This document shows positions 1 to 64,000 of a stretch of 64,000 nucleotides of DNA, piece after piece (position 1 is the first letter of the stretch; each line of letters opens with the position of its first letter). Source of the stretch: Atopsyche davidsoni (Eukaryota > Arthropoda > Insecta > Trichoptera > Hydrobiosidae); the NCBI GenBank assembly GCA_022113835.1, contig JAILWY010000008.1:7630501-7694500 (forward strand), read 5' to 3'. The notes under the pieces are model-generated. The model was not told the origin of the DNA. It saw nothing but the letters and a program-made list of their open reading frames with translations, and did no database searches. Made by a program: the position numbers and the translations under genes.

Positions 1-1800
1 TTAAGAGCTGCTACATTAAAAGCGAACAAATAAAACCGTTCCTTCTATACGAATAATGAAACTTCTTTGTACATTTTATTATATATATTTTTACGTAGAT
101 GAAAATTAAAGAAAATAAAGCCATTGAATAAATATTTACACTATGCTTTGTTATAAAAGTCAATTTCAAAAATACTGATTGGGAGAATGAACTGTAAACT
201 TTATTATTAAAAAAAAATCATTTTGTAATTAGGTGGTTAGCACAATTACATACCAGCCAGAATAGAGTCTCACAATAAGTATAATTTTTTTATAACATTA
301 AAATGTTTTTTTGCGGTATCGTGGAGTACGCTAAGTTATATTTCCAACCCCCTAACGGAAATAAATTCGCAAAATCCCATACTTTCCAATACTCTTGTAT
401 ATTTTTCTCGTCCATCCAGATTATTATACAAATCATGCGTTCGTTCCACACGACAGCAGCAGAAACACGCAATAAAAATAATAAAAAAAAACACACAAAA
501 AACACAACCGCAAATAGAAAATCAATCAAGCAACGAATCCACAAACAAAAGATAATGAAGCAATTGAAGCGCGACAACCAATAACGGTAGATAACGAATT
601 CCCAATGCTGAACTATTCGCAAGGCTTTGTAGCTTTATTTATTAAAATTGAATAATTTGTACAACGTTGTCTTTTGTATAAACTGAGTGCTGAGTCTGAA
701 TGCTATAGATAGATGGCATTGAGTAACAACTATTGATATTTTCATTGCAACTATTGTATGAACTATAAAATTCCAAAAAAATAAAAGGTTTCATACTTCA
801 ACTTAAATGTGTTTTCAGAATGAAAAAATATCAAAAAATACATATTTTAAGTATTTATAATATGAAATGTAAAATAGGTATAAATTTACAAAAAGAAAGC
901 ATGCAATGCTACCAGAATAATTAGACTTTCTTTACACTAGTTGAATTAAAAGAGATAAAGTTTGATTATTAAAATAAAATGTATGATGAATTGAATATGC
1001 TTAAATCAATTAATTGTATTATCAAAAATATATATAAAGCGTTAAAAAAATATTTACACTTAAAAAATCGGTTTTGCATTGTAATATTCATAAAAGGACG
1101 CGATAACAATTTTTTAAAAATATTTAAAGTAAAAAGATTAAAAATCAAATGACCAATAAGATCGATCCCCAATTAATCTATCCATTTTGCATTTGGGGCT
1201 TATTGTTTTAGATCAATAGTTTAACTAGGTCCTTCGAAATTATAATTTAATAATATTACAAAAGGTTCATTTCAATCGAATTGGTGTTTAAATTAAATTA
1301 TAGCTGATTTGAATTGTTGATTTGAGCGGCTGATTAAATATTTGAATTAATGTGAAAATTACAAGCAGAAAATATTGAAGAAATACGATTAAATTTTTTT
1401 AAATAACTCATGTTATAGCGATTGGGAATTTTATTACATATAACAGTTTTGACATATGACGTGGGTGAAACAATGGTTTTTTTATTTTTAAATTTTTTTA
1501 ATTATATAATCAGCCTTTAAAGACAGCAAATACAAGATTGATCTCTTTTATTATGTTAAAATTTTCATATTTTTTAATTGTCTTACCTTGAAAAGCTATA
1601 ATCAATATGTATGTTACCCAATGTGAAAAAATGAAACTACTATACATTCTTATCACATTCCTGTATTCGTTATTTTTTCAATTCCTTTAATACCTTCAAA
1701 CTTGACTTAGTGCTATTTAAACAGGATAAATGAAAATTGCCACATTGAATAAATGAAACTTGTTAGCAGCGTAGATTTATTTTTCAGTTGAAAAAGTAGA
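1..1800. other. AT-rich non-coding block
   Basis: No recognisable gene or repeat boundary. Two overlapping opposite-strand open frames at 290-622 and 303-584 are rich in Phe, Ile, Lys and Asn, as expected from AT-rich DNA, and match no family I know. A 67-codon minus frame at 969-1172 is of the same kind. Likely intron or intergenic sequence. Confidence 0.6.
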
Positions 1801-2720
1801 ATTTTCAGTAATCTGTTTATTCAACTGCCATCGGTCGGCGCACGCCTCATTTCTTTCGGCCTAGAAAAAACTAGATTTGTGTACATTCTATCAAATAATC
1901 CGGGTATTTGAATTAATAAATCCAATTATTCTGGCAAAAATGCTAAATTCCTGAAACTATTCCACAGCACGGAATGTCGCAGTTTCCTGCCAAAACTGAA
2001 ATACAGACGCCACTCCGAATATGAAATCAAAACAGCTGAGCAATCCCGCAGAGAGCGTCTGCTCCCGACGTGTTCCTAAAAACCAGAGCATAAATTATTT
2101 CAACTTTTTGTACACACACTGAGCTAGTTTAATTTATTTTTATATATTTTTAATATAATTTTACAGTAAAAAAAAAGACAGGTTTTTTGATGCGTCAATC
2201 ATATTTGAATCGATCACATTGAAACATATTGTAAAAATATTAAATCTTTTTCAAAAAATACAGAGTTTTTAAAAGCTCAGTATAACAGAAGAAGGATTCG
2301 CGATTACGCAATTTTTCGATTTCAGTAACGCTACCTTGAAAAATTACTCTTCAAAATCCGACGGTCGAATGAACAACGAATGTTAATATTAATCATGGTT
2401 ATAATATATCCCATGAGTCACGTCTAACTACCCTTGGGCCTCACTACTTAAGCACATCCACAGGCTTTCAGGCGCGGCGAACTTCGTCGCAGTGTTATTT
2501 CGGCCAGATTGCCAGATATCTCAGTTGTCGTGTCATAAATATCTCTAAGACAGGATCCGAAATGTTTTCCACCGACGGGGAGGGCGGGGGATGACGTCAG
2601 GGCTGAAATGTTTATGATAATGGTACTGCCTTAAGATTGTTGTGTCTCCTAATGATGATCTAAGGGGGCGTTTTAACCGAGCCGAGCGTCGTATTGTTTT
2701 TTTGCCTCAGATTGTTTAAG
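1801..2720. other. GC-richer islands with a CRE-type palindrome
   Basis: Two islands (about 1825-2090 and 2440-2700) stand out from the AT-rich surroundings. The second contains a perfect TGACGTCA at 2592-2599, the binding palindrome of CREB/ATF-type bZIP proteins. No open frame with splice signals is convincing here. A regulatory role is an inference from composition and this one motif. Confidence 0.3.
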
Positions 2721-4480
2721 GCTTTGTAAGAATTATAACATTACCACATAATCCAAAAGATCAGTTATCAAACATACATATACACATTAGAAGCAAGATC
2801 TTTCCTCAGAAGAGGTTGGTGACCATTTCACATAACACATCTAAATGTCTGATCATGGTTTTCTAAAAAAAAAAATAATGTAGTGCATTATTATACAATT
2901 TAATATTGCTTTACGTCTTTTCTACACTTCTACACAAAAAATTACGCCTTTTAGACTGTAAAATTTATAGTTATTTACTCACTCACCATCTAATCAACAA
3001 GCAAGTAATATATTTTTTTATTTAATATACTATAAAGTAACTAGGTTTGAGAGTTTTCAAATGTTAAATCTACAATCAAAAATAATCACAAAAAAATATT
3101 TATTAAATAAAAAAATGATTATTCTGAAAACCTAAATATTTGTGGGTTTTATAGATAACATATTTTTATTCCAATAATTGCGAACATAAAAACTTGTAAA
3201 AGGTTTAAATCTTGTTTAAAGGTTTAAAAGTTGTTCAGGATGTCTTTGACTGTAGTCAGGTCTACCGTGAGATTTGTGTGTTGGTGCTTTGAGATGAGTC
3301 AAGCTCTGGGAGCTGAAACCCTGAAGGATCAATTAAGGAAGCTTTGAAGCTCACAATACATTCACTCGTTGAATTCATGCTACAAAACCTAACAGAAGTT
3401 TGCGAGGCCATTTTTTGTGTACTCTTTCAAGTAATATGGTTAGCAAAAGAAACTCTACACTATTTATTTCACGTACTTTTCTGGATGTTTACGAACATCA
3501 ATTTTAATTATGTTTTGTGAAAAAACAAATACGAATTTCCTGAAAATTACGAAATAGCACGTTTTGTACAGTCCTCGTTATCTACATTACATTAATTAAT
3601 TATTCCTGTGGTTTCTCGGTCTAATCTAGTTTATCAGCAGTAAAGCAGTATTTCCATATATTTTACAACAATTTAACTTGACAGGTAATGACAAGTACTT
3701 GTAAAAGATTAAAAACAGTACTGATAGTATACCATACTCATATTTTTGCGTTTTTTTAAACTTTTGGTATGTGAATCGATAACTTAAAAACTTGCTGTGT
3801 TAAAGCATATTTTTACGGTTGAGCTTCTTCATATATGTATGTGGGTGTGTTTTATTTAGTGCGATCAGAGTTCAACGGACTTTAAATGTTATTGTATGCA
3901 AAGCACGCGGGTAAAAGAAACTAAAACTCTGGAATATCGTAGTTATATTTGGTAGAATCATGGCCATAATCGAGCACCCCGTTTCACACAGTACGGCTGG
4001 GCGATACGCCGCACGCGACTTTACCCGCGACGTGTGGGTCTACCCCACTGGCAAAATCAACAGCTGTATATTTTGAACATTGAACCTGAAACAATATTAT
4101 TTTATAAATTTAAAAAAAAATTCTAACACAAACACAGGTAAATTTTGAAGAAATGGACTGATTTTCAGAATTGAACCAAATTTTTTTAAATAAAGTTTAT
4201 CGTTGACGGTAATCATACAAGATCTAAGGATTGATTATTTTTTTAAAATGGGTTGAAATCCACACGAATTTTTTCAATATTATTTCAATAAAAATAAAAA
4301 AAAACACCATACTCAAAAAATCCTGTGAGTTTGACCATTTGATCCATTAAAGGCCCAAATTTATATTAAATTAAATATACAATCTTAGTCTGTTTATGTT
4401 TTTATTGCTTGGTTTTCTATGTATGTCTATTTTTTGGATTAAACGTCAATCAAGTGCATTTTAATTACCTTTACAGGCTT
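2721..4480. other. AT-rich block with one shared repeat motif
   Basis: Mostly AT-rich and featureless. Positions 2803-2866 resemble a stretch found in both units of the tandem duplication near 61.7 and 62.2 kb: an AAGAGGTTGGTGA core followed by GATCATGGTTTTCTA. A GC-richer patch at 3955-4060 has no coding features. The 16-mer at 3768-3783 recurs at 38188 (exact) and 43448 (one mismatch). Confidence 0.45.
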
Positions 4481-4493
4481 ATATTACTAACTA

Positions 4494-4560
4494 GGATTTG
4501 AACCTACATCTCCAAGCTTAAATGGCCGGTGTACTGACCCTTGTACTAACGAGTCACCTC
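4494..4560 (-). repeat. tRNA-like SINE head (decayed)
   Basis: On the minus strand a perfect RNA polymerase III B box, GGTTCAAATCC (4504 to 4494), lies about 40 nt downstream of an A-box-like stretch, TGACTCGTTAGTA (4555 to 4543). The spacing and T-arm-like surroundings fit a tRNA-derived SINE head. It is unlikely to be a working tRNA gene because the acceptor and anticodon stems do not close well. Confidence 0.5.
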
Positions 4561-4692
4561 TGTTAATCGAGGCTTCGAGGTTTTCTACTGCTTGTAAAGT
4601 CTAACTTATACTTATTATATCCTATATTATTGATTTTTTGTGAAGACCGTCTCACAGGAAGTACGATTTTGCCTATACAGGTTTTATTGATT

Positions 4693-4958
4693 GATAATGA
4701 TTAAGTATATTTTTTCAAATATTGAAAAATGATCAAAGAAACTCTCCGACAAATATCATCGTGATTTGTGTGGGATTCGAACCCACATTCCCTCGCTTTC
4801 CCCAATATTTAATTGGCATAATAAGTATGTTGTTTCACTTATTGTTAAAAATTCTTGTCAAAATATAGTGATTCGTTCGCATAATTGGTAATGCACCTGC
4901 CATGAAAGTCTCTTCAATAATTTTTCAATATTTAAAAAATGTACTTAATAATTATTAT
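4693..4958. repeat. Inverted repeat enclosing a split tRNA-derived SINE
   Basis: Arms 4693-4747 and 4906-4958 are imperfect reverse complements. The left copy, read on the minus strand, keeps a perfect B box (GGTTCGAATCC, 4783 to 4773) in a closed TGTGG/CCACA T-stem. The right copy, on the plus strand, keeps the A-box half (TCGCATAATTGG at 4877-4888). The plus half starts GTGATT and the minus half ends AATCAC, so the halves of one SINE head would close an acceptor stem. The likely history is two opposed SINE copies, each having lost a different half. Confidence 0.5.
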
Positions 4959-4983
4959 ATCCTGTTTATGATAAAAAAAATAT

Positions 4984-5345
4984 ATTTTTGAATAAAATAC
5001 TTGAGTGATTTTCCACATTTTTGTTTTTATTAGTGACCGGTTTCGCCAACTTTTCACTTTGGCATTATCAAACAGAGTGTGATTTTATATAATACTAAGC
5101 AATTAGGTAAACAATTGTTAGAGGGAGATGTTGTTGGAAAGAGAGAGAATGATTGTCAGGTGGTAAGGGCTAATGTGATTTTAATGTACCTGACAAGTGG
5201 AGGATTCTATATAATTGCAAAAATTTTTGTGAAACCGGTCACTAATAAAAACAAAAATGTGGAAAATCACTCAAGTGTTTTATTCAAAAATATTAAAATG
5301 GAATTCCACCAAGTACTCTCTGTCAAAAATATTGAATTTCTAAAA
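4984..5345 (+). mobile_element. Hammerhead-type inverted element, family A, copy 1
   Basis: The left arm (4984-5076) and right arm (about 5225-5290) are reverse complements around ACCGGTTTCG/CGAAACCGGT. The right end carries the family tail, AATGGAATTCCACCAAGTAC followed by CTCTCTGTCAAAAATATTGAATTTCT. The left arm read on the minus strand has the hammerhead-like block described at 18679-18723. Between the arms is about 150 bp (5080-5225) that recurs inverted at 12430-12575. The open frame at 5079-5375 runs through repeat sequence, is interrupted differently in the second copy, and is not a credible protein. The architecture resembles Penelope-like retroelement ends; no reverse transcriptase is present. 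Confidence 0.6.
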
Positions 5346-5439
5346 AAAAATATGTTTAAAAATATAATTCTGTAGTATCGATATCAGAGTTACTGAAGTA
5401 AGAGAGGTAAGTTAGGTCAGACAAGCTTAGAGTATATAT

Positions 5440-5731
5440 TGACAGACGCCAATCTCATCAATGATGTTAATTCCATCTCATCCCTACCCGCTCCAGTCAC
5501 TGAGTCGTCGAGTCTCACCCCCCAGGCTGTGCAGTGGACGAGGCCGTATCGGCGGCGGGGGTTGACGTCCCACGTGGCGCCGCTCTGGCGCCCTCCCTCC
5601 AGCCTCCAGCCTCCACCACTAGGCTGCCAACTATCCGAACGAGGCTATATCCCAGATTTGTATCCACGGGGATGATGTGGCCCGCCGCACATGTCGTTGA
5701 GCCGATATTAAAAAATATATATATATATACA
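5440..5731. other. GC-rich island of unknown origin
   Basis: A strongly GC-rich stretch (about 5470-5690) sits between two transposon relics. It keeps two overlapping plus-strand frames open (5439-5675 and 5534-5773), rich in Pro, Ser, Arg and Ala, which is what GC-rich DNA yields by chance. I recognise no domain. It could be a fragment of a retroelement or of a GC-rich exon. It ends in a short TA run (5714-5729) beside the mariner end. Confidence 0.3.
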
Positions 5732-5733
5732 TA

Positions 5734-6216
5734 CGAGGGAAGGCGAAGACTGTCCTATCGGCCGGAAAGGTGATAGCCACCGTTTTCTAGGATTCACAAG
5801 GTGTGATCTACATTGACTACCCGGAAAAGAGCAAAACGGTCACAGGGCTCTACTATACCGAATTATTGAGCCGATTCGACGAAAAAAGTGCTCTTCCACC
5901 ATGATTCACACCCCCGCCGTTGCCACGGCCAAATTGGTCGAATTGCACTACGAACTGCTCCCTCATCCACCGTGTTCTCCAGATTTGGCCCCGTGCGATT
6001 TTTTTTTGTATCCAAACTTAAAAAGTCACTCGCCGGGCAGAAATTTAAGTCGAATGAGGAGGTCATCGCTGCCACGGAGGCCTACTTTGCAGACCTCGAA
6101 AAGATGTATTTTTCAGATGGGTCAAAGAAGTTGGAGCATCGCCGGGTCAAGTGGACTATTTTGAGAAATAAATCGCCATTTTTCTTGTAGGCTAAGTACT
6201 TATCGGACCACCATCG
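5734..6216 (+). mobile_element. Internally deleted, frameshifted mariner relic
   Basis: The middle and C-terminal parts of a mariner transposase (DDE/D cut-and-paste enzyme of the IS630-Tc1-mariner superfamily) can be read across shifted frames. The KTVLSAGKV block at 5746 is followed by a TAG at 5788 where the family has Trp. HHDS with the second catalytic Asp is at 5897-5908, PHPPCSPDLAPCDFF with the third Asp at 5997-5999, and the EEVIAATEAYFADLEK block near 6057-6104. The first catalytic Asp and the N-terminal DNA-binding part are absent. The right end (GGACCACCATCG then TA at 6217-6218) is a typical mariner inverted terminus. The left end, TA then CGAGGG at 5734-5739, is only the tip of it, joined straight to mid-gene sequence. 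The element is therefore an internal-deletion derivative, and several frame breaks make it a dead pseudogene. Confidence 0.85.
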
Positions 6217-6219
6217 TAT

Positions 6220-6867
6220 ATAGTATATACACCTCTTCACGTTTTGTGTATTTATAATTGACTCTGTTTATTCCTAGAACCCGTATTAATTACAACAATA
6301 GAAGTACAAGGTATCCAAGAGAGATCTGTAATATATTTTATTTTAAAAATATTTACATATATCATGGCGCAATGAAAGCATATTGATTTTTAAATATTTC
6401 ATGAGATGTTTTTAAGGTTTAAAACTAAATATAATTGATACGGCGCATCTATGCGAGCGATCTTCGGCTACAGCTTGTAGCCTGGGTTTATGCCCTCGTA
6501 TCCTTAAAGTGTTGTTCCTGAAAGAGGAATAGTCGGGGCTGGCGACTTTTCATCTGCGCGGGGAGAAGTTTGCTTTACAAATTTATATTATACTTCAAAC
6601 TACCATTCCATTCGATATTCTTTCGAAATAACAGGCATTAAATAATTATATACTTAAGGGGGTGCGAAGGCTCACACGGATCAGTGTTATCAACGATATA
6701 GGTCATTTTTAATTTGTGATGCTCAATATGAAACTCATTGTAAAAAATTAAAAAATATATATTTATTGTATAGGAGAGGAATGGTTTTTTGTTAAGGCAG
6801 TTGCTTCCAGCCTTTTAATTGCCTCTGGTGTCCAACCGAATACCAGAGGCAGTCCATCACCTGGCGA
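6220..6867. other. Non-coding block with a GC-richer patch
   Basis: The patch at 6440-6570 carries, on the minus strand, a good acceptor-like sequence (CTATTCCTCTTTCAG, ending near 6512). About 34 codons stay open after it in one frame, but no donor or homology supports an exon. The rest is AT-rich and unremarkable. Confidence 0.35.
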
Positions 6868-7226
6868 AATCGTGTCATTTAATTATTTTAATTATCACTT
6901 TATTTTTCTATGCCGAAAGTTGATTTTTTTACAGAGTATTGAAAAAACTATAAAATATATTTAACAATTTTTTATCATTTAATTAACGTCCATTTTTAGG
7001 GTAAAATAAAGTCTTGAAGATGTTGAAAAATTGGATAAAATGACGACTTTTCAAAACCAAAGTTTGTTAAAGAATTAATTATTTTTAATTTTATAAGACG
7101 CACATGGTTTATATTTAATCTTTCAATTCCAATTTAAAAAAAGTCTTTTAAATGTTTAGGACTCTTGGAAAATGTACCGGACGAATCTCCAAATTCCTAC
7201 ACTTCAATCGTAAAAACACATATTTA
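6868..7226 (+). repeat. Dispersed repeat R1, copy 1
   Basis: About 360 bp that recurs as the reverse complement at 32640-32993. Shared blocks include ATCGTGTCATTT, GAAGATGTTGAAAAATTGGA and CAAAGTTTGTTAAAGAATT. Divergence with small indels indicates an old dispersed family. I see no terminal inverted repeat, poly-A tail or coding block, so the class is unknown. Confidence 0.7.
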
Positions 7227-9718
7227 TCATATTAATAGTAAATTTATAAGAAATAAAAATATACTGAGTTCGGAAGAAGGGATGTATCAAACTTTTTGCA
7301 TTTAAATATTTTTGATTGGTGCAGTCGATTTTTCGCAAAACGGACTAGAAAATGATCAAAAAAACTCGATTATGGGACCTAGACTCTTAAGAACAACATG
7401 CTTATGTTTTCATAAAGAATTGTGAAAATAAACAATATTGTTTCGGGTTATCAATTCCTCAAAAAATTTGCCACAATCACACCTGCGTTGCTAAAAAAAA
7501 CCTCTTTCGAGAATTATTCTTGTTATTTCATGAGTTCATCGATTTCTTCTAAACGTATTTTAACACAGTATGAGTAAAATATGCAAACTCAACAAGTACT
7601 AAGCAAAAATAATTTGCGGCCATTTGCTCTCCTATAAAAGATTTTTAGTTTTACTCGAGGTTTTTTTTTAAGTAATTGTGTTATTAGATACGATAAGTAC
7701 ACTGTGAGTTTCATTGATTTTGTAAATTGTTTGAAATTAGGACCTCACTTCCCACGGAAACCTTAACAGAAATATGTAAACAATGTTAACCTGATAGGAT
7801 GGTCAAATTCCCTATTGATTAATGGAAAGGATAAGTAAGCAATAAATTAACCAAAGATTCTCAAAAAAATTAAGAATTTGCTAAGAATCATCAATCATCA
7901 AATATTTACTAAAAATATATGGTTTTTAATTCGTCAGAAATATTTTTTTCTAACATTTCGTCCCCATTTGTAGGTGTCATTGTTATGAACAAATTTTAAT
8001 GCATTACTCAAATAACATATAATATTAAAGCCTTAATCTGAAATATGTCAATTTGTATAACATCCCTTGAATGTTTTATGCTGTTTAATATTTTTATAAT
8101 TGGTAGATATATTTATACTTTATGAAATATTAATAACGAATAATTTTGCTGTTTTATATAATATTTTTGAGAAATTTAATAAAACTCCGTTTTTAGTCTC
8201 TGAGGCGTGATAAAATATAATGAGCCTTTTTTCAGGTATTTCATTTGACGAAATTATTATTTTTTTTATTATAAATAACAAAGTGCAAAATTGAAATTTC
8301 TCGAAGCCCGTTTATTAATATAAAATGGTTTGATTTATTTTATAAATCAAAAAAACTCAGCCCACAAGTTTGTAGAATTTTTTTCAATCAAATTAAAATA
8401 ACGAGATGTATTAATAAGAAAAATAATCACCCAATGAAAACGTAAAAACGCGAATCGTTTGTTGTTTCTTGATTAAGTAAACTTTGTACTTATTTTAATC
8501 TCAGATTTAAAACTTGTAAAAAAAAAACTACCTCCTAATGAAGATGTACTTAAAACGCGCGAATGAGTAACGACCGAATATTTAAATTATACAATTAATC
8601 AATGAAACATTTAAATAGCATTCAATTTTTTTTCAATTCAATTAAATTTTATATAGTTTATGACTATGACTATCAATATTAATTATCATTCAATGAAAAA
8701 TATAAATTTGATTTGATTATAAATAAATATTTATATATGAAGTTTATAAAACAAACAAATACACTTTAATAATAATACACATTTTCATAAATAAAATTTT
8801 TATATACTTATACAGCCAACAAATAAACTTTGTGATGATCGTACCTACAGAAACAATATATAATTTATTTAAACTTAAAATAAGCTTTTTATATTTCTGT
8901 AAATTGATTGACCACTTAACAACGAAATAAGATCAATCATTATTTTCATTCTTAATTATTAAACGATGATTTATTTCGTCTTTTCAATTGAAGGGAAATT
9001 GAAGTTTTTATATATTGTATTTATTTAAATTTATTACTTTTTACAATTGGCAATATTCGTAACAATTTACGTTAAAATGCGTCCTAAAATACTACGTAGA
9101 CGATTTATGTTTTTTTTGTCCGCCGTAAGCTGACAGCAATATTTTATATATTTTCAATATTTTATCCCACTGATAAGTCAAAATTTTACTTTTTATTGAA
9201 TTCGAAGTTATTATATTTTACTTGAAAATATTTATTTATGATTTATTGCGTCGGGCGAACATGGAGCGTTGTGAGTCCGCGCACTTCAATTATGCAAAGA
9301 GGAGTGACCAATTAGTTACTTGACAAAAAGGGGTCTAAAAAGACAATGATTAACTAGAGGATAATTAATATAGCCGCCGGCAGGGTTAAGGGCTGCAAAA
9401 CTTGCATTTATCTGGGGTAAAATATGAGGGTTGAATTTTAACTATGCACGTTTTTGTGTGCATAATTTAATACTTAATTTATATAAATTATTTTAATAAT
9501 AATATATGACGCACTATTTTTATATATTTGTAACAAATATATATAAATATATTTTTTCTGTAAAATATATAAAATGTGTTTTATCATTGTAAATAATTTT
9601 GCGTACATTTCACAACATCAATCGAAGGTTAAATCTCAATTTTACAGGTTTATTTTTGCAAATTTTAGGTTTTATATAAAAAAATACTTAATCGAGTTCC
9701 TTACAAGAGAAAAAATGT
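7227..9718. other. AT-rich non-coding block
   Basis: Long AT-rich stretch with many poly-T and poly-A runs. The only GC-richer part is 9245-9420, which has no supported coding content. No repeat boundary or RNA gene recognised. Confidence 0.55.
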
Positions 9719-9720
9719 TT

Positions 9721-9760
9721 ACATATATATATATATATATATATACATATATATTATATA
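9721..9760. repeat. TA-rich microsatellite
   Basis: An (AT)n run of about 40 bp, interrupted by a single C. Confidence 0.9.
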
Positions 9761-10640
9761 AGATATCTGGAAGAGCTTTGTTTGGATAGATTTATCTAGA
9801 TAAAAGAGACGAACGTCGATCCTCGTCTTTCTTTTTAAAAGGTCACAATCAAAAAGTTCTTTATTTGCAAATCTCAGGTAGGTCGCCCTGAGATGTAGCG
9901 GGTAGCCACCCCATGAACCGGAGCAGCCTTCCATGACCTATTAGATTTAAAAAAAAATGGTGATTTCTCCATTTTTTTTTCAGGAAAACCGTTTTTACTC
10001 GAAAAAAAATTTTCACTTTTGTAATATTGAAAAGTGAAATTATTTTTAATTAACCTAGGAATAGATATTATGTCATGAAGTATAACGTTTAAAATTAAAA
10101 TACACATTATTTACATAAAAACATGTTCGGATAAAATCTAGCTTTATAGTTTTTAAGAATTGAGTTTTTGGGAGTTCTACTGTGCTTTTTATTCAAATTT
10201 TCAACGTTTCACTATTAAAGCTATTTATATAAGTTATTCTCAATACAACGATTGAAACGTCTGAAATACTATTTAAAAAAATGGCTTTAGACCTAAGAAC
10301 GCTGCCTTTCAAATAATAACAGTCACCAATACCTGTAAATAAGCCTTTAATATATGTTAACAATTAAGGTAGAAGTAGCTTATATATTCTTCTTATTCTA
10401 TGTTTTTTTTAAATTATGCCACAGCAATTAATACATTGAGAGCTTGTTCTACTGGCAATATATGTTATTATTTTACATTTAACAAGAATCGATCCTTTTT
10501 AACCAAACTGTAACCAAGTCATTAATACTAGAAATATAACAGTGTATTGTGAAATTTTAGGGATAGTTTTTTTTAAATATTGATAAATAATGACAAAAAC
10601 CGACACCCGCAATCAAAAACACCATAAATTGTTTATTTTT
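9761..10640. other. AT-rich non-coding block
   Basis: The minus frames at 9719-9934 and 9874-10107 overlap each other and the microsatellite and show no domain. A TTTAATAAA-type stretch at about 10625-10645 offers a minus-strand AATAAA downstream of the exon candidate at 10741-10910. Confidence 0.4.
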
Positions 10641-10740
10641 AATAAACACCCGTAAATATCATTTAACTGTTATTGCGCATAAAATAAAATATAATCACTT
10701 CATTTTAATGATGAATGAATATAATAAAATTTTCAAAAAA

Positions 10741-10910
10741 ACTGGCCACCCTATAGTTGAAGTGAGTACCCGGTGTACCGCAACGATCTTACGACCTGTG
10801 AAATTAACTAGGGGTCGTTGTTTTTTTGCAACCCCCCTGCGGTATTCCCGTCAGGTACGGATCGCGGGAAACTTTCGCCTGAAATAAAGCCTGAAAATCG
10901 AAAGACGAAG
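10741..10910 (-). other. GC-richer island with a possible minus-strand terminal exon
   Basis: Reading the minus strand, a strong acceptor-like tract (CTTCGTCTTTCGATTTTCAG) ends near 10882 and opens a phase-0 frame of about 28 codons, beginning ALFQAKVSRDPYLTGIPQGG and ending at TAA. Joined in phase to the exon at 13684-13891 it would lengthen that signal peptide's hydrophobic core and give an Ala before a polar stretch, which is attractive but unproven. An AATAAA lies about 170 nt beyond. No homology is recognised; the open frame is short enough to be chance. Confidence 0.2.
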
Positions 10911-12288
10911 CGAAATTTACATATTTTTTTACTAAAATCTAGAAGGTGTTTTGAAGCCTATTTTTTTCATCCATAGATAATATTATTATCAGTCTATTAT
11001 TTTTCATAAAAAAATCTATAATGATTGGTAATGCTGTATGGTTGAAAATTTAGCTTTAATACGCATGTTATTTATAAAATTATTTGACATAGCCATATGC
11101 CTGAGAATTTGGCCACAAATATTGTTTGTTATCGGTTTTTCACGATAAATACTTTTTTTAAAATATTTATCGAATGAATAAAATATTTGATTTGTAATAT
11201 ATAGTATAAAGAAAATATACCGATAAAAACAAAGTATTAAGAGCATAGTCAACTATTTCATAATAAATAGTTAATAAAAATTATTATATTATATAAAAAT
11301 TTTAATCGATATCATTGAGTCGAAAAAAATAACAGGGAGTTTCTCTGACTTTTCTCTTATATTATTTTACTAAAAAACATTGTAAAAAAGGTAACCGAAT
11401 ATGATTGTTATAATGACAAACAATACTTTTAATAAGCAATTAAAATATTTAACGTTTAATTTAAAAAAATGTTTTAGATATACACAGACGCTCAAAAACA
11501 TAAAGTATTAAAAAAACATAAAATAAATAAGATTATAAAAGAAATAAAAATATAAAGCGAAAATAACCTCAAGTATCTGCCTTGCTTTTCGAACAGTAAT
11601 TACCCGGTTAAGCTAATTTTCTTTCCAAGTGGAAAATTTTCCACAGAATAAAATTAGTTTTCCAGGAGGATAGGCTATTATATATTATGATATGGGTCCA
11701 CGTTTATCCATGGGAAACTCAAAAATATTACTTTTACGCGCATATAAAGTCCTTTTTATGAAACACACACTTATATGTATTGGTTTCAGCAAAACGATCG
11801 TTTCCAATAAAACATACAAATTATTTTTTTAAATATATTGAATTATGTCATAATATGAATTCTTAAATAGTATATACCTACATTTAATAAAATATTAATA
11901 TTTGAGAGTAAAACTGGGTTATGTCAGTTAAAGAGCTTTTTAATTAAACTAACAAATCAATGTCTTTCAGTTCTTCTTCTTTATATTTTTAATAAAAAAT
12001 CATTTTTAATTAATTCGTAAATAATACATGCATGTATTTAATATTTGTTATTTTTCAATATTATAACTTTTCTCCATCCGTTACTTTTTAATTGAATTAT
12101 CAAATTGGTGTAAAGTAATTTCACACAAAAATTATTCACAAGTAAGCATCTATTTGATACGTGATACTTTATTAAAAATAAACTTATAGTGTCTGATAAT
12201 TTGAGTTACATGTTAAAATATTCTTTTCTTATAATATTTCCTTTTGTTTTCAGTTTTTTTTTATTATTGAATTGTGACAAAAATATTG
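10911..12288. other. AT-rich non-coding block
   Basis: No feature recognised. The 78-codon minus frame at 11016-11252 is low in complexity and unlike any protein I know. Confidence 0.55.
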
Positions 12289-13109
12289 AGAAATTCAATA
12301 TTTTTGACAGAGAGTACTTGGTGGAATTCCATTTTAATATTTTTGAGTAAAACACTTGATTGACTTTCCACATGTTTGTTTTTATTTGTGACCGGTTTCG
12401 CCTTTACCACATTAATATAAAAACATTTGTTCACAAAATTTGCAATTATACAGAATCCTACACTTGTCAGGTACATTAAAATCACATTAGCTCTTACCAC
12501 CTGACAATCACTCTCTCTCGTTCCAACAACCTCTCCCTCTAACAATTGTTTACCTAATTGCTTATCTACTATAATAATATCCATTGTGTGTGTGTATGTT
12601 TCATTTTTTGGTTTTCTATAGAATATCTTAAAAGATACAACGCTGATTTTTTGCATGTAAGTTTAATAAATTTTTCCGCAGCTTTGTGCCGAATTTCAAG
12701 ACGATACAATAATATTTTTATTTATAAACTAATTTAATAAAACTATAAAATATGCTTTAGCGAGTTTCAATATGAACGAATTATAGGATTTTATTGTTCA
12801 ACGCGAGAATTTAAAACTTAGAACTTTTACAAAAAAACAAATTTTGATGCTTCTTAGAAATTTCAGCTTGACACAAGTATCAATTTTATTTTTTTTATCG
12901 AAATTACGTTAGAAATTATTAATCACATCATAACTCAAATAATAACTCAAAATGCCTCCGAAAACGTCATTCTGTGACGGGCAACATTTCTAGTTATCAT
13001 ATAAAATCTCACTCTGTTCGATAGTGCCAACGTGAAAGGTTGGCGAAACCGGTCACAAATAAAAACGAGCATATGGAAAATCACTCAAGTATTTTACTCA
13101 AAAATATAT
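12289..13109 (-). mobile_element. Hammerhead-type inverted element, family A, copy 2 (interrupted)
   Basis: The left end carries the family tail inverted (12289-12340), then a CGAAACCGGTCAC block on the minus strand (12389-12402), then about 150 bp matching 5080-5225 of copy 1 in reverse. The right arm (13010-13109) has a plus-strand hammerhead-like block: a GCCAAC/GTTGGC stem, then GAAACCGGTC. A Helitron (12580-12993) interrupts the unit. Comparison with copy 1 gives the uninterrupted sequence, so the two outer parts are one element. The minus frame at 12264-12656 simply crosses these repeats. Confidence 0.65.
12580..12993 (+). mobile_element. Non-autonomous Helitron, deletion derivative, nested
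   Basis: Starts TCCATTGTGTGTG after an A and ends with hairpin CGTCA(TTCTG)TGACG at 12965-12979, a ten-base spacer, then CTAG before a T: the rolling-circle Helitron format of A|TC...CTAG|T with no target duplication. Its first 370 bp or so match the longer copy at 20650-21308. At the ATGCCTCC start of that copy's coding relic it jumps to the 3' hairpin, so nearly all of the internal region is deleted. It needs Rep/helicase supplied elsewhere. It sits inside a family A element. Confidence 0.85.
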
Positions 13110-13683
13110 TGTATATCAGTCTGTTAGTTATAAATGCATCAATTCGATAAGTTATACTATTTGAAACGTAGTAATAGCGTCTGAGAGTTACGCTGGGTTA
13201 AGTAAGTTAAAGGGTGGCTCGGTAGGAAAGGTTGCGTTCAGTTAACATCCTAACTCTTTACCTCCAAGCCGGTATATTCCGCGCATTCAATCTTGCCATA
13301 GATAGAGGCAACAACAGAGAGAGAGAGCCAATTTGCCAGCTGATATATGACTCGGAGAGAAGCCGTTAACTGGCTAACATGCCTGTTGTGTTGTGTGCCA
13401 CACACAAGTACGTACCATTCTGCCCGTTTTGGGATTTATGCTAGCAAGAACATCGTCTCTACAAAAGGGTAAATCTTACCGTTACTAAGTAGATTTTAAT
13501 AATCCCTTAAATAAATTGTCAATTTGTACCCACAAAACAATTTTTTTATTGAGAATCCGTTTCCGAACTTTTTAAAACAAACTGCATATATTTGTACCTC
13601 TATCAAAATTTAGTACTTGTAACATGGTGGCATAACAAATATTGTTAGCGGCATTAAAATAAAATATTTTAAAAATAACTTAC
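13110..13683. other. Non-coding block downstream of a candidate exon
   Basis: Moderately GC-richer at 13195-13450, including a short GA-rich run near 13313-13325, then AT-rich. If the exon at 13684-13891 is real, the minus-strand intron begins here with GTAAGT (13683 to 13678). Confidence 0.4.
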
Positions 13684-13891
13684 CATCAGAAACAGGAAGA
13701 GATGCCTCGTGTACTTCAGTGACTCCATCTTGATTGTTTTGAAAAAATTTTAATTGCGAAACATGAAACAATCACTGTTTAAAAACACAGTATTTATATA
13801 ACTTATTATTTTTTAAGCAAATAATCGTTTTTCATTGTATGATTTAGCACGTAAAAATTATTTTTTTGCAACAGTCAATACCGCACTCCAC
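13684..13891 (-). CDS. Candidate exon starting a signal peptide
   Basis: On the minus strand a good acceptor (TTTTTTCTTGTTACAG, ending at 13892) is followed by about 160 nt of leader and an ATG at 13728. The ATG has an in-frame TAA just upstream. It opens 15 codons, MESLKYTRHLFLFLM, ending exactly at a perfect donor, ATG|GTAAGT (13683 to 13678), phase 0. A basic N-terminus followed by a Leu/Phe core is the beginning of a secretory signal peptide. Short upstream ATG frames occur in the leader. A TATA-like TATATAAATA (13800 to 13791) and an ACAGTG stretch about 20 nt later mean it could instead be a first exon with its own promoter. The rest of the protein is not identified, so its role cannot be given beyond probable secreted or membrane protein. 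The splice signals are strong; the gene itself is inferred. Confidence 0.45.
13791..13800 (-). promoter_or_regulatory. Possible TATA box for the candidate exon
   Basis: TATATAAATA on the minus strand, 63 nt before the candidate ATG, with an ACAGTG initiator-like motif at 13778-13773. In this AT-rich DNA such matches are common, and it competes with the idea that the exon has an upstream acceptor. Confidence 0.25.
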
Positions 13892-14300
13892 CTGTAACAA
13901 GAAAAAATACGTTAATTTTGATGTATTTATTAAATTTTAATGGTATTATTTAAGGTTCTTATTGTACAATTGAATACCACGAACATTGCCTTTGTATATA
14001 AATATTTTCAGTGAGATAGTAACCGTTTTTCTCTGGGGAGAAACACTTAAAGAAGAAAGTTTTACGATTTCATTTTTAAAGCAATTCATACAGATATTTA
14101 AAATTGAATAGCTCACAAAAAAAACATAATATAATCATAGAAAGGTTTTTAAATATTTGATAAAAAAAAAATAACAGCGCAAAGTAAGTCACTTTCAGTA
14201 AAGTTTGTACTGAGAACTGTAAAAATAGATATACGTACATTATTCCCCGAAAATAAAAATTCGCCATGTTTCGGTTCAAGTTCCTCTTGCGGCCATAAAT
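13892..14300. other. AT-rich block
   Basis: Nothing coding recognised. The minus frames at 14076-14363 and 14149-14358 overlap one another and are Phe/Leu/Tyr-rich without a domain. Confidence 0.5.
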
Positions 14301-14640
14301 TAATTTGCGGGTTGTAATCCAGATTTTGTGGTCGGAATCTACATTGAGTTGCAAGCATTGCATCCCTCCAGCCGGCGGTTACTCTGTGATTCTATTAAGG
14401 CTCTATTTGCCAGGCCAGACGCGCGGACAGCCTGGAGCCCCGACCAGCCACCCCCTTGCACCCTGCACCCCCTGCACCCTGCACCCCCGCAACCTGCACC
14501 CCCTAGCGATGCAGTTGCTCTGCGATCTGTAACACTGTTTGCTGCACTTATTTGTATTCACTTAGAAGAGTGTCCTGTGTTTTGTGCACACAGAGGAGCG
14601 GCTAAGTTGCAGAGATGACGTCATAGCTTGAGTACACACA
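14301..14640. promoter_or_regulatory. GC-rich island with CRE palindrome and short tandem repeat
   Basis: A GC-rich island in AT-rich DNA. It holds a short C-rich tandem repeat (units like CACCCTGCACCCC, 14456-14502) and a perfect TGACGTCA at 14616-14623. It lies about 0.4-0.9 kb upstream, on the minus strand, of the exon candidate at 13684-13891, a plausible place for a promoter or enhancer. Two overlapping plus frames here are Pro-rich products of the repeat, not genes. Confidence 0.35.
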
Positions 14641-15115
14641 TTTGTACCGAAACGTAAACATAGTACTACGCACCTTAAAATGATACTTTACTAAGGTGGC
14701 CGTTTTATTTAAATTATCGTTATCCCAAAAAGAAACTTTGTTTTAACACTAAAAAACAAAAAAATCACACAAAACTATCAATTATTAAAAATTGATCCGG
14801 AGAATCAATTCATCTGTCAATTTCCTAAAAATCATTTTAAAATAGCCGCATGTATATAGAGGCTAAAATAAATTTGAAAAAATCCAATAGTAATACACGA
14901 ATTTCATCCTAAAATGAAAGTCACAATTTTTAAACAACTTTGTGAAGATAAATTTTTTTGCACAGTACTAGGCAACAGAATAAATATAAATAGGTAATTA
15001 AAATTGTTACACTTAAATAATGAGGAAAAATCAATGCCCTTCGTAGATCATCAATTCAATTCAAACGAAATATTTTAGAGTGAAATTCAATGATATTTGA
15101 TGTTTGTGTTTTCAG
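14641..15115. other. AT-rich block
   Basis: Nothing recognised. It ends in a pyrimidine-leaning tract with TTTTCAG at 15109-15115. Confidence 0.5.
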
Positions 15116-15244
15116 GACGCGGACCACAGTTGACGTTTCGGTGCTGTAATGGACGGCGGATTCGAACCCAAAGCACTTGGTTATTTAGTATTTAAAGCAT
15201 TTCATCCAGACTTCGGTCCAAACCAGCCTCTGTGGGAGATCAGG
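15116..15244 (+). CDS. Weak candidate exon with start codon
   Basis: An acceptor-like GTTTGTGTTTTCAG precedes 15116. An ATG at 15149, with an in-frame TGA upstream, opens 32 codons beginning MDGGFEPKALGYLVF. They stay open to a donor-like AGG|GTAAAT at 15245, phase 0. I recognise no family. An alternative reading of part of it is a minus-strand tRNA-type B box (GGTTCGAATCC, 15168 to 15158), so a SINE relic is also possible. A related splice-like end, GACCAGGGTAAATATTTA, occurs near 45308. Confidence 0.25.
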
Positions 15245-15246
15245 GT

Positions 15247-18200
15247 AAATATTTTAAATTAGCAGTGCGGGTAACTTTCAGGTGACCGGTTCCCAGAAGT
15301 CCTTTCATGCTGAATTATACTGAAGGGTTGAATTCAGGAAATGTACTGAGATAGACTCAGAAAAAGTTTGCAGCACAAATTTGAGATATAACCAATTTTT
15401 TTATTGACTAGAAGCAAGTCTATAATTATTTGAAATATTTTTTTTTAAAATCATAACTTGTCGGTCAAATGCTAATTTAAAAAAATTGTATTTATCCATA
15501 AAACAAACAACTTCCCAAAAACTCATAACCGAGCTGTTCTCAAATTATAATTTTGAAAATATATTTAAATTTCATTTGTTGTAGTTTTTATTAAAAAAAA
15601 CGCGACATATGTTGATTTTTTTGATATGTTTCTGTCAAAAACATAACAGAGTACTGCAATAAACGCAGCATAAAACCATAAATCATTTTTAAAAAACATA
15701 TTCAGTGTTCCGGACATAAAAACATATTTAGCTGAAAATTAAATATAAGCAGTGAAATAATCCGCCAAGTGACACAACATTTGACTTTTTAAATTACAAC
15801 TAGGAGAAAAATAACGGCTGAAAAAATAGAAACAACGAAAACACGCGACGTATTCGGGAGATAAATTAAACGCTAGTAATATTTAGAGTAACAGGAACTG
15901 AATTTATGATTAAATTTATGATTAAATATTTTTTCCTTCTATTATGTAAAACAAAATATTTAAAAAAATGTTGAAAATTAAGTTAATATTCAACTCATGT
16001 CATAACTTATTCCAGCTATGACAGTGTATTCAACAAAAAATTGCCAGAAGCCACTTAAATTTTCACAGCTCTGAAACATTTTCAAAACACTGAAAAAAAA
16101 AGTTACAGCCTGAGTTTTTTCACAGTTTTCAGCAATGCCTGAAAAGCAACAAAGCCCGCGATGGCCAATGCAAAGCACGCAACTGGAAATATCCACAACC
16201 ATAACAGTTCAAGCGTACAAATATCCAAAATTCATCCAATAGATTTCCGTTCGACAAGCTGACAATAAGCAACTTCAATGGACGAGGCCATAAGGCTCAC
16301 ATTGGCTGGCCAGATGGGCTTCACCGCCAATTGGAGTGGTTGTCGAGCACGTGGTACGCTGAAAAACCTGTAATATTTTTATAGATGCATTTGCAATCAA
16401 TTCTAGCAAGTGTTTTTATTTTAAAAATAAATATAAGCTCTTAAAAACACTCTTAAAACGGTTTATTTTATTTCATTCAAACGACACAAACGCAACGCAA
16501 ATTCAAATATTCAATAAAATTATAAACGCTTTTAATAAAAAACACACATAACATATATTTAAACCACGCAAAATTTAATATTTATCCACTGTGAGCTAAG
16601 CAAGCAGGGTTTCTGTAAATAAGAAATAAGTTTGACCTTGCTCGCTGCGTACGTCGATACGTTCAAGGGACGTGTATTTAATATTTATGAATAAATATTA
16701 CGCACTAATTAGGGGGCACAAGTTCTCAAACTGCGCTGCGCGGGATCCCCGTCTTCTGAATTGCTTTCGTATGATTTCATTTTGCAGAGTTTCTCAAAAA
16801 CTTGCTCATCTCTCCCGCGGGGATAATATTTGTGAATCCTGAAATTCCCCATCTGCCCCCCGCCTCCATTGCGATGTCTTGAAACGACGAATATTATTAT
16901 TATTCACCACCTTATGGCAATTTTTTTAACTCAAGTACGTCCCAACGGATCCCGAATGCCTTCAAAATGCCGAGAATTTTAATAAAATATACTGTTGTGT
17001 ATATTTTTAAGGCAGAACTATAATAATTGAAGCTTGTAAATTATTGCAGTTTTTTTTATTATTAGTATTTTGAGTCTTTATTGGTGTCATATTTAAGGAT
17101 TTAAACATGCTACCTGTACTTTTTTTTAATTACAGGTAGAAAACCAAGCGTTTGATTATTGAATATGGCAAAACAAATATTGTTTTCCTTTTTTCTAAAA
17201 GTAGTCTGGAGAGATTGATATAAGCAATATTTTCCATTTATTTATAGAGTTTTTATCCTAAAAGTGTCTCTAAATGGGCTTCGGGAGCTTTTAAAAGCTG
17301 CAGTGAAATTGTTTGATTGTATCTTTTGCTGCACAATATGGCTCAGCTTTTTTAAGGCTTATGCTAATTTTATTAGCTTTACTACAGTGTGTTAGAAAAC
17401 TTCCTTCAAAGTAATACATTTTTGCAGTGAAAAATTGCTGTAAGAATACTGAAATTTTATAACAAAATATTCATGTAGATTTATTGATACCAAAATTAAA
17501 AAAATATATTAATAATTAAACTCTACTGTATTATTTAACCAATTACTAACATTCTTGACAATTTATCAACATAACCTTAAACATATTTTTTATAATCTTA
17601 TTTGTGCGTTGTTTATAAATAAGTCGATAATACAGTTTAAATTTAGATTGAATGCATCCAATGAGAAATATTATAATTTATTTACATTTACTGAACCAAA
17701 TAAATAATTTATTTAAAAGTGTTAATATTTTCAAAATAACAACTTGTCATTTCAAATAATCATCGATTTTTAATGTTGAAACAAAAAGGCTTTATGGTTA
17801 AAAGCATTAATCAACAGTAATAAAAAAATACCCCTTGTAATAATTATACGAAATAAAAATTAAATTGCTCTTTACCTGAGTGCAATTTTTCAATATATAT
17901 ATATTTTAGAATAATTTTTTTATAATAAGTAAATAAATTTAACAAAACATTTTTGCAACTATTATATAATAAAACATTATTCATTCCGGTATAGTTATAA
18001 ATCAATTTTTTTAACTATCGGTTTTTCAATTAGGATTTCTATCTGAATTACCAGAGGCTTTAGAGGTCGGGATCAGGAATGACCGCAGGACAGCAGCGGC
18101 TCGTGAAAGCAACGGTTTTAGTTTGTTTGTGAGATCTCGCACAAAAAGAGAAGTTTTAATCCGCAATGCGGACGCCACTGACGGAGAGGGGCTGCGCGCC

Positions 18201-18563
18201 ACTGGACTACTGAATTCAAGAATAAATTTAATTATATTAATGCTGTGTAAACCATACTAATAATATACATATAAAATATTATACTTCAGCACATTCAAAA
18301 GCAAGCATCGGTGGAAATAAAGCAAAATAAAATATAAGAAATTATCATAACTGTTACGAGGTGACATTATTTAGTTATAACTTTTTTATTTAGTAATAAC
18401 TGTGTTACTTTTCAACATTCATTTTACTACTTACATACCAAGCTAAAACGAAAAAAAGAGTATTTAAGTATTAATTTATTCAATTGCATCAAATTAAATG
18501 CTTTTAAGGATATTTAAAAAATTTACTTTTGATTCAGAAAAAATCATTAATATTTTTTAATAT
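15247..18563. other. AT-rich block with small GC-richer patches
   Basis: Patches at 16205-16360, 16600-16910 and 18055-18200 have no supported coding content. At 17127-17146 a T-rich tract and TACAG abut GTAGAA, which looks like an acceptor but is a poor donor. No repeat boundaries recognised. Confidence 0.5.
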
Positions 18564-18832
18564 TTTGAATAAAAATACTTGAGTGATTTTCCACATTTTT
18601 GTTTTTATTAGTGACCGGTTTCGCCAACCTTTCACGTTGGCATTATCAAACAGAGACTATGACTCTATCAAACTCTGACTCTGTTTGATAATGCCAACGT
18701 GAAAGGTTGGCGAAACCGGTCACTAATAAAAACAAAAATGTGGAAAATCACTCAAGTATTTTTATTTAAAATATTAAAATGGAATTCCACCAAGTACTCT
18801 CTGTCAAAAATATTGAATTCCTAATATTTTTT
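18564..18832 (+). mobile_element. Hammerhead-type palindromic element, family A, copy 3
   Basis: The clearest copy. Arms 18564-18655 and 18679-18770 are near-perfect reverse complements over about 90 bp with a 23-bp spacer, and the family tail (18771-18832) follows the right arm. Each arm, read outward, contains a hammerhead-like block, so the element carries two facing copies. There is no coding capacity. The size and asymmetry (a tail on one side only) match the other copies at 4984, 12289, 44305 and 50887. Confidence 0.7.
18679..18723 (+). ncRNA. Hammerhead-ribozyme-like motif, variant core (family A)
   Basis: Order of parts: TTGATAA (18685-18691) at the place of CUGAUGA; one extra base; a 6-bp stem II, GCCAAC/GTTGGC (18693-18698 and 18706-18711), with a 7-nt loop; GAAA (18712-18715); the palindrome CCGG where helix III belongs; then the UC of a GUC cleavage triplet. 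Relative to the canonical core, C3 is U and G8 is A. These two bases pair in the active structure, so the double change preserves a Watson-Crick pair. Stem I is weak (about 2 bp). Self-cleavage, if any, would need dimer formation. Activity is uncertain. Confidence 0.45.
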
Positions 18833-20649
18833 ACTCAATCAACAGTGAATTATGATATATTTCTCAAACATTGTAACAAGTAGTCTCTTTTACGTTTAGT
18901 TATGCAGCTAATAAAGATTTCTTTATTTTTAAGAATATACTGTTTGATTTCACGTGCACCCTTAGTGAACTATAGAGCCTCTTTTAATCCAACAAAGCCT
19001 GATGACTTTGAAAGGTCCAGTGTGATAGTACTGTAGTGGACCACAACAAACTTTTCGCTTAGGAGAGGATTCGGTTGGTCATAGAGTTTCTACATTTCGT
19101 TTAAATACTTTTAAAACAGTAAAAGCATTTTATGAAAGCTGCGAAAATTCACATTGCACTACCGTCTTGGTTTATATTTTAATTTTAGTATCCATAATTT
19201 ATGAATCTCATAAAGTACACAGGCGATTGCAACAATGTTTAGGGGAAGACATCAAAAATATGAAAACGCCAATTTTATTGTTGTAGAACTAGGTCGTCCG
19301 TTTACGTAACGCCATATTATCCGTTTTAAAACAAATACTGGCAGATTAACTTTATTTATACTAAATATTAATAAAAAATACCGCTCCAGCTTCAAGATAT
19401 ATTTATTAAAACGGTTACTGATCTCCTCTGAGGAGAGGCGCCTGAAAAATAAGAATCAAATATTCAACTTTTAAAACTATTTTATGTAAGAACACACCTT
19501 TTCACGAAATTTGATTGTTTTTTAAATAATGCAGCATATTTTTGGCATCTGACTAAAATAAATAATAAAAAAGGCTACATTATTAACAATCGAGGTATGT
19601 TAAAAAGTGTATTTTTTTTTCTACTAACACATGTCATTATTGGATAGTGAACAAATATATATTACTTTATAAATACGCTAATTAAAACATTCATAGCCGA
19701 GTCTTATATGGGTACATATCAATGGTTTTATTACTTTTAATACAGTCCGTGTACTGTAAAACGGTTTCTATCGACAAGCAGAAATAAAACGTCCATTATA
19801 AGTGCTGCATTTCGACATATAACGATTGAAATTTTATTTGCCCATAAGAATGGATATTTTTATGGGTGTTCTGTTAAAATTTTACAGTTTTATCTTTAAG
19901 TTTCAATTCTACGACAAATGGTTGCTATTTTGACATATTTTAAGATACTTTTACGATTTTGAATTCGCATAGTTGTACATCGCTCATAAATTTCATGTTT
20001 TACGTAAGAAAGATTAAGTATTTAATATTTTCACCGATTAAAATAAGAATTAATTTATTAATACTTAGCAATGACTTTAATACAAATTTATGCTAGCATA
20101 TAATCCATTTCAAGAATGCCAGGTTTTTTGATGCTTTGTAAAATAATAGAAAAAATTTATATTCCTAAGAAAAGATACTTTTTAAAGAGTCGAAGACTGC
20201 ATTTCATTATGAATATTTTACGTTCAGTGTAGTCGAATAAAACCATTATCACAGAAGCTTTATTTTATCAAGGTCTGCAATCTGTTTTAATTTTTTCAAT
20301 GGTAAATAGAATTTCAATAAATTGGGATTGTACCAATATAAATCTGAAACTCTTTGATTGATTAGTAACTGTGAAATTTAAGAAGTTAAATAAAGATTAT
20401 TTAAAAAAAATGTATTTTTGCTTATATTAGTTGTATACTGTAACATAATTATGATTTTTTTTCTGATGTTTATTTACGTTTTCTTCATGAACTGTTTACA
20501 TTGCATGCATTAAATTATTGGATTTTGTTGTGGTGCTTATACATAAATGAATGTCAACTTAGAAATATCTAAGTATGAACGAACGATGTGTATAGACGTT
20601 GAAAACACACAAAATGTAATTTTATTATTATTATTATTTTATAATAATA
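18833..20649. other. AT-rich block
   Basis: Nothing coding or repeated recognised. A GC-richer stretch at 18950-19085 is unremarkable. Confidence 0.5.
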
Positions 20650-21308
20650 GCCATTGTGTGTGTGTGTATGTTTCATTTTTTGGTTCTCTATAGAATATCT
20701 TAAAAGATACAATGCTGATTTTTTGCACATAAGTTCAGTAAATTTTTCCGGAGCTATGTGTCGAATTTCAAGACGATAGGGTAATATTTTTATTCATAAA
20801 CTAATTAAATAAAACTATCAAATATGCTTTATGTACGAATTATATGTTTCTGTTGTTCACAGCGAGAATTTCAAATTTAGAAATTTTACAAAAAAACTAA
20901 ATATGATGCTTCTAAGAAATTTCCAATTTATGTCAGCTTGACACAAGTACCAATTTTATTTATTAGTTGCGTTAGAAATTATTAATCACATCATTAATAA
21001 CTTAAAATGCCTCCTAAAAAAATAATACCGTCTAAGCACAGCAAACGTAATTAAAAAAGAATAGCACAATTGAACGAAATAAAGACTGCATCTAATAAAG
21101 AACAGTGCAGTGAAAGTGATTCGTTGTTTGTGACACGAAATGTGATATTTCCTAGAATGGCTTTGCTTTCGAAATTAATATCCGGTTATTCAAAATATAT
21201 ATGTACAAAATGAAATCAAATATTCATCTAATTGTCAGCCAAACATATGTTCAAACACCATTGCATCGTTCATCGAATACGTCATTTTATGACGGGCTAC
21301 ATTTCTAG
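20650..21308 (+). mobile_element. Non-autonomous Helitron with coding relic
   Basis: The 5' end matches the nested copy at 12580, with its initial T changed to G. The 3' end is diagnostic: a perfect hairpin CGTCAT(TTT)ATGACG at 21280-21294, a ten-base spacer, then CTAG at 21305-21308 before T. Inside, ATGCCTCCTAAAAAA at 21008 begins a frame reading MPPKKIIPSKHSKR. It hits a stop, then stays open for 40-odd codons around MALLSKLISG. This fits the N-terminus of a RepHel protein joined by deletion to a stretch from near its C-terminus, though I cannot confirm the latter. No helicase or Rep motif remains, so it is not autonomous. Confidence 0.8.
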
Positions 21309-23648
21309 TTATTTTATAAAAAACAAAACGTATTATTTAATTTAAAGATAGATATTTTAAGTTATAAACTATAAGATTATTAAGATCACAAAGCGGTTTA
21401 ACAGTTTATGCGATACATTGTGTTTCGTATGCGATCCTAAGAGGCTGTCAAATTAATGAACTCCATAAAGACTCCGACCGCATATCTCGGACTATACCCG
21501 ATGGAGGCCTCCGCGCAAGATGGCCGTATTGCGTGCACGGGGCTGATTCAGAGTCACGGTATTGGGTAATTTCGGTGGTAAACAGCGTATTCTTTGGTAA
21601 TTGGTACTTGCTTTCTTTAACCAGAGAGAATGTAGCATCTCAAACAAACTATAGAAAAGAGCCTAAAGAATATTACCATAGACAAAAAGTTTTTTTTTAT
21701 TATTATTTTTTCACAAATCACCCACGCATTATATTTTTTCTCTTTCATAATACTGCTCATCTATGAAAATGCCTTAAATGTTTTTTGTGTAATTCTATTA
21801 CAACAATGTTTTTAAACGTATCTTATTCAATTGTTTTCATACATCCTTTATATGAAAACAATTCATAAAATGATATATATATATATGCGATTCTAAGAGT
21901 TTAATATTTTTCGTATAAAATATCCAAACCAAAAGTCACCACATGACTTAAATAGAAAATTTCGATTTCGTGTTTAATAGTCCTGTTTAAAGTTTTTGTA
22001 ACTAAATTAAAAAAAAACTATTAAATTAATTTTTATTTATAAAAGTAAGGAAAACAACATTTCATTGTTTTATGAATATCTTGATATTAAGTGTCATACT
22101 GAAGTTTTTTTTTTAAACTTTTCAACGTTTCGATCTCGGTACGGTAGTTATTTTCAGACATAAGCGAAGGAAATTAGAATAATTAAAAGCGAGTAAAAAA
22201 AAAAAAAAATTGTATTAAATGATATAAGTTCTAGTTTCGTAAAACACCTGCTCAAATCAATATTCTTGCAATGAGTGTCAGGAAAATCTACTTAACTTAA
22301 AATCTACACGGTGGACTCGCTCGTGGTTTTAAAGCATCAAAGCGGGGTTATTTTCGTGGCCGTTACGTATGCTCAGGCAATCAACAATGCACGCAAATGA
22401 AAGAGAAAGATGCATGATCCAATCTTCTCTCTGCACATACGCAGTTTCATTATGCAGGCTCGGTCAATATGCAGACACACACGGCGGGAGAGTAAGTGCT
22501 CACATATTCCCGTTCAGCCGGATTGGCTCGAATTAAACATTTAAGAGAAAACGCCGACTCGGGTGCCAATGAGAGGCTTTTTACAGCAAGCTGAAAAGAA
22601 TTTTCCAGAAATTTGTTTTGTATTACTCCAGCTTCGTTTTTTTCAGGTGCCTCTCATCAGTGCCGTATTACTGAACATATGTTTATGCTGAGCCAGTACT
22701 CAAGGTTTTCTAAGTGTAAATAGTATAGCGAGTCCTCGTGTCCTTCTTCTAGTAAGAAAAGGGTTATATAATAATTCTATTAAGCAGCAGAAATACGCAG
22801 GTTTTTCTTTCAAATATAAAAACTCAAATTAGTACACCTTATATAGTATAGTATGCCTTTAAATTTTGAAAAAAGTTGGCTTTTACTAGTCATTGTAAAA
22901 AAAAAGCGTGGAAAAATCTTTAAAGGTATAACAGGTAACAGGATGATGAAAATTTTTATCTCAATTTTGTTCAAATCATCAATTGTATCAGAGCTCAAAA
23001 ATAAATATTAAAAATAACAAGCTATATGACATTGAATTTTTCGTTCAAAATTGTTTTAAAAATCAACAATTTAATAAATATACAAATAGTGTATAACAGC
23101 AACGGTATATGATATTAAAAATTCTATCGATTTATCACTTGGTGATTCTTCCAGGTTTAACTGAAAATTTTAACGATATGCAATATATAAAACAGAAAAG
23201 TCCTGTGATGTGTTATTTCAACATATTAAAAATACACGTAAGGGGAGAAGCTCGGATAGACGACAACGACGGTGCGTACTCGAAAACAATACACCATCAT
23301 GGCACAATGTTAACAAAGTACTCGCGCACACAATAACATTGTTTGTATTAAATATGTTTGTTCGACGAGTATTTGTACAAGGGGTGGAAATTCATAATTC
23401 GGCGTTATTTCCTGTTCCGTACTGCAGGACTGTGAAACCTTTTTCGGGGGTTGAACCTTATTTTGATTCCAGTGCTATATATAAAACACTCCATGTACAT
23501 ATATTTCACAACTCTATTGAAGTTTGTTTTCAAAAGCAAAAATTAATTGAAATATTTACCAATTTCAATATTCATAAATCGCATCGATTATATTTTGTCG
23601 TAGGCGTTTTTAAAAAAAAATTTAGGTGCTGTGCAGCACGACAACATA
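21309..23648. other. Non-coding block with a GC-richer patch
   Basis: Patches at 21440-21560 and 22300-22620 are GC-richer; the latter contains repeated ATGCA-type words and GAGAGTAAGT at about 22486, without a convincing exon. A CGAAACGTTGAAAA motif on the minus strand (22119-22162) resembles a decayed hammerhead block. The 201-codon plus frame at 23210-23815, the longest in the window, runs into the transposon at 23651 and has no recognisable domain; it is probably chance. Confidence 0.45.
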
Positions 23649-23650
23649 TA

Positions 23651-24159
23651 CAGTGTGTCCAAAGAGAGTATCGGGTATTTGTTAGTTCAGTAAAACAAAA
23701 ACTACTAGTTATCAAGTATTTTTTTTTTATTGATTATAAGAATACAAATGGAAAATTATTTCAAAAAGATGATGTTATCCAAATGGTGATCATTATGCTG
23801 CTGGCACTCTTCTAATCTGGAACGAAGATTGCTGATAACACGCTGACACACAGCCCTCGATATTGCTGCCATTTCTGACCTGATGTTTTGTTTCAATTCG
23901 GATTATTCTCATAAACCCTATTTTTAAGGTATCCCCATACGAAATAGTCAAGAGGGCTAAGGTCACGGCTTCTGGGAGGCAAGTTGATGTTACCTCTACG
24001 TGAAATGACCTTATTAGAGAATAATTCGTTAACAGCTTCAATTGATTGATTGGATGTATGGCAAGTGGTATTGTTGAATCCACGTTCTTCCACCTTAAAA
24101 CTCCTGCAACTCTAACGATCACTATACACATTCACCCGATACTCTTTTTGGACACCCTA
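23651..24159 (-). mobile_element. DD41D-like mariner relic with both terminal repeats
   Basis: Terminal inverted repeats of 26 bp (23651-23676 and 24134-24159) share the core GTGTCCAAA.AGAGTATCGGGT with about three mismatches and are flanked by TA (23649-23650 and 24160-24161), the Tc1-mariner target. On the minus strand the C-terminal transposase is recognisable: CHTSNQSIEAVNELF near 24063-24019, then PPRSRDLSPLDYFVWGYLKN with the third catalytic Asp near 23955. A frameshift follows, then SEMAAISRAVCQRVISNLRS to about 23757. The second catalytic position reads Asn instead of Asp. Spacing to the last Asp is about 41 residues, as in the DD41D mariner group. The N-terminal two thirds are missing, so this is an internally deleted, dead copy. 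Confidence 0.85.
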
Positions 24160-24161
24160 TA

Positions 24162-25916
24162 TAATACAGAGACGTCGGCCCAAGACCTGATATGATGCAT
24201 ACATTTAAGCCCCAAAGATTCTTATTGTACAAATCACTATGCTTATAAAAGAAAAACATCACATAAATATACCAATTATATAACAGTCTGTATTATTATA
24301 ATTGCATCATTTCCCGTTATTATATGTATATATGTTTCTATAAACCGGATGCAGTTAAAGCCTACCAGTTTCAGTACAACTGGAGAAACGATCGCACATA
24401 AGTAGTGAGTACGTACAGCACCAATATTCTAATGCCGAGTACACCAGGAACATTAGAGGGAATTGTTTACACGTTTCGGGGAGATAATAATATATTCGGC
24501 GGATCACGCCCGATCCCGCCCTGCTCTACAGGGGCGGATCCGTAACGTACTCGATTCATTAATTATTTATTTATTTACACGGATCAACACTAGTTAACAC
24601 CGCGTATAAACAACAAATTTAAACAGGGATTAGTGATAGCACCGTGCTTATGTATTCGCTAAACATGAACTGCGGTTTTGTGGCAAATACTTGACACCTT
24701 GATTCATAAGAACACAACATCGCAAATTAGAGTGAGAATTTATGAGAATCGACGTATTTTTGAAACCACCTGTTTTATTTTTACTTTACCCAAATGTGTA
24801 TTTATTGCTATGAGATACTGGTTGTATTAATCGTGAGTGTGTGGATCCGAATCCCATCATTGTTTAATATTAAAATAAAGGATGTAATCATCGTTTCATG
24901 TTCGAATAGATCACCTTAAATATATGAAGTGATGCTATTTTTTATTTATTGACATGATACGTTTTGATAATATGCAAGGTAGGCATCTTCAAGCACACAT
25001 ATATATATATTTATATTAATATATATTAAACGATAAATTTTACTCAGTCCTTTTATTCCGATAGCGTCCGATATCACACACTGGTGCAAATTATGACAGA
25101 GCGTGACATCCGGAATGACGTCACTCCCTAATGGCCGGTTCGAGCAGTATTGTCGACAGTAATGAATGGTATCGTGCGACCGCCATTGTCCGCGGCCGGT
25201 GCTGACAAGCGATTTGACAGTTAGCCAATCGCGGCCCAAAGAAAGACTCTTGCATCAACGCAGAGAATCTATAACTGATATCTACATTGTTAAAACATCA
25301 GATTTTAATGCAGAAACTGCTTTTGAAAAGTATCACGTATTGTTTAAAACTTCAAATCTTTAGTAAAAGTATTGAAATAAAAACAAAAATTTGGATCTTT
25401 ATTCATGTTTTGAAAGGATTATTAAATTATACATACATCGATTGATGGGCAGTAAAAATACGATTCATCAAGATTTTTTATTGTATTGTTTGTAACATGC
25501 ATCATTTATAATATAATTAAATATATTATGAATATTGTTCAGAATTATCAAAATTAAACTTTTGAGAACAAATATTTGTAGTTAATATTCTCATAAGTAT
25601 TAAATTTTTAATATTGAGTATTTGGTGGTCACTAATATTACTAAATTTTATTTAAAATATTCATACTCTCACGTTTCGATCATGCTTGCTAATTGTGTAT
25701 TATATTTGTAAATGTGTAAATTTTACCTTTATAAATATCTTATTGATTATTTATAAGTTTCCATAAATAAAAACGTTTGTTATCTCCTATCCAATTGGGT
25801 ATTCATTCAAAGTACTTTTAACCTTCTGTGTAATTTTTTAAGTATCAAAGCGTTACTTATTCAAAATGCTTAACTGCCTTTTAAACGTAGCACGAACAAA
25901 TAAAGCGTGTCGTGTC

Positions 25917-25953
<37 letters not shown>

Positions 25954-26400
25954 CCTATCATTTCTACTTTGCGATAGCGTCGTCTCTTTTCGTCGCGATA
26001 ATGTCTGTCAATTTATATTATGAATATCATAAAAAATGTAAATTTTCACGAAGCAAATTTGATCAAAGAGAAGCGCGCATAACGGGAGATTTTTTTTTTT
26101 ATACCGTCGCCAAAGCGTTCCGCCTCAAATGTGGAGGCGGAAATACGAGAAATCTGAAAAATCAAAATCCATTTCCCGGTGACGATTGTAAATAAGTAAT
26201 TAGGTTTTCGCGCAGAGCGAGACGCCAAACAAAGAGAGACAGGGAACGCCAGCTGTCACGCGCGGCACAAAGCCTCCAGTGTTCGGCTTCAGGCTTTTTC
26301 TAGGCTCGATTGCGTCATCGCCTTTGATGTTTATCAGATGAAAAGAAATTATAAAACCAAAAAAAAAATTAATTAGCCGCGTGTATACACGGAAATCGCC
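24162..26400. other. Non-coding block with GC-richer islands
   Basis: Islands at 24470-24560, 25080-25250 and 26190-26330. The middle one has a perfect TGACGTCA at 25116-25123 and a CCAAT-type GCCAATCG near 25222. A (T)30 run lies at 25920-25949. The overlapping frames at 24946-25239 (minus), 25166-25363 and 25866-26195 (plus) show no domain; the last includes the poly-T run. Confidence 0.45.
25920..25949. repeat. Poly-T run
   Basis: Thirty consecutive T. No SINE or retro-copy body could be identified next to it, so it may be simple slippage. Confidence 0.9.
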
Positions 26401-26420
26401 AAGAGGTCACGACCTGTTTT

Positions 26421-26462
26421 AAATTGTGATCGGTTTCGCCCAAACGGAGGCTTCGTCAGACC
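26421..26462 (-). ncRNA. Hammerhead-like motif, family C (probable relic)
   Basis: On the minus strand: CTGACGA (26459-26453), one extra base, a GCC/GGC stem II with an 8-nt loop, GAAA (26437-26434), CCG, then AUC. The CUGANGA and GAAA boxes are intact. Helix I pairs only about 2 bp and helix III does not close, so it is probably inactive. It has the same layout as the other motifs in the window, including the extra base before stem II, but a different surrounding sequence. Confidence 0.4.
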
Positions 26463-26476
26463 CGACTGATATAACC

Positions 26477-26735
26477 CTTAAAGAAATTTGTAAAAATGAT
26501 TTTCTGCTGTTAATAAAATATACAGTCATTCAATAAAATAATCTTTGCTTGAACCGATACAAGAAAATCTATAAGAAAATCTATTTAAAACCCTTAAAGG
26601 GCGAATTGATAACTTTTGATTTTTTAAAACTGTTTTCCTTAAAAAAATGGTAAAAACGATTTTTTGCTGTTAATAAATAAAATATACACTCATTCAATAA
26701 AATAATCTTTGCTTGAACCAATACAAGAAAATATA
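26477..26735 (+). repeat. Local duplication, period about 160 bp
   Basis: 26477-26572 and 26637-26735 share about 95 bp, including CATTCAATAAAATAATCTTT and TGCTTGAACC.ATACAAGAAAA, with small differences. The copies follow the family C hammerhead-like motif. Confidence 0.75.
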
Positions 26736-29700
26736 CAGATATTAGATAAGCTTTTATAAATACACATTATTTTAAAACATTCCTAATTTTTTTCAAATTT
26801 ATTTTTAAATATATATAAAAGCACTATCATTGAAATATTGAAAATTTCAAACGAGCCACATTTTAGAAAAGTTTTTTGTCCAATGCTGATTAAAATATAC
26901 TTATAATAATGTATTCATTCATAAAACACTAAAAACATGAAATAATCAAAACACACTATCATTTTGTATGAATAAATACTATATAATTAAAATAATAATA
27001 TTAACGCAAATTTTTATTCGGGTAGATTTGCAGAAAACAGCGTTATTAAAAAAAACAGGGAATGCATTCTTAATTATATCTGCATTAATAATATATGAAG
27101 ATTCTTTTCTACGTAAGTGCCGTTATTTATTAAATTACTATAAAAAAATCTAGAATTTTTTTTTCTTTAATATAGCAAAGGTACACGGAGTCGTTAATCA
27201 ATACACCCTCCACAAATGTATATAAATTATTCAAATATCATATATCCTACACTCCAAATTTTGTGACGTCTCCAATAATACAAATTGCTTGCGGACCCAT
27301 AACGCTTCACGATTCAATTATGGTCATTTAATTAATCACGAACATTAAGTAAGCGACTGTACTCAATTAACCGAAAAGCTTATCAATATTTGATTAACGA
27401 TAGTGATTCACCGGTGTTTAGAAACTCAAAACGACTCATTCAAGATTATAATTCGTAAGCTACGGTTAATTAATGTCTTAACCTACTTTTTCAGAACTTT
27501 TAGCAATAAAGCTATGAATTCACAGGTTGTATTTAATTTTAATCTGATTTGTTTTACTTTATTGAAAAAGACACATAACGCAGAAAATATTTGCATGTTT
27601 ACATGTTCTACTTATACTGCTCTTTTTGACACTTTTCTATTTGTAACTGCTTTTATCAACGTTCTTATTAAAAAGCACAGTATTCATTTTGCAGTTTCAA
27701 CCAACAAACTCTATTTGAAGAGAAATCAAAAACTCAAGCTTACAGTCTGATTTTTTTTCCGAATTAAAATTATTTATAAATATTTTTTTAAAATATGTAT
27801 TTAGATTTTTTTAAATATGTTATTAAAAACAGCAACGAATTGCGAAATCGCTCGTTATCCGTTGGCAGACTTCGCCTTATATCCCGGAGGCTGTATACGA
27901 CGTAGTCCCCGTCAAAAATGGCTTCTGTCAAACTGAAGGTATACCAGCCTGGCAAAATGTACCCGGAAGGGGGTCTGTAAATCAGGGGTGGCAATCTCAA
28001 TAATTAGATGGTAATATTCACATTGTATTTTTAAATAAATAAAAAATAATAATAAAATTCAAATGAGGTTCAAGACGTGGTGATGATTTCTAAAAAAGTG
28101 ACGAATAAAACGTAATTCCATTAATCTCAATTTTAAAATTATGTTATAATTATTATTTACTTATTTAGACATTTTCACGAAAATATAAAAATAATATATA
28201 TATATTTATATTTAAGGGTTGATGTAAACATTTTGCTACTGAATATCAATATAATGACATACTCATGTAAAATAATATTAAATTTATATGTATATATTAA
28301 GACAATAACTATTTTGCTCTGAGTTCTTAAAGCTGTAGAAACAATGCCTTTGGTAATAACTTTCTACTTTCTCTAACGAGAAAAGTCTTCAATCAGTGTA
28401 TTTCCACAGTAATGACCTGAGAATATGAAGTCTATAGTAAGAAATAAATAAACCCTAGCAAAACTATAAAATAATACTTTATGAAAGCAGCTTTTTAAAT
28501 ATTTAGTTTATAAATCAGTAAATGAATTATCAAATATTAATATATCATAAGTTTTTAAATAATAAAAGTGAAACTAACATTTAACAAATAACAATTTATG
28601 GTTCAAATCAAAATAATTTTTAATAATTAACTATGAACAGAAAAGCTGATGGATTGCAGATTATTTAAAACGTATCTATTAAAGCCTGTTAAAATGTGAA
28701 AGATTTTTTGTTATTTCTCTTCATAAATTTTTAAAAAATATTTTTATTATTAATATAAATAATTTAGGTTCTTTTATGATAATCAGACAATATTACTGTA
28801 AGCTGATGTTATATAAAAAAAATCACACAAAAAGAAGATCCCACCTGTATAAATTATGTTACCTCAAAACACATTGTGAGTACTTATTAAAAAATATATA
28901 ATTTTTTGTCTGCTTTTAGTTTGAAATTATAACCATATAATAAAACAATTCATAGTATATTAATGTAATAAATATTTTAATAAAAAACTTGCTAATATGA
29001 TATCGTGTCGAATAGCTCTAATAAGAATGAATTTTATAAATTCGCATAATATAAATTTGAAAGAACTATATTCTGCTTCGTCCTGAATGATTTTGGGGTA
29101 ATTTTTGTCAGCCCTGCTTAAGGGAAGTAAATTATGTATCAGCCCTTGCCAGTCAAATAGGAGACTTGCCTGCCGTTCCAGTCTTGGCCATATTTAATTC
29201 ATCCCTCATACGTTCTGAGATATGAACGAAGGCTGTTACACTGTGTCAGTACAATTTCTCTTTAGAATCAGCTAACCAAAGGTAGATTTTTAAATCTATT
29301 TATTAATTTTCACAAAACAATATACCTTGTAATTCTTACAGCAGGTAAAAAATATGTTTTTTTAAATACTTTTTGGGAACTGATCATGTACGTAATCAAA
29401 GAGATTAAACCATTTAATTTTTTCAACATTTTATAATCATACTAGAAAAATCATATAAAAACCATAAGTGGTATCAAATATTTATAATGTTAACTACATT
29501 TTTACATTATTATGGCACGTATATTTGTTGAAAGCATATTAAAGATATTTTGAATAAAAATTGCTTGTTTTGTAGTGAAAAGTACAATACACCAAAAATA
29601 AAAAAAAGATAAAACATAAATTGAATATTATTATTGTTTTTCTTTTTTTCGTAATACATTTTTTTTACAAAGAGGTTTTGAAATTCAAGCTGCAATAATT

Positions 29701-32639
29701 ATATTTATTTAATGCAATGTGAAGAAATCACACAGAACTTTGAGAGTTTTAATACATAATAAATTAAAGTGTATACAAGTTGAGATATAATACTGCAACA
29801 TGATATGGCTTTTATGTTATTCTAATCTACATTAATGGTTAGCAATAGAGAGTGAGAAATATTTAATAATACTTCGTATCATTTTCACCCATTTGCTTAT
29901 TATTATTGCGTAGGATAATTATTGTGACTGTTAGATGTGTTTTAGGCGAATCGTTGGTGTTGAATTTTAATGTTAGTGTCGGCTGTAATTTCAATCATTT
30001 GAATCATTTTGAATTATCATAGATATAAAAAAATGAATATATAGTAAACTGTAATGCGTGTAACGACGAAAAGCGCTTTGAAAACTATTTTATTCATATT
30101 TTTATTTGAAAACATGACTTTAAAAATTTTACCCCATGATTACGATTTTAAATACAAAACCTTGATATTTTAGTAAATGTTTTGAATAATTATTTATTGT
30201 ATTTAAATTCATCTAATTTCATGGCTATTTTTTTAAAAAAACATGCTTTTCTTCATTTATAGTAGAATTGATTATTTATAAAAATGATTTTACAGGAAAA
30301 AAAAGTTGTAAGATCAAATTAATTTACTAAGTGTTTTGTTGGTACACAATCAATTTATAGGTTCAATCGCTTTTGAGTTTATGATAAAACTAATACAAAT
30401 TAATAATAATCAAAAAAAAAACTTTTTTAATCTGATTATAAAAAAATAACACGAGTAAACGATGTAGATTGTGAGGGTTTCAACTTAACAAGTGGAAGGC
30501 TTTGAGGGAAACGGTGTCATGTCTCGGGGCGAGAAAACACAGCCTCTCTCGGTTACTACCCTCTATTGTACGTAGCGCAGTAGGTACAAGTTACATCCCC
30601 GCCTATCGCAGGTTCACCTTATCTCTGAATCTTTGACTGACAGTTTATAAAACGTCAAAGTTAGCAGAGAAGCAAGTCTGCGAGTAATCTAAATCACCTC
30701 TCGCGTTATATTAATATCTGATAAAATAATATTGTGAGACATATACACGGCCTTGAGAGACGTTATACACACATTACACGGTTATTTTAATTATAAAGAA
30801 ACTCAAATATTTTAAAAGCAATAGCTTTGCTAAACTAAAGTAATATAACAAAAATTGTATAATGGTAATATCCGTTCATTTTCTTTACTTTTAACTATAT
30901 CGCATTTTCTCAGTAGTACTCTCAGTAAGTCTCTGATATCATTCTTGTTTTTATAAAAAAAGCTGTATTCCTATTTTTTTAAGGGACTCAAAGCTATTTA
31001 AAATTTTATATATGCCATAAACCAAAAGGCTCAAGGGAGGTATGTAAATGTATCATATATTAAACCTCGGAATGTTTAAGTCCTTGTGTATTAACTTTTG
31101 ACAAATAAGGCATATAGAAATAACTTCTATTGGTAAACAATTATATGCTAATTCTTCAGTATTGGCGGGGACTCGTCGGTTATTTGAGTCTATCAAAACA
31201 CAATATTCGTGTGTTCGTAGTTGCTAATTTATCCACAGACGGCACAAACAAACTCACAGCCAAAAATATTCCTAAACTAATCCCAGCCTAAAGTAGGCCA
31301 ACATAAGTAACACCTAACAATATATTTGTGCTAATAAATTATGAAACTTGCTACGAGTCGTATATATGGGCTATCAAAATGATTCAGTATTGAAAGACTT
31401 GCGTATTATTATTGAAAACGACTGAAAGTATTTGAGATTGGTTAAACATGTAGATAACCCCGAAGGTCGATTCCTAATGGCAGCCAAAAAAATTAAGGGG
31501 TGTATGAAATATGAATGAGGGTTTATTAGAGTAAATCCCAGATCATAACCAACATTTCCTTAACACAGAACTCTGCACTCGTGTAGCTATTTAATACTTT
31601 CATATAATAGTCTTATAAATTACCTAATTGATCAAATACATTTTATTAAATTTTATAGGTAGGTACATATTTGTTTTGTAGTCCCAGTAAGTTGAATTAA
31701 AACTATTTGGTTATTTTTTTACATTAAAATGTTCACATGCTCACTCAACGGTAAATCCTAAAAAAAGAGAAAAACTCCGTGTCAGCTGTCAAAAGCACGT
31801 CTAAAGTTGATGAATATGGCAGGAGGCTTCTGAAAAATAGAAAAAACCGGCTCGTGGTCTACGGGACAATAAAGTTTGAGGACCACTGGTTCAACTTATG
31901 ATTTGAAAAAAAGTTGTGTAAATATAATAACAATTACATAACAAGAAAGTAGGCTAGTTTTAAAGTACTATTACTATTTGTAATTTTATACGTTTAAACG
32001 AAATTCAAAAATATTATTTTGTCATAAATTTAACAAAAAGACGTCCGATTCAAACTTAAATGTTTCAAATTCCTACAAGTAAGCATGAAATTTATAAATA
32101 CGGAGCTTCCACATGCAGCAAGTAAAGGCAAGCAGAAGCAGACAGAGGCAGGTAACATATTCACGTATCTTTATTCCAGCCCGTTGCCTCATACATTATC
32201 CTGCAAATAGGGCTGAAGGATGTCGCCTTTAAGGCTGTGAAATTTCAGGATTGCTTTAACTTCTGCTTCCCCTTAGAGCGCGTCTCACATCCACGAGAAA
32301 GTCAAGCCAAATTAACGATGCTAAATATAGAATTTCTGTACTAAATATTATATAGCATTTCAAAATGCTTAGGGTTGTATACATATTGCATTCAAAGAAA
32401 AGTGCTTTTTGCATATTTTCAAACGCAATTGCACAAAACCTAAAAATCAATGTGTATAAATTATTTTATGCAATAATAAAAAAATATTTTATCTTACTCT
32501 ATTTAAGATTTGCTTGTACCTATTGCGAAAAATCGACTAGACCAATTAAAAAAAATTTAATGCAGAAAGTTAGATACATCCTTTCTTCTACTACCGTTTT
32601 TTTTATTTCTTATAATTTACTTTTAATATCATAAATATG
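26736..32639. other. Long AT-rich block
   Basis: About 6 kb without a recognisable gene. The plus frame at 27403-27750 (115 codons) is Phe/Asn/Leu-rich with no domain. GC-richer patches lie at 27880-27990, 29095-29230 and 30470-30680. No splice-site pair or repeat boundary was convincing. Confidence 0.5.
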
Positions 32640-32993
32640 TATTTTTCCGATTGAAGTTTCGGGATTGGAATTTTGCGATGTTCCTGTTTCAAGAATCCTA
32701 AACATTTATGACTCTTTTTTTCAATTGGAATTAAAAGATTTATTATAAACCCTCCTGTTGGGATTAGTTTGAAAATTAAAAAAAAAAATTCTTTAACAAA
32801 CTTTGGTTTTAAAAGTCGTAGTTTTATCCAATTTTTCAACATCTTCAAGATTTTATTTTACCCTGAAAATTGACGTTAATTAAATAATAAAAATTAGATA
32901 AATATAATTTTTAGTTTTCTCAATACTCGGTAAAAAAATGAACTTTCGACATAGCAAAATAAAGTGACAATTAAATTAATTAAATGACACGAT
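32640..32993 (-). repeat. Dispersed repeat R1, copy 2
   Basis: Reverse complement of 6868-7226, aligned over almost the whole length with scattered substitutions and short indels. Its minus frame 32603-32848 is not shared as an open frame with copy 1, so the repeat is non-coding here. Confidence 0.7.
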
Positions 32994-35900
32994 GACTGGC
33001 GAAATCGTAATTATAAAAACTTTATAAAATCAATTTTTTTTTGTATCAAAACTGTCTTTTTTTTCCAAATAGCTACGCACATGTATGTAGTAGGAGGCTT
33101 GCGTAGATTTCAGAACATTTCGTGTTCTTTACTGAAAAAGTTTCATGGCGAATGAGGTGAAAGAAATAAAAACACGAGGGGTAGTCAAAAGCACCCCGCC
33201 TTCCGCCTTGGGGTTGATAATTTAGGAATATAAAAATATAAAACTCGTACATTCGAGCCGAGTAGAAGGAAAATAAAGTTGTGTAATGTTTTGATATTTT
33301 TCATTTTTTATAACGTTTGAGTTGGGCAGGAGATGATGTATTGAGTCATTTCATTTAAGCCATAAAATACAACAATAAAATAATCTGTACAGCAAGTAGA
33401 GTCCTATTTTTTTTTTTATTAATATTAACAAAAATAAAACCATGTTTATTTCAAAATAAAAATTGTCTTTATAATTAATTCATTTCTTTAACTGATACAG
33501 TTTTTGTCGATCATATTACACACATAGTTATTTGAAATATTTGACAGTTCATTGGTGAAACAAGAGTATAAGAGTATATACTCAAACATATAAGAGTTGT
33601 TTGTAAATTTTTTAAATAATTTAATTCATATATATGTAGAAAATAACAGTCATATAAATTTTAAATCCATTATAAATCTTGAGACTGGAGTTGAACTGAT
33701 CCAAAGCTTTATGAAGGACTTATTGAATGGAAAATCTAATAACAGAAAAGCTAAAGTACACGAGTACTCCTGGTGTATTTATTCGCTTAGAAATATATAT
33801 ATATATGAGATTTCTTGAATCCACGACACCCTAATGGATGAAATGAAGATTACTCGAGGAAGTACATGTACAAAAACAAGAAACTGATACCATATACCTG
33901 GATTAATAATATAATTTACCGTTTAATATGTATTGATTCATGTCATTCTGAATTGATATCATAAAATAATTAAGCTATTATTTTTAATCCGATGTCGTTT
34001 AGTGTTTCCAATTTTATATCGAGAGGCATATAATTACTTTATTCAATATTTTTGTCAGATTTTTAACTATCCACAGTTCAAGAAAAAACTATGTATTTAC
34101 TAAACAAAATATAAATTTACTAATGTTACATCTTTGTTTTACAGTAAAACTAAAATTTAATTAAATACCATTTTAAAAAATTGAATTATTTTATTATTTA
34201 TATTAAATGTAATATTTAAAAATTATTGAAAACGTAATAGATACTATTTTAATATGTATACTAAAAAATAATCATTAGATATAAATTTTCGTTATGCAAT
34301 TTGTATTTAATTGAACACAAATTTGCTATTGATGTTCAATGTTTATGAATATACGTTTACAGATGACATGAGCACAACAACATGAATTTTAAAACAGAAA
34401 GGTAGATCAAATAGAAGAAATTGTTCTTATAAGCACATTCATATTATAAAACAAACTTAACAAAGGTAAATATTTCTCCATGGCAGTAAGTTGTACTTTG
34501 ATAAGTGAAACTCAAAGAAGTTTCAGATTCCAAATGTAACGTTTGTACTTTAATAGTGTAGTCCAATAACAAGAGCAGTGAGATGATATAGTTTTATTCA
34601 TATATGTGTGTTCCTTCGCTGGCAAGGCCCACAAGGACAATACAAGAGGATCATAAGCAAAAAGTTATGTATGGCCATTTCCTTCAGCCAGAAATATAAT
34701 CGTATCACTTGTGTAAACTTACAAGTAATTCCAGACACAAAGCGGTTTGCAACACTTTACACGAAGGCCTACTCTTCTAAAAAAAATCACCAAGTAAATT
34801 ATGAAATTACTTAGTGATTGCAACAGCAAAGTATGTATTTACCCAGTTCTATATTTTAAAGAACACACATACATTTTAATAAGGGTATTTTAATTTCCAG
34901 AAGTTTACGCCATGGATATAATTTTTGGTTGTTTTTTTAGGAATAAACTGTTATTCTGCGATGTTTGCTTTGGGCTTTGCGATTGCCTGTAGGAAGGGTT
35001 ATTATTTCAAATGCACACAGCAGCGAGCCCACATGTGATACAATACACGCCCGAGCTCAGACAAATTCTCCGGGACATAAAGGCAAGAAGTTGTATTTAT
35101 TAGGCAACCATAGAGAATTATGTACTTTGTTTCCGGCCTTGTTTTGGCACGGCGTTGCCAAATTTACATTTGATTTAATAAAATTATATTTACATTTAAA
35201 AAAATATATTTACCTCCAAGACATAACTATCGTTCGAGTCGTAAATTCTTGAAAAAAACGATTCTTAAAAATAACGCAGGTGAGCTTCTGCACACCTGAA
35301 ATATTAAAAAAAAAAAAAAAAAACTAAATTAAATATGAAATCTAGATTCTCATAGTCAAATTGTAATGCGTTTATTGATAAATGAAACTCCAACTGAAAA
35401 ATAAGTCTTAGGTGTTGTATAATATGATTTATCTAATGAAACGACGAAAAAGTTAGATTTCGACTCATACCTGCTTATGTCTGTCAAATATGTTGTGTAG
35501 CTATTTAATATAGAGCCTATTTCTTCTATGTCTTGTTGGGAAGGTTTAATTGCGGTTACATTGATTTTTAGAAAGCCTGCGTAATTAATTTAATACAAGT
35601 CTGCCTTCTTCTAATTTAAATACTCATATTTATTCGTGTTAATCTCATAGTCACAAAACGAAGTGTTTGTTTAATATGTAATACGAAAATTATTCAGTCC
35701 ATTTTAAAGCAGGTACTTTATGCGAAGCGTGTATTTGTCTTTAAGAAAATGTGTTAGATATTCCAGTACTATCACACGTGATTAGGAAAATGGGCTGAAA
35801 GCGTGTACCACAGAAAACATTCATTTCCGAAACACTTTAAAAGTTTCCCGGAAATTTACTCATATAGGTGAGGAGTTTCGCTGAAGTTGATACCTGCCAG

Positions 35901-36350
35901 GCGCTAGAATTCGTTAAGTGGATCAAGTGTTGATTGAACCTTTCCAGGTAGTTTTACTCCAGAAACTTACACTGAAAAATTTCGTTTTATTTCTTTTGTA
36001 GTTGAATGACACAATTGTTCTTTCATGTTATAAAAAAAACTATATTTTTATTGTAAGCTAGCAAGCAAAACATTTTATAGTGTAAATTATTACAAAATGA
36101 AACGAGATTTAAAATGTATAAATTAATACTTATTCTTGGAGCAAATGCTTGACAATTGTGTGAAGAAAGTATGCTTCTATGTCATGTGATACGCCCGTTA
36201 ATGTTATCTTGGAAGCTTCCCAGATTGTTAGTAAATTTGATATTCAACAGCCTCCACTTACAAGGCGGTATACAAATCCAGTACTGAATTATTCGTTGCC
36301 TGATGTACGAAACAGGCTGCGGCGGCTTTGGCAGGTAGATTGATGGGGGA
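32994..36350. other. AT-rich block
   Basis: Nothing coding recognised. A small GC-richer patch at 34965-35080 precedes a CAG|GTGAGC donor-like site at 35279, but without a matching acceptor. A poly-A run sits at 35309-35325. The frames at 33597-33818, 34608-34814 and 34965-35252 have no domain. Confidence 0.45.
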
Positions 36351-36359
36351 AATTTTTTT

Positions 36360-36501
36360 TCGAGCCATTTTGACAGACGCGGCTGTCAGATAAATGTCAA
36401 GCATGTGAAATGCCTCAAAAATGTCAAAGAAAGTTCGGGAGTTTCCTCCCAGACGCGACGGATCTGGGTTGCCCGCCCCTGGCTCGCTGCCGAGGAGGCC
36501 G
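36360..36501. other. GC-rich island at the edge of a duplication
   Basis: A short GC-rich patch (about 36430-36510) whose last bases, AAGAGCCGC.GGATTTATATT, form the left edge of the tandem duplication that follows. It is too short for a supported gene call. Confidence 0.4.
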
Positions 36502-37266
36502 AAGAGCCGCCGGATTTATATTATCGTGCTTCAAAAATATGCCTGCATCATTACAGCCATTTGATAAAACAAAACACAATAAATTTTAGGAGTTTGTATG
36601 GTTTTTTGTATCAACATACAATTTGATTGGCATTGGAAGGATAGCACGTGTGGAATTTCTGTCAGTGTCTGAAAGTCGGGAGTACAGCCGAAATCTAAAA
36701 CTGACTCAGTACAAACTACTCAGTCACCATCTATCTCAGCTTATCCACCAATTTAAAAATCTATCATCATCAATATTAAATATTAATTTGTTCCGTAGAC
36801 ATCTCTCTAAAATGACCTGTGTCAAATATCCGAACTGTCTTACGCAGAACTACAGGTTTTCATCTAAGAGCCGCTGGATTTATATTATCGTGCTTCAAAA
36901 ATATGCCTGCATCATTACAGCCATTTGATAAAACAAAACACAATAAATTTTAAATAAAGTCTGATGTCTCATGTAAATAAAAAAAAACAGTCTGTATGGT
37001 TTTTTGTATAAACATACAATTTTATTGGCATTGGAAGGATAGCATGTGTGGAATTTCTGTCAGTGTCTGAAAGTCGGAAGTACAGCCGAAATCTAAAATT
37101 GACTCAGTAAAAACTACTCAGTCACTATATATCTCAGCTTGTCCACCAATTTAAAAATCTATAATCATCAATATTAAATATTAATTTGTTCCGTAGACAT
37201 CTCTCCAAAATGACCTGTGTCAAATATCCGAACTGTCTTACGCAGAACTACAGGCTTTCATCTAAG
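36502..37266 (+). repeat. Tandem duplication, two units of about 364 and 400 bp
   Basis: Unit 1 is 36502-36865 and unit 2 is 36866-37266, highly similar throughout. Unit 2 has about 36 extra bases (near 36950-36987, ending in a short A-run). Both contain the stretch reading MTCVKYPNCLTQNYR, but the surrounding frames differ, so it is not a supported gene. The similarity suggests a recent duplication. Confidence 0.85.
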
Positions 37267-37970
37267 ACGAGGTTGCTCAGAATTCCTGTGCCACATGAAA
37301 ACTTGAGCCAGGCACGCATGTGTAAAAGTAATAAAACATGCATCGCATTCATCAAAAACTATTCGTATATAATAAACCTGCCACACATTACTACCTTATC
37401 ATGAAGCCATTACCTACGAACACTCTCAACCCTCTGCCAGATAACGGAGGCTTGTGTGTGTCACGTCTTCAATTTTTTTTTTATACTTTGATGATTTTTT
37501 AATGTTACTTTAGTATTTAATTACTTTGAATTTAAATATTTACTATTTAATGATATATTTAGTATCAAAATTCAAAAATTATTTTTACATCAAAACAATA
37601 TAAAAGATCGGTTGAAAATACTGGAGTCAAAATTATTTTAAGCGAAATATCGTGGCTGTTAAACTTTCCTGGTATAAATCTGTCTATAGTTTTAGGTTAT
37701 CGCATCGATGCCTTCAAAAAACCGCAGCGCAAATGTCATTTCGAATATTTAATAGAATCTAACATTTTACAGGTAGGTGAGTCGACACTTGTGAAGAATT
37801 TAATTTTCCCTTCCTATTAATAATAACCAGAGGTAGTAAATCTTTTGTCCCGGGATAGCTGCTATTTGATCGGCCTGTATTGAAGAGCGTCCTAAAATAA
37901 CGTGGACTCAGTGCTTATTTAAGACAACCTGTACAAAAAAAAATTATACATAAGAAACCTTTCTGAACCA

Positions 37971-38050
37971 GTATTTTTACTTTGGCTGTACTCTCAATTT
38001 TCAGCCATTGGCGCAAATTCCGCTACCATATTAATTTTCTATGTAATGGT
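37971..38050 (+). repeat. Old dispersed repeat R2, copy 1
   Basis: About 80 bp similar to 42602-42695 in the same orientation. It has no ends I can define. Confidence 0.5.
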
Positions 38051-41000
38051 AAAAACGCGCAAGGTATTTTTTATTCTTATAAATATTAAATGAAGCCTGA
38101 AAACAGACATCGAAATATAGTCGTAGAGTTTATGTTCAAATACCAGTATTGTCCAAAAAAAATTCGGGGACTATTTTCATCGTTTCATATGTGAATCGAT
38201 AACCCAAAAATATATTACAAATATGATAAATCTATATAGACTACAATGTAAATTTAATTTATGAAAATTTGAAGCAGCTCATCATCCAAGAACTAAATCA
38301 ACTCAAACTCGAAATGATTTTAATGAAAATACATGAATCACACGTTTTTTTCTTGAAATTGAAAAGCTATTGCACTTTGCGCACCAGACATTGAATGCAA
38401 AGCTTGCATTTTCCTATGCAAGGTTTTAGTGCAATTGATTTTCCTCCTCGCAGAATAACTCTTTACCTTCAAGCTCTATCTCATGTGTTTCAGAAGGGCA
38501 GTAAAAAGATCAATTCGTACGACTTATGGGAGTGCCGCATACATTATTCATTACTATGGAAATCGTAAAAATGCTTTTATGAGTGCACTTTTGATTTTGA
38601 AGATGGCTTCCCAAATAGACGCAATCTACTTTGTTTCACTACGTAAAAAGTATGAATTCATATTTTTTGTAAATAAGCATGGTTTGTTTATGGGAATTTG
38701 ATACACTAAATTAATATTATTCACAAATTAAGCCTATTTTTTGTAGTTATTTCTTCATTCAAAAGGACAGAAATATTCTAATAATTTATCAGTAAATAAT
38801 TTCAAAACGATTTTTAATGTTAACAGTTATGTTTAAAAATAATAAAAGTAATAACGCCGAGGCAGTGGTCGTTCATTTACATATTTAATTGATCAAGACA
38901 CCTCGGTGGATTTTTCTCGAAGCCTCCGCTAATAGAGACAGATAGTATTACTCTGGCGCCTTAAAAAGTTTTCCTGAAAACAAAACTTTCATGAGAATGT
39001 TCCAGGATTTCTCCAGAAAGCTCAAGGTGTGCGTTTTAGGCTTTCGAAGGCTTATTTGGGGGTTTCTTGAGCTTTCGCGCTCTTTCAAAACAACCTTCGG
39101 GATGTTGTAATTATAAGAAATATTAGAGGAATTCTTATAAAATATTTGTTTACTTGGTTTTTCAGTCATTTTTTGCAATACCTGTATGCTGATTTCAATG
39201 AAACACTATTTTTCACTAAAAAGTTTAATTTAAATATTTATACATATTGAATATCATGATACAATCTAAAATATTGCTTACTGAAATAAGTTATCGGAAT
39301 TATTCCGTTGATTCCTCGAAATATCTGAAGCTAGAACTGTTAATCTTTATTGAGCAGGTACTTTTTGTAATGCAAATTAATTTTAAGTTATTTTCAGCGG
39401 CAAAACAATATTTTAAGTGAATTAAAAAAAAAATCGGTGTTGGCCTTTTTATCAAGTTTTATTTTTTCGTTTTTAAATACCATCAAAAATATGAAGTATC
39501 TTTTGAATATTTGAAGGTATCATCGAGCATCAGTCATAATGGCTCCAAAAATCGAGGAGGTGTTTCGAAAAACTTAACACAGGGGGTAATGACGAGTCTG
39601 ACTTTAGAAGGTGCGAACCACGCTTCGGGAAGCGCTGGGAAGGTATTCGGGAGCTGTCATCGCGCGTCGATCATTGGCCCAAAAACTTTTGTTCCAAATT
39701 AAGTTTGGGACTGACGGGGCAAGTTGGAACGAATTCCTATTAATAATTTTATTAAAATGAACTCTACAAAGCCGGGCTCGAGACAGAGGTGTGTGGCTCG
39801 GAATGAATTACCCCTCCCGAGCTCTGCTCTGCTATATTAATTAAATTCGTTAATCAGACATAATATGAATGTGGATTTCAACTTGATTATTTCTAATTAT
39901 TCAGCGAGTTTTAGATATCCACACATTCGTTGCTCTTAGAGTAACTTTCAAATTCGAGATAGCAGAATTAGCTAAATTTAGATTTTTGAGTTGTAATTGA
40001 TACTCTGATATTTTGTTAAATTATTTAATTTCTTATCGCCCTGTAGTGCCTTTCAACCCTCAGTGGAATAAAAAACTTATATTTAAAAATAAAAAATAAA
40101 TCTACAAAGCACTGTTGAAGTATTAATATATTTAAAAAAATTACTTATTGCTGTTTTTATTTTGTAAAAATAAAGAAATAATTCATTTATATTTCAGGAC
40201 AAATTATATAGTTTTTAGTTACAGTACGAAAAATAGTCAGTAAAAAAAAAATAATTTCTGATGTTAAAAAGGTTACAAGCCATAAATACATAAAATAAAT
40301 ATTCACTCAATCAATAAATTAAGTGTCGGTAAATTTAATACATATAAATAATATAATAAAATTCATGTGCTTTTATCAGATTTACCTGCTGTTGAGTTAA
40401 TGTTTCAATTTCAAATTTGAAGCAATTGTTTATAAGAGATGGTCTGAAAATCATAGTTTTCAAAAACATATTAAAAAATTACGTGAAATTTAAAATGTAT
40501 GATTAGCTTTACAGATATTCAAAAAGATAAGTATATTATTAAGTTCTCAACTTATAATAAAACATAATGACATTCTTTAATATGGTTATGATTCCATGTC
40601 GAGAAGATTGAGTAACTTTTTTATTATATTACAAAAAAGCGATCACTTTTGAACTTACATTAGTATAAGGGATGATATTTAAAACTTTTCAGACTGCTAA
40701 TGTTTTTTAAAATATTTTTGCTTAACTTACAAAGAATTAAGTTATATTTCATCCCTGTGGTATTTTTTTCATCAAATTAAAACTAAATTCTTTTGAGGTA
40801 CTTGTTTTCATAATTCAAAGGCAATTTTTTAGTGAAATTTATATTTATAATAACACAGATGAAATATTTGTATACACAATATGCAAAATGCAAAGACTTG
40901 TTTTTTTTAGATCACAAGGTTTTGGTTGCTTACTTGCTTAGATTACATGTTTTTTTATTTATTTAATAGAGAGTTTTCACTTTGAGGCTTTTCATTATTA

Positions 41001-42601
41001 TGATGCATCTTGTTAAAATAATAAAAAGCCGGAAACTTAATAAAATTTAATAAGCACTAATCGTTTTGTAGGCGATTGATAATTTGCTAATTTAAATTCT
41101 AAAAGACAGTTTTGTAAAATGTTATTTTTATAAATAAATTGGTTCTTCATCCCTAACCCGTGAAGTGGCGTGAATATTCAGTGCATGTTCATGTATCTGC
41201 GTTTGAAATGCAGTTTGCATTTTGTTTGGATGCAAAATATGAAACGCCCAAAGAAAGCAAATTTACTTTGCTGCCAGTGCAACGAAAGTATGTCAGATGC
41301 AGAAATTATGTACACGGGCACACGTCCCTAATGCCGGGGATTAAGTTACCTGGATTTCTACAAAACACGACAGGTAAGACGCCATGTACTCCAATACAAC
41401 AATGTAAAAAAAACCTATAGCATTATGTTGATAAACATATCAGATCAAAAAATATGAATAGCCAAATGACTGATGAGTATTTAAAGAAGATCGCTAACTT
41501 GACTGAAAATAGACAAAGCACAGTAAAATTAATACAATCTCTGAAGCATCGGTTTCAGGATTGCAACATTGCATGTATATAGAAGATATTTTATATAACA
41601 ACTAGTAGTTATAAAAAAACCTTTGTATACGAGTATATACTGATTTTTTAACATAAAGTATCAATGATTGAAGCCAAAATACAAATGATCGTAAATTTGA
41701 AACACGTTGATTGTGCCAATTACATTTTACACAATTGCTAATACTCAATGCAATAATACTGTAATAAACAGTGGATCTGTTTAGGTTAGCATGTATATTG
41801 TTTACAGTAACGTTGGTTGTTAATATTGATTCAGCGGAGTATGGTAGCGAGCAAGAGAGGTTGTTCATTAGAACAATTATTACCTGTACAGGCACTCACT
41901 GATTGCGATCGCAGGTAGGAGATTATTAATTGATTCTAATTTCATACTGACGCAGCTCTGTGTGTGGCGAATAGCGTTATGGCTTATTTGAACGCAGACA
42001 TAAACAACATGTTAGATTGAGTGGTTGTGAAAACAGGTTGTACAGGATAACTTTGAAGGAACAATCAGTCTTCGTGAAAATCGATCATTCTGTAAATAAT
42101 TAAGATGTAAGTCAAAATATTATATATTAACAAATAAATGAAGATTATGAGTACAAAAACTGTATTCGTAATAATTATTTGAAAAATATTCACATTTATT
42201 TTTATAATGTTATTTTTCTGAATGACGAGTCAATTCACTAAAGCAATGAAAAATAAATAGTTAAATTACAGCTGCGTTTTGCCTGATACGTCTCCAGCAT
42301 TTGTCTCGTTTCTACACAAAGTTTTTATCAATGATATAAAAATTAAAATTTATTTTAACGAATTTAAAAACAATAATGACATTATGGTATAATTTTAAAA
42401 GGGCAATACAACGCGATTAGTCAAATCTACTAAATTTTGTCAAACATATCTCCAAGTATCTAAATTCCACGGTGACATAAAAAGCATCTTATAGTAGTGA
42501 TATTTTCAAAATTAAATCAACACCTCTAATCGACATTAGTAAAAAAAATTCTTCATGTGCCTAAGTGAGGTTTCACTGAAACATTTCACTGATCATATAT
42601 T

Positions 42602-42695
42602 TTCCCTGAACCAGTCATACTAATTTGTCTGTCCTCCCAACTTCCAGTCACTGGCGTGAATTCCGCATCCACGTTATTTTCCTCCTTCCAATGCC
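42602..42695 (+). repeat. Old dispersed repeat R2, copy 2
   Basis: Partner of 37971-38050; more GC-rich than copy 1, which looks AT-eroded. Confidence 0.5.
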
Positions 42696-43820
42696 TCATT
42701 TTCTTTTGATTTCTTCTTAAAAATCAGCCCAAGTAGACTATATTTAATATCTCGAAATATATGGCCTGGAGTTTTTCTTTCGTTGCGAATTCCGTGCGAG
42801 ACTCTCTCATGTGGGACGTGGTCAATCCATGGTATTAGCATTAGTAATTTGAGTAAAATATTGACTTTACGAAATAATAAAAACGTTACCATATTTTCCC
42901 GCAGTTTCGACACGAATTTTCTTCAAAAAAGCCGGTTTTATTTACAGCCTAGGACGGAAAACTTTCCAGAAAAGGCAGATTTTTTTCTAATTGTATAATT
43001 TACATAATATATAAGCAGAAGCGGGAAGCCTCAATTAAAGAACTTTATTCTTTTTCCTTCTTTGCTAATGACATTCGTATGCAAATATTCGGCCGTACAA
43101 TTATTTTATTATTTATACTTTACATAGAAATGAAATTTGAATCGGTCGGCGCTTTCAAAACAGTGAGAGTAATTTATTACAAGGAAATAAAATTTAAATA
43201 TTTTTAACCCTGCTGTGTTGTTGATTTCTCTTTATTTGAACACAAATAACAAAGAAAAGAAAAAATAAAGTAAAATAGATTAAAATCAATTTTCAGTAGA
43301 TTTTATTAAATCTTTGAGAATTCATTTTTACTTTGGCTATGCTAAAGTAAAAATAAAGTTGATTTACTACTTTGAAAATATTAGAAGTCCCGAAGCCATA
43401 TATTTTTTGTTGAAAAATAAACCAATTCAAAATATTTATTTTGGCTGTATGAGAATCGATAACATAAAAACATATTGTATAAAATTAAAGGTAACTGCAA
43501 AAACTAAACGTAATTGATAAATTTTGTGAACCTTACTTAACGTAACATCCATCTTAATATTATTTATTCATTTAGTAAATTGAATATTTTAATCAAATAT
43601 CGAGAGGTAAACAATTTATTAATTAGAATTTTTTGTTTTTTTTCTCCAGTATTTAAATTTGTTACTATATTTAGCAGAAAAATGAGACCGTTGTATTCAT
43701 TTATAGATCGTGGGGATAAAATAAATTTTGTTGAGGAACAAGGCATTTATTTGGTGAAGGTCCATCATTATTTAAGGACTTCAGATGCAAAATAAACTAA
43801 TAAAATAAATAAAGTTTATT

Positions 43821-43867
43821 ATGCATCTGAAGATGACCAACTTCTTGGCTCGAGACTAGTTATGCAT
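43821..43867 (+). ncRNA. Hammerhead-ribozyme-like motif, family B, eroded
   Basis: A 6-bp stem I (ATGCAT at 43821-43826 with ATGCAT at 43862-43867), CTGAAGA (allowed change at the variable position 7), one extra base, a stem II of GA plus CCAA with one bulge, GAGA in place of GAAA, palindrome CTAG, then UU. The GAAA-to-GAGA change hits a core adenosine and should weaken or abolish cleavage. Confidence 0.5.
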
Positions 43868-44078
43868 TGAATTTAATAAAATTTAATAAATAACTACAAA
43901 ATAAATATGTATACCCTAAATACGAAAATTATATAAAACTAAATAAAAAATGTATTATCATAAAAAGTTAAAAAAAATCTTTTGGCTAACTATTTTTGAG
44001 AGGGTTGCTTTGCTGTTCAATGAGTTCTTAAGAAAAATACTAGATAGAATATTCCAAAATAAACTAATAATTTTTTTA

Positions 44079-44271
44079 TATAATGATAATGGTAACTTTG
44101 TATTCTTTCTTCACTTTGAGTTTATTATATTTTTTGCATGACTAGTTTCGACCAACAACTAAACGTTTAGTTATGCATCTGATGATGACCGAGTTTGTTG
44201 GTCGAAACCAGTCATGCAAAAATATAATAAACTCAAAGGGAAGAAAGATTACAACGTTACCTTTATCATTT
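44079..44271 (+). mobile_element. Palindromic element carrying a hammerhead motif, family B, copy 1
   Basis: Arms of about 75 bp (about 44079-44155 and 44199-44271) are imperfect reverse complements that run out from GGTCGAAAC to AAAGTTACC.TTATCATT. The right arm with the centre contains a complete hammerhead-like core on the plus strand. The left arm keeps only the GAAAC side; its CTGATGA side is replaced by AACTAAACGTTTAGT. Non-coding. Confidence 0.65.
44174..44218 (+). ncRNA. Small hammerhead ribozyme motif, canonical core (family B)
   Basis: Stem I TGCAT/ATGCA (44174-44178 with 44214-44218), core CTGATGA (44179-44185), one extra U, stem II GACC/GGTC (44187-44190 with 44200-44203), GAAA (44204-44207), then CCAG replacing helix III and a GUC cleavage triplet ending at 44213. 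Every conserved core base is present. Very small hammerheads with a nearly absent helix III are known from Penelope-like retroelements, where they cleave as dimers. That family knowledge supports the call; the extra U before stem II departs from the textbook core. Confidence 0.65.
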
Positions 44272-44304
44272 AAAAAAAAATGGATCTTCACCAATCAAAT
44301 GCCT

Positions 44305-44487
44305 ATTTTTGAGTAAAATACTTGAGTGATTTTCCACATGTTCGTTTTTATTTGTGACCGGTTTCGCCAACCTTTTACGTTGGCACTATGAAACAGATTA
44401 GAAGCATGTGGAAAATCACTCAAGTATATTACTCAAAAACATTAAAATGGAATTCCACCAAGTACTCTCTGTCAAAAATGTTGAATT
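44305..44487 (-). mobile_element. Hammerhead-type element, family A, copy 4 (one arm truncated)
   Basis: The left arm (44305-44396) has the minus-strand GAAACCGGTCAC block. The right arm starts only at CATGTGGAAAATCACTC (44405) and so lacks its ribozyme-like half, then continues into the family tail to about 44487. The core box reads TTCATAG, more eroded than copy 3. Confidence 0.6.
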
Positions 44488-44589
44488 TTGTTTTAAAATA
44501 AATGACGGAACGACTTTGTGTTTAGTATACTAGAAATTCGATATGATTTCTAAGCTTCCATGTCACATAAGAATATTGAGTTTAATTTA

Positions 44590-44770
44590 GTAATAATTAA
44601 TTTTTGGCGTCCATTCTGTTCTTGAGTGCGAGGATGGGGATGCTTGAATATTTGACGACCCCTGCGACGTGGCGGTGGTTGTGTCAGTCGGCAGGTCATT
44701 TCGGGTACCTTTCCACCCCGTAAGGGATGGGAGCTCCTTTGTGTACTGCCAGCTCACTTCTAAAAGGGAT
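44590..44770. other. GC-rich fragment between two transposon relics
   Basis: A compact GC-rich stretch, including CCCCTGCGACGTGGCGG and CCCCGTAAGGGATGGGAGC. Its composition and position between mobile-element relics suggest a transposon fragment, but I recognise neither a protein nor a terminus. Confidence 0.3.
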
Positions 44771-44939
44771 TCACTTCTGACATGTAAAATTCTCTTTTAA
44801 GAGTAGTTTTTATTGATATTCAACCCCAGCGCTGGCAGAAGTAAGAGACAAACTAAAGTTGTAAAATATTTTAAATAATATACATATTCATACCAAAAGT
44901 GTCATGGGTAAATCGCATAAAAGCAAAAACGTTTGAATT

Positions 44940-45098
44940 ATGTGATATTTCCTAGAATGGCTTTGCTTTCAAAATTAATATCCGGTTATTAAAAAAATAT
45001 GTGTACAAAATATTCATCTAATTGTCAGCCAAACATATGTTCAAACACTATTGCATCGTTCATCGAATACGTCATTTTATGACGGGCTACATTTCTAG
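44940..45098 (+). mobile_element. Helitron 3'-end fragment
   Basis: Nearly identical to the last 160 bp of 20650-21308: it starts TGTGATATTTCCTAG and ends with the same hairpin, ten-base spacer and CTAG (45095-45098). The 5' part is missing, so this is a 5'-truncated copy or one cut by a later deletion. Confidence 0.85.
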
Positions 45099-45984
45099 TG
45101 CCAATATAAAAAGCAAGATTGAAATTGTTTGTGTACCGAAAGACATTGAATAAAGTATGCATTTCATAATTTACTTCAACTATTTGTCATTATGAAGCTT
45201 GCATTTAAATAAATAAAAACTATAAAGTATTTACTTTCAATAGCCTCCGTCTTGAATGCCAGAATACGCTGGTACTCACTATGCAAAGCCACTCTAGTTC
45301 GGCCCTGTCGGGGAGACCAGGGTAAATATTTACTCTAATAATTCACTTATATTTTTACAAAGGGGAGAGTGGGCCGGGCAGGCTCCCCTGGAGTTCCGCG
45401 CTGTGATTTCAGCTAATGAAACTGAAGAGAGATGATAATGTAATGAAGGAGTCGATTTTATATTCCGTTTTAAAACATTTTTTTATTATACCGAGAAATG
45501 CAAATTTACTGAGGCTTCGTTAACGTCTGAAAAAAACTGAAACAGATCGAAAGAACGTTTAAAATTTAATTACGAAATAAATATTTGTGACCTTTTGATT
45601 GTATTTTATTTATTCAAGCACTTACATTATAATTAAGGTACGTTTTAGTGTGACCGACATTAAAATGTATATATTTTTTTCGGCTAAGCAATTATTTATT
45701 CGGTCTGTGGTATTTACAATTATATAGTAGTAGTCTGTTGCAAATATAGATATACTTATTTTTTTCAATGATTTTTATAATTAATACTCTTATTTAATTA
45801 CACCATAGTAAATAAATAAACAGCGGTTCAGTGATTTGCTTAGGATCTAAAGATCTTGGATTTAAGTACGCGAAAAACGTTTACAAAGTTTTTTTATTTT
45901 TTGTAATGATGTGTGTACATGAGTACAAAGTATACAAATGTAGTTTGTAGTTTTTCTATACAAATCCCAAAACTCTTACTGCTC
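45099..45984. other. Non-coding block
   Basis: A GC-richer patch at 45240-45430 includes GGGGAGACCAGGGTAAATATT, resembling the donor end of the exon candidate at 15244. No open frame with a start supports an exon here. The rest is AT-rich. Confidence 0.4.
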
Positions 45985-46965
45985 TAATTCCAAGAAAACA
46001 TTGTCAGATAGACATTCTCAGCACTTATATTAAAGTCTTACAGTCTTTCTCGTAGCTTTCACCGCACTTATATCAACAACAAAAATAACAGACCGACTTT
46101 TCCATCGCTTTCACAGTACTTATATTAACAAAAATAATATTAGACAGACTTTCTCTAGCTAAAAAAAATTAAAGATCGACTTTCCCATCGCTTTCACGGT
46201 ACTTATATTAACAAAAAGAATATGAGACAGACTTTCTCCAGCAAAAAAATATTGGACAGACTTTCTCATAGCTTTCCCTGCCCGTATATCAGCTCCAAAA
46301 ATATTGGACTGGCTTTCTCATAGGTTTTACCTTACTTATATTAACAGAAAGAATATCAGATAGACTTTCTCTAGCTAAAAAAAATTAAAGATCGACTTTC
46401 CCATCGCTTTCACTGTACTTATATTAACAAAAAGAATATAAGACAGACTTTCTCCAGCAAAAAAATATTGGACAGACTTTCTCATAACTTTCACTACACG
46501 TATATCAGTACCAAAAGTATTAGTCTGACTTTCCCATCGCTTTCCCCTTACTTATATTCACAAAAATAACATCAGACAGACTTTTTCTAGCTAAAAAAAT
46601 TAAAGATCGTCTTTCCCATCGCTTTTACGGTACTTATATTAACAAAAAGAATATGTGACAGGCTTTCTCCAGCAAAAAAATATTAGACAGACTTTCTCAT
46701 AGCTTTCACTGCACGTATATCAGCACCAAAAAATATTAGACCGACTTTCCCATCGCTTTCACCGTACTTATATTAACAAAAAGAATATCAGACACACTAT
46801 CTCTAGCAAAAAAATACTGGACAGACTTTCTCATTGTTTTCATTCCAACAGCAAATAGACTTTCACTTACTTTCACCTAACAAAACAAAAACAGATAGTC
46901 TTTCACATAGCTTTCACTGCACTTATATCAACAAAAAACTTTTGGCCAAACTTTCTCAAATCCTT
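45985..46965 (+). repeat. Minisatellite with a 216-bp higher-order period
   Basis: Roughly 1 kb of repeats built on short variants of GACAGACTTTCTC, AGCTTTCAC and ACTTATATTAACA. The distinctive junction CTAGCTAAAA recurs at 46157, 46373 and 46589, giving a 216-bp higher-order unit made of four to five diverged subunits. Ends are ragged, with older, more diverged units at both edges. Confidence 0.85.
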
Positions 46966-48590
46966 TATCTGACTAACATTTGCTCAATGATATCAAATAT
47001 ATATATACATATAGCTTGTTATACAGCATTTTTATTTGATCAATTATGATGTTATCGTTTTGTAAGTACAAAGATTAAACAGCCTGCACATATTTTTTTC
47101 ACGATTCGCGGAGAAGCATACAAAAGCAAAGAGACCGGAAAACACTCATGCTGGTTCAATGGAACCAAGATATCGCAGAAGCGGAGGCAGGATGTAAAAC
47201 TGTGCACTTTTACAATTTATTTTCCTCTCTCAGGTCGCGCCTGATTTATGCTTCAAATGCTCCTCGTTGCGGGGGTCCTTTATGGAGGCTTCTGGGGTTT
47301 TATCATCTCGTATCCTCGGCTGGAAAAAAACCATCGGGAAAATGCAAATGACTCATCCGAGCGGTTTATGACTTCACCATATGCCGAAATAAATACAAGA
47401 GAATTGTACATTTTCGCGGAAATGGAAATTCTCGAATAAGTTTGTGATTATTCTTGTTTATGACCATTTTGGAAATTGTGCATGATTTTTTTGTTGTTGT
47501 TATAATATACATCTTAAAATACTAACTTGATTCTATGACAGCGATAAATTTACATCAATGTTTTAACCACATGAAGTACATTCCAAGATCATCAGTTATA
47601 ACATAATTTTTTGTTGTAAAAAAATTGTACACACGTACTCTGAAAATATTATAAAAACAAGTGTTTTTAGCAGTATCAACTTTATAAAAATTACTTATTC
47701 CCTGTCGAGTTTGTTGCCTTCAACGATAAGACGAACAAATGACATTTAATTCACAACCTTGAATTCATAATTTTCAATGAATATTTCACGTGATTATTCA
47801 TTATTTCGTTTTCGTAAATGTTTCATTACTTTTATTAAACATCGAAAGTAGCCTCAAACGGCAAAAATTCTCACAAACAAAAATGTTTATAATCTTTTAT
47901 CCGATTGCATGTGAAGTATTACCAATTATACCTGTCGTGGATAAATTAATTTATTTGCCAGTGAAATAATTGGTATAAATGGGACATCAATATAAACGTA
48001 CCGTTCGCAAGGATTCGAAGAGTTATCTCCATTATTGCACGCATTTGCATCACTTAGCCGAGATAATAATTCCGTTATTGCCAGAATACCTGCTGAATAG
48101 AGCATGGCAAGCAGCGGGGCGAGGACCTCGGGAGCCTTTGGAATATCAATTTATACAATTGACAGAATCGAATGAGTTTCCACAAGGCGGTAGATACAAC
48201 TCCGCAGCAGCGCTTGTCAAAAATCCACACGTTATTATTACGTTCTAAAAAAAATGTACGTGATCATCTAGCCAATGAGCTTTTCAAATTTACTATAAAA
48301 AAAAATATCAAACATAAAATTGAAGCGTAAGCACTTAATAATTCTTGTACAGTTGAAATTCGTGCACACTCGAAATGACAATTGTTAAATCTGCATATTT
48401 TGATAAAAACGCTAGCGGGTTTTTTTTATTAGAAATAATGCATACGATTTTATTTTTTTTGCCAATAATGCCAAAAAAATGCATTTGAATCAACGGTACA
48501 TGCAGTTTTATAATTTTATTATTTTTTTTTTACATTATGATATTTGAGTTTTTAATATTTTTAGCAGGTTATTCAGCTTTCAGTAAAAGA
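46966..48590. other. Non-coding block with two GC-richer patches
   Basis: 47100-47400 keeps two overlapping plus frames (47148-47351 and 47248-47439) with no domain; a strong acceptor-like TTTTCCTCTCTCAG ends at 47233 without a supported exon. 47979-48248 is an 89-codon plus frame in a GC-richer patch with a POU-type ATTTGCAT at about 48043; a regulatory element is as likely as coding. Confidence 0.35.
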
Positions 48591-48599
48591 ATCTGCTCT

Positions 48600-48720
48600 G
48601 CGCCTCTAAGTTAAGGCACCCTTGCGGCTGTCGCATATCATCCCTTAGCCAAGAGCCTCATTGGGATTCGAACCCCGCACCCCCACCCCCTCGTAATTTT
48701 AAACAATCGCAATAGAGCCT
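48600..48720 (-). repeat. Possible tRNA-derived SINE head
   Basis: A perfect B box on the minus strand (GGTTCGAATCCC, 48674 to 48663) in a GC-richer stretch with a C-rich run beside it. The A box is poorly matched, so this may be a relic or chance. Confidence 0.3.
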
Positions 48721-50549
48721 CTACGAGTCTGCAGCTATACGGATGAGTTAGTACAATAGTAAAAGAAAGCATTCGCATACTTTACAAAAATATAAGTTCT
48801 TTTGCTTGGGAAAACTGAATTCTTAAATCATGTTAACTTACACTGAATGTAAAGTATAAAAATTATATATAATATATATATTTTATTTCAGTTAATATAA
48901 CCTGTTTTAGTGCACACAAAATGTCGTATTATATAAAAATGTTGACTACACTTTGCAGAGTAACGGAAACAGACAAGTCGACTTCCCAACCAAAAAACAA
49001 CAAATGGATTACTGGCCAATTTATAAAGAAAAGAATATACATCAAACTCAATAAAACATGTAAATGTACCTAAAAGCATATTTAATCACAAATTCACTCA
49101 GGAAAATCCAATTTTCCTGGGAAAATTCTAGTTTAAAGCAAATCCAATCCTATATCATATCAACCTTTATCTTTTTGCATTATGAAACGCAATAAACACA
49201 CCTACCCTTCTGAATCAAATTGTGATCCTATCTGTCTCTACAACCCCCGTACCATTCATATGTATATACAGGAGGGTATAACATCATAACTAATTTTTAA
49301 TAGTAAAGACTGTATGCGTTATTTAAATATAATATAAACAAATTTGTGAAAGCAGTGAATTTATTTGCTATTAAAAGAATCAAGCATGGGACGTCTTGGA
49401 TGAGAGTGCAAAAAGCTAACTTAAACATTTTTATAGGAAATCATTTAACCTTTGTTTTAAAATGTGTCAACTATGACTCAATTTATTTTATTTAAAAATA
49501 GGATTTATAAAGACAGTGTACATATTTAAGAAACGTCCTTTTTTTTCTGAATAATACTTATTTTCGTTTTCGGTTTTTTATTTATCCATAAATATAATCC
49601 ATTGAATTTTTTTTATCCCTCGTCCCCTGAACTTTTTAATTAATAAAAAATCTGAATACGCAGTTTCGAAGCACCCTGCTTACGGGGGTGGGTTTCTTCT
49701 CATCTTCAATTCAATTCAAGGGTAGGCCCACACGCCCCGGGCTGTGCTTGCCGGACTCTGTTGTGTTTCCGCAATTTTTTCTTTCTCTTTCAGAGTTTAA
49801 TAATGATTCTTTTATAGTGTGTATTTTTTTTTTCCAGGCAGAGATAATATTGTATCGTACGTCGGAGAGCCGAAAAAATTGTTTACAAAATCGTACTTTG
49901 GAAAATTTCATTATATTTTATCAGCGTGTACTGTATATTTGAGAAGATGAGAATTTATTTATTATGTGTCTTTACGAATTTGTAAAAGTTTTGTGCGCAA
50001 AAACTGTTCAAATGATCAGTATATAATTGAGTTTTTCTTGTGCTATGGCTAGGGTATGGTGATATTATTTTTAGGTGAATATATTATGTTTTTATTATCA
50101 TGTATTTTGAAACAATTCAGCTCATCGCCTATGAAGTTTGAAAATAAAATGTTAGGGTATAAGTCTAGGGGGTAGTTGGAAATCTCTGCAACGGACGACC
50201 CCCGTCACCGCTCAGGGGCCATAGATAATCGCAATCCTTTCTTCCTTTGAGGGGCCGCCTTTTGAACTTACGCATGTCAGATGAGGGCATTTTAAAAACA
50301 CGTTCTTTGCGGACTCGGGGAGGAGTCCCGGCCCTCTCGAATCCGAGGCTCGGAGGCTGTTGAGGTGAGATGCTGGGCGGTCGGTTAGAGACGAAATAAA
50401 ATTATTGTCTTCTTTGCTCTTTAAGCGGGGGTTTTTGAGCGAAAAATCCCGCTTTTCTGTGAACTCACTGAAGGCTCTATAGTTTTTTTTTCTACTTGCT
50501 TTTACTTGTTGAGAGACAAGGCATTTGAATGGTGAAGATCCATTTATAT
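48721..50549. other. Non-coding block with a GC-rich island
   Basis: Positions 50160-50470 are GC-rich with no recognised frame. 49688-49942 is an 84-codon plus frame without a domain. The remainder is AT-rich. Confidence 0.45.
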
Positions 50550-50766
50550 AATGAAAATAATAACTTTTTATTTAAATCTTCACAGTGGGTTTATGTAGAA
50601 TATTGTATTTGCATAACTAGTTTCGACCCTATAAACCGGGTCATCATCAGATGCATGACTTAAAACTGATGATGACCCGGTTTATAGGGTCGAAACTAGT
50701 TATGCAAATACAATATTCTAAATAAACTCACTTTGAAGATTTAAATAAAAAGTTATTATTTTCACT
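50550..50766. mobile_element. Palindromic element with paired hammerhead motifs, family B, copy 2
   Basis: Arms 50550-50650 and 50666-50766 are near-perfect reverse complements over about 100 bp with a 15-bp centre. The centre holds facing ribozyme-like cores, one per strand. The arm ends (AATAATAACTTTTTATTTAAA) differ from copy 1, so the two share the ribozyme portion and part of the arms only. Non-coding. Confidence 0.7.
50610..50655 (-). ncRNA. Small hammerhead ribozyme motif, canonical core (family B)
   Basis: On the minus strand: stem I TGCAT/ATGCA (50655-50651 with 50614-50610), CTGATGA (50650-50644), one extra U, a 5-bp stem II GACCC/GGGTC with an 8-nt loop, GAAA (50624-50621), palindrome CTAG (50620-50617), then UU before the predicted cut. 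All conserved core positions are present. The CTAG palindrome would pair between two molecules to make helix III. The plus-strand mirror core (50666-50706) has the same boxes but lacks the stem I partner. Confidence 0.65.
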
Positions 50767-50886
50767 ATATATGAATAACTGTAATTTAAAAAATTTCTTC
50801 ACATATTTTTGATTACTTAGTGCTTTTTTATAGAGATCACTTTTTTTGTGAGAATAAACAAAATCTTAGTAAATATGATTGTAATA

Positions 50887-51104
50887 TTTTTGAATAAAAT
50901 ACTTGAGTGATTTTCCACATTTTTATTTTTATTAGTGACCGGTTTCGCCAACCTTTCACGTTGGCACTATCAAACAGAGTTGTAGAGTACTCTGTTTGAT
51001 AATGTCAACGCAAAAGGTTGGCGAAACCGGTCACTAATAAAAATATAAATGTGGAAAATGGAATTCCACCAAGTACTCTCTGTCAAAAATATTGAATTTC
51101 TTAA
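50887..51104 (+). mobile_element. Hammerhead-type palindromic element, family A, copy 5
   Basis: Arms 50887-50979 and 50989-51059 with a ribozyme-like block on each. In the right arm GTGGAAAAT runs straight into GGAATTCC of the tail. The missing 35 bp or so are bounded in other copies by AAAAT repeats, pointing to a slippage-type deletion. The tail ends near 51104. Confidence 0.65.
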
Positions 51105-53619
51105 ATATGATTGATTAAATAACAGTTCTTAATACTGACGTATGCTGTTGTCGCGATATTGCTAAAATTTACTTAACGTTTGAACAATCGTAAAACTGAC
51201 TTTATTATAAAGAGTCTTGTATTCGTATACTCACTAATGAAAAAACATATATTTCCATCAATTGCTGTTAGTAAATTCAACGATATGATTTTCTAGAAAA
51301 GTATATCCTTATGTATATTTACGTTTCTTTCTACTTTAAAAATAAGGCTCTTTCGCTATCATCCTAACTTCATTTGCGATACAAAATATTAAAAATTGTA
51401 TACTTTGAAATCAAAAAATAAAGCTGTTAGGTACGAATAATATAGTTTTCATAATAAAACAATTTTCATAATCTTATTTACAAAAAACTCGAAAATCCAG
51501 ATTGATGTCTCGGCCGCCAGGCTCTAGATTTACTCCTCCCCCGAAGTTTGATCGTCTCCTTCTAAAAATTCAGGGCTGGACGCTGTGCATAATCCCTCTT
51601 CCTGAAAGTTAAATTGCCCTTCCCGGGATTATCTGGGATGATCAGATAACCCGTGAGTATGAACGCCCCCTTGTTAGGCACGGCGCTGCGGGGATGAGGA
51701 TCTACCCTTTGTGTTATTAGATTGTAGCGGATTAGAGACTCGCTTTGTCACTCATTCTCGCACCGTGGAATTGATAGACTTAATCTAGATGTAGCTTGTA
51801 TTGTAGCCTTCATGGGAGGTGTATAAGAAGTTTTGAACTGTTGAATTATACCGGAGCTCATGATTTATAAACACGCTGTGGAGTTGTATAACTCGTGTAT
51901 CTTGATATGCAAATATTTTTAAAAGGTATAATTTAAAAGACGCTGCAGTATCTCTATTGACGCTGAAATAGATAAATGACTTATCCGCCCTAAAATAAAT
52001 TATACAGAAGAGCCCGAGAAAGTTTACTTTTTGCAAAAATATATCACTGTGATTTATTTTGATCTGTAAGTTAATATTTTAAACTTCATCTGTATTATTT
52101 CAATAAAAAAAATTCTTTCAGTTTTCAACGTATCGTCTCGAGAATTCAAGTCATCTTCAATGAGTGAAAATTTGTTGTTTAAACATTTTTTAAAAACTAT
52201 TTAAGAAAAAATAAAATAACACTTTGTGACACTTTTTAAAAATAAATACGTTTGATTAATGAATTACGTTATTTACACATGAAAAAATAAAAAGATTTAG
52301 ATTGTACCAATTAAACCCTCATTTGATAGCTGAGGACAGACCCACCGAAATTCTTTTATACAATCCAGCCATTTGCCAAATGGCCTGAAGTCTTTTCAGA
52401 GAATTTTTTCAAAAATGGCGGAAACGGATGCTTTTGATCGAAAGATGTCAGCATCAGGTTACAATTTTCAGCTTTTCAAAAATAAATGGCTTTCGTTTAC
52501 AAAAAAAAAAAAAAAACCACCGGAACTCAACAAGAATACGACAGCGATTTTCGAGGGGATGATAAAAATGTAAGAGCTCATTTCATTTGAATTTTTATTG
52601 TTTACTTTCTTGTGAATTTATTTAATGTCACTTATAAAGACTATTGACTGCTCTACTAAATATTTAACATATTCGTACTTGTATACATATTTTCTTTATA
52701 TTGAGGTTTTAAAATGTGAGACACATCATTTTTATTGTAAAGCTTGAAAAATTGCAAGTCAAATCACATGCTATTTTAATGAAAAATTATAATATGAATT
52801 ATATTAAAAATAGATCAAATTCAATAAAACTTAATGTACAGAAGAGTTGTTGAGAAATGTTAAGAAGTTCGTTTTTTCGGTCAAGACATTATATCGAGTT
52901 ATTATAATATATTAAAAGAGGAACGGTCAAACTATAAAATACATTCATACAATGCAATCTTTTGGTTCTAAAATTGAGAACCAGGTGTTGGTACCGAAAT
53001 AGCCGTGAAAAAGCTGGATTCATTGTTACTCGGAGATATTTCTAGACCGACACGCTATCCACAGATATACAAAGCTTAAGAACGAGAAAGATTAATTATC
53101 TTGAATTTAATTTGATCATTCATAGTCGCCAGTCTGGTGAAACTTGCAGTTTGAGGTATTTTGATAACCTAAACAATCGCGATTGCATGTACAGTAAGCT
53201 AGAAGGGACTGAATGCTGAAGTTATTTACCTAAGTCAACATTTTCATTTCTTATATATATATATTAATATATGACCATGTGTAAAAATTATTTTAAGAGT
53301 ATTGGGATGTGAACAGTGGGATTGGAATAAATACCTCCCAGCAATCGTGGCCTAGCGCCGCAACGCCATTTGACCTTATTGTATTTTGTATACAAACCCA
53401 CTTTTAAGAATTTTTCAGCTTTTAAGGATTCGTTGGAGTAAAGGAAAATTCGAGATTACAATCGAAAGTGGGTGAAGTGAATTTTTCAGAAGCCACCCTT
53501 CCCAACGATTCATCTCAGTTCCTCTAATTCAATTAACAATCCGTCCATTGGGCGCCTATATAAATACGCCAAATCTAATTATGAAATGTAGCGGGCGGAC
53601 TGGCAACGTCCATGAGATA
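51105..53619. other. Non-coding block with a GC-rich island
   Basis: 51505-51740 is GC-rich and contains a donor-like CCC|GTGAGTATG at 51651 without a matching acceptor. A CGAGACGATACGTTGAAAA stretch on the minus strand (52120-52166) resembles a decayed hammerhead block. The frames at 51785-52036 and 52373-52573 show no domain. Confidence 0.45.
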
Positions 53620-53620
53620 T

Positions 53621-53693
<73 letters not shown>

Positions 53694-53709
53694 TATATAT
53701 AATACATAT
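53620..53709. repeat. (AC)n-(AT)n microsatellite
   Basis: A short (AC) run passing into a long (AT) run of about 70 bp. The Ile/Tyr-rich minus frame across it is an artefact of the repeat. Confidence 0.95.
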
Positions 53710-55147
53710 ATAAAATTTCTCTAATATCTTGAATAGTAAACTTCATACGGAAATGACATTTTTGCCAACAACGAAAATGTATTAGTGAATCTGTGTATCT
53801 GGTAAATTTATTTATCACGTTTTAAATATTATGTATGTACATCTAGTGTAAAAAATCTGGGTTACGGATGTCATTAAATATAATATATGTTTGTTTTATT
53901 GCATATAAATTGATAAACAGGGCGTTATCCATTCGCACTCTTCGGTTCCAAAATCTCAGGATCGAACGTTTCGCATTAAAATGAGTGAAATTGGGGCGCG
54001 CATTTAATAACAATTGAGTTAGGAAGATCCAGACGACTTCCAGATTCGCTGGAGTTGAATTAGAAATTAGCTGCTCGAATTAAAATCAAAGTTACAAATT
54101 GGATCCCGGGTTTAGGTTTTTCATCAAAAATCATAACCGTTATATATTAATTGATAAGCCTCTGTAAGCTCTGACCTCCAAATCTCGACTTGCTGGATGC
54201 TTAAAAGTTGTGCGAAATTTAAATTAAAAGTTCCTCGTCTGTTGGGTAAGGACTGTATAATTAAGGTTCTCTTGTTTTCAGGGAAAATAAAAAACCAAAA
54301 CACTTAAGGTTTACTGAAATTTTCTCGGTGGGCCTGTACCTCTCTTTTGAAAGCTTGAAGCCCAGTTTTTCAAATCAAATTAACAATAATATTAATTAGC
54401 GGGTTGTCATAAACATCACTTGTGTTGAATAATGCACCAAATTTGTTATACTATTATTAGGAAAAATCTGATCTGTCATCATTTAATCAACTAATGTGAG
54501 TTGTTTTTTTTTTAGGGAAATTATAGTTAATTCTTTTCAAATATGTGTTTTTTTAGTTTTAGTGCAAATGGGTTTGCAATTAGGTGACGACCTCCCTTTC
54601 AAGAAAGTTCAGAGTATTTTTTCAGTTTTTTTTTTTTTCGTTTCTTCTCTTGCTGCCTTTGTAGATACTGAAAGATTCTTAAATAGAACGAGAGAGGTGC
54701 AGCGAGTGAATGCGAGGGAGGAATTGTGAGATGACAGGTCGAGCTCTTGTTTTGCGGGGTTGCCTGACAAAAAAATATTTTTCCTCACGACAAATATTTC
54801 CTAAGGTTAGTTTTAAAATCGTAATTATTTTAAAATGTTGCTAAAGTGCACTGTGAATTTTTTCATCATTTGCAAACTTAAGTTGAAACATAATTTCTTC
54901 TAATTAAATGCACTACATTAAAAACAAGTAAACGTTTTACGAGATGTTTCGAAAAAAAATTTTTTAACACCAAAAACGTGTCGACAAGTCATCTGCAGTT
55001 ATAAGGAAAGAAAAAAAACATAAAGCATTAATTTAACATTTTGAACTGCGAAAGCGATAAAATTTCTGCGCGTTGTATTTTTAAATGAGACTTTAATCTT
55101 CAAAAAATAGGATATTAAAAATGTTTTCGTACTCGCCGCCCCTGCAG
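53710..55147. other. AT-rich block upstream of a candidate promoter
   Basis: Nothing coding recognised. 53930-54070 is slightly GC-richer. The frame at 54496-54729 has no domain. Confidence 0.5.
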
Positions 55148-55155
55148 TATAAAAG
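55148..55155 (+). promoter_or_regulatory. Candidate TATA box
   Basis: TATAAAAG in a locally GC-richer setting, 34 nt before the A of an initiator-like CAGT (55181-55184). The spacing is slightly longer than the usual 30-31 nt in insects, so the start may lie a few bases earlier. Confidence 0.4.
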
Positions 55156-55181
55156 TTAACACAATAGCTACGAGCCGCCAC

Positions 55182-55237
55182 AGTCTTAGTGTTTTCATTA
55201 TTCGCTGCATTCTAAAAGCCTCGAAGCCTACAGCCAT
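55182..55237 (+). other. Candidate first (leader) exon
   Basis: A 56-nt stretch from the initiator-like CAGT to CAGCCAT, followed by a strong donor GTGAGT at 55238-55243. An ATG spans the exon-intron boundary and would be destroyed by splicing, which suits a non-coding leader. The next plus-strand start-exon candidate is at 57205. The model rests on signals only; no transcript or homology supports it. Confidence 0.35.
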
Positions 55238-55243
55238 GTGAGT

Positions 55244-57204
55244 CCTATTTTTCACCCCATCATAGGAAACTATTTAAAAATAATAAAATACCACCCTTAT
55301 ACAACATGAATTGGTAAAATCCAAACGTATATATTTCTTAGGAGTACAGTAGTTTTATTATATTTCGACGTGTAGACTCTATCGTCAAAGGAATAAAATG
55401 AACGTAAATTGAAGCCTACTGTAGAATTTTTATTTATATGGTCAGATCACAATCAAAACAATGAGTTAATATCTCAAAACCCTCGTGAACTAGAAATAAT
55501 TTTAAAAAATCACATAAGCATGTGTTAATGTTATTATTACGACCGTATCTGGCTTATTATTACTTATCTCAAGCAAACTTGGTATTTAAGGACAAATTCT
55601 AACCTCAATAAGGCATAGTAACTAAAATAGTTACTATTAAACTGTTGAACCTAAAAAATCAACGCTTATGGCACAAGAACATATTATCTTAATTAAAATT
55701 ATTGTTAATTTGTAAATGGTTTTGTGGAGCTTAGCAAAATTCTGATTTCTCTTACTATGTATATCTTTTCAATAAAAAAATTAGACCCCTTCTGTATACG
55801 TACTTACAAATTAAACCGCCTCGGGTTTTTATGATTGACAACTGACAAGTAAACAAGGAAAATGTCAGAGACATATCAAATTTGACACTTCCGTAACCGT
55901 TTCTAAATGCTTCTAACTGCTTATTCTTTGCTGTATTTTACTTTTCAGTGTAATGTTGTTTTAGAGTCCTGGCCTATAAATTTCATGAGCTTGAATATAT
56001 TTTTTAAATAGTTTATAGATACTATTGTGTCTTTTGTCTCTGATTTTATTTTTAAGAAATGGTTTTTAAATATTTAAGGTTTGAAATTCCCTGAATGTTT
56101 TACTTAAAATATACTTTGTGTAAATCACACCATGGGAAAAGTTTTACTGTTGGTTAAAGCAGGCATATACACAGAGTTTTATTGCTCAAGATAAGGGTTT
56201 ATTCAGTAGATAAATATATATCACGTTTACAGTTTCAGTTCCAAAGCCACCCTGTTAAACGGGCGAGAAAATCATAAAGAAACTTTTAAATATTATATTA
56301 CAATGCAATGAGATAGTTTGACACCAATGCCAGGAATAAAATATTTTGCATTAATTCCTTGTATCATGATACTAATTATGATACTAAAATTATAATTATT
56401 TTTTGTGATAAATTTGACTTTAAAAAATTTAGACATATCATAATAAAACAGTTGGGGGCATTAATGGACTTTTTGCCTGTTTAACACATATTAGAATTTT
56501 AATTTTTTGAATAAAACTGTCAATTTTGCTACACTTGCACTGTTAAGAAATTCAATTTTTGACAGAGAGTACTTGGTGGAATTCCATTTTAATATTACAT
56601 ATTAGAATGCTTGGAGTATTATTTTAATGTACGCCAGGTTTCGGTGTGTTTAAATATTTTTTTCAGACTTGGTCGTTTGTAAAATACTTACAAATAAAAA
56701 GCACACATTATTGTTTGAAACACTGAATGTCTCAATTATTCTCCTCACATTATCGAGCCTCAGTGGGTTGACGTTATTTCCGAAGAAGGACGGCGTTAGA
56801 ATTTTTTAAAAACACTATAACGGATTATTGCCCAACTTAAACGTTGCAAACGGAAAGGCTTTTGCGTTTAAATTCATTTCACGTTCGAGTATAAATTTAT
56901 AATCGGACCATTTCTGTAACATTTGAAAATTACTTTTTTTTATGATTTACGCAGTATATTTTTTATAAGGCCAAGAAAATTTTCAGTATTGAAAATTTGA
57001 AGCTATACAACTTAAAATTTATATACTAAATAAAGTCACAATGAATTATTTTAATTTTAGCATGTCTCCAATTCTAAGTTCGTCATCAAAAGTTAGAAAC
57101 AAAAAATCATGTCTATTCGCGTTGAGTTTTGTATTTTTACGATTAATAAAAAGAGATACATTTAATAGGTTACATCTGTTATTAGTGGAAGTAGCAACCC
57201 TCAG
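55244..57204. other. AT-rich block, possibly the first intron of a plus-strand gene
   Basis: Contains a decayed hammerhead-like block on the minus strand (55360-55392, with TTGACGA and CGAAAT boxes) and the family A tail at 56543. The frame at 57041-57244 overlaps the exon candidate in another phase and shows no domain. Confidence 0.45.
56543..56597 (-). mobile_element. Family A element tail fragment
   Basis: TTAAGAAATTCAATTTTTGA continuing to GGAATTCCATTTTAATATTA: the reverse complement of the tail seen at 18771-18832 and elsewhere. Only the tail remains, so this end was probably inserted as a severely truncated copy. Confidence 0.75.
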
Positions 57205-57236
57205 CAATGAGCGACACGGAATGGCAGAAAATTTAC
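57205..57236 (+). CDS. Candidate start exon, ten codons
   Basis: ATG at 57207 in a favourable context (CAGCAATGAGC) opens MSDTEWQKIY and ends at a perfect donor GTAAGT (57237-57242), phase 0. A CCCTCAG acceptor-like end precedes 57205, though its pyrimidine tract is weak. It could follow the leader exon at 55182-55237 after a 2-kb intron. Downstream plus-strand exons are not identified in the window; one weak possibility starts at GCCAGAACTGCC after TTTTCAG at about 60168. With ten codons no family can be named. Confidence 0.35.
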
Positions 57237-57242
57237 GTAAGT

Positions 57243-59697
57243 AATTACATTAATAAGGGAATTTAAAGGCAAACGTAAAAATATCACATCAAATAATGGT
57301 TGGTATTTGCATAAAGGGTCACGTGTTTGGAGTTCAAACGTAGGAGGATTCTGTATTGGGATCACGAAATGCTTTGTTTGTTGAGGGGCTGATATAGGAA
57401 CATTCGTTCGATAAACAACCCCCAGAATTATGCCGGGTCTTCCTGCAACCCCCTTCTGATGAGAATCAACTAAATTGGTCAATTTTATTTCCATTTATAG
57501 CAAACGCTGTTAATTTTCTAATGGCGAAAAATTAATTAATAATTATAAATTTTGTTTTTGTTATCATTACTTAGGCGCACGATTTTCGTGATTTTTATCT
57601 TTTGGGGATGACTTCTGTTCGTTCCCAGATTAAAGTGAAATAATCACATATCTCAGGTGCATACCGTTTTTCAGATTATTATAATATTCAAGAATTAATG
57701 TGGAAAACTTCCAACCTTTCGGACTTTTATACGAAAAGTCTATTTTTTGATGTTTCACTGAATCTTTTTAGGGAGTGATTAATATAAGAGTGGGTTAAAT
57801 TAGACAAGATATTCTATAAATTATTCTATAATTATTAATAAATTAATGTATTTGGTATATATCAATTAACGATTTAAGATATTATATTTAATTGCAGCTT
57901 ACTTTAAAATACTCTTGGAGCAAATTTGTTGTTTCAGCATAAATACATGTACATTTTTAAGATCCTTTTCGAAACAAAGTTGTTGTGATGAAACTTTACT
58001 GAGAAAAAATGAATCAAATTTTCAACACAAATAAAAAGGAAGTAAAAAAATTCACATAATTTGTTACTATCCTTGTTTGAATTTTATAAATATTACTTTT
58101 TACTCGAATAAAGTTTGTATGTTGTTTTTTTTTTTTTTACTTATAATGCCTTTAGTTTACAAAAATAACTATAACTATATTTATCAAAAGAATAATGTTT
58201 TATAGTGATAGTCAATAAAGAAGATTTTTGACGAATGTATTAAACAATATTTTAAAAAATAAAAAGAATTAATCCTATGTTTGTAATAAATCATCAATTC
58301 GATCTATATTTTTTTTCTATAAAAACATGGCAAGCTTTTTAATATAGTCATTAACCGTTAAAGGCGAAGACGAAGAACTATAAAGAAAAGACTTGAAAAT
58401 TCTTAACTTTAATTCTCGAAACCCATTAAAAATCGCTTAATCGGCGGAGGTTGCGTTAATTCCACTGTTTTATCAGTTAAAAAACAAATTTAAACACGCG
58501 GAGTCTCGAACCGACCTCTTCGGATGATTTATCGACTGCCGGGTGCAAACAACCAAATGAAAAATGAAAGAGGTGGATGCCCTAAAAAATAGCCTGCAAT
58601 TAAATGTTTCAGAAAGCGTGACGTCTCAACTCGGCTTCAGGGGCTGCGAGCAAAGATATGACTTAATTTTATAAACAAGGAAGCGAACGGAAACCTTTCA
58701 AGAAAGAAAGTCAAATTTACGCTCTGCGGCATATTAAAAAAATATATTTATAGAATATAAGCATTGCCAGGGACTGTTTAGGCACAAACGTGTATAATAT
58801 TAATATACGATATTCGATATATATATATATATATATATATAAGAAACATCATTCGAAAACGTTTTATAAAACACAGGTGGTATGATTTAAAATTTATTAA
58901 AAATCTCCTGATTGTCGTTTTTAGATATCATAGACCTGTGTACTTTCTAGGTTATATGGTTAGTTTTGAATCAAAATTAATAATCGATTAATGTTTGAGA
59001 GTAACCTCCAATGCACAAAAGCTTGTCAAAAATAAACGCCCCTACGAGGTTATTGTTAATTTAGATCACCTCTTTTTATTGTTGCGTCTCCAAGTACGGT
59101 AACTCCGGGTGACTATCCAAACACATGTATGTACATAGTCCAATACAGCAAGGTTATCAAATACACAATGCTGGAAATTAGGCAAAATCGATACGTTTGT
59201 TTTTGTGGGGGTATAAATAACTAAGGGTTGTTTAGATAAGCCAACTATGCACACGAGGCATGAACCAGACTACTCGTATCGATTTTATTGTAACCGCCCG
59301 ATTCTATGCAGATGTTGTTATTTGAAGTAACAGTATAATGCAGGGTCGTTTGCTAAACCAGTTTCACGTACGCCATGGCTTAACACTGAGTTAAAAAAAA
59401 TAATAATATTAAAAATTTTAAAGTGAATTGATCAATTTATGACAAAAAAGATAACTTTAAAATATTTTTTTTTTATATGGTATCATGATATTATATGATG
59501 ACTTTAAGTATAGAAAAAAAAAAATTTCTGCAATGGTTGATGGATGATAAAATTAATAGTCGTTATATTTTATAAACGAAACATCTTTTCAGTTCCTAAA
59601 CATTTTAAAGAAAAGTTTTAAATACTAAAAATATCCACGGATCATTATATTTATACTTTGATATTTGCATTTTAGGTTTATAAAAATGTTGCTTGTT
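57243..59697. other. Non-coding block
   Basis: A GC-richer patch at 58440-58720 has no supported exon. An (AT)12 run lies at 58817-58841. The minus frames at 57201-57494 and 59066-59254 show no domain. Confidence 0.45.
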
Positions 59698-59703
59698 ACT
59701 TAC

Positions 59704-59762
59704 TGAGGTTTATTTTCTCTAAATAGATACCAATCAGCTCGCTTACCTGCAAGAAAAAAAAA
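59704..59762 (-). other. Candidate recursive splice site or 43-nt microexon
   Basis: On the minus strand a 12-nt pyrimidine tract (TTTTTTTTTCTT, 59762-59751) is followed by GCAG and directly by GTAAGC (59746-59741), so acceptor and donor are juxtaposed as in recursive-splicing (ratchet) sites of long insect introns. A second strong donor, CTCA|GTAAGTAAC, starts at 59703, defining a 43-nt exon between them. That exon is open in two frames, VSELIGIYLEKINL and KRADWYLFRENKP. Either a zero-length recursive exon or a real 43-nt microexon would explain the signals. It suggests that a minus-strand gene with a very long intron spans the window, consistent with the exon at 13684-13891. Confidence 0.5.
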
Positions 59763-61389
59763 TATATGCATTATTTCAAAGGTATTATTTCAATTGATAA
59801 ACAAATTAAACGATATTCTTATCTTAGTTAAAAACAACGTAAATCGAATTATCGATTTATTAATATTTTAAGATAAAACGTCTAATGGGTACTTAATTAA
59901 AAACACCAAGTCAATATTATTGTATTATAAAATAAATGCATACCAAATATGAATTGTCTTATGTTTCATTCCAGAAAGTGCGGGTTACCCCATTAAAAAA
60001 AAACAGATGGTCCCATGACTTACCGAAAATCCATACGAAAACAAACAAAATCCAGAGCCATCATACAACAATATAACAAATAAAAAGCACAGCAACTGAG
60101 AATATATAAATAACTAACGATTTGTCATATTACTGTGCGTTTTCAGGAGTCGCCCTTTGTTTTCAGGCCAGAACTGCCTGCAATCACGCACGGGGAGTAC
60201 ACGCGGAGATGACACCGAAATATTGTCCGTTATTTATATTTTGTGTTCACATATTTCAAAAGGCGTGACTATTTTTACAGGAGAATAAATTCTAAAATAT
60301 TCAGCATTCTTTTCGTTCAACAAAATTTTACAGAACGCTGATAAATTTTAAGGGAAGCCGTCGATTTTTTTTGGATAATTTTTAGTCAAAATACTGTTCT
60401 CTTTCAGGTGTCTTCAGTGGAGGCTTGTTATCATTTTTACTGAATATATCTACGATTTTCATTGAGCGTATGTAAATGATCAATACTGTACTTGTAGACA
60501 ACATAACTCTTTCTTTAAAAAGAATCACTTTGATTCGCCATAATAAATTATTCACAAAAATAAAATAACATTTGAACCTTGATACTATATTTTTATTTGT
60601 AATTTTCGTAAACAAACTTATTCATTTGTAACTCTACCAACAACATTACGAAAGCGAAAAAAATCGAATTGTAAGCAAATTAACGACTGTACATATTTGT
60701 AATCAAATTACGTTTCATGAATTTTTAATACTTAAGTGGTCGTAAACGCAATTTAAACTTTCAGACTCACTTTTAGTGAAGCTTTATTTATTTATTTATT
60801 TATTTATAAGAACACATCAAGTGAATTCGAGTATTTATTTATTAATTAGTAATAATTTTAACACAACAAATTATTAATCAAACTGTAAAATCAGTTTTTA
60901 AGTGCCCAGTAGCGAGAATTGATTTAACAAAATAAAATTATATTATATTTAAAAATTGAAAAGGAGTTATTCAACAAAGGTATATGTCAAGAAGCAAAAT
61001 CTATATACAAATCTTTTTTCATTTCATTGAACAATATTTGTGAATATTATTTTGCTTAAAAGTACTTAGTGACGGTATATATATTATATATATATTTATT
61101 TTATTTATCATTTTAATTATTGGAAAATACAACACTGTAAATAGATAATACATCACAAATGCAAAAGCATAGAAAATCAACCACAATCACCTATAAATTA
61201 CATATGTACTATAATATAACACTTGTACAAAATATGGTTATCTTAAATATTAACAGTTATATAAACACACGTTTCAAAATCATCCCCATAAACAATGGTA
61301 GAAACTGAATATCGTGTTCTGAAAGTATTGGTATGCCGAGAACGGTTCGGATTTTGTCTTTTTTTTATGTAAAATCAATACTAACGTAG
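59763..61389. other. AT-rich block
   Basis: A tetranucleotide run (TTTA)n lies at 60784-60808. A plus-strand TTTTCAG at about 60168 is followed by about 33 open codons (ARTACNHARGVHAEMTPKYC...) and an AATAAA at about 60285; a terminal exon is conceivable but unsupported. The rest is featureless. Confidence 0.4.
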
Positions 61390-62460
61390 TAAGTATATTA
61401 CTCAATAAGAAGGAAAACTCTAACAAAACAAGAATTCACTGGATATTTTACTTGTCCGAATCACAATTATATAGCACAAATCTTTTTACATAATCAATAG
61501 AAAATTAAAAAATAATAATAATAATACTTTGCGTCAAGGTTTGAGTTCTTCGATATTTATAATTTTAGCTGTAACTGTAAGTTGGTATTTGAAAAAAAAA
61601 ATTATACATACATTCACATTTAAAGGGCGAGTTGTTGCTAAGCGAAAATCGTATTATAAAAGTAGGATTCTTCTTCAAAAGAGGTTGGTGATCTCGCACT
61701 GAGCACATACTTATAATGAGCAAGTGGTCATGGTTTTCTTAGGGTGAATAGTGTAATCCCCGGTATTTTTATACTGCAGTTTTATATTAAAGATTAACTG
61801 TATAACATTTAGGGAATAGGGTAGATCCAGTGATGCTTTAGAGTTTGGATAATGATGGTGCATTTATTGCCCCAGTCAAGATATCCCAAGCGACTTGTGG
61901 TAAAAAAAACCCTTCCAGACTCCACCCCTGTGCAAAAGAACCCACACGTCCTGGGCGAATGTTGAAAATTCAACTGTAAGTATATTACTCAATAAGAAGG
62001 AAAACTCTAACAAAACCAGAATTCACTAGATATTTTACTTGTCCGAATCACAATTAATATTAAAAAAAAAAATTCTAATACTTTGCGTCAAGGTTTGAGT
62101 TCTTCGATATTTATAATTTTAGCTGTAACTGTAAGTTGGTATTTGAAAAAATATATAAAACATACATTCAAAAGGCGAGTTGTTGCTAAGTGTTATAAAA
62201 GTACCGCGTAGTAAGAGAATTCTTCTTCAAAAGAGGTTGGTGATATCGCACTGAGGACACTTATAATGATCATGGTTTTCTAAGGGTGAATACTGTAATA
62301 TCGGGTGTTTTTATATTAAAATATGGAATATGGTGGATCCAGTGATGGTGCATTTATGATCCCAGTCAAGATATCGCAAGCGACTTGTGGTGAAAAAATC
62401 CTTCCAGACTCCACCCCTGTGCAAGAGAACCCACACGTCCTGGGCGATTGTTGAAAATTC
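61390..62460 (+). repeat. Tandem duplication, units of 587 and 484 bp
   Basis: Unit 1 is 61390-61976 and unit 2 is 61977-62460. Both begin TAAGTATATTACTCAATAAG and end with TCCTGGGCGA.TGTTGAAAATTCAA. Unit 2 has several deletions. The last 120 bp of each unit, GC-richer and including CCTTCCAGACTCCACCCCTG, are the best conserved. The 154-codon minus frame at 62311-62775 begins outside and runs into unit 2; it is not kept open in unit 1, so it is not a supported gene. Confidence 0.85.
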
Positions 62461-62740
62461 AAAATAATTGAAACGAAGGGGATGGGGGAGGCTGGGGTCG
62501 CTCGGTCTGATCATTGATTGGTTCGGAAACATTCCCGGGCGTTCTAATGTAGCGTGCGACCCGACAGACCGAGACAACGCGGCGGAGAACCTTCCTCGCG
62601 ACGTGCCCGGCCTGCGAATAGATAAACTATTGGCGTGCCCCTCACCGGGAAAACAAAAGATCGCGACTTCCGGAAATAAAATGCTCTTTATCGCCTCCCC
62701 CGCTGGCGTGTTAAGACGCGGAGTTTTTTTTTTTGAATAC
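62461..62740. other. GC-rich island
   Basis: The strongest GC-rich stretch in the right part of the window, just after the tandem duplication. Open on both strands (62468-62785 plus, 62311-62775 minus) with Arg/Pro/Gly-rich products and no recognised domain. It contains several CG-rich words such as CCGACAGACCG. A regulatory element or an unrecognised exon are both possible. Confidence 0.3.
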
Positions 62741-64000
62741 TCTGAGAATGTATTCATGACTTTTACATGTAACAAAAAACACTGAAAAGACTATACAAAA
62801 TAGTATAAATTATTAGTACCAAGGAGTGGGAGAGTTTTCAAAATTCAAATTTCAATATCCTTTATTTATTTTGTTATTTTACAATAGATCTTTGGCTATG
62901 CTTTCAATACTGTATTTGTTTGTCATATGATCCTGCGTTTGGGCTTATTTTTCAAAGGAAAAATGACAAATATTTTGAGCAAAATTTAAACGACAACGTA
63001 AAAAGATGATTGTATCTGTTTTTGATGAAAATCACGTTGTCTGCGAAAGATCATGCAGGGAAGTTGTAAAGAAGAGTTATGATCTTGAGGATATTAGATA
63101 ATAAACTACTTGCTGCTGTTGCAGTTGTTCATGTTTTAAAGGTTTTTTCTATATATTAGATCTAGATATTTCTACGATACAGACGTCAATTTGAGATCAA
63201 CGACACAGCATTTACTATGTTTTTTTAACACCAATTAAATATGCTTTGAAATATATTTTAATATTAAAAAGTTTTTTTAATAATTTAATGTATAAAGTAA
63301 ACCGAATCTAACAAAACGTGTTAAAATTTAAAAAAAATTACATTACATTCACGTATTTTTTTATTATTGTCTAAAACATTAGTCAGTTTCAAAGCTGTAT
63401 AGAGGTAATAAAAAAATACATCAACGTATGCATAATACGGTTGTAATATCAGTGATACCTTTTCTTTGCCTTGAAAAATTACATTTATTAAAATCCGACA
63501 ATTTAATTAATTTTTTTATTCAAATAAGACTGGTTCAGATTTTAATGGCACGCCACTGCCCTGCACAAGCCTCAGCTGTTAGGTTAGATTTCACTTTTGG
63601 TTAAGTACAGGTCCGGATCGACCGCTGGTGGAAGAAGTTAGAGAATGCTTAAACTCTCGGTATTTTCAAGCCGAATTTGCTTCAGCCAAGTTGGTTTACT
63701 TTGGAAAACTCGAGAAAAAAGAGAGACAAGTGCAGCGCGGCGGAGAAGCCTCTCTTTCTAGCCGCGGGATTAATGACCCAAGCCTTAGCAGAACCTTTTT
63801 ACATATGTCTTAAAATTGTGAAATTGAAAACAATCATAAACTTTTTAAATATTTTTCATACTAGCAATAGTTTTGCTGAATTCAGTGTTCAAAATCACAC
63901 TAAAAATTAACTGTTTAAAGTTACGAAAAGTTACTGAAATACTAGGGCATAATGATGAAAATAATAAAATTTATTTTTTAGATTCTGCTATGCAAATAAT
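62741..64000. other. AT-rich block with a small GC-richer patch
   Basis: 63590-63790 is GC-richer and keeps two overlapping plus frames (63628-63813 and 63677-63910) without a domain. Nothing else recognised before the window ends. Confidence 0.45.

Follow-up and report, generated by a model that had tools for sequence, protein, structure and literature searches.

A palindrome at positions 50506-50771 of the 64,000-nt stretch of Atopsyche davidsoni DNA analyzed here (the window) most probably goes back to a Penelope-like element (PLE) that resides in this genome and encodes an endonuclease: it would be a short and old insertion, formed from two cDNAs, one per target strand, that were joined head-to-head. 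The palindrome, designated A1, consists of two copies of the same Penelope-type element end, arranged back to back and each carrying a small hammerhead motif. This pairing looks like a by-product of the insertion of the element and not like a ribozyme machine. The palindrome is of value for its set of copies, with which the mechanism of insertion can be tested: given uninterrupted copies of the element and many short palindromic insertions, two-sided priming can be weighed against self-priming through tails, flank repeats, and junctions.

Anatomy of the A1 palindrome and its hammerhead motif

On the minus strand, A1 has a tail and the pLTR arm that bears it; these meet, head-to-head, a pLTR arm without a tail on the plus strand. 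The inverted arms (50545-50650 and 50666-50771) are 106 nt long and 96% complementary, with a spacer of 15 nt between them. The parts are as follows:

50506-50771, minus strand: whole A1 insertion, delimited by the inverted arms and by alignment with 38 other genome copies and A2; outer boundaries set by eye
50506-50546, minus strand: one-sided tail, reading by eye as MDLHHSNALSLN
50547-50665, minus strand: tail-bearing pLTR arm, extending to the inferred 5' end of the template RNA at about 50663-50665
50610-50655, minus strand: small hammerhead layout, with predicted cleavage between 50615 and 50614
50666-50771, plus strand: pLTR arm without a tail; it breaks off at CUGAUGA and therefore lacks stem I
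50666-50701, plus strand: hammerhead core without stem I

The minus strand reads UGCAU-CUGAUGA-U-GACCC-GGUUUAUA-GGGUC-GAAA-CUAG-UU-AUGCA, which is the layout of a small type-I hammerhead. As assigned by eye, stem I pairs UGCAU (50655-50651) with AUGCA (50614-50610) and stem II pairs GACCC (50642-50638) with GGGUC (50629-50625), each over 5 bp, and the core is formed by CUGAUGA (50650-50644), GAAA (50624-50621), CUAG (50620-50617), U16.1 (50616), and U17 (50615). The two 5-bp stems, the CTAG at helix III, and the UU at the cleavage position described in a first-pass annotation of this DNA were all found at 50610-50655. The same annotation considered the minus-strand core complete; its conserved bases are indeed present, but an extra U (50643) between A9 and stem II had been overlooked. 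It also reported a mirror core on the plus strand, where the core and stem II are as in the minus arm but stem I is absent and AAAA stands upstream. The conserved core (CUGANGA, GAAA, NUH) is present on both strands. In the minus arm, which has stems I and II, the palindrome ACUAGU stands where helix III would be, and helix III would consist either of two pairs around a 2-nt loop or of an intermolecular ACUAGU pairing. The canonical spacing, with stem II directly after A9, is found in neither of the two families of copies described below, as both A and B have the extra U. An unpaired residue after A9 does not exclude activity, because a viroid hammerhead with such a residue is described as self-cleaving (PMC3705267). 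Judging from sequence, we grade the A1 motif as a hammerhead layout and not as a proven member of a ribozyme family.

A motif descriptor, made after the sequence had been seen and requiring C3-G8 or U3-A8, a stem II of at least 4 bp, a helix-III pair, and NUH, matched the window seven times as compared to 0.45 matches per simulated window (200 first-order Markov simulations); the seven matches are non-independent, being copies of two repeat families. When a stem I of at least 4 bp was also required, there were two matches as compared to 0.005 per simulated window. The folding energy of the A1 minus unit was unremarkable (z -1.92; 8 of 200 shuffles were as stable), and its minimum-energy fold (-14.5 kcal/mol) is not a hammerhead, the hammerhead fold with helix III open reaching -12.0 kcal/mol. 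Folding alone gives the hammerhead reading of A1 little support. The Rfam hammerhead check proposed in the first-pass annotation came out negative: nothing matched at gathering score in the whole window, and hammerheads were absent both from the three matches up to E=10 at 50600-50658 and from the 24 matches of a permissive scan of 50400-51200. Because Rfam missed the hammerhead motif in the pLTR of the uninterrupted PLE as well, the absent covariance hit at A1 says little. Separately, pattern scans for this hammerhead type in viral contigs returned 19 loci, which we rejected as chance matches, their longest uninterrupted stem II being 3 bp.

A transcript of the whole palindrome is predicted to pair its arms along their length, forming one long hairpin of about -151 kcal/mol as compared to the -12.0 kcal/mol of a single unit in the hammerhead fold; such a hairpin would bury the ribozyme. 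Because the cores lie on opposite strands, each transcript carries one sense and one antisense core, and no tandem hammerhead dimer can form in cis. In a predicted co-fold of two same-sense A1 units, AACUAGUU pairs between the units and stem I is not formed; a dimer of two separate same-sense transcripts would be possible according to such modeling.

Copies in the window and across the genome

The window contains two families of palindromes, A (CUGAUGAUG) and B (UUGAUAAUG, with U3-A8 replacing C3-G8). Family A is represented by A1, A2, and a remnant, and family B by B1, B2, B3, B4, and fragments at 12.3 and 13.0 kb. The insertions besides A1 are:

43728-43890, plus strand: degenerate family-A remnant with a tail-like piece at 43728-43778 and GAGA instead of GAAA in the core
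44070-44303, plus strand: A2, second family-A head-to-head insertion, with the tail at the right and a left arm without the first half of the core
50870-51113, plus strand: B1, family-B head-to-head insertion adjoining A1, with the 12-bp repeat TAAATATGATTG at 50870-50881 and 51102-51113
18548-18833, plus strand: B2, family-B head-to-head insertion, with the 12-bp repeat TAATATTTTTTA at 18548-18559 and 18822-18833
4973-5353, plus strand: B3, family-B insertion whose arms are unequal and lie 166 nt apart, with an AT-rich 11-bp flank repeat
44304-44488, plus strand: B4, family-B insertion abutting A2, with a degenerate core

The 12-bp flank repeats of B1 and B2 are perfect; the flanks of A1 have no recognizable direct repeat and those of B4 no clear one. 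A2 has a hammerhead layout with a GUC triplet at 44179-44213. The cores of B1 are UUGAUAA (U3-A8) in the plus arm and UUGAUAG in the minus arm. Stem I of family B is only 2 bp in the window copies, and hammerhead activity of this family appears doubtful from its sequence.

Several other features of the window were recorded. The middle of B3 (5087-5230) shares sequence with the 12.3-kb fragment (12403-12600), which also matches L035, L040, L072, L077, L087, L095, and L127. By our reading, a long open frame runs through this shared middle, antisense to the family-B pLTR; Pfam returned no match for the coding-looking middle of B3 when tested via the related frame 12267-12662. A single hammerhead-like core of a third type, CUGACGA-A-GCC..GGGC-GAAAC, with a stem I that is weak by eye, lies at 26433-26459 on the minus strand. 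Overlapping open frames at 5817-6187 (plus strand) gave no Pfam hit; they resemble what we take to be the end of a decayed mariner transposase.

We searched the 370.7-Mb assembly (80 contigs) using the A1 palindrome without its tail as the family-A query. The search gave 891 candidates, 40 of which were scored, and these matched both strands across nearly the whole palindrome over 205-237 bp. Besides the window copy, 39 places were fetched, and 38 of them were aligned with A1 and A2 (40 rows; L056 was left out). The outer ends recur in nearly all rows, while the inner junctions vary. With a permissive tail pattern, exactly one tail was found at 41/41 family-A loci (the 39 fetched, A1, and A2); a stricter pattern gave 38/41, and the three loci without a clear tail by that pattern (L043, L061, and L062) were excluded from the flank-repeat, center, and arm-distance sets. 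The family-B query contained the tail. Of its 1317 candidates, 40 were scored, which yielded 30 loci, each with the tail that the query included. Both of these first queries favor palindromes.

Flank repeats of at least 8 bp, most commonly of 12 bp, were present in 27/37 family-A and 28/29 family-B copies, as compared to 20/300 and 9/300 in controls that paired the flanks of different copies at random. In this count, A2 gave no tail end, L092 gave no left end, and the 28 family-B copies include both L066 and L067, which represent one duplicated copy. These two insertions lie on the same contig at a distance of about 7.8 kb and have identical center and flanks, that is, they reflect a local duplication. 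Two further family-B insertions, L068 and L078, lie within simple AT-rich repeats, in keeping with the AT-rich target preference that has been reported for PLEs (PMC11167929, PMC3846280). The centers of the palindromes were largely unique: 31 distinct centers were found among the 34 family-A copies with both anchors (38 were put in and 4 gave no center), four copies sharing one, and 29 among 30 in family B, where the single repeat is L066/L067. The mean distance between an arm and its own partner was 0.039 as compared to 0.080 for arms of other copies in family A, and 0.016 as compared to 0.028 in family B, and the own partner was the nearest arm (ties allowed) in 13/34 and 23/29 copies, respectively. 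Because the arms of one copy are on average nearer to each other, both probably derive from the same or sister RNAs. The junctions of family B contain truncations and 6-35 nt that can be assigned to neither arm.

C3-G8 was found in 59/63 family-A arms with the full pattern, and U3-A8 in 59/59 family-B arms with the full core pattern (60/61 with a looser pattern). Pairing of stem II is kept through two-sided changes (GACCC/GGGTC and GACCT/AGGTC in family A; GCCAAC/GTTGGC in family B), and about one-third of the distinct family-A variants have a shortened stem II. The difference from the majority was 0.7% for GAAA, 1.5% for the 3' strand of stem I, 1.7% for helix III with U17, 2.2% for the two core bases, and 3.4% for stem II with its loop, as compared to 6.1% in the rest of the arm. 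At the sequence level, this conservation fits a motif that is kept in the source element and decays in the copies.

A search with one arm plus the tail gave 1578 candidates, 40 of which were scored. An inverted partner within 600 bp was listed for 23 of these 40 places. This number is a lower bound because two of the places without a listed partner, L128 and L137, proved to have one. All 23 listed pairs have the head-to-head orientation, and the partners stop short of the tail, at query positions 100-117 of 146. Ten of the 17 places with no listed partner were fetched. Apart from L128 and L137, these comprise L129 and L134, which continue upstream into PLE 3' sequence, L134 having a 66-nt opposite-strand match that may be a partner, and six that look one-armed (L130-L133, L135, and L136). 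L130, L131, and L133 start at AGTTTAAGTC, adjoining unrelated DNA, and L132 is shorter by a few nucleotides than this start. Two cases are ambiguous: L136 also starts at AGTTTAAGTC, but its BLAST match to the long element extends 39 nt further at low identity, and the three bases preceding L135 are also found in the long element. Among the six, flank repeats were found at L136 (13 bp, 11 nt from the arm, by script) and L130 (9 bp, by eye). Thus, one-armed insertions exist alongside head-to-head pairs.

The resident element and the mode of insertion

A search of the same genome for the GIY-YIG domain gave 24 matches, all above the cut-off, three of which lie in uninterrupted 826-codon frames (L118, L119, and L120). 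The PLE ORF (810 amino acids from the first Met) matches RVT_1 (2.4e-10) followed by GIY-YIG (3.5e-5); in L119:1572-4001:-, these domains span residues 346-527 and 705-743. The resident element thus has the reverse transcriptase and GIY-YIG order of an endonuclease-bearing PLE in one ORF, whereas the window copy holds only the ORF start. The L119 ORF starts with MDLHHANALSLNN, with which the A1 tail MDLHHSNALSLN, as read by eye, agrees at 11/12 residues. Moreover, the pLTRs of L118-L120 carry a hammerhead-like core upstream of the ORF that is one base, next to GAAA, off the family-A copy L061. Because of the ORF-start match and the near-identical pLTR core, we assign family A to the pLTR ends of this kind of PLE. 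The assignment of the motif to the small Penelope-associated hammerheads, already made in the first-pass annotation, is borne out by this close variant in the resident pLTRs. PLE-type features of the insertions include pLTRs with an optional tail running into the ORF start, a hammerhead motif in the pLTR, and target site duplications, which the two families have at the frequencies given above but A1 does not.

Ten long GIY-YIG regions (L118-L127) were fetched, with L119 serving as the reference. Seven of them (L118-L121, L123, L124, and L126) are head-to-head. Their tail-less side ends at reference positions 3143-3151 in L119-L121, L123, L124, and L126; in L118, which pairs an arm of about 3.4 kb with one of 79 bp, the short arm is the tail-less side, and its end at 222 is the equivalent position of the 5' pLTR. 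On the tail side, the long copies end at 3184-3191, or at 264 for the short arm of L126; for this side, L119 is the reference itself and thus no independent case. L122 starts one-armed inside the ORF, and L127 is a diverged remnant. Hammerhead-like cores number four in L121, three each in L119 and L120, two each in L118, L123, and L124, and one each in L122 and L126; none were found in L125 and L127. The GIY-YIG place on C11, L125, was rejected as a family member, having no open frame of at least 150 codons, no hammerhead-like core, and no match to L119. None of the 24 GIY-YIG places provided a partner protein for family B, which we provisionally file under PLE from its shared architecture and the likeness, by eye, of the tails MEFHQ and MDLHQ.

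Across the family, one arm has its outer end in the ORF start (the tail), and the outer end of the other is located about 43 nt further upstream. The hammerhead motif of the pLTR is contained in both arms, which extend towards the same 5' limit, (A)GTTTA(A)GTC, situated some 16 nt ahead of CUGAUGA; the arm junctions are variable, with filler or microhomology. In the mechanism that we propose, the element protein would cut both target strands about 12 bp apart, and each 3' end would serve as a primer for reverse transcription, which would begin at one of two internal sites of the RNA. The resulting cDNAs would extend to or near the RNA 5' end, with the common limit as the presumed transcription start, and would then be joined head-to-head during repair by a presumed joining enzyme. 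Short palindromes would arise from RNAs starting in the pLTR and long ones from read-through tandem RNA. The hammerhead would be present in each arm because its place is the extreme 5' end of the template RNA, which was not cut at this point. The predicted cleavage site is spanned by 80/82 family-A and 60/60 family-B locus strands, although the queries span the site and thus favor uncut copies. In the single-arm search, in which arms need not match the whole query, 24 partner arms start at query positions 1-2 (18 of 24), 31 (two), 34, 43, 56, and 61, and none at the cleavage site (37/38). Together, the site-spanning strands and the partner-arm starts suggest that the templates were uncut there, in keeping with PAc, the Poseidon element of Anolis carolinensis (PMC11167929).

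We weighed this reading against several others. For bdelloid Penelope elements, self-priming has been proposed, in which the 3' end of an antisense PLE RNA loops back and acts as the primer for reverse transcription of that same RNA, giving head-to-head inverted copies, and the known head-to-head inverted pLTRs and junction palindromes were interpreted in this way (PMC3846280). The similarity of the RNAs from which the two arms of a copy derive would suit self-priming as well. By our reasoning, however, fold-back should produce identical outer ends, whereas a single tail marks each of the 41 family-A loci examined; arms may be as unequal as in L118, and the family-B junctions are truncated and contain nucleotides of neither arm, which together make self-priming improbable here. 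It is very unlikely, in our view, that selection favored the two head-to-head hammerheads as a palindromic element capable of self-cleavage. The core and stem positions vary less than the rest of the arm and stem II complementarity survives changes on both sides, but the source PLE alone would produce such a constraint. Since most copies have a center of their own, the palindrome does not represent a conserved unit; stem I is often missing on one side, and both the predicted hairpin and the opposite orientation of the cores, which precludes a tandem dimer, speak against a joint function. Of the two possibilities left by the first-pass annotation, a functional unit or an insertion by-product, the former is disfavored by the varying centers and the latter agrees with the single tail, the varying centers, the flank repeats, and the PLE ORF start in the tail.

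The inverted arms, direct flank repeats, and many candidate places could also point to transposase-driven movement of a palindromic MITE or foldback DNA transposon. This is extremely improbable: the symmetric terminal inverted repeats of such elements were not found, as the outer ends are asymmetric with one tail at all 41 loci, the centers vary, and the tail encodes the start of the reverse transcriptase/GIY-YIG ORF of the same genome. We give equally little credence to a microRNA or siRNA hairpin locus, which would be favored by Rfam matches of low score, reaching 79.2 bits, to families of miRNA precursors; all 24 matches at 50400-51200 fall below their gathering scores, and the two-strand matches of several families are what a long hairpin would produce. 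We dismissed the miRNA families of this permissive scan as unspecific matches to a hairpin. The reading as two joined cDNAs has to accommodate the lack of a flank repeat at A1, the 17/40 single-arm places with no inverted partner listed, and the just 13/34 family-A copies in which the own partner is the nearest arm, and it draws on only 40 scored places from each of 891, 1317, and 1578 candidates. We prefer it because of the ends about 43 nt apart, the mostly 12-bp flank repeats, the shared 5' limit, and the variable junctions.

The hammerhead motif was kept in the source element and is probably a passenger in the A1 copy. A more general proposal, which we advance tentatively, is that PLE retrotransposition is usually two-sided, with one cDNA from the tail site and one from about 43 nt upstream, and that short RNAs starting in the pLTR are a main substrate, giving rise to many palindromes without an ORF. 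Under this proposal, the hammerhead would leave the template unprocessed; its target could instead be the mRNA 5' end, from which it might remove, for instance, the first ~50 nt together with the cap.

Comparison with known Penelope-like elements

Small PLE hammerheads reportedly cleave as dimers, according to Luense et al. in 2017. Their very short palindromic helix III resembles the ACUAGU and ACCGGU found here. The present motifs differ from these small dimer-type hammerheads by the extra U after A9 in families A and B, and the palindromic copies are inverted and not tandem. PLE hammerheads are described in reviews as tandem dimers (PMC6466107, PMC7761336), and their role was called unknown in the 2020 review (PMC7761336). 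The U3-A8 pair of family B is shared with the U3-A8 hammerheads of PMC3088659, but is combined here with the 2-bp stem I of the window copies; since that 2011 report already describes natural U3-A8 covariation, we do not consider the pair a new feature.

The resident PLE is similar to PAc in having a protein with reverse transcriptase followed by GIY-YIG and a hammerhead near the pLTR-ORF junction (PMC11167929). The PAc ORF starts at stem II, whereas the frame of the resident PLE begins only after the motif (ATGGATCTTCACC), on its downstream side. In PAc, both target strands are cleaved and extended, and two reverse transcription start sites bracket the tail. Hammerhead mutants left its insertion unaffected, cleavage needed the protein, and uncleaved RNA serves as the template; the 2024 study notes that further insertion steps are yet to be validated (PMC11167929).

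A closely related architecture is that described for Pen2a and other elements of Adineta vaga (PMC3846280), which, as here, have head-to-head inverted pLTRs and a pLTR plus tail covering the ORF start. The account of these elements includes an optional 31-bp tail on one inverted pLTR and target duplications of 8-10 bp in some copies. As compared to that description, the scored short copies of the present genome have no ORF between their pLTRs and come from many candidate places, their flank repeats are mostly 12 bp, and their arms share a common 5' limit.
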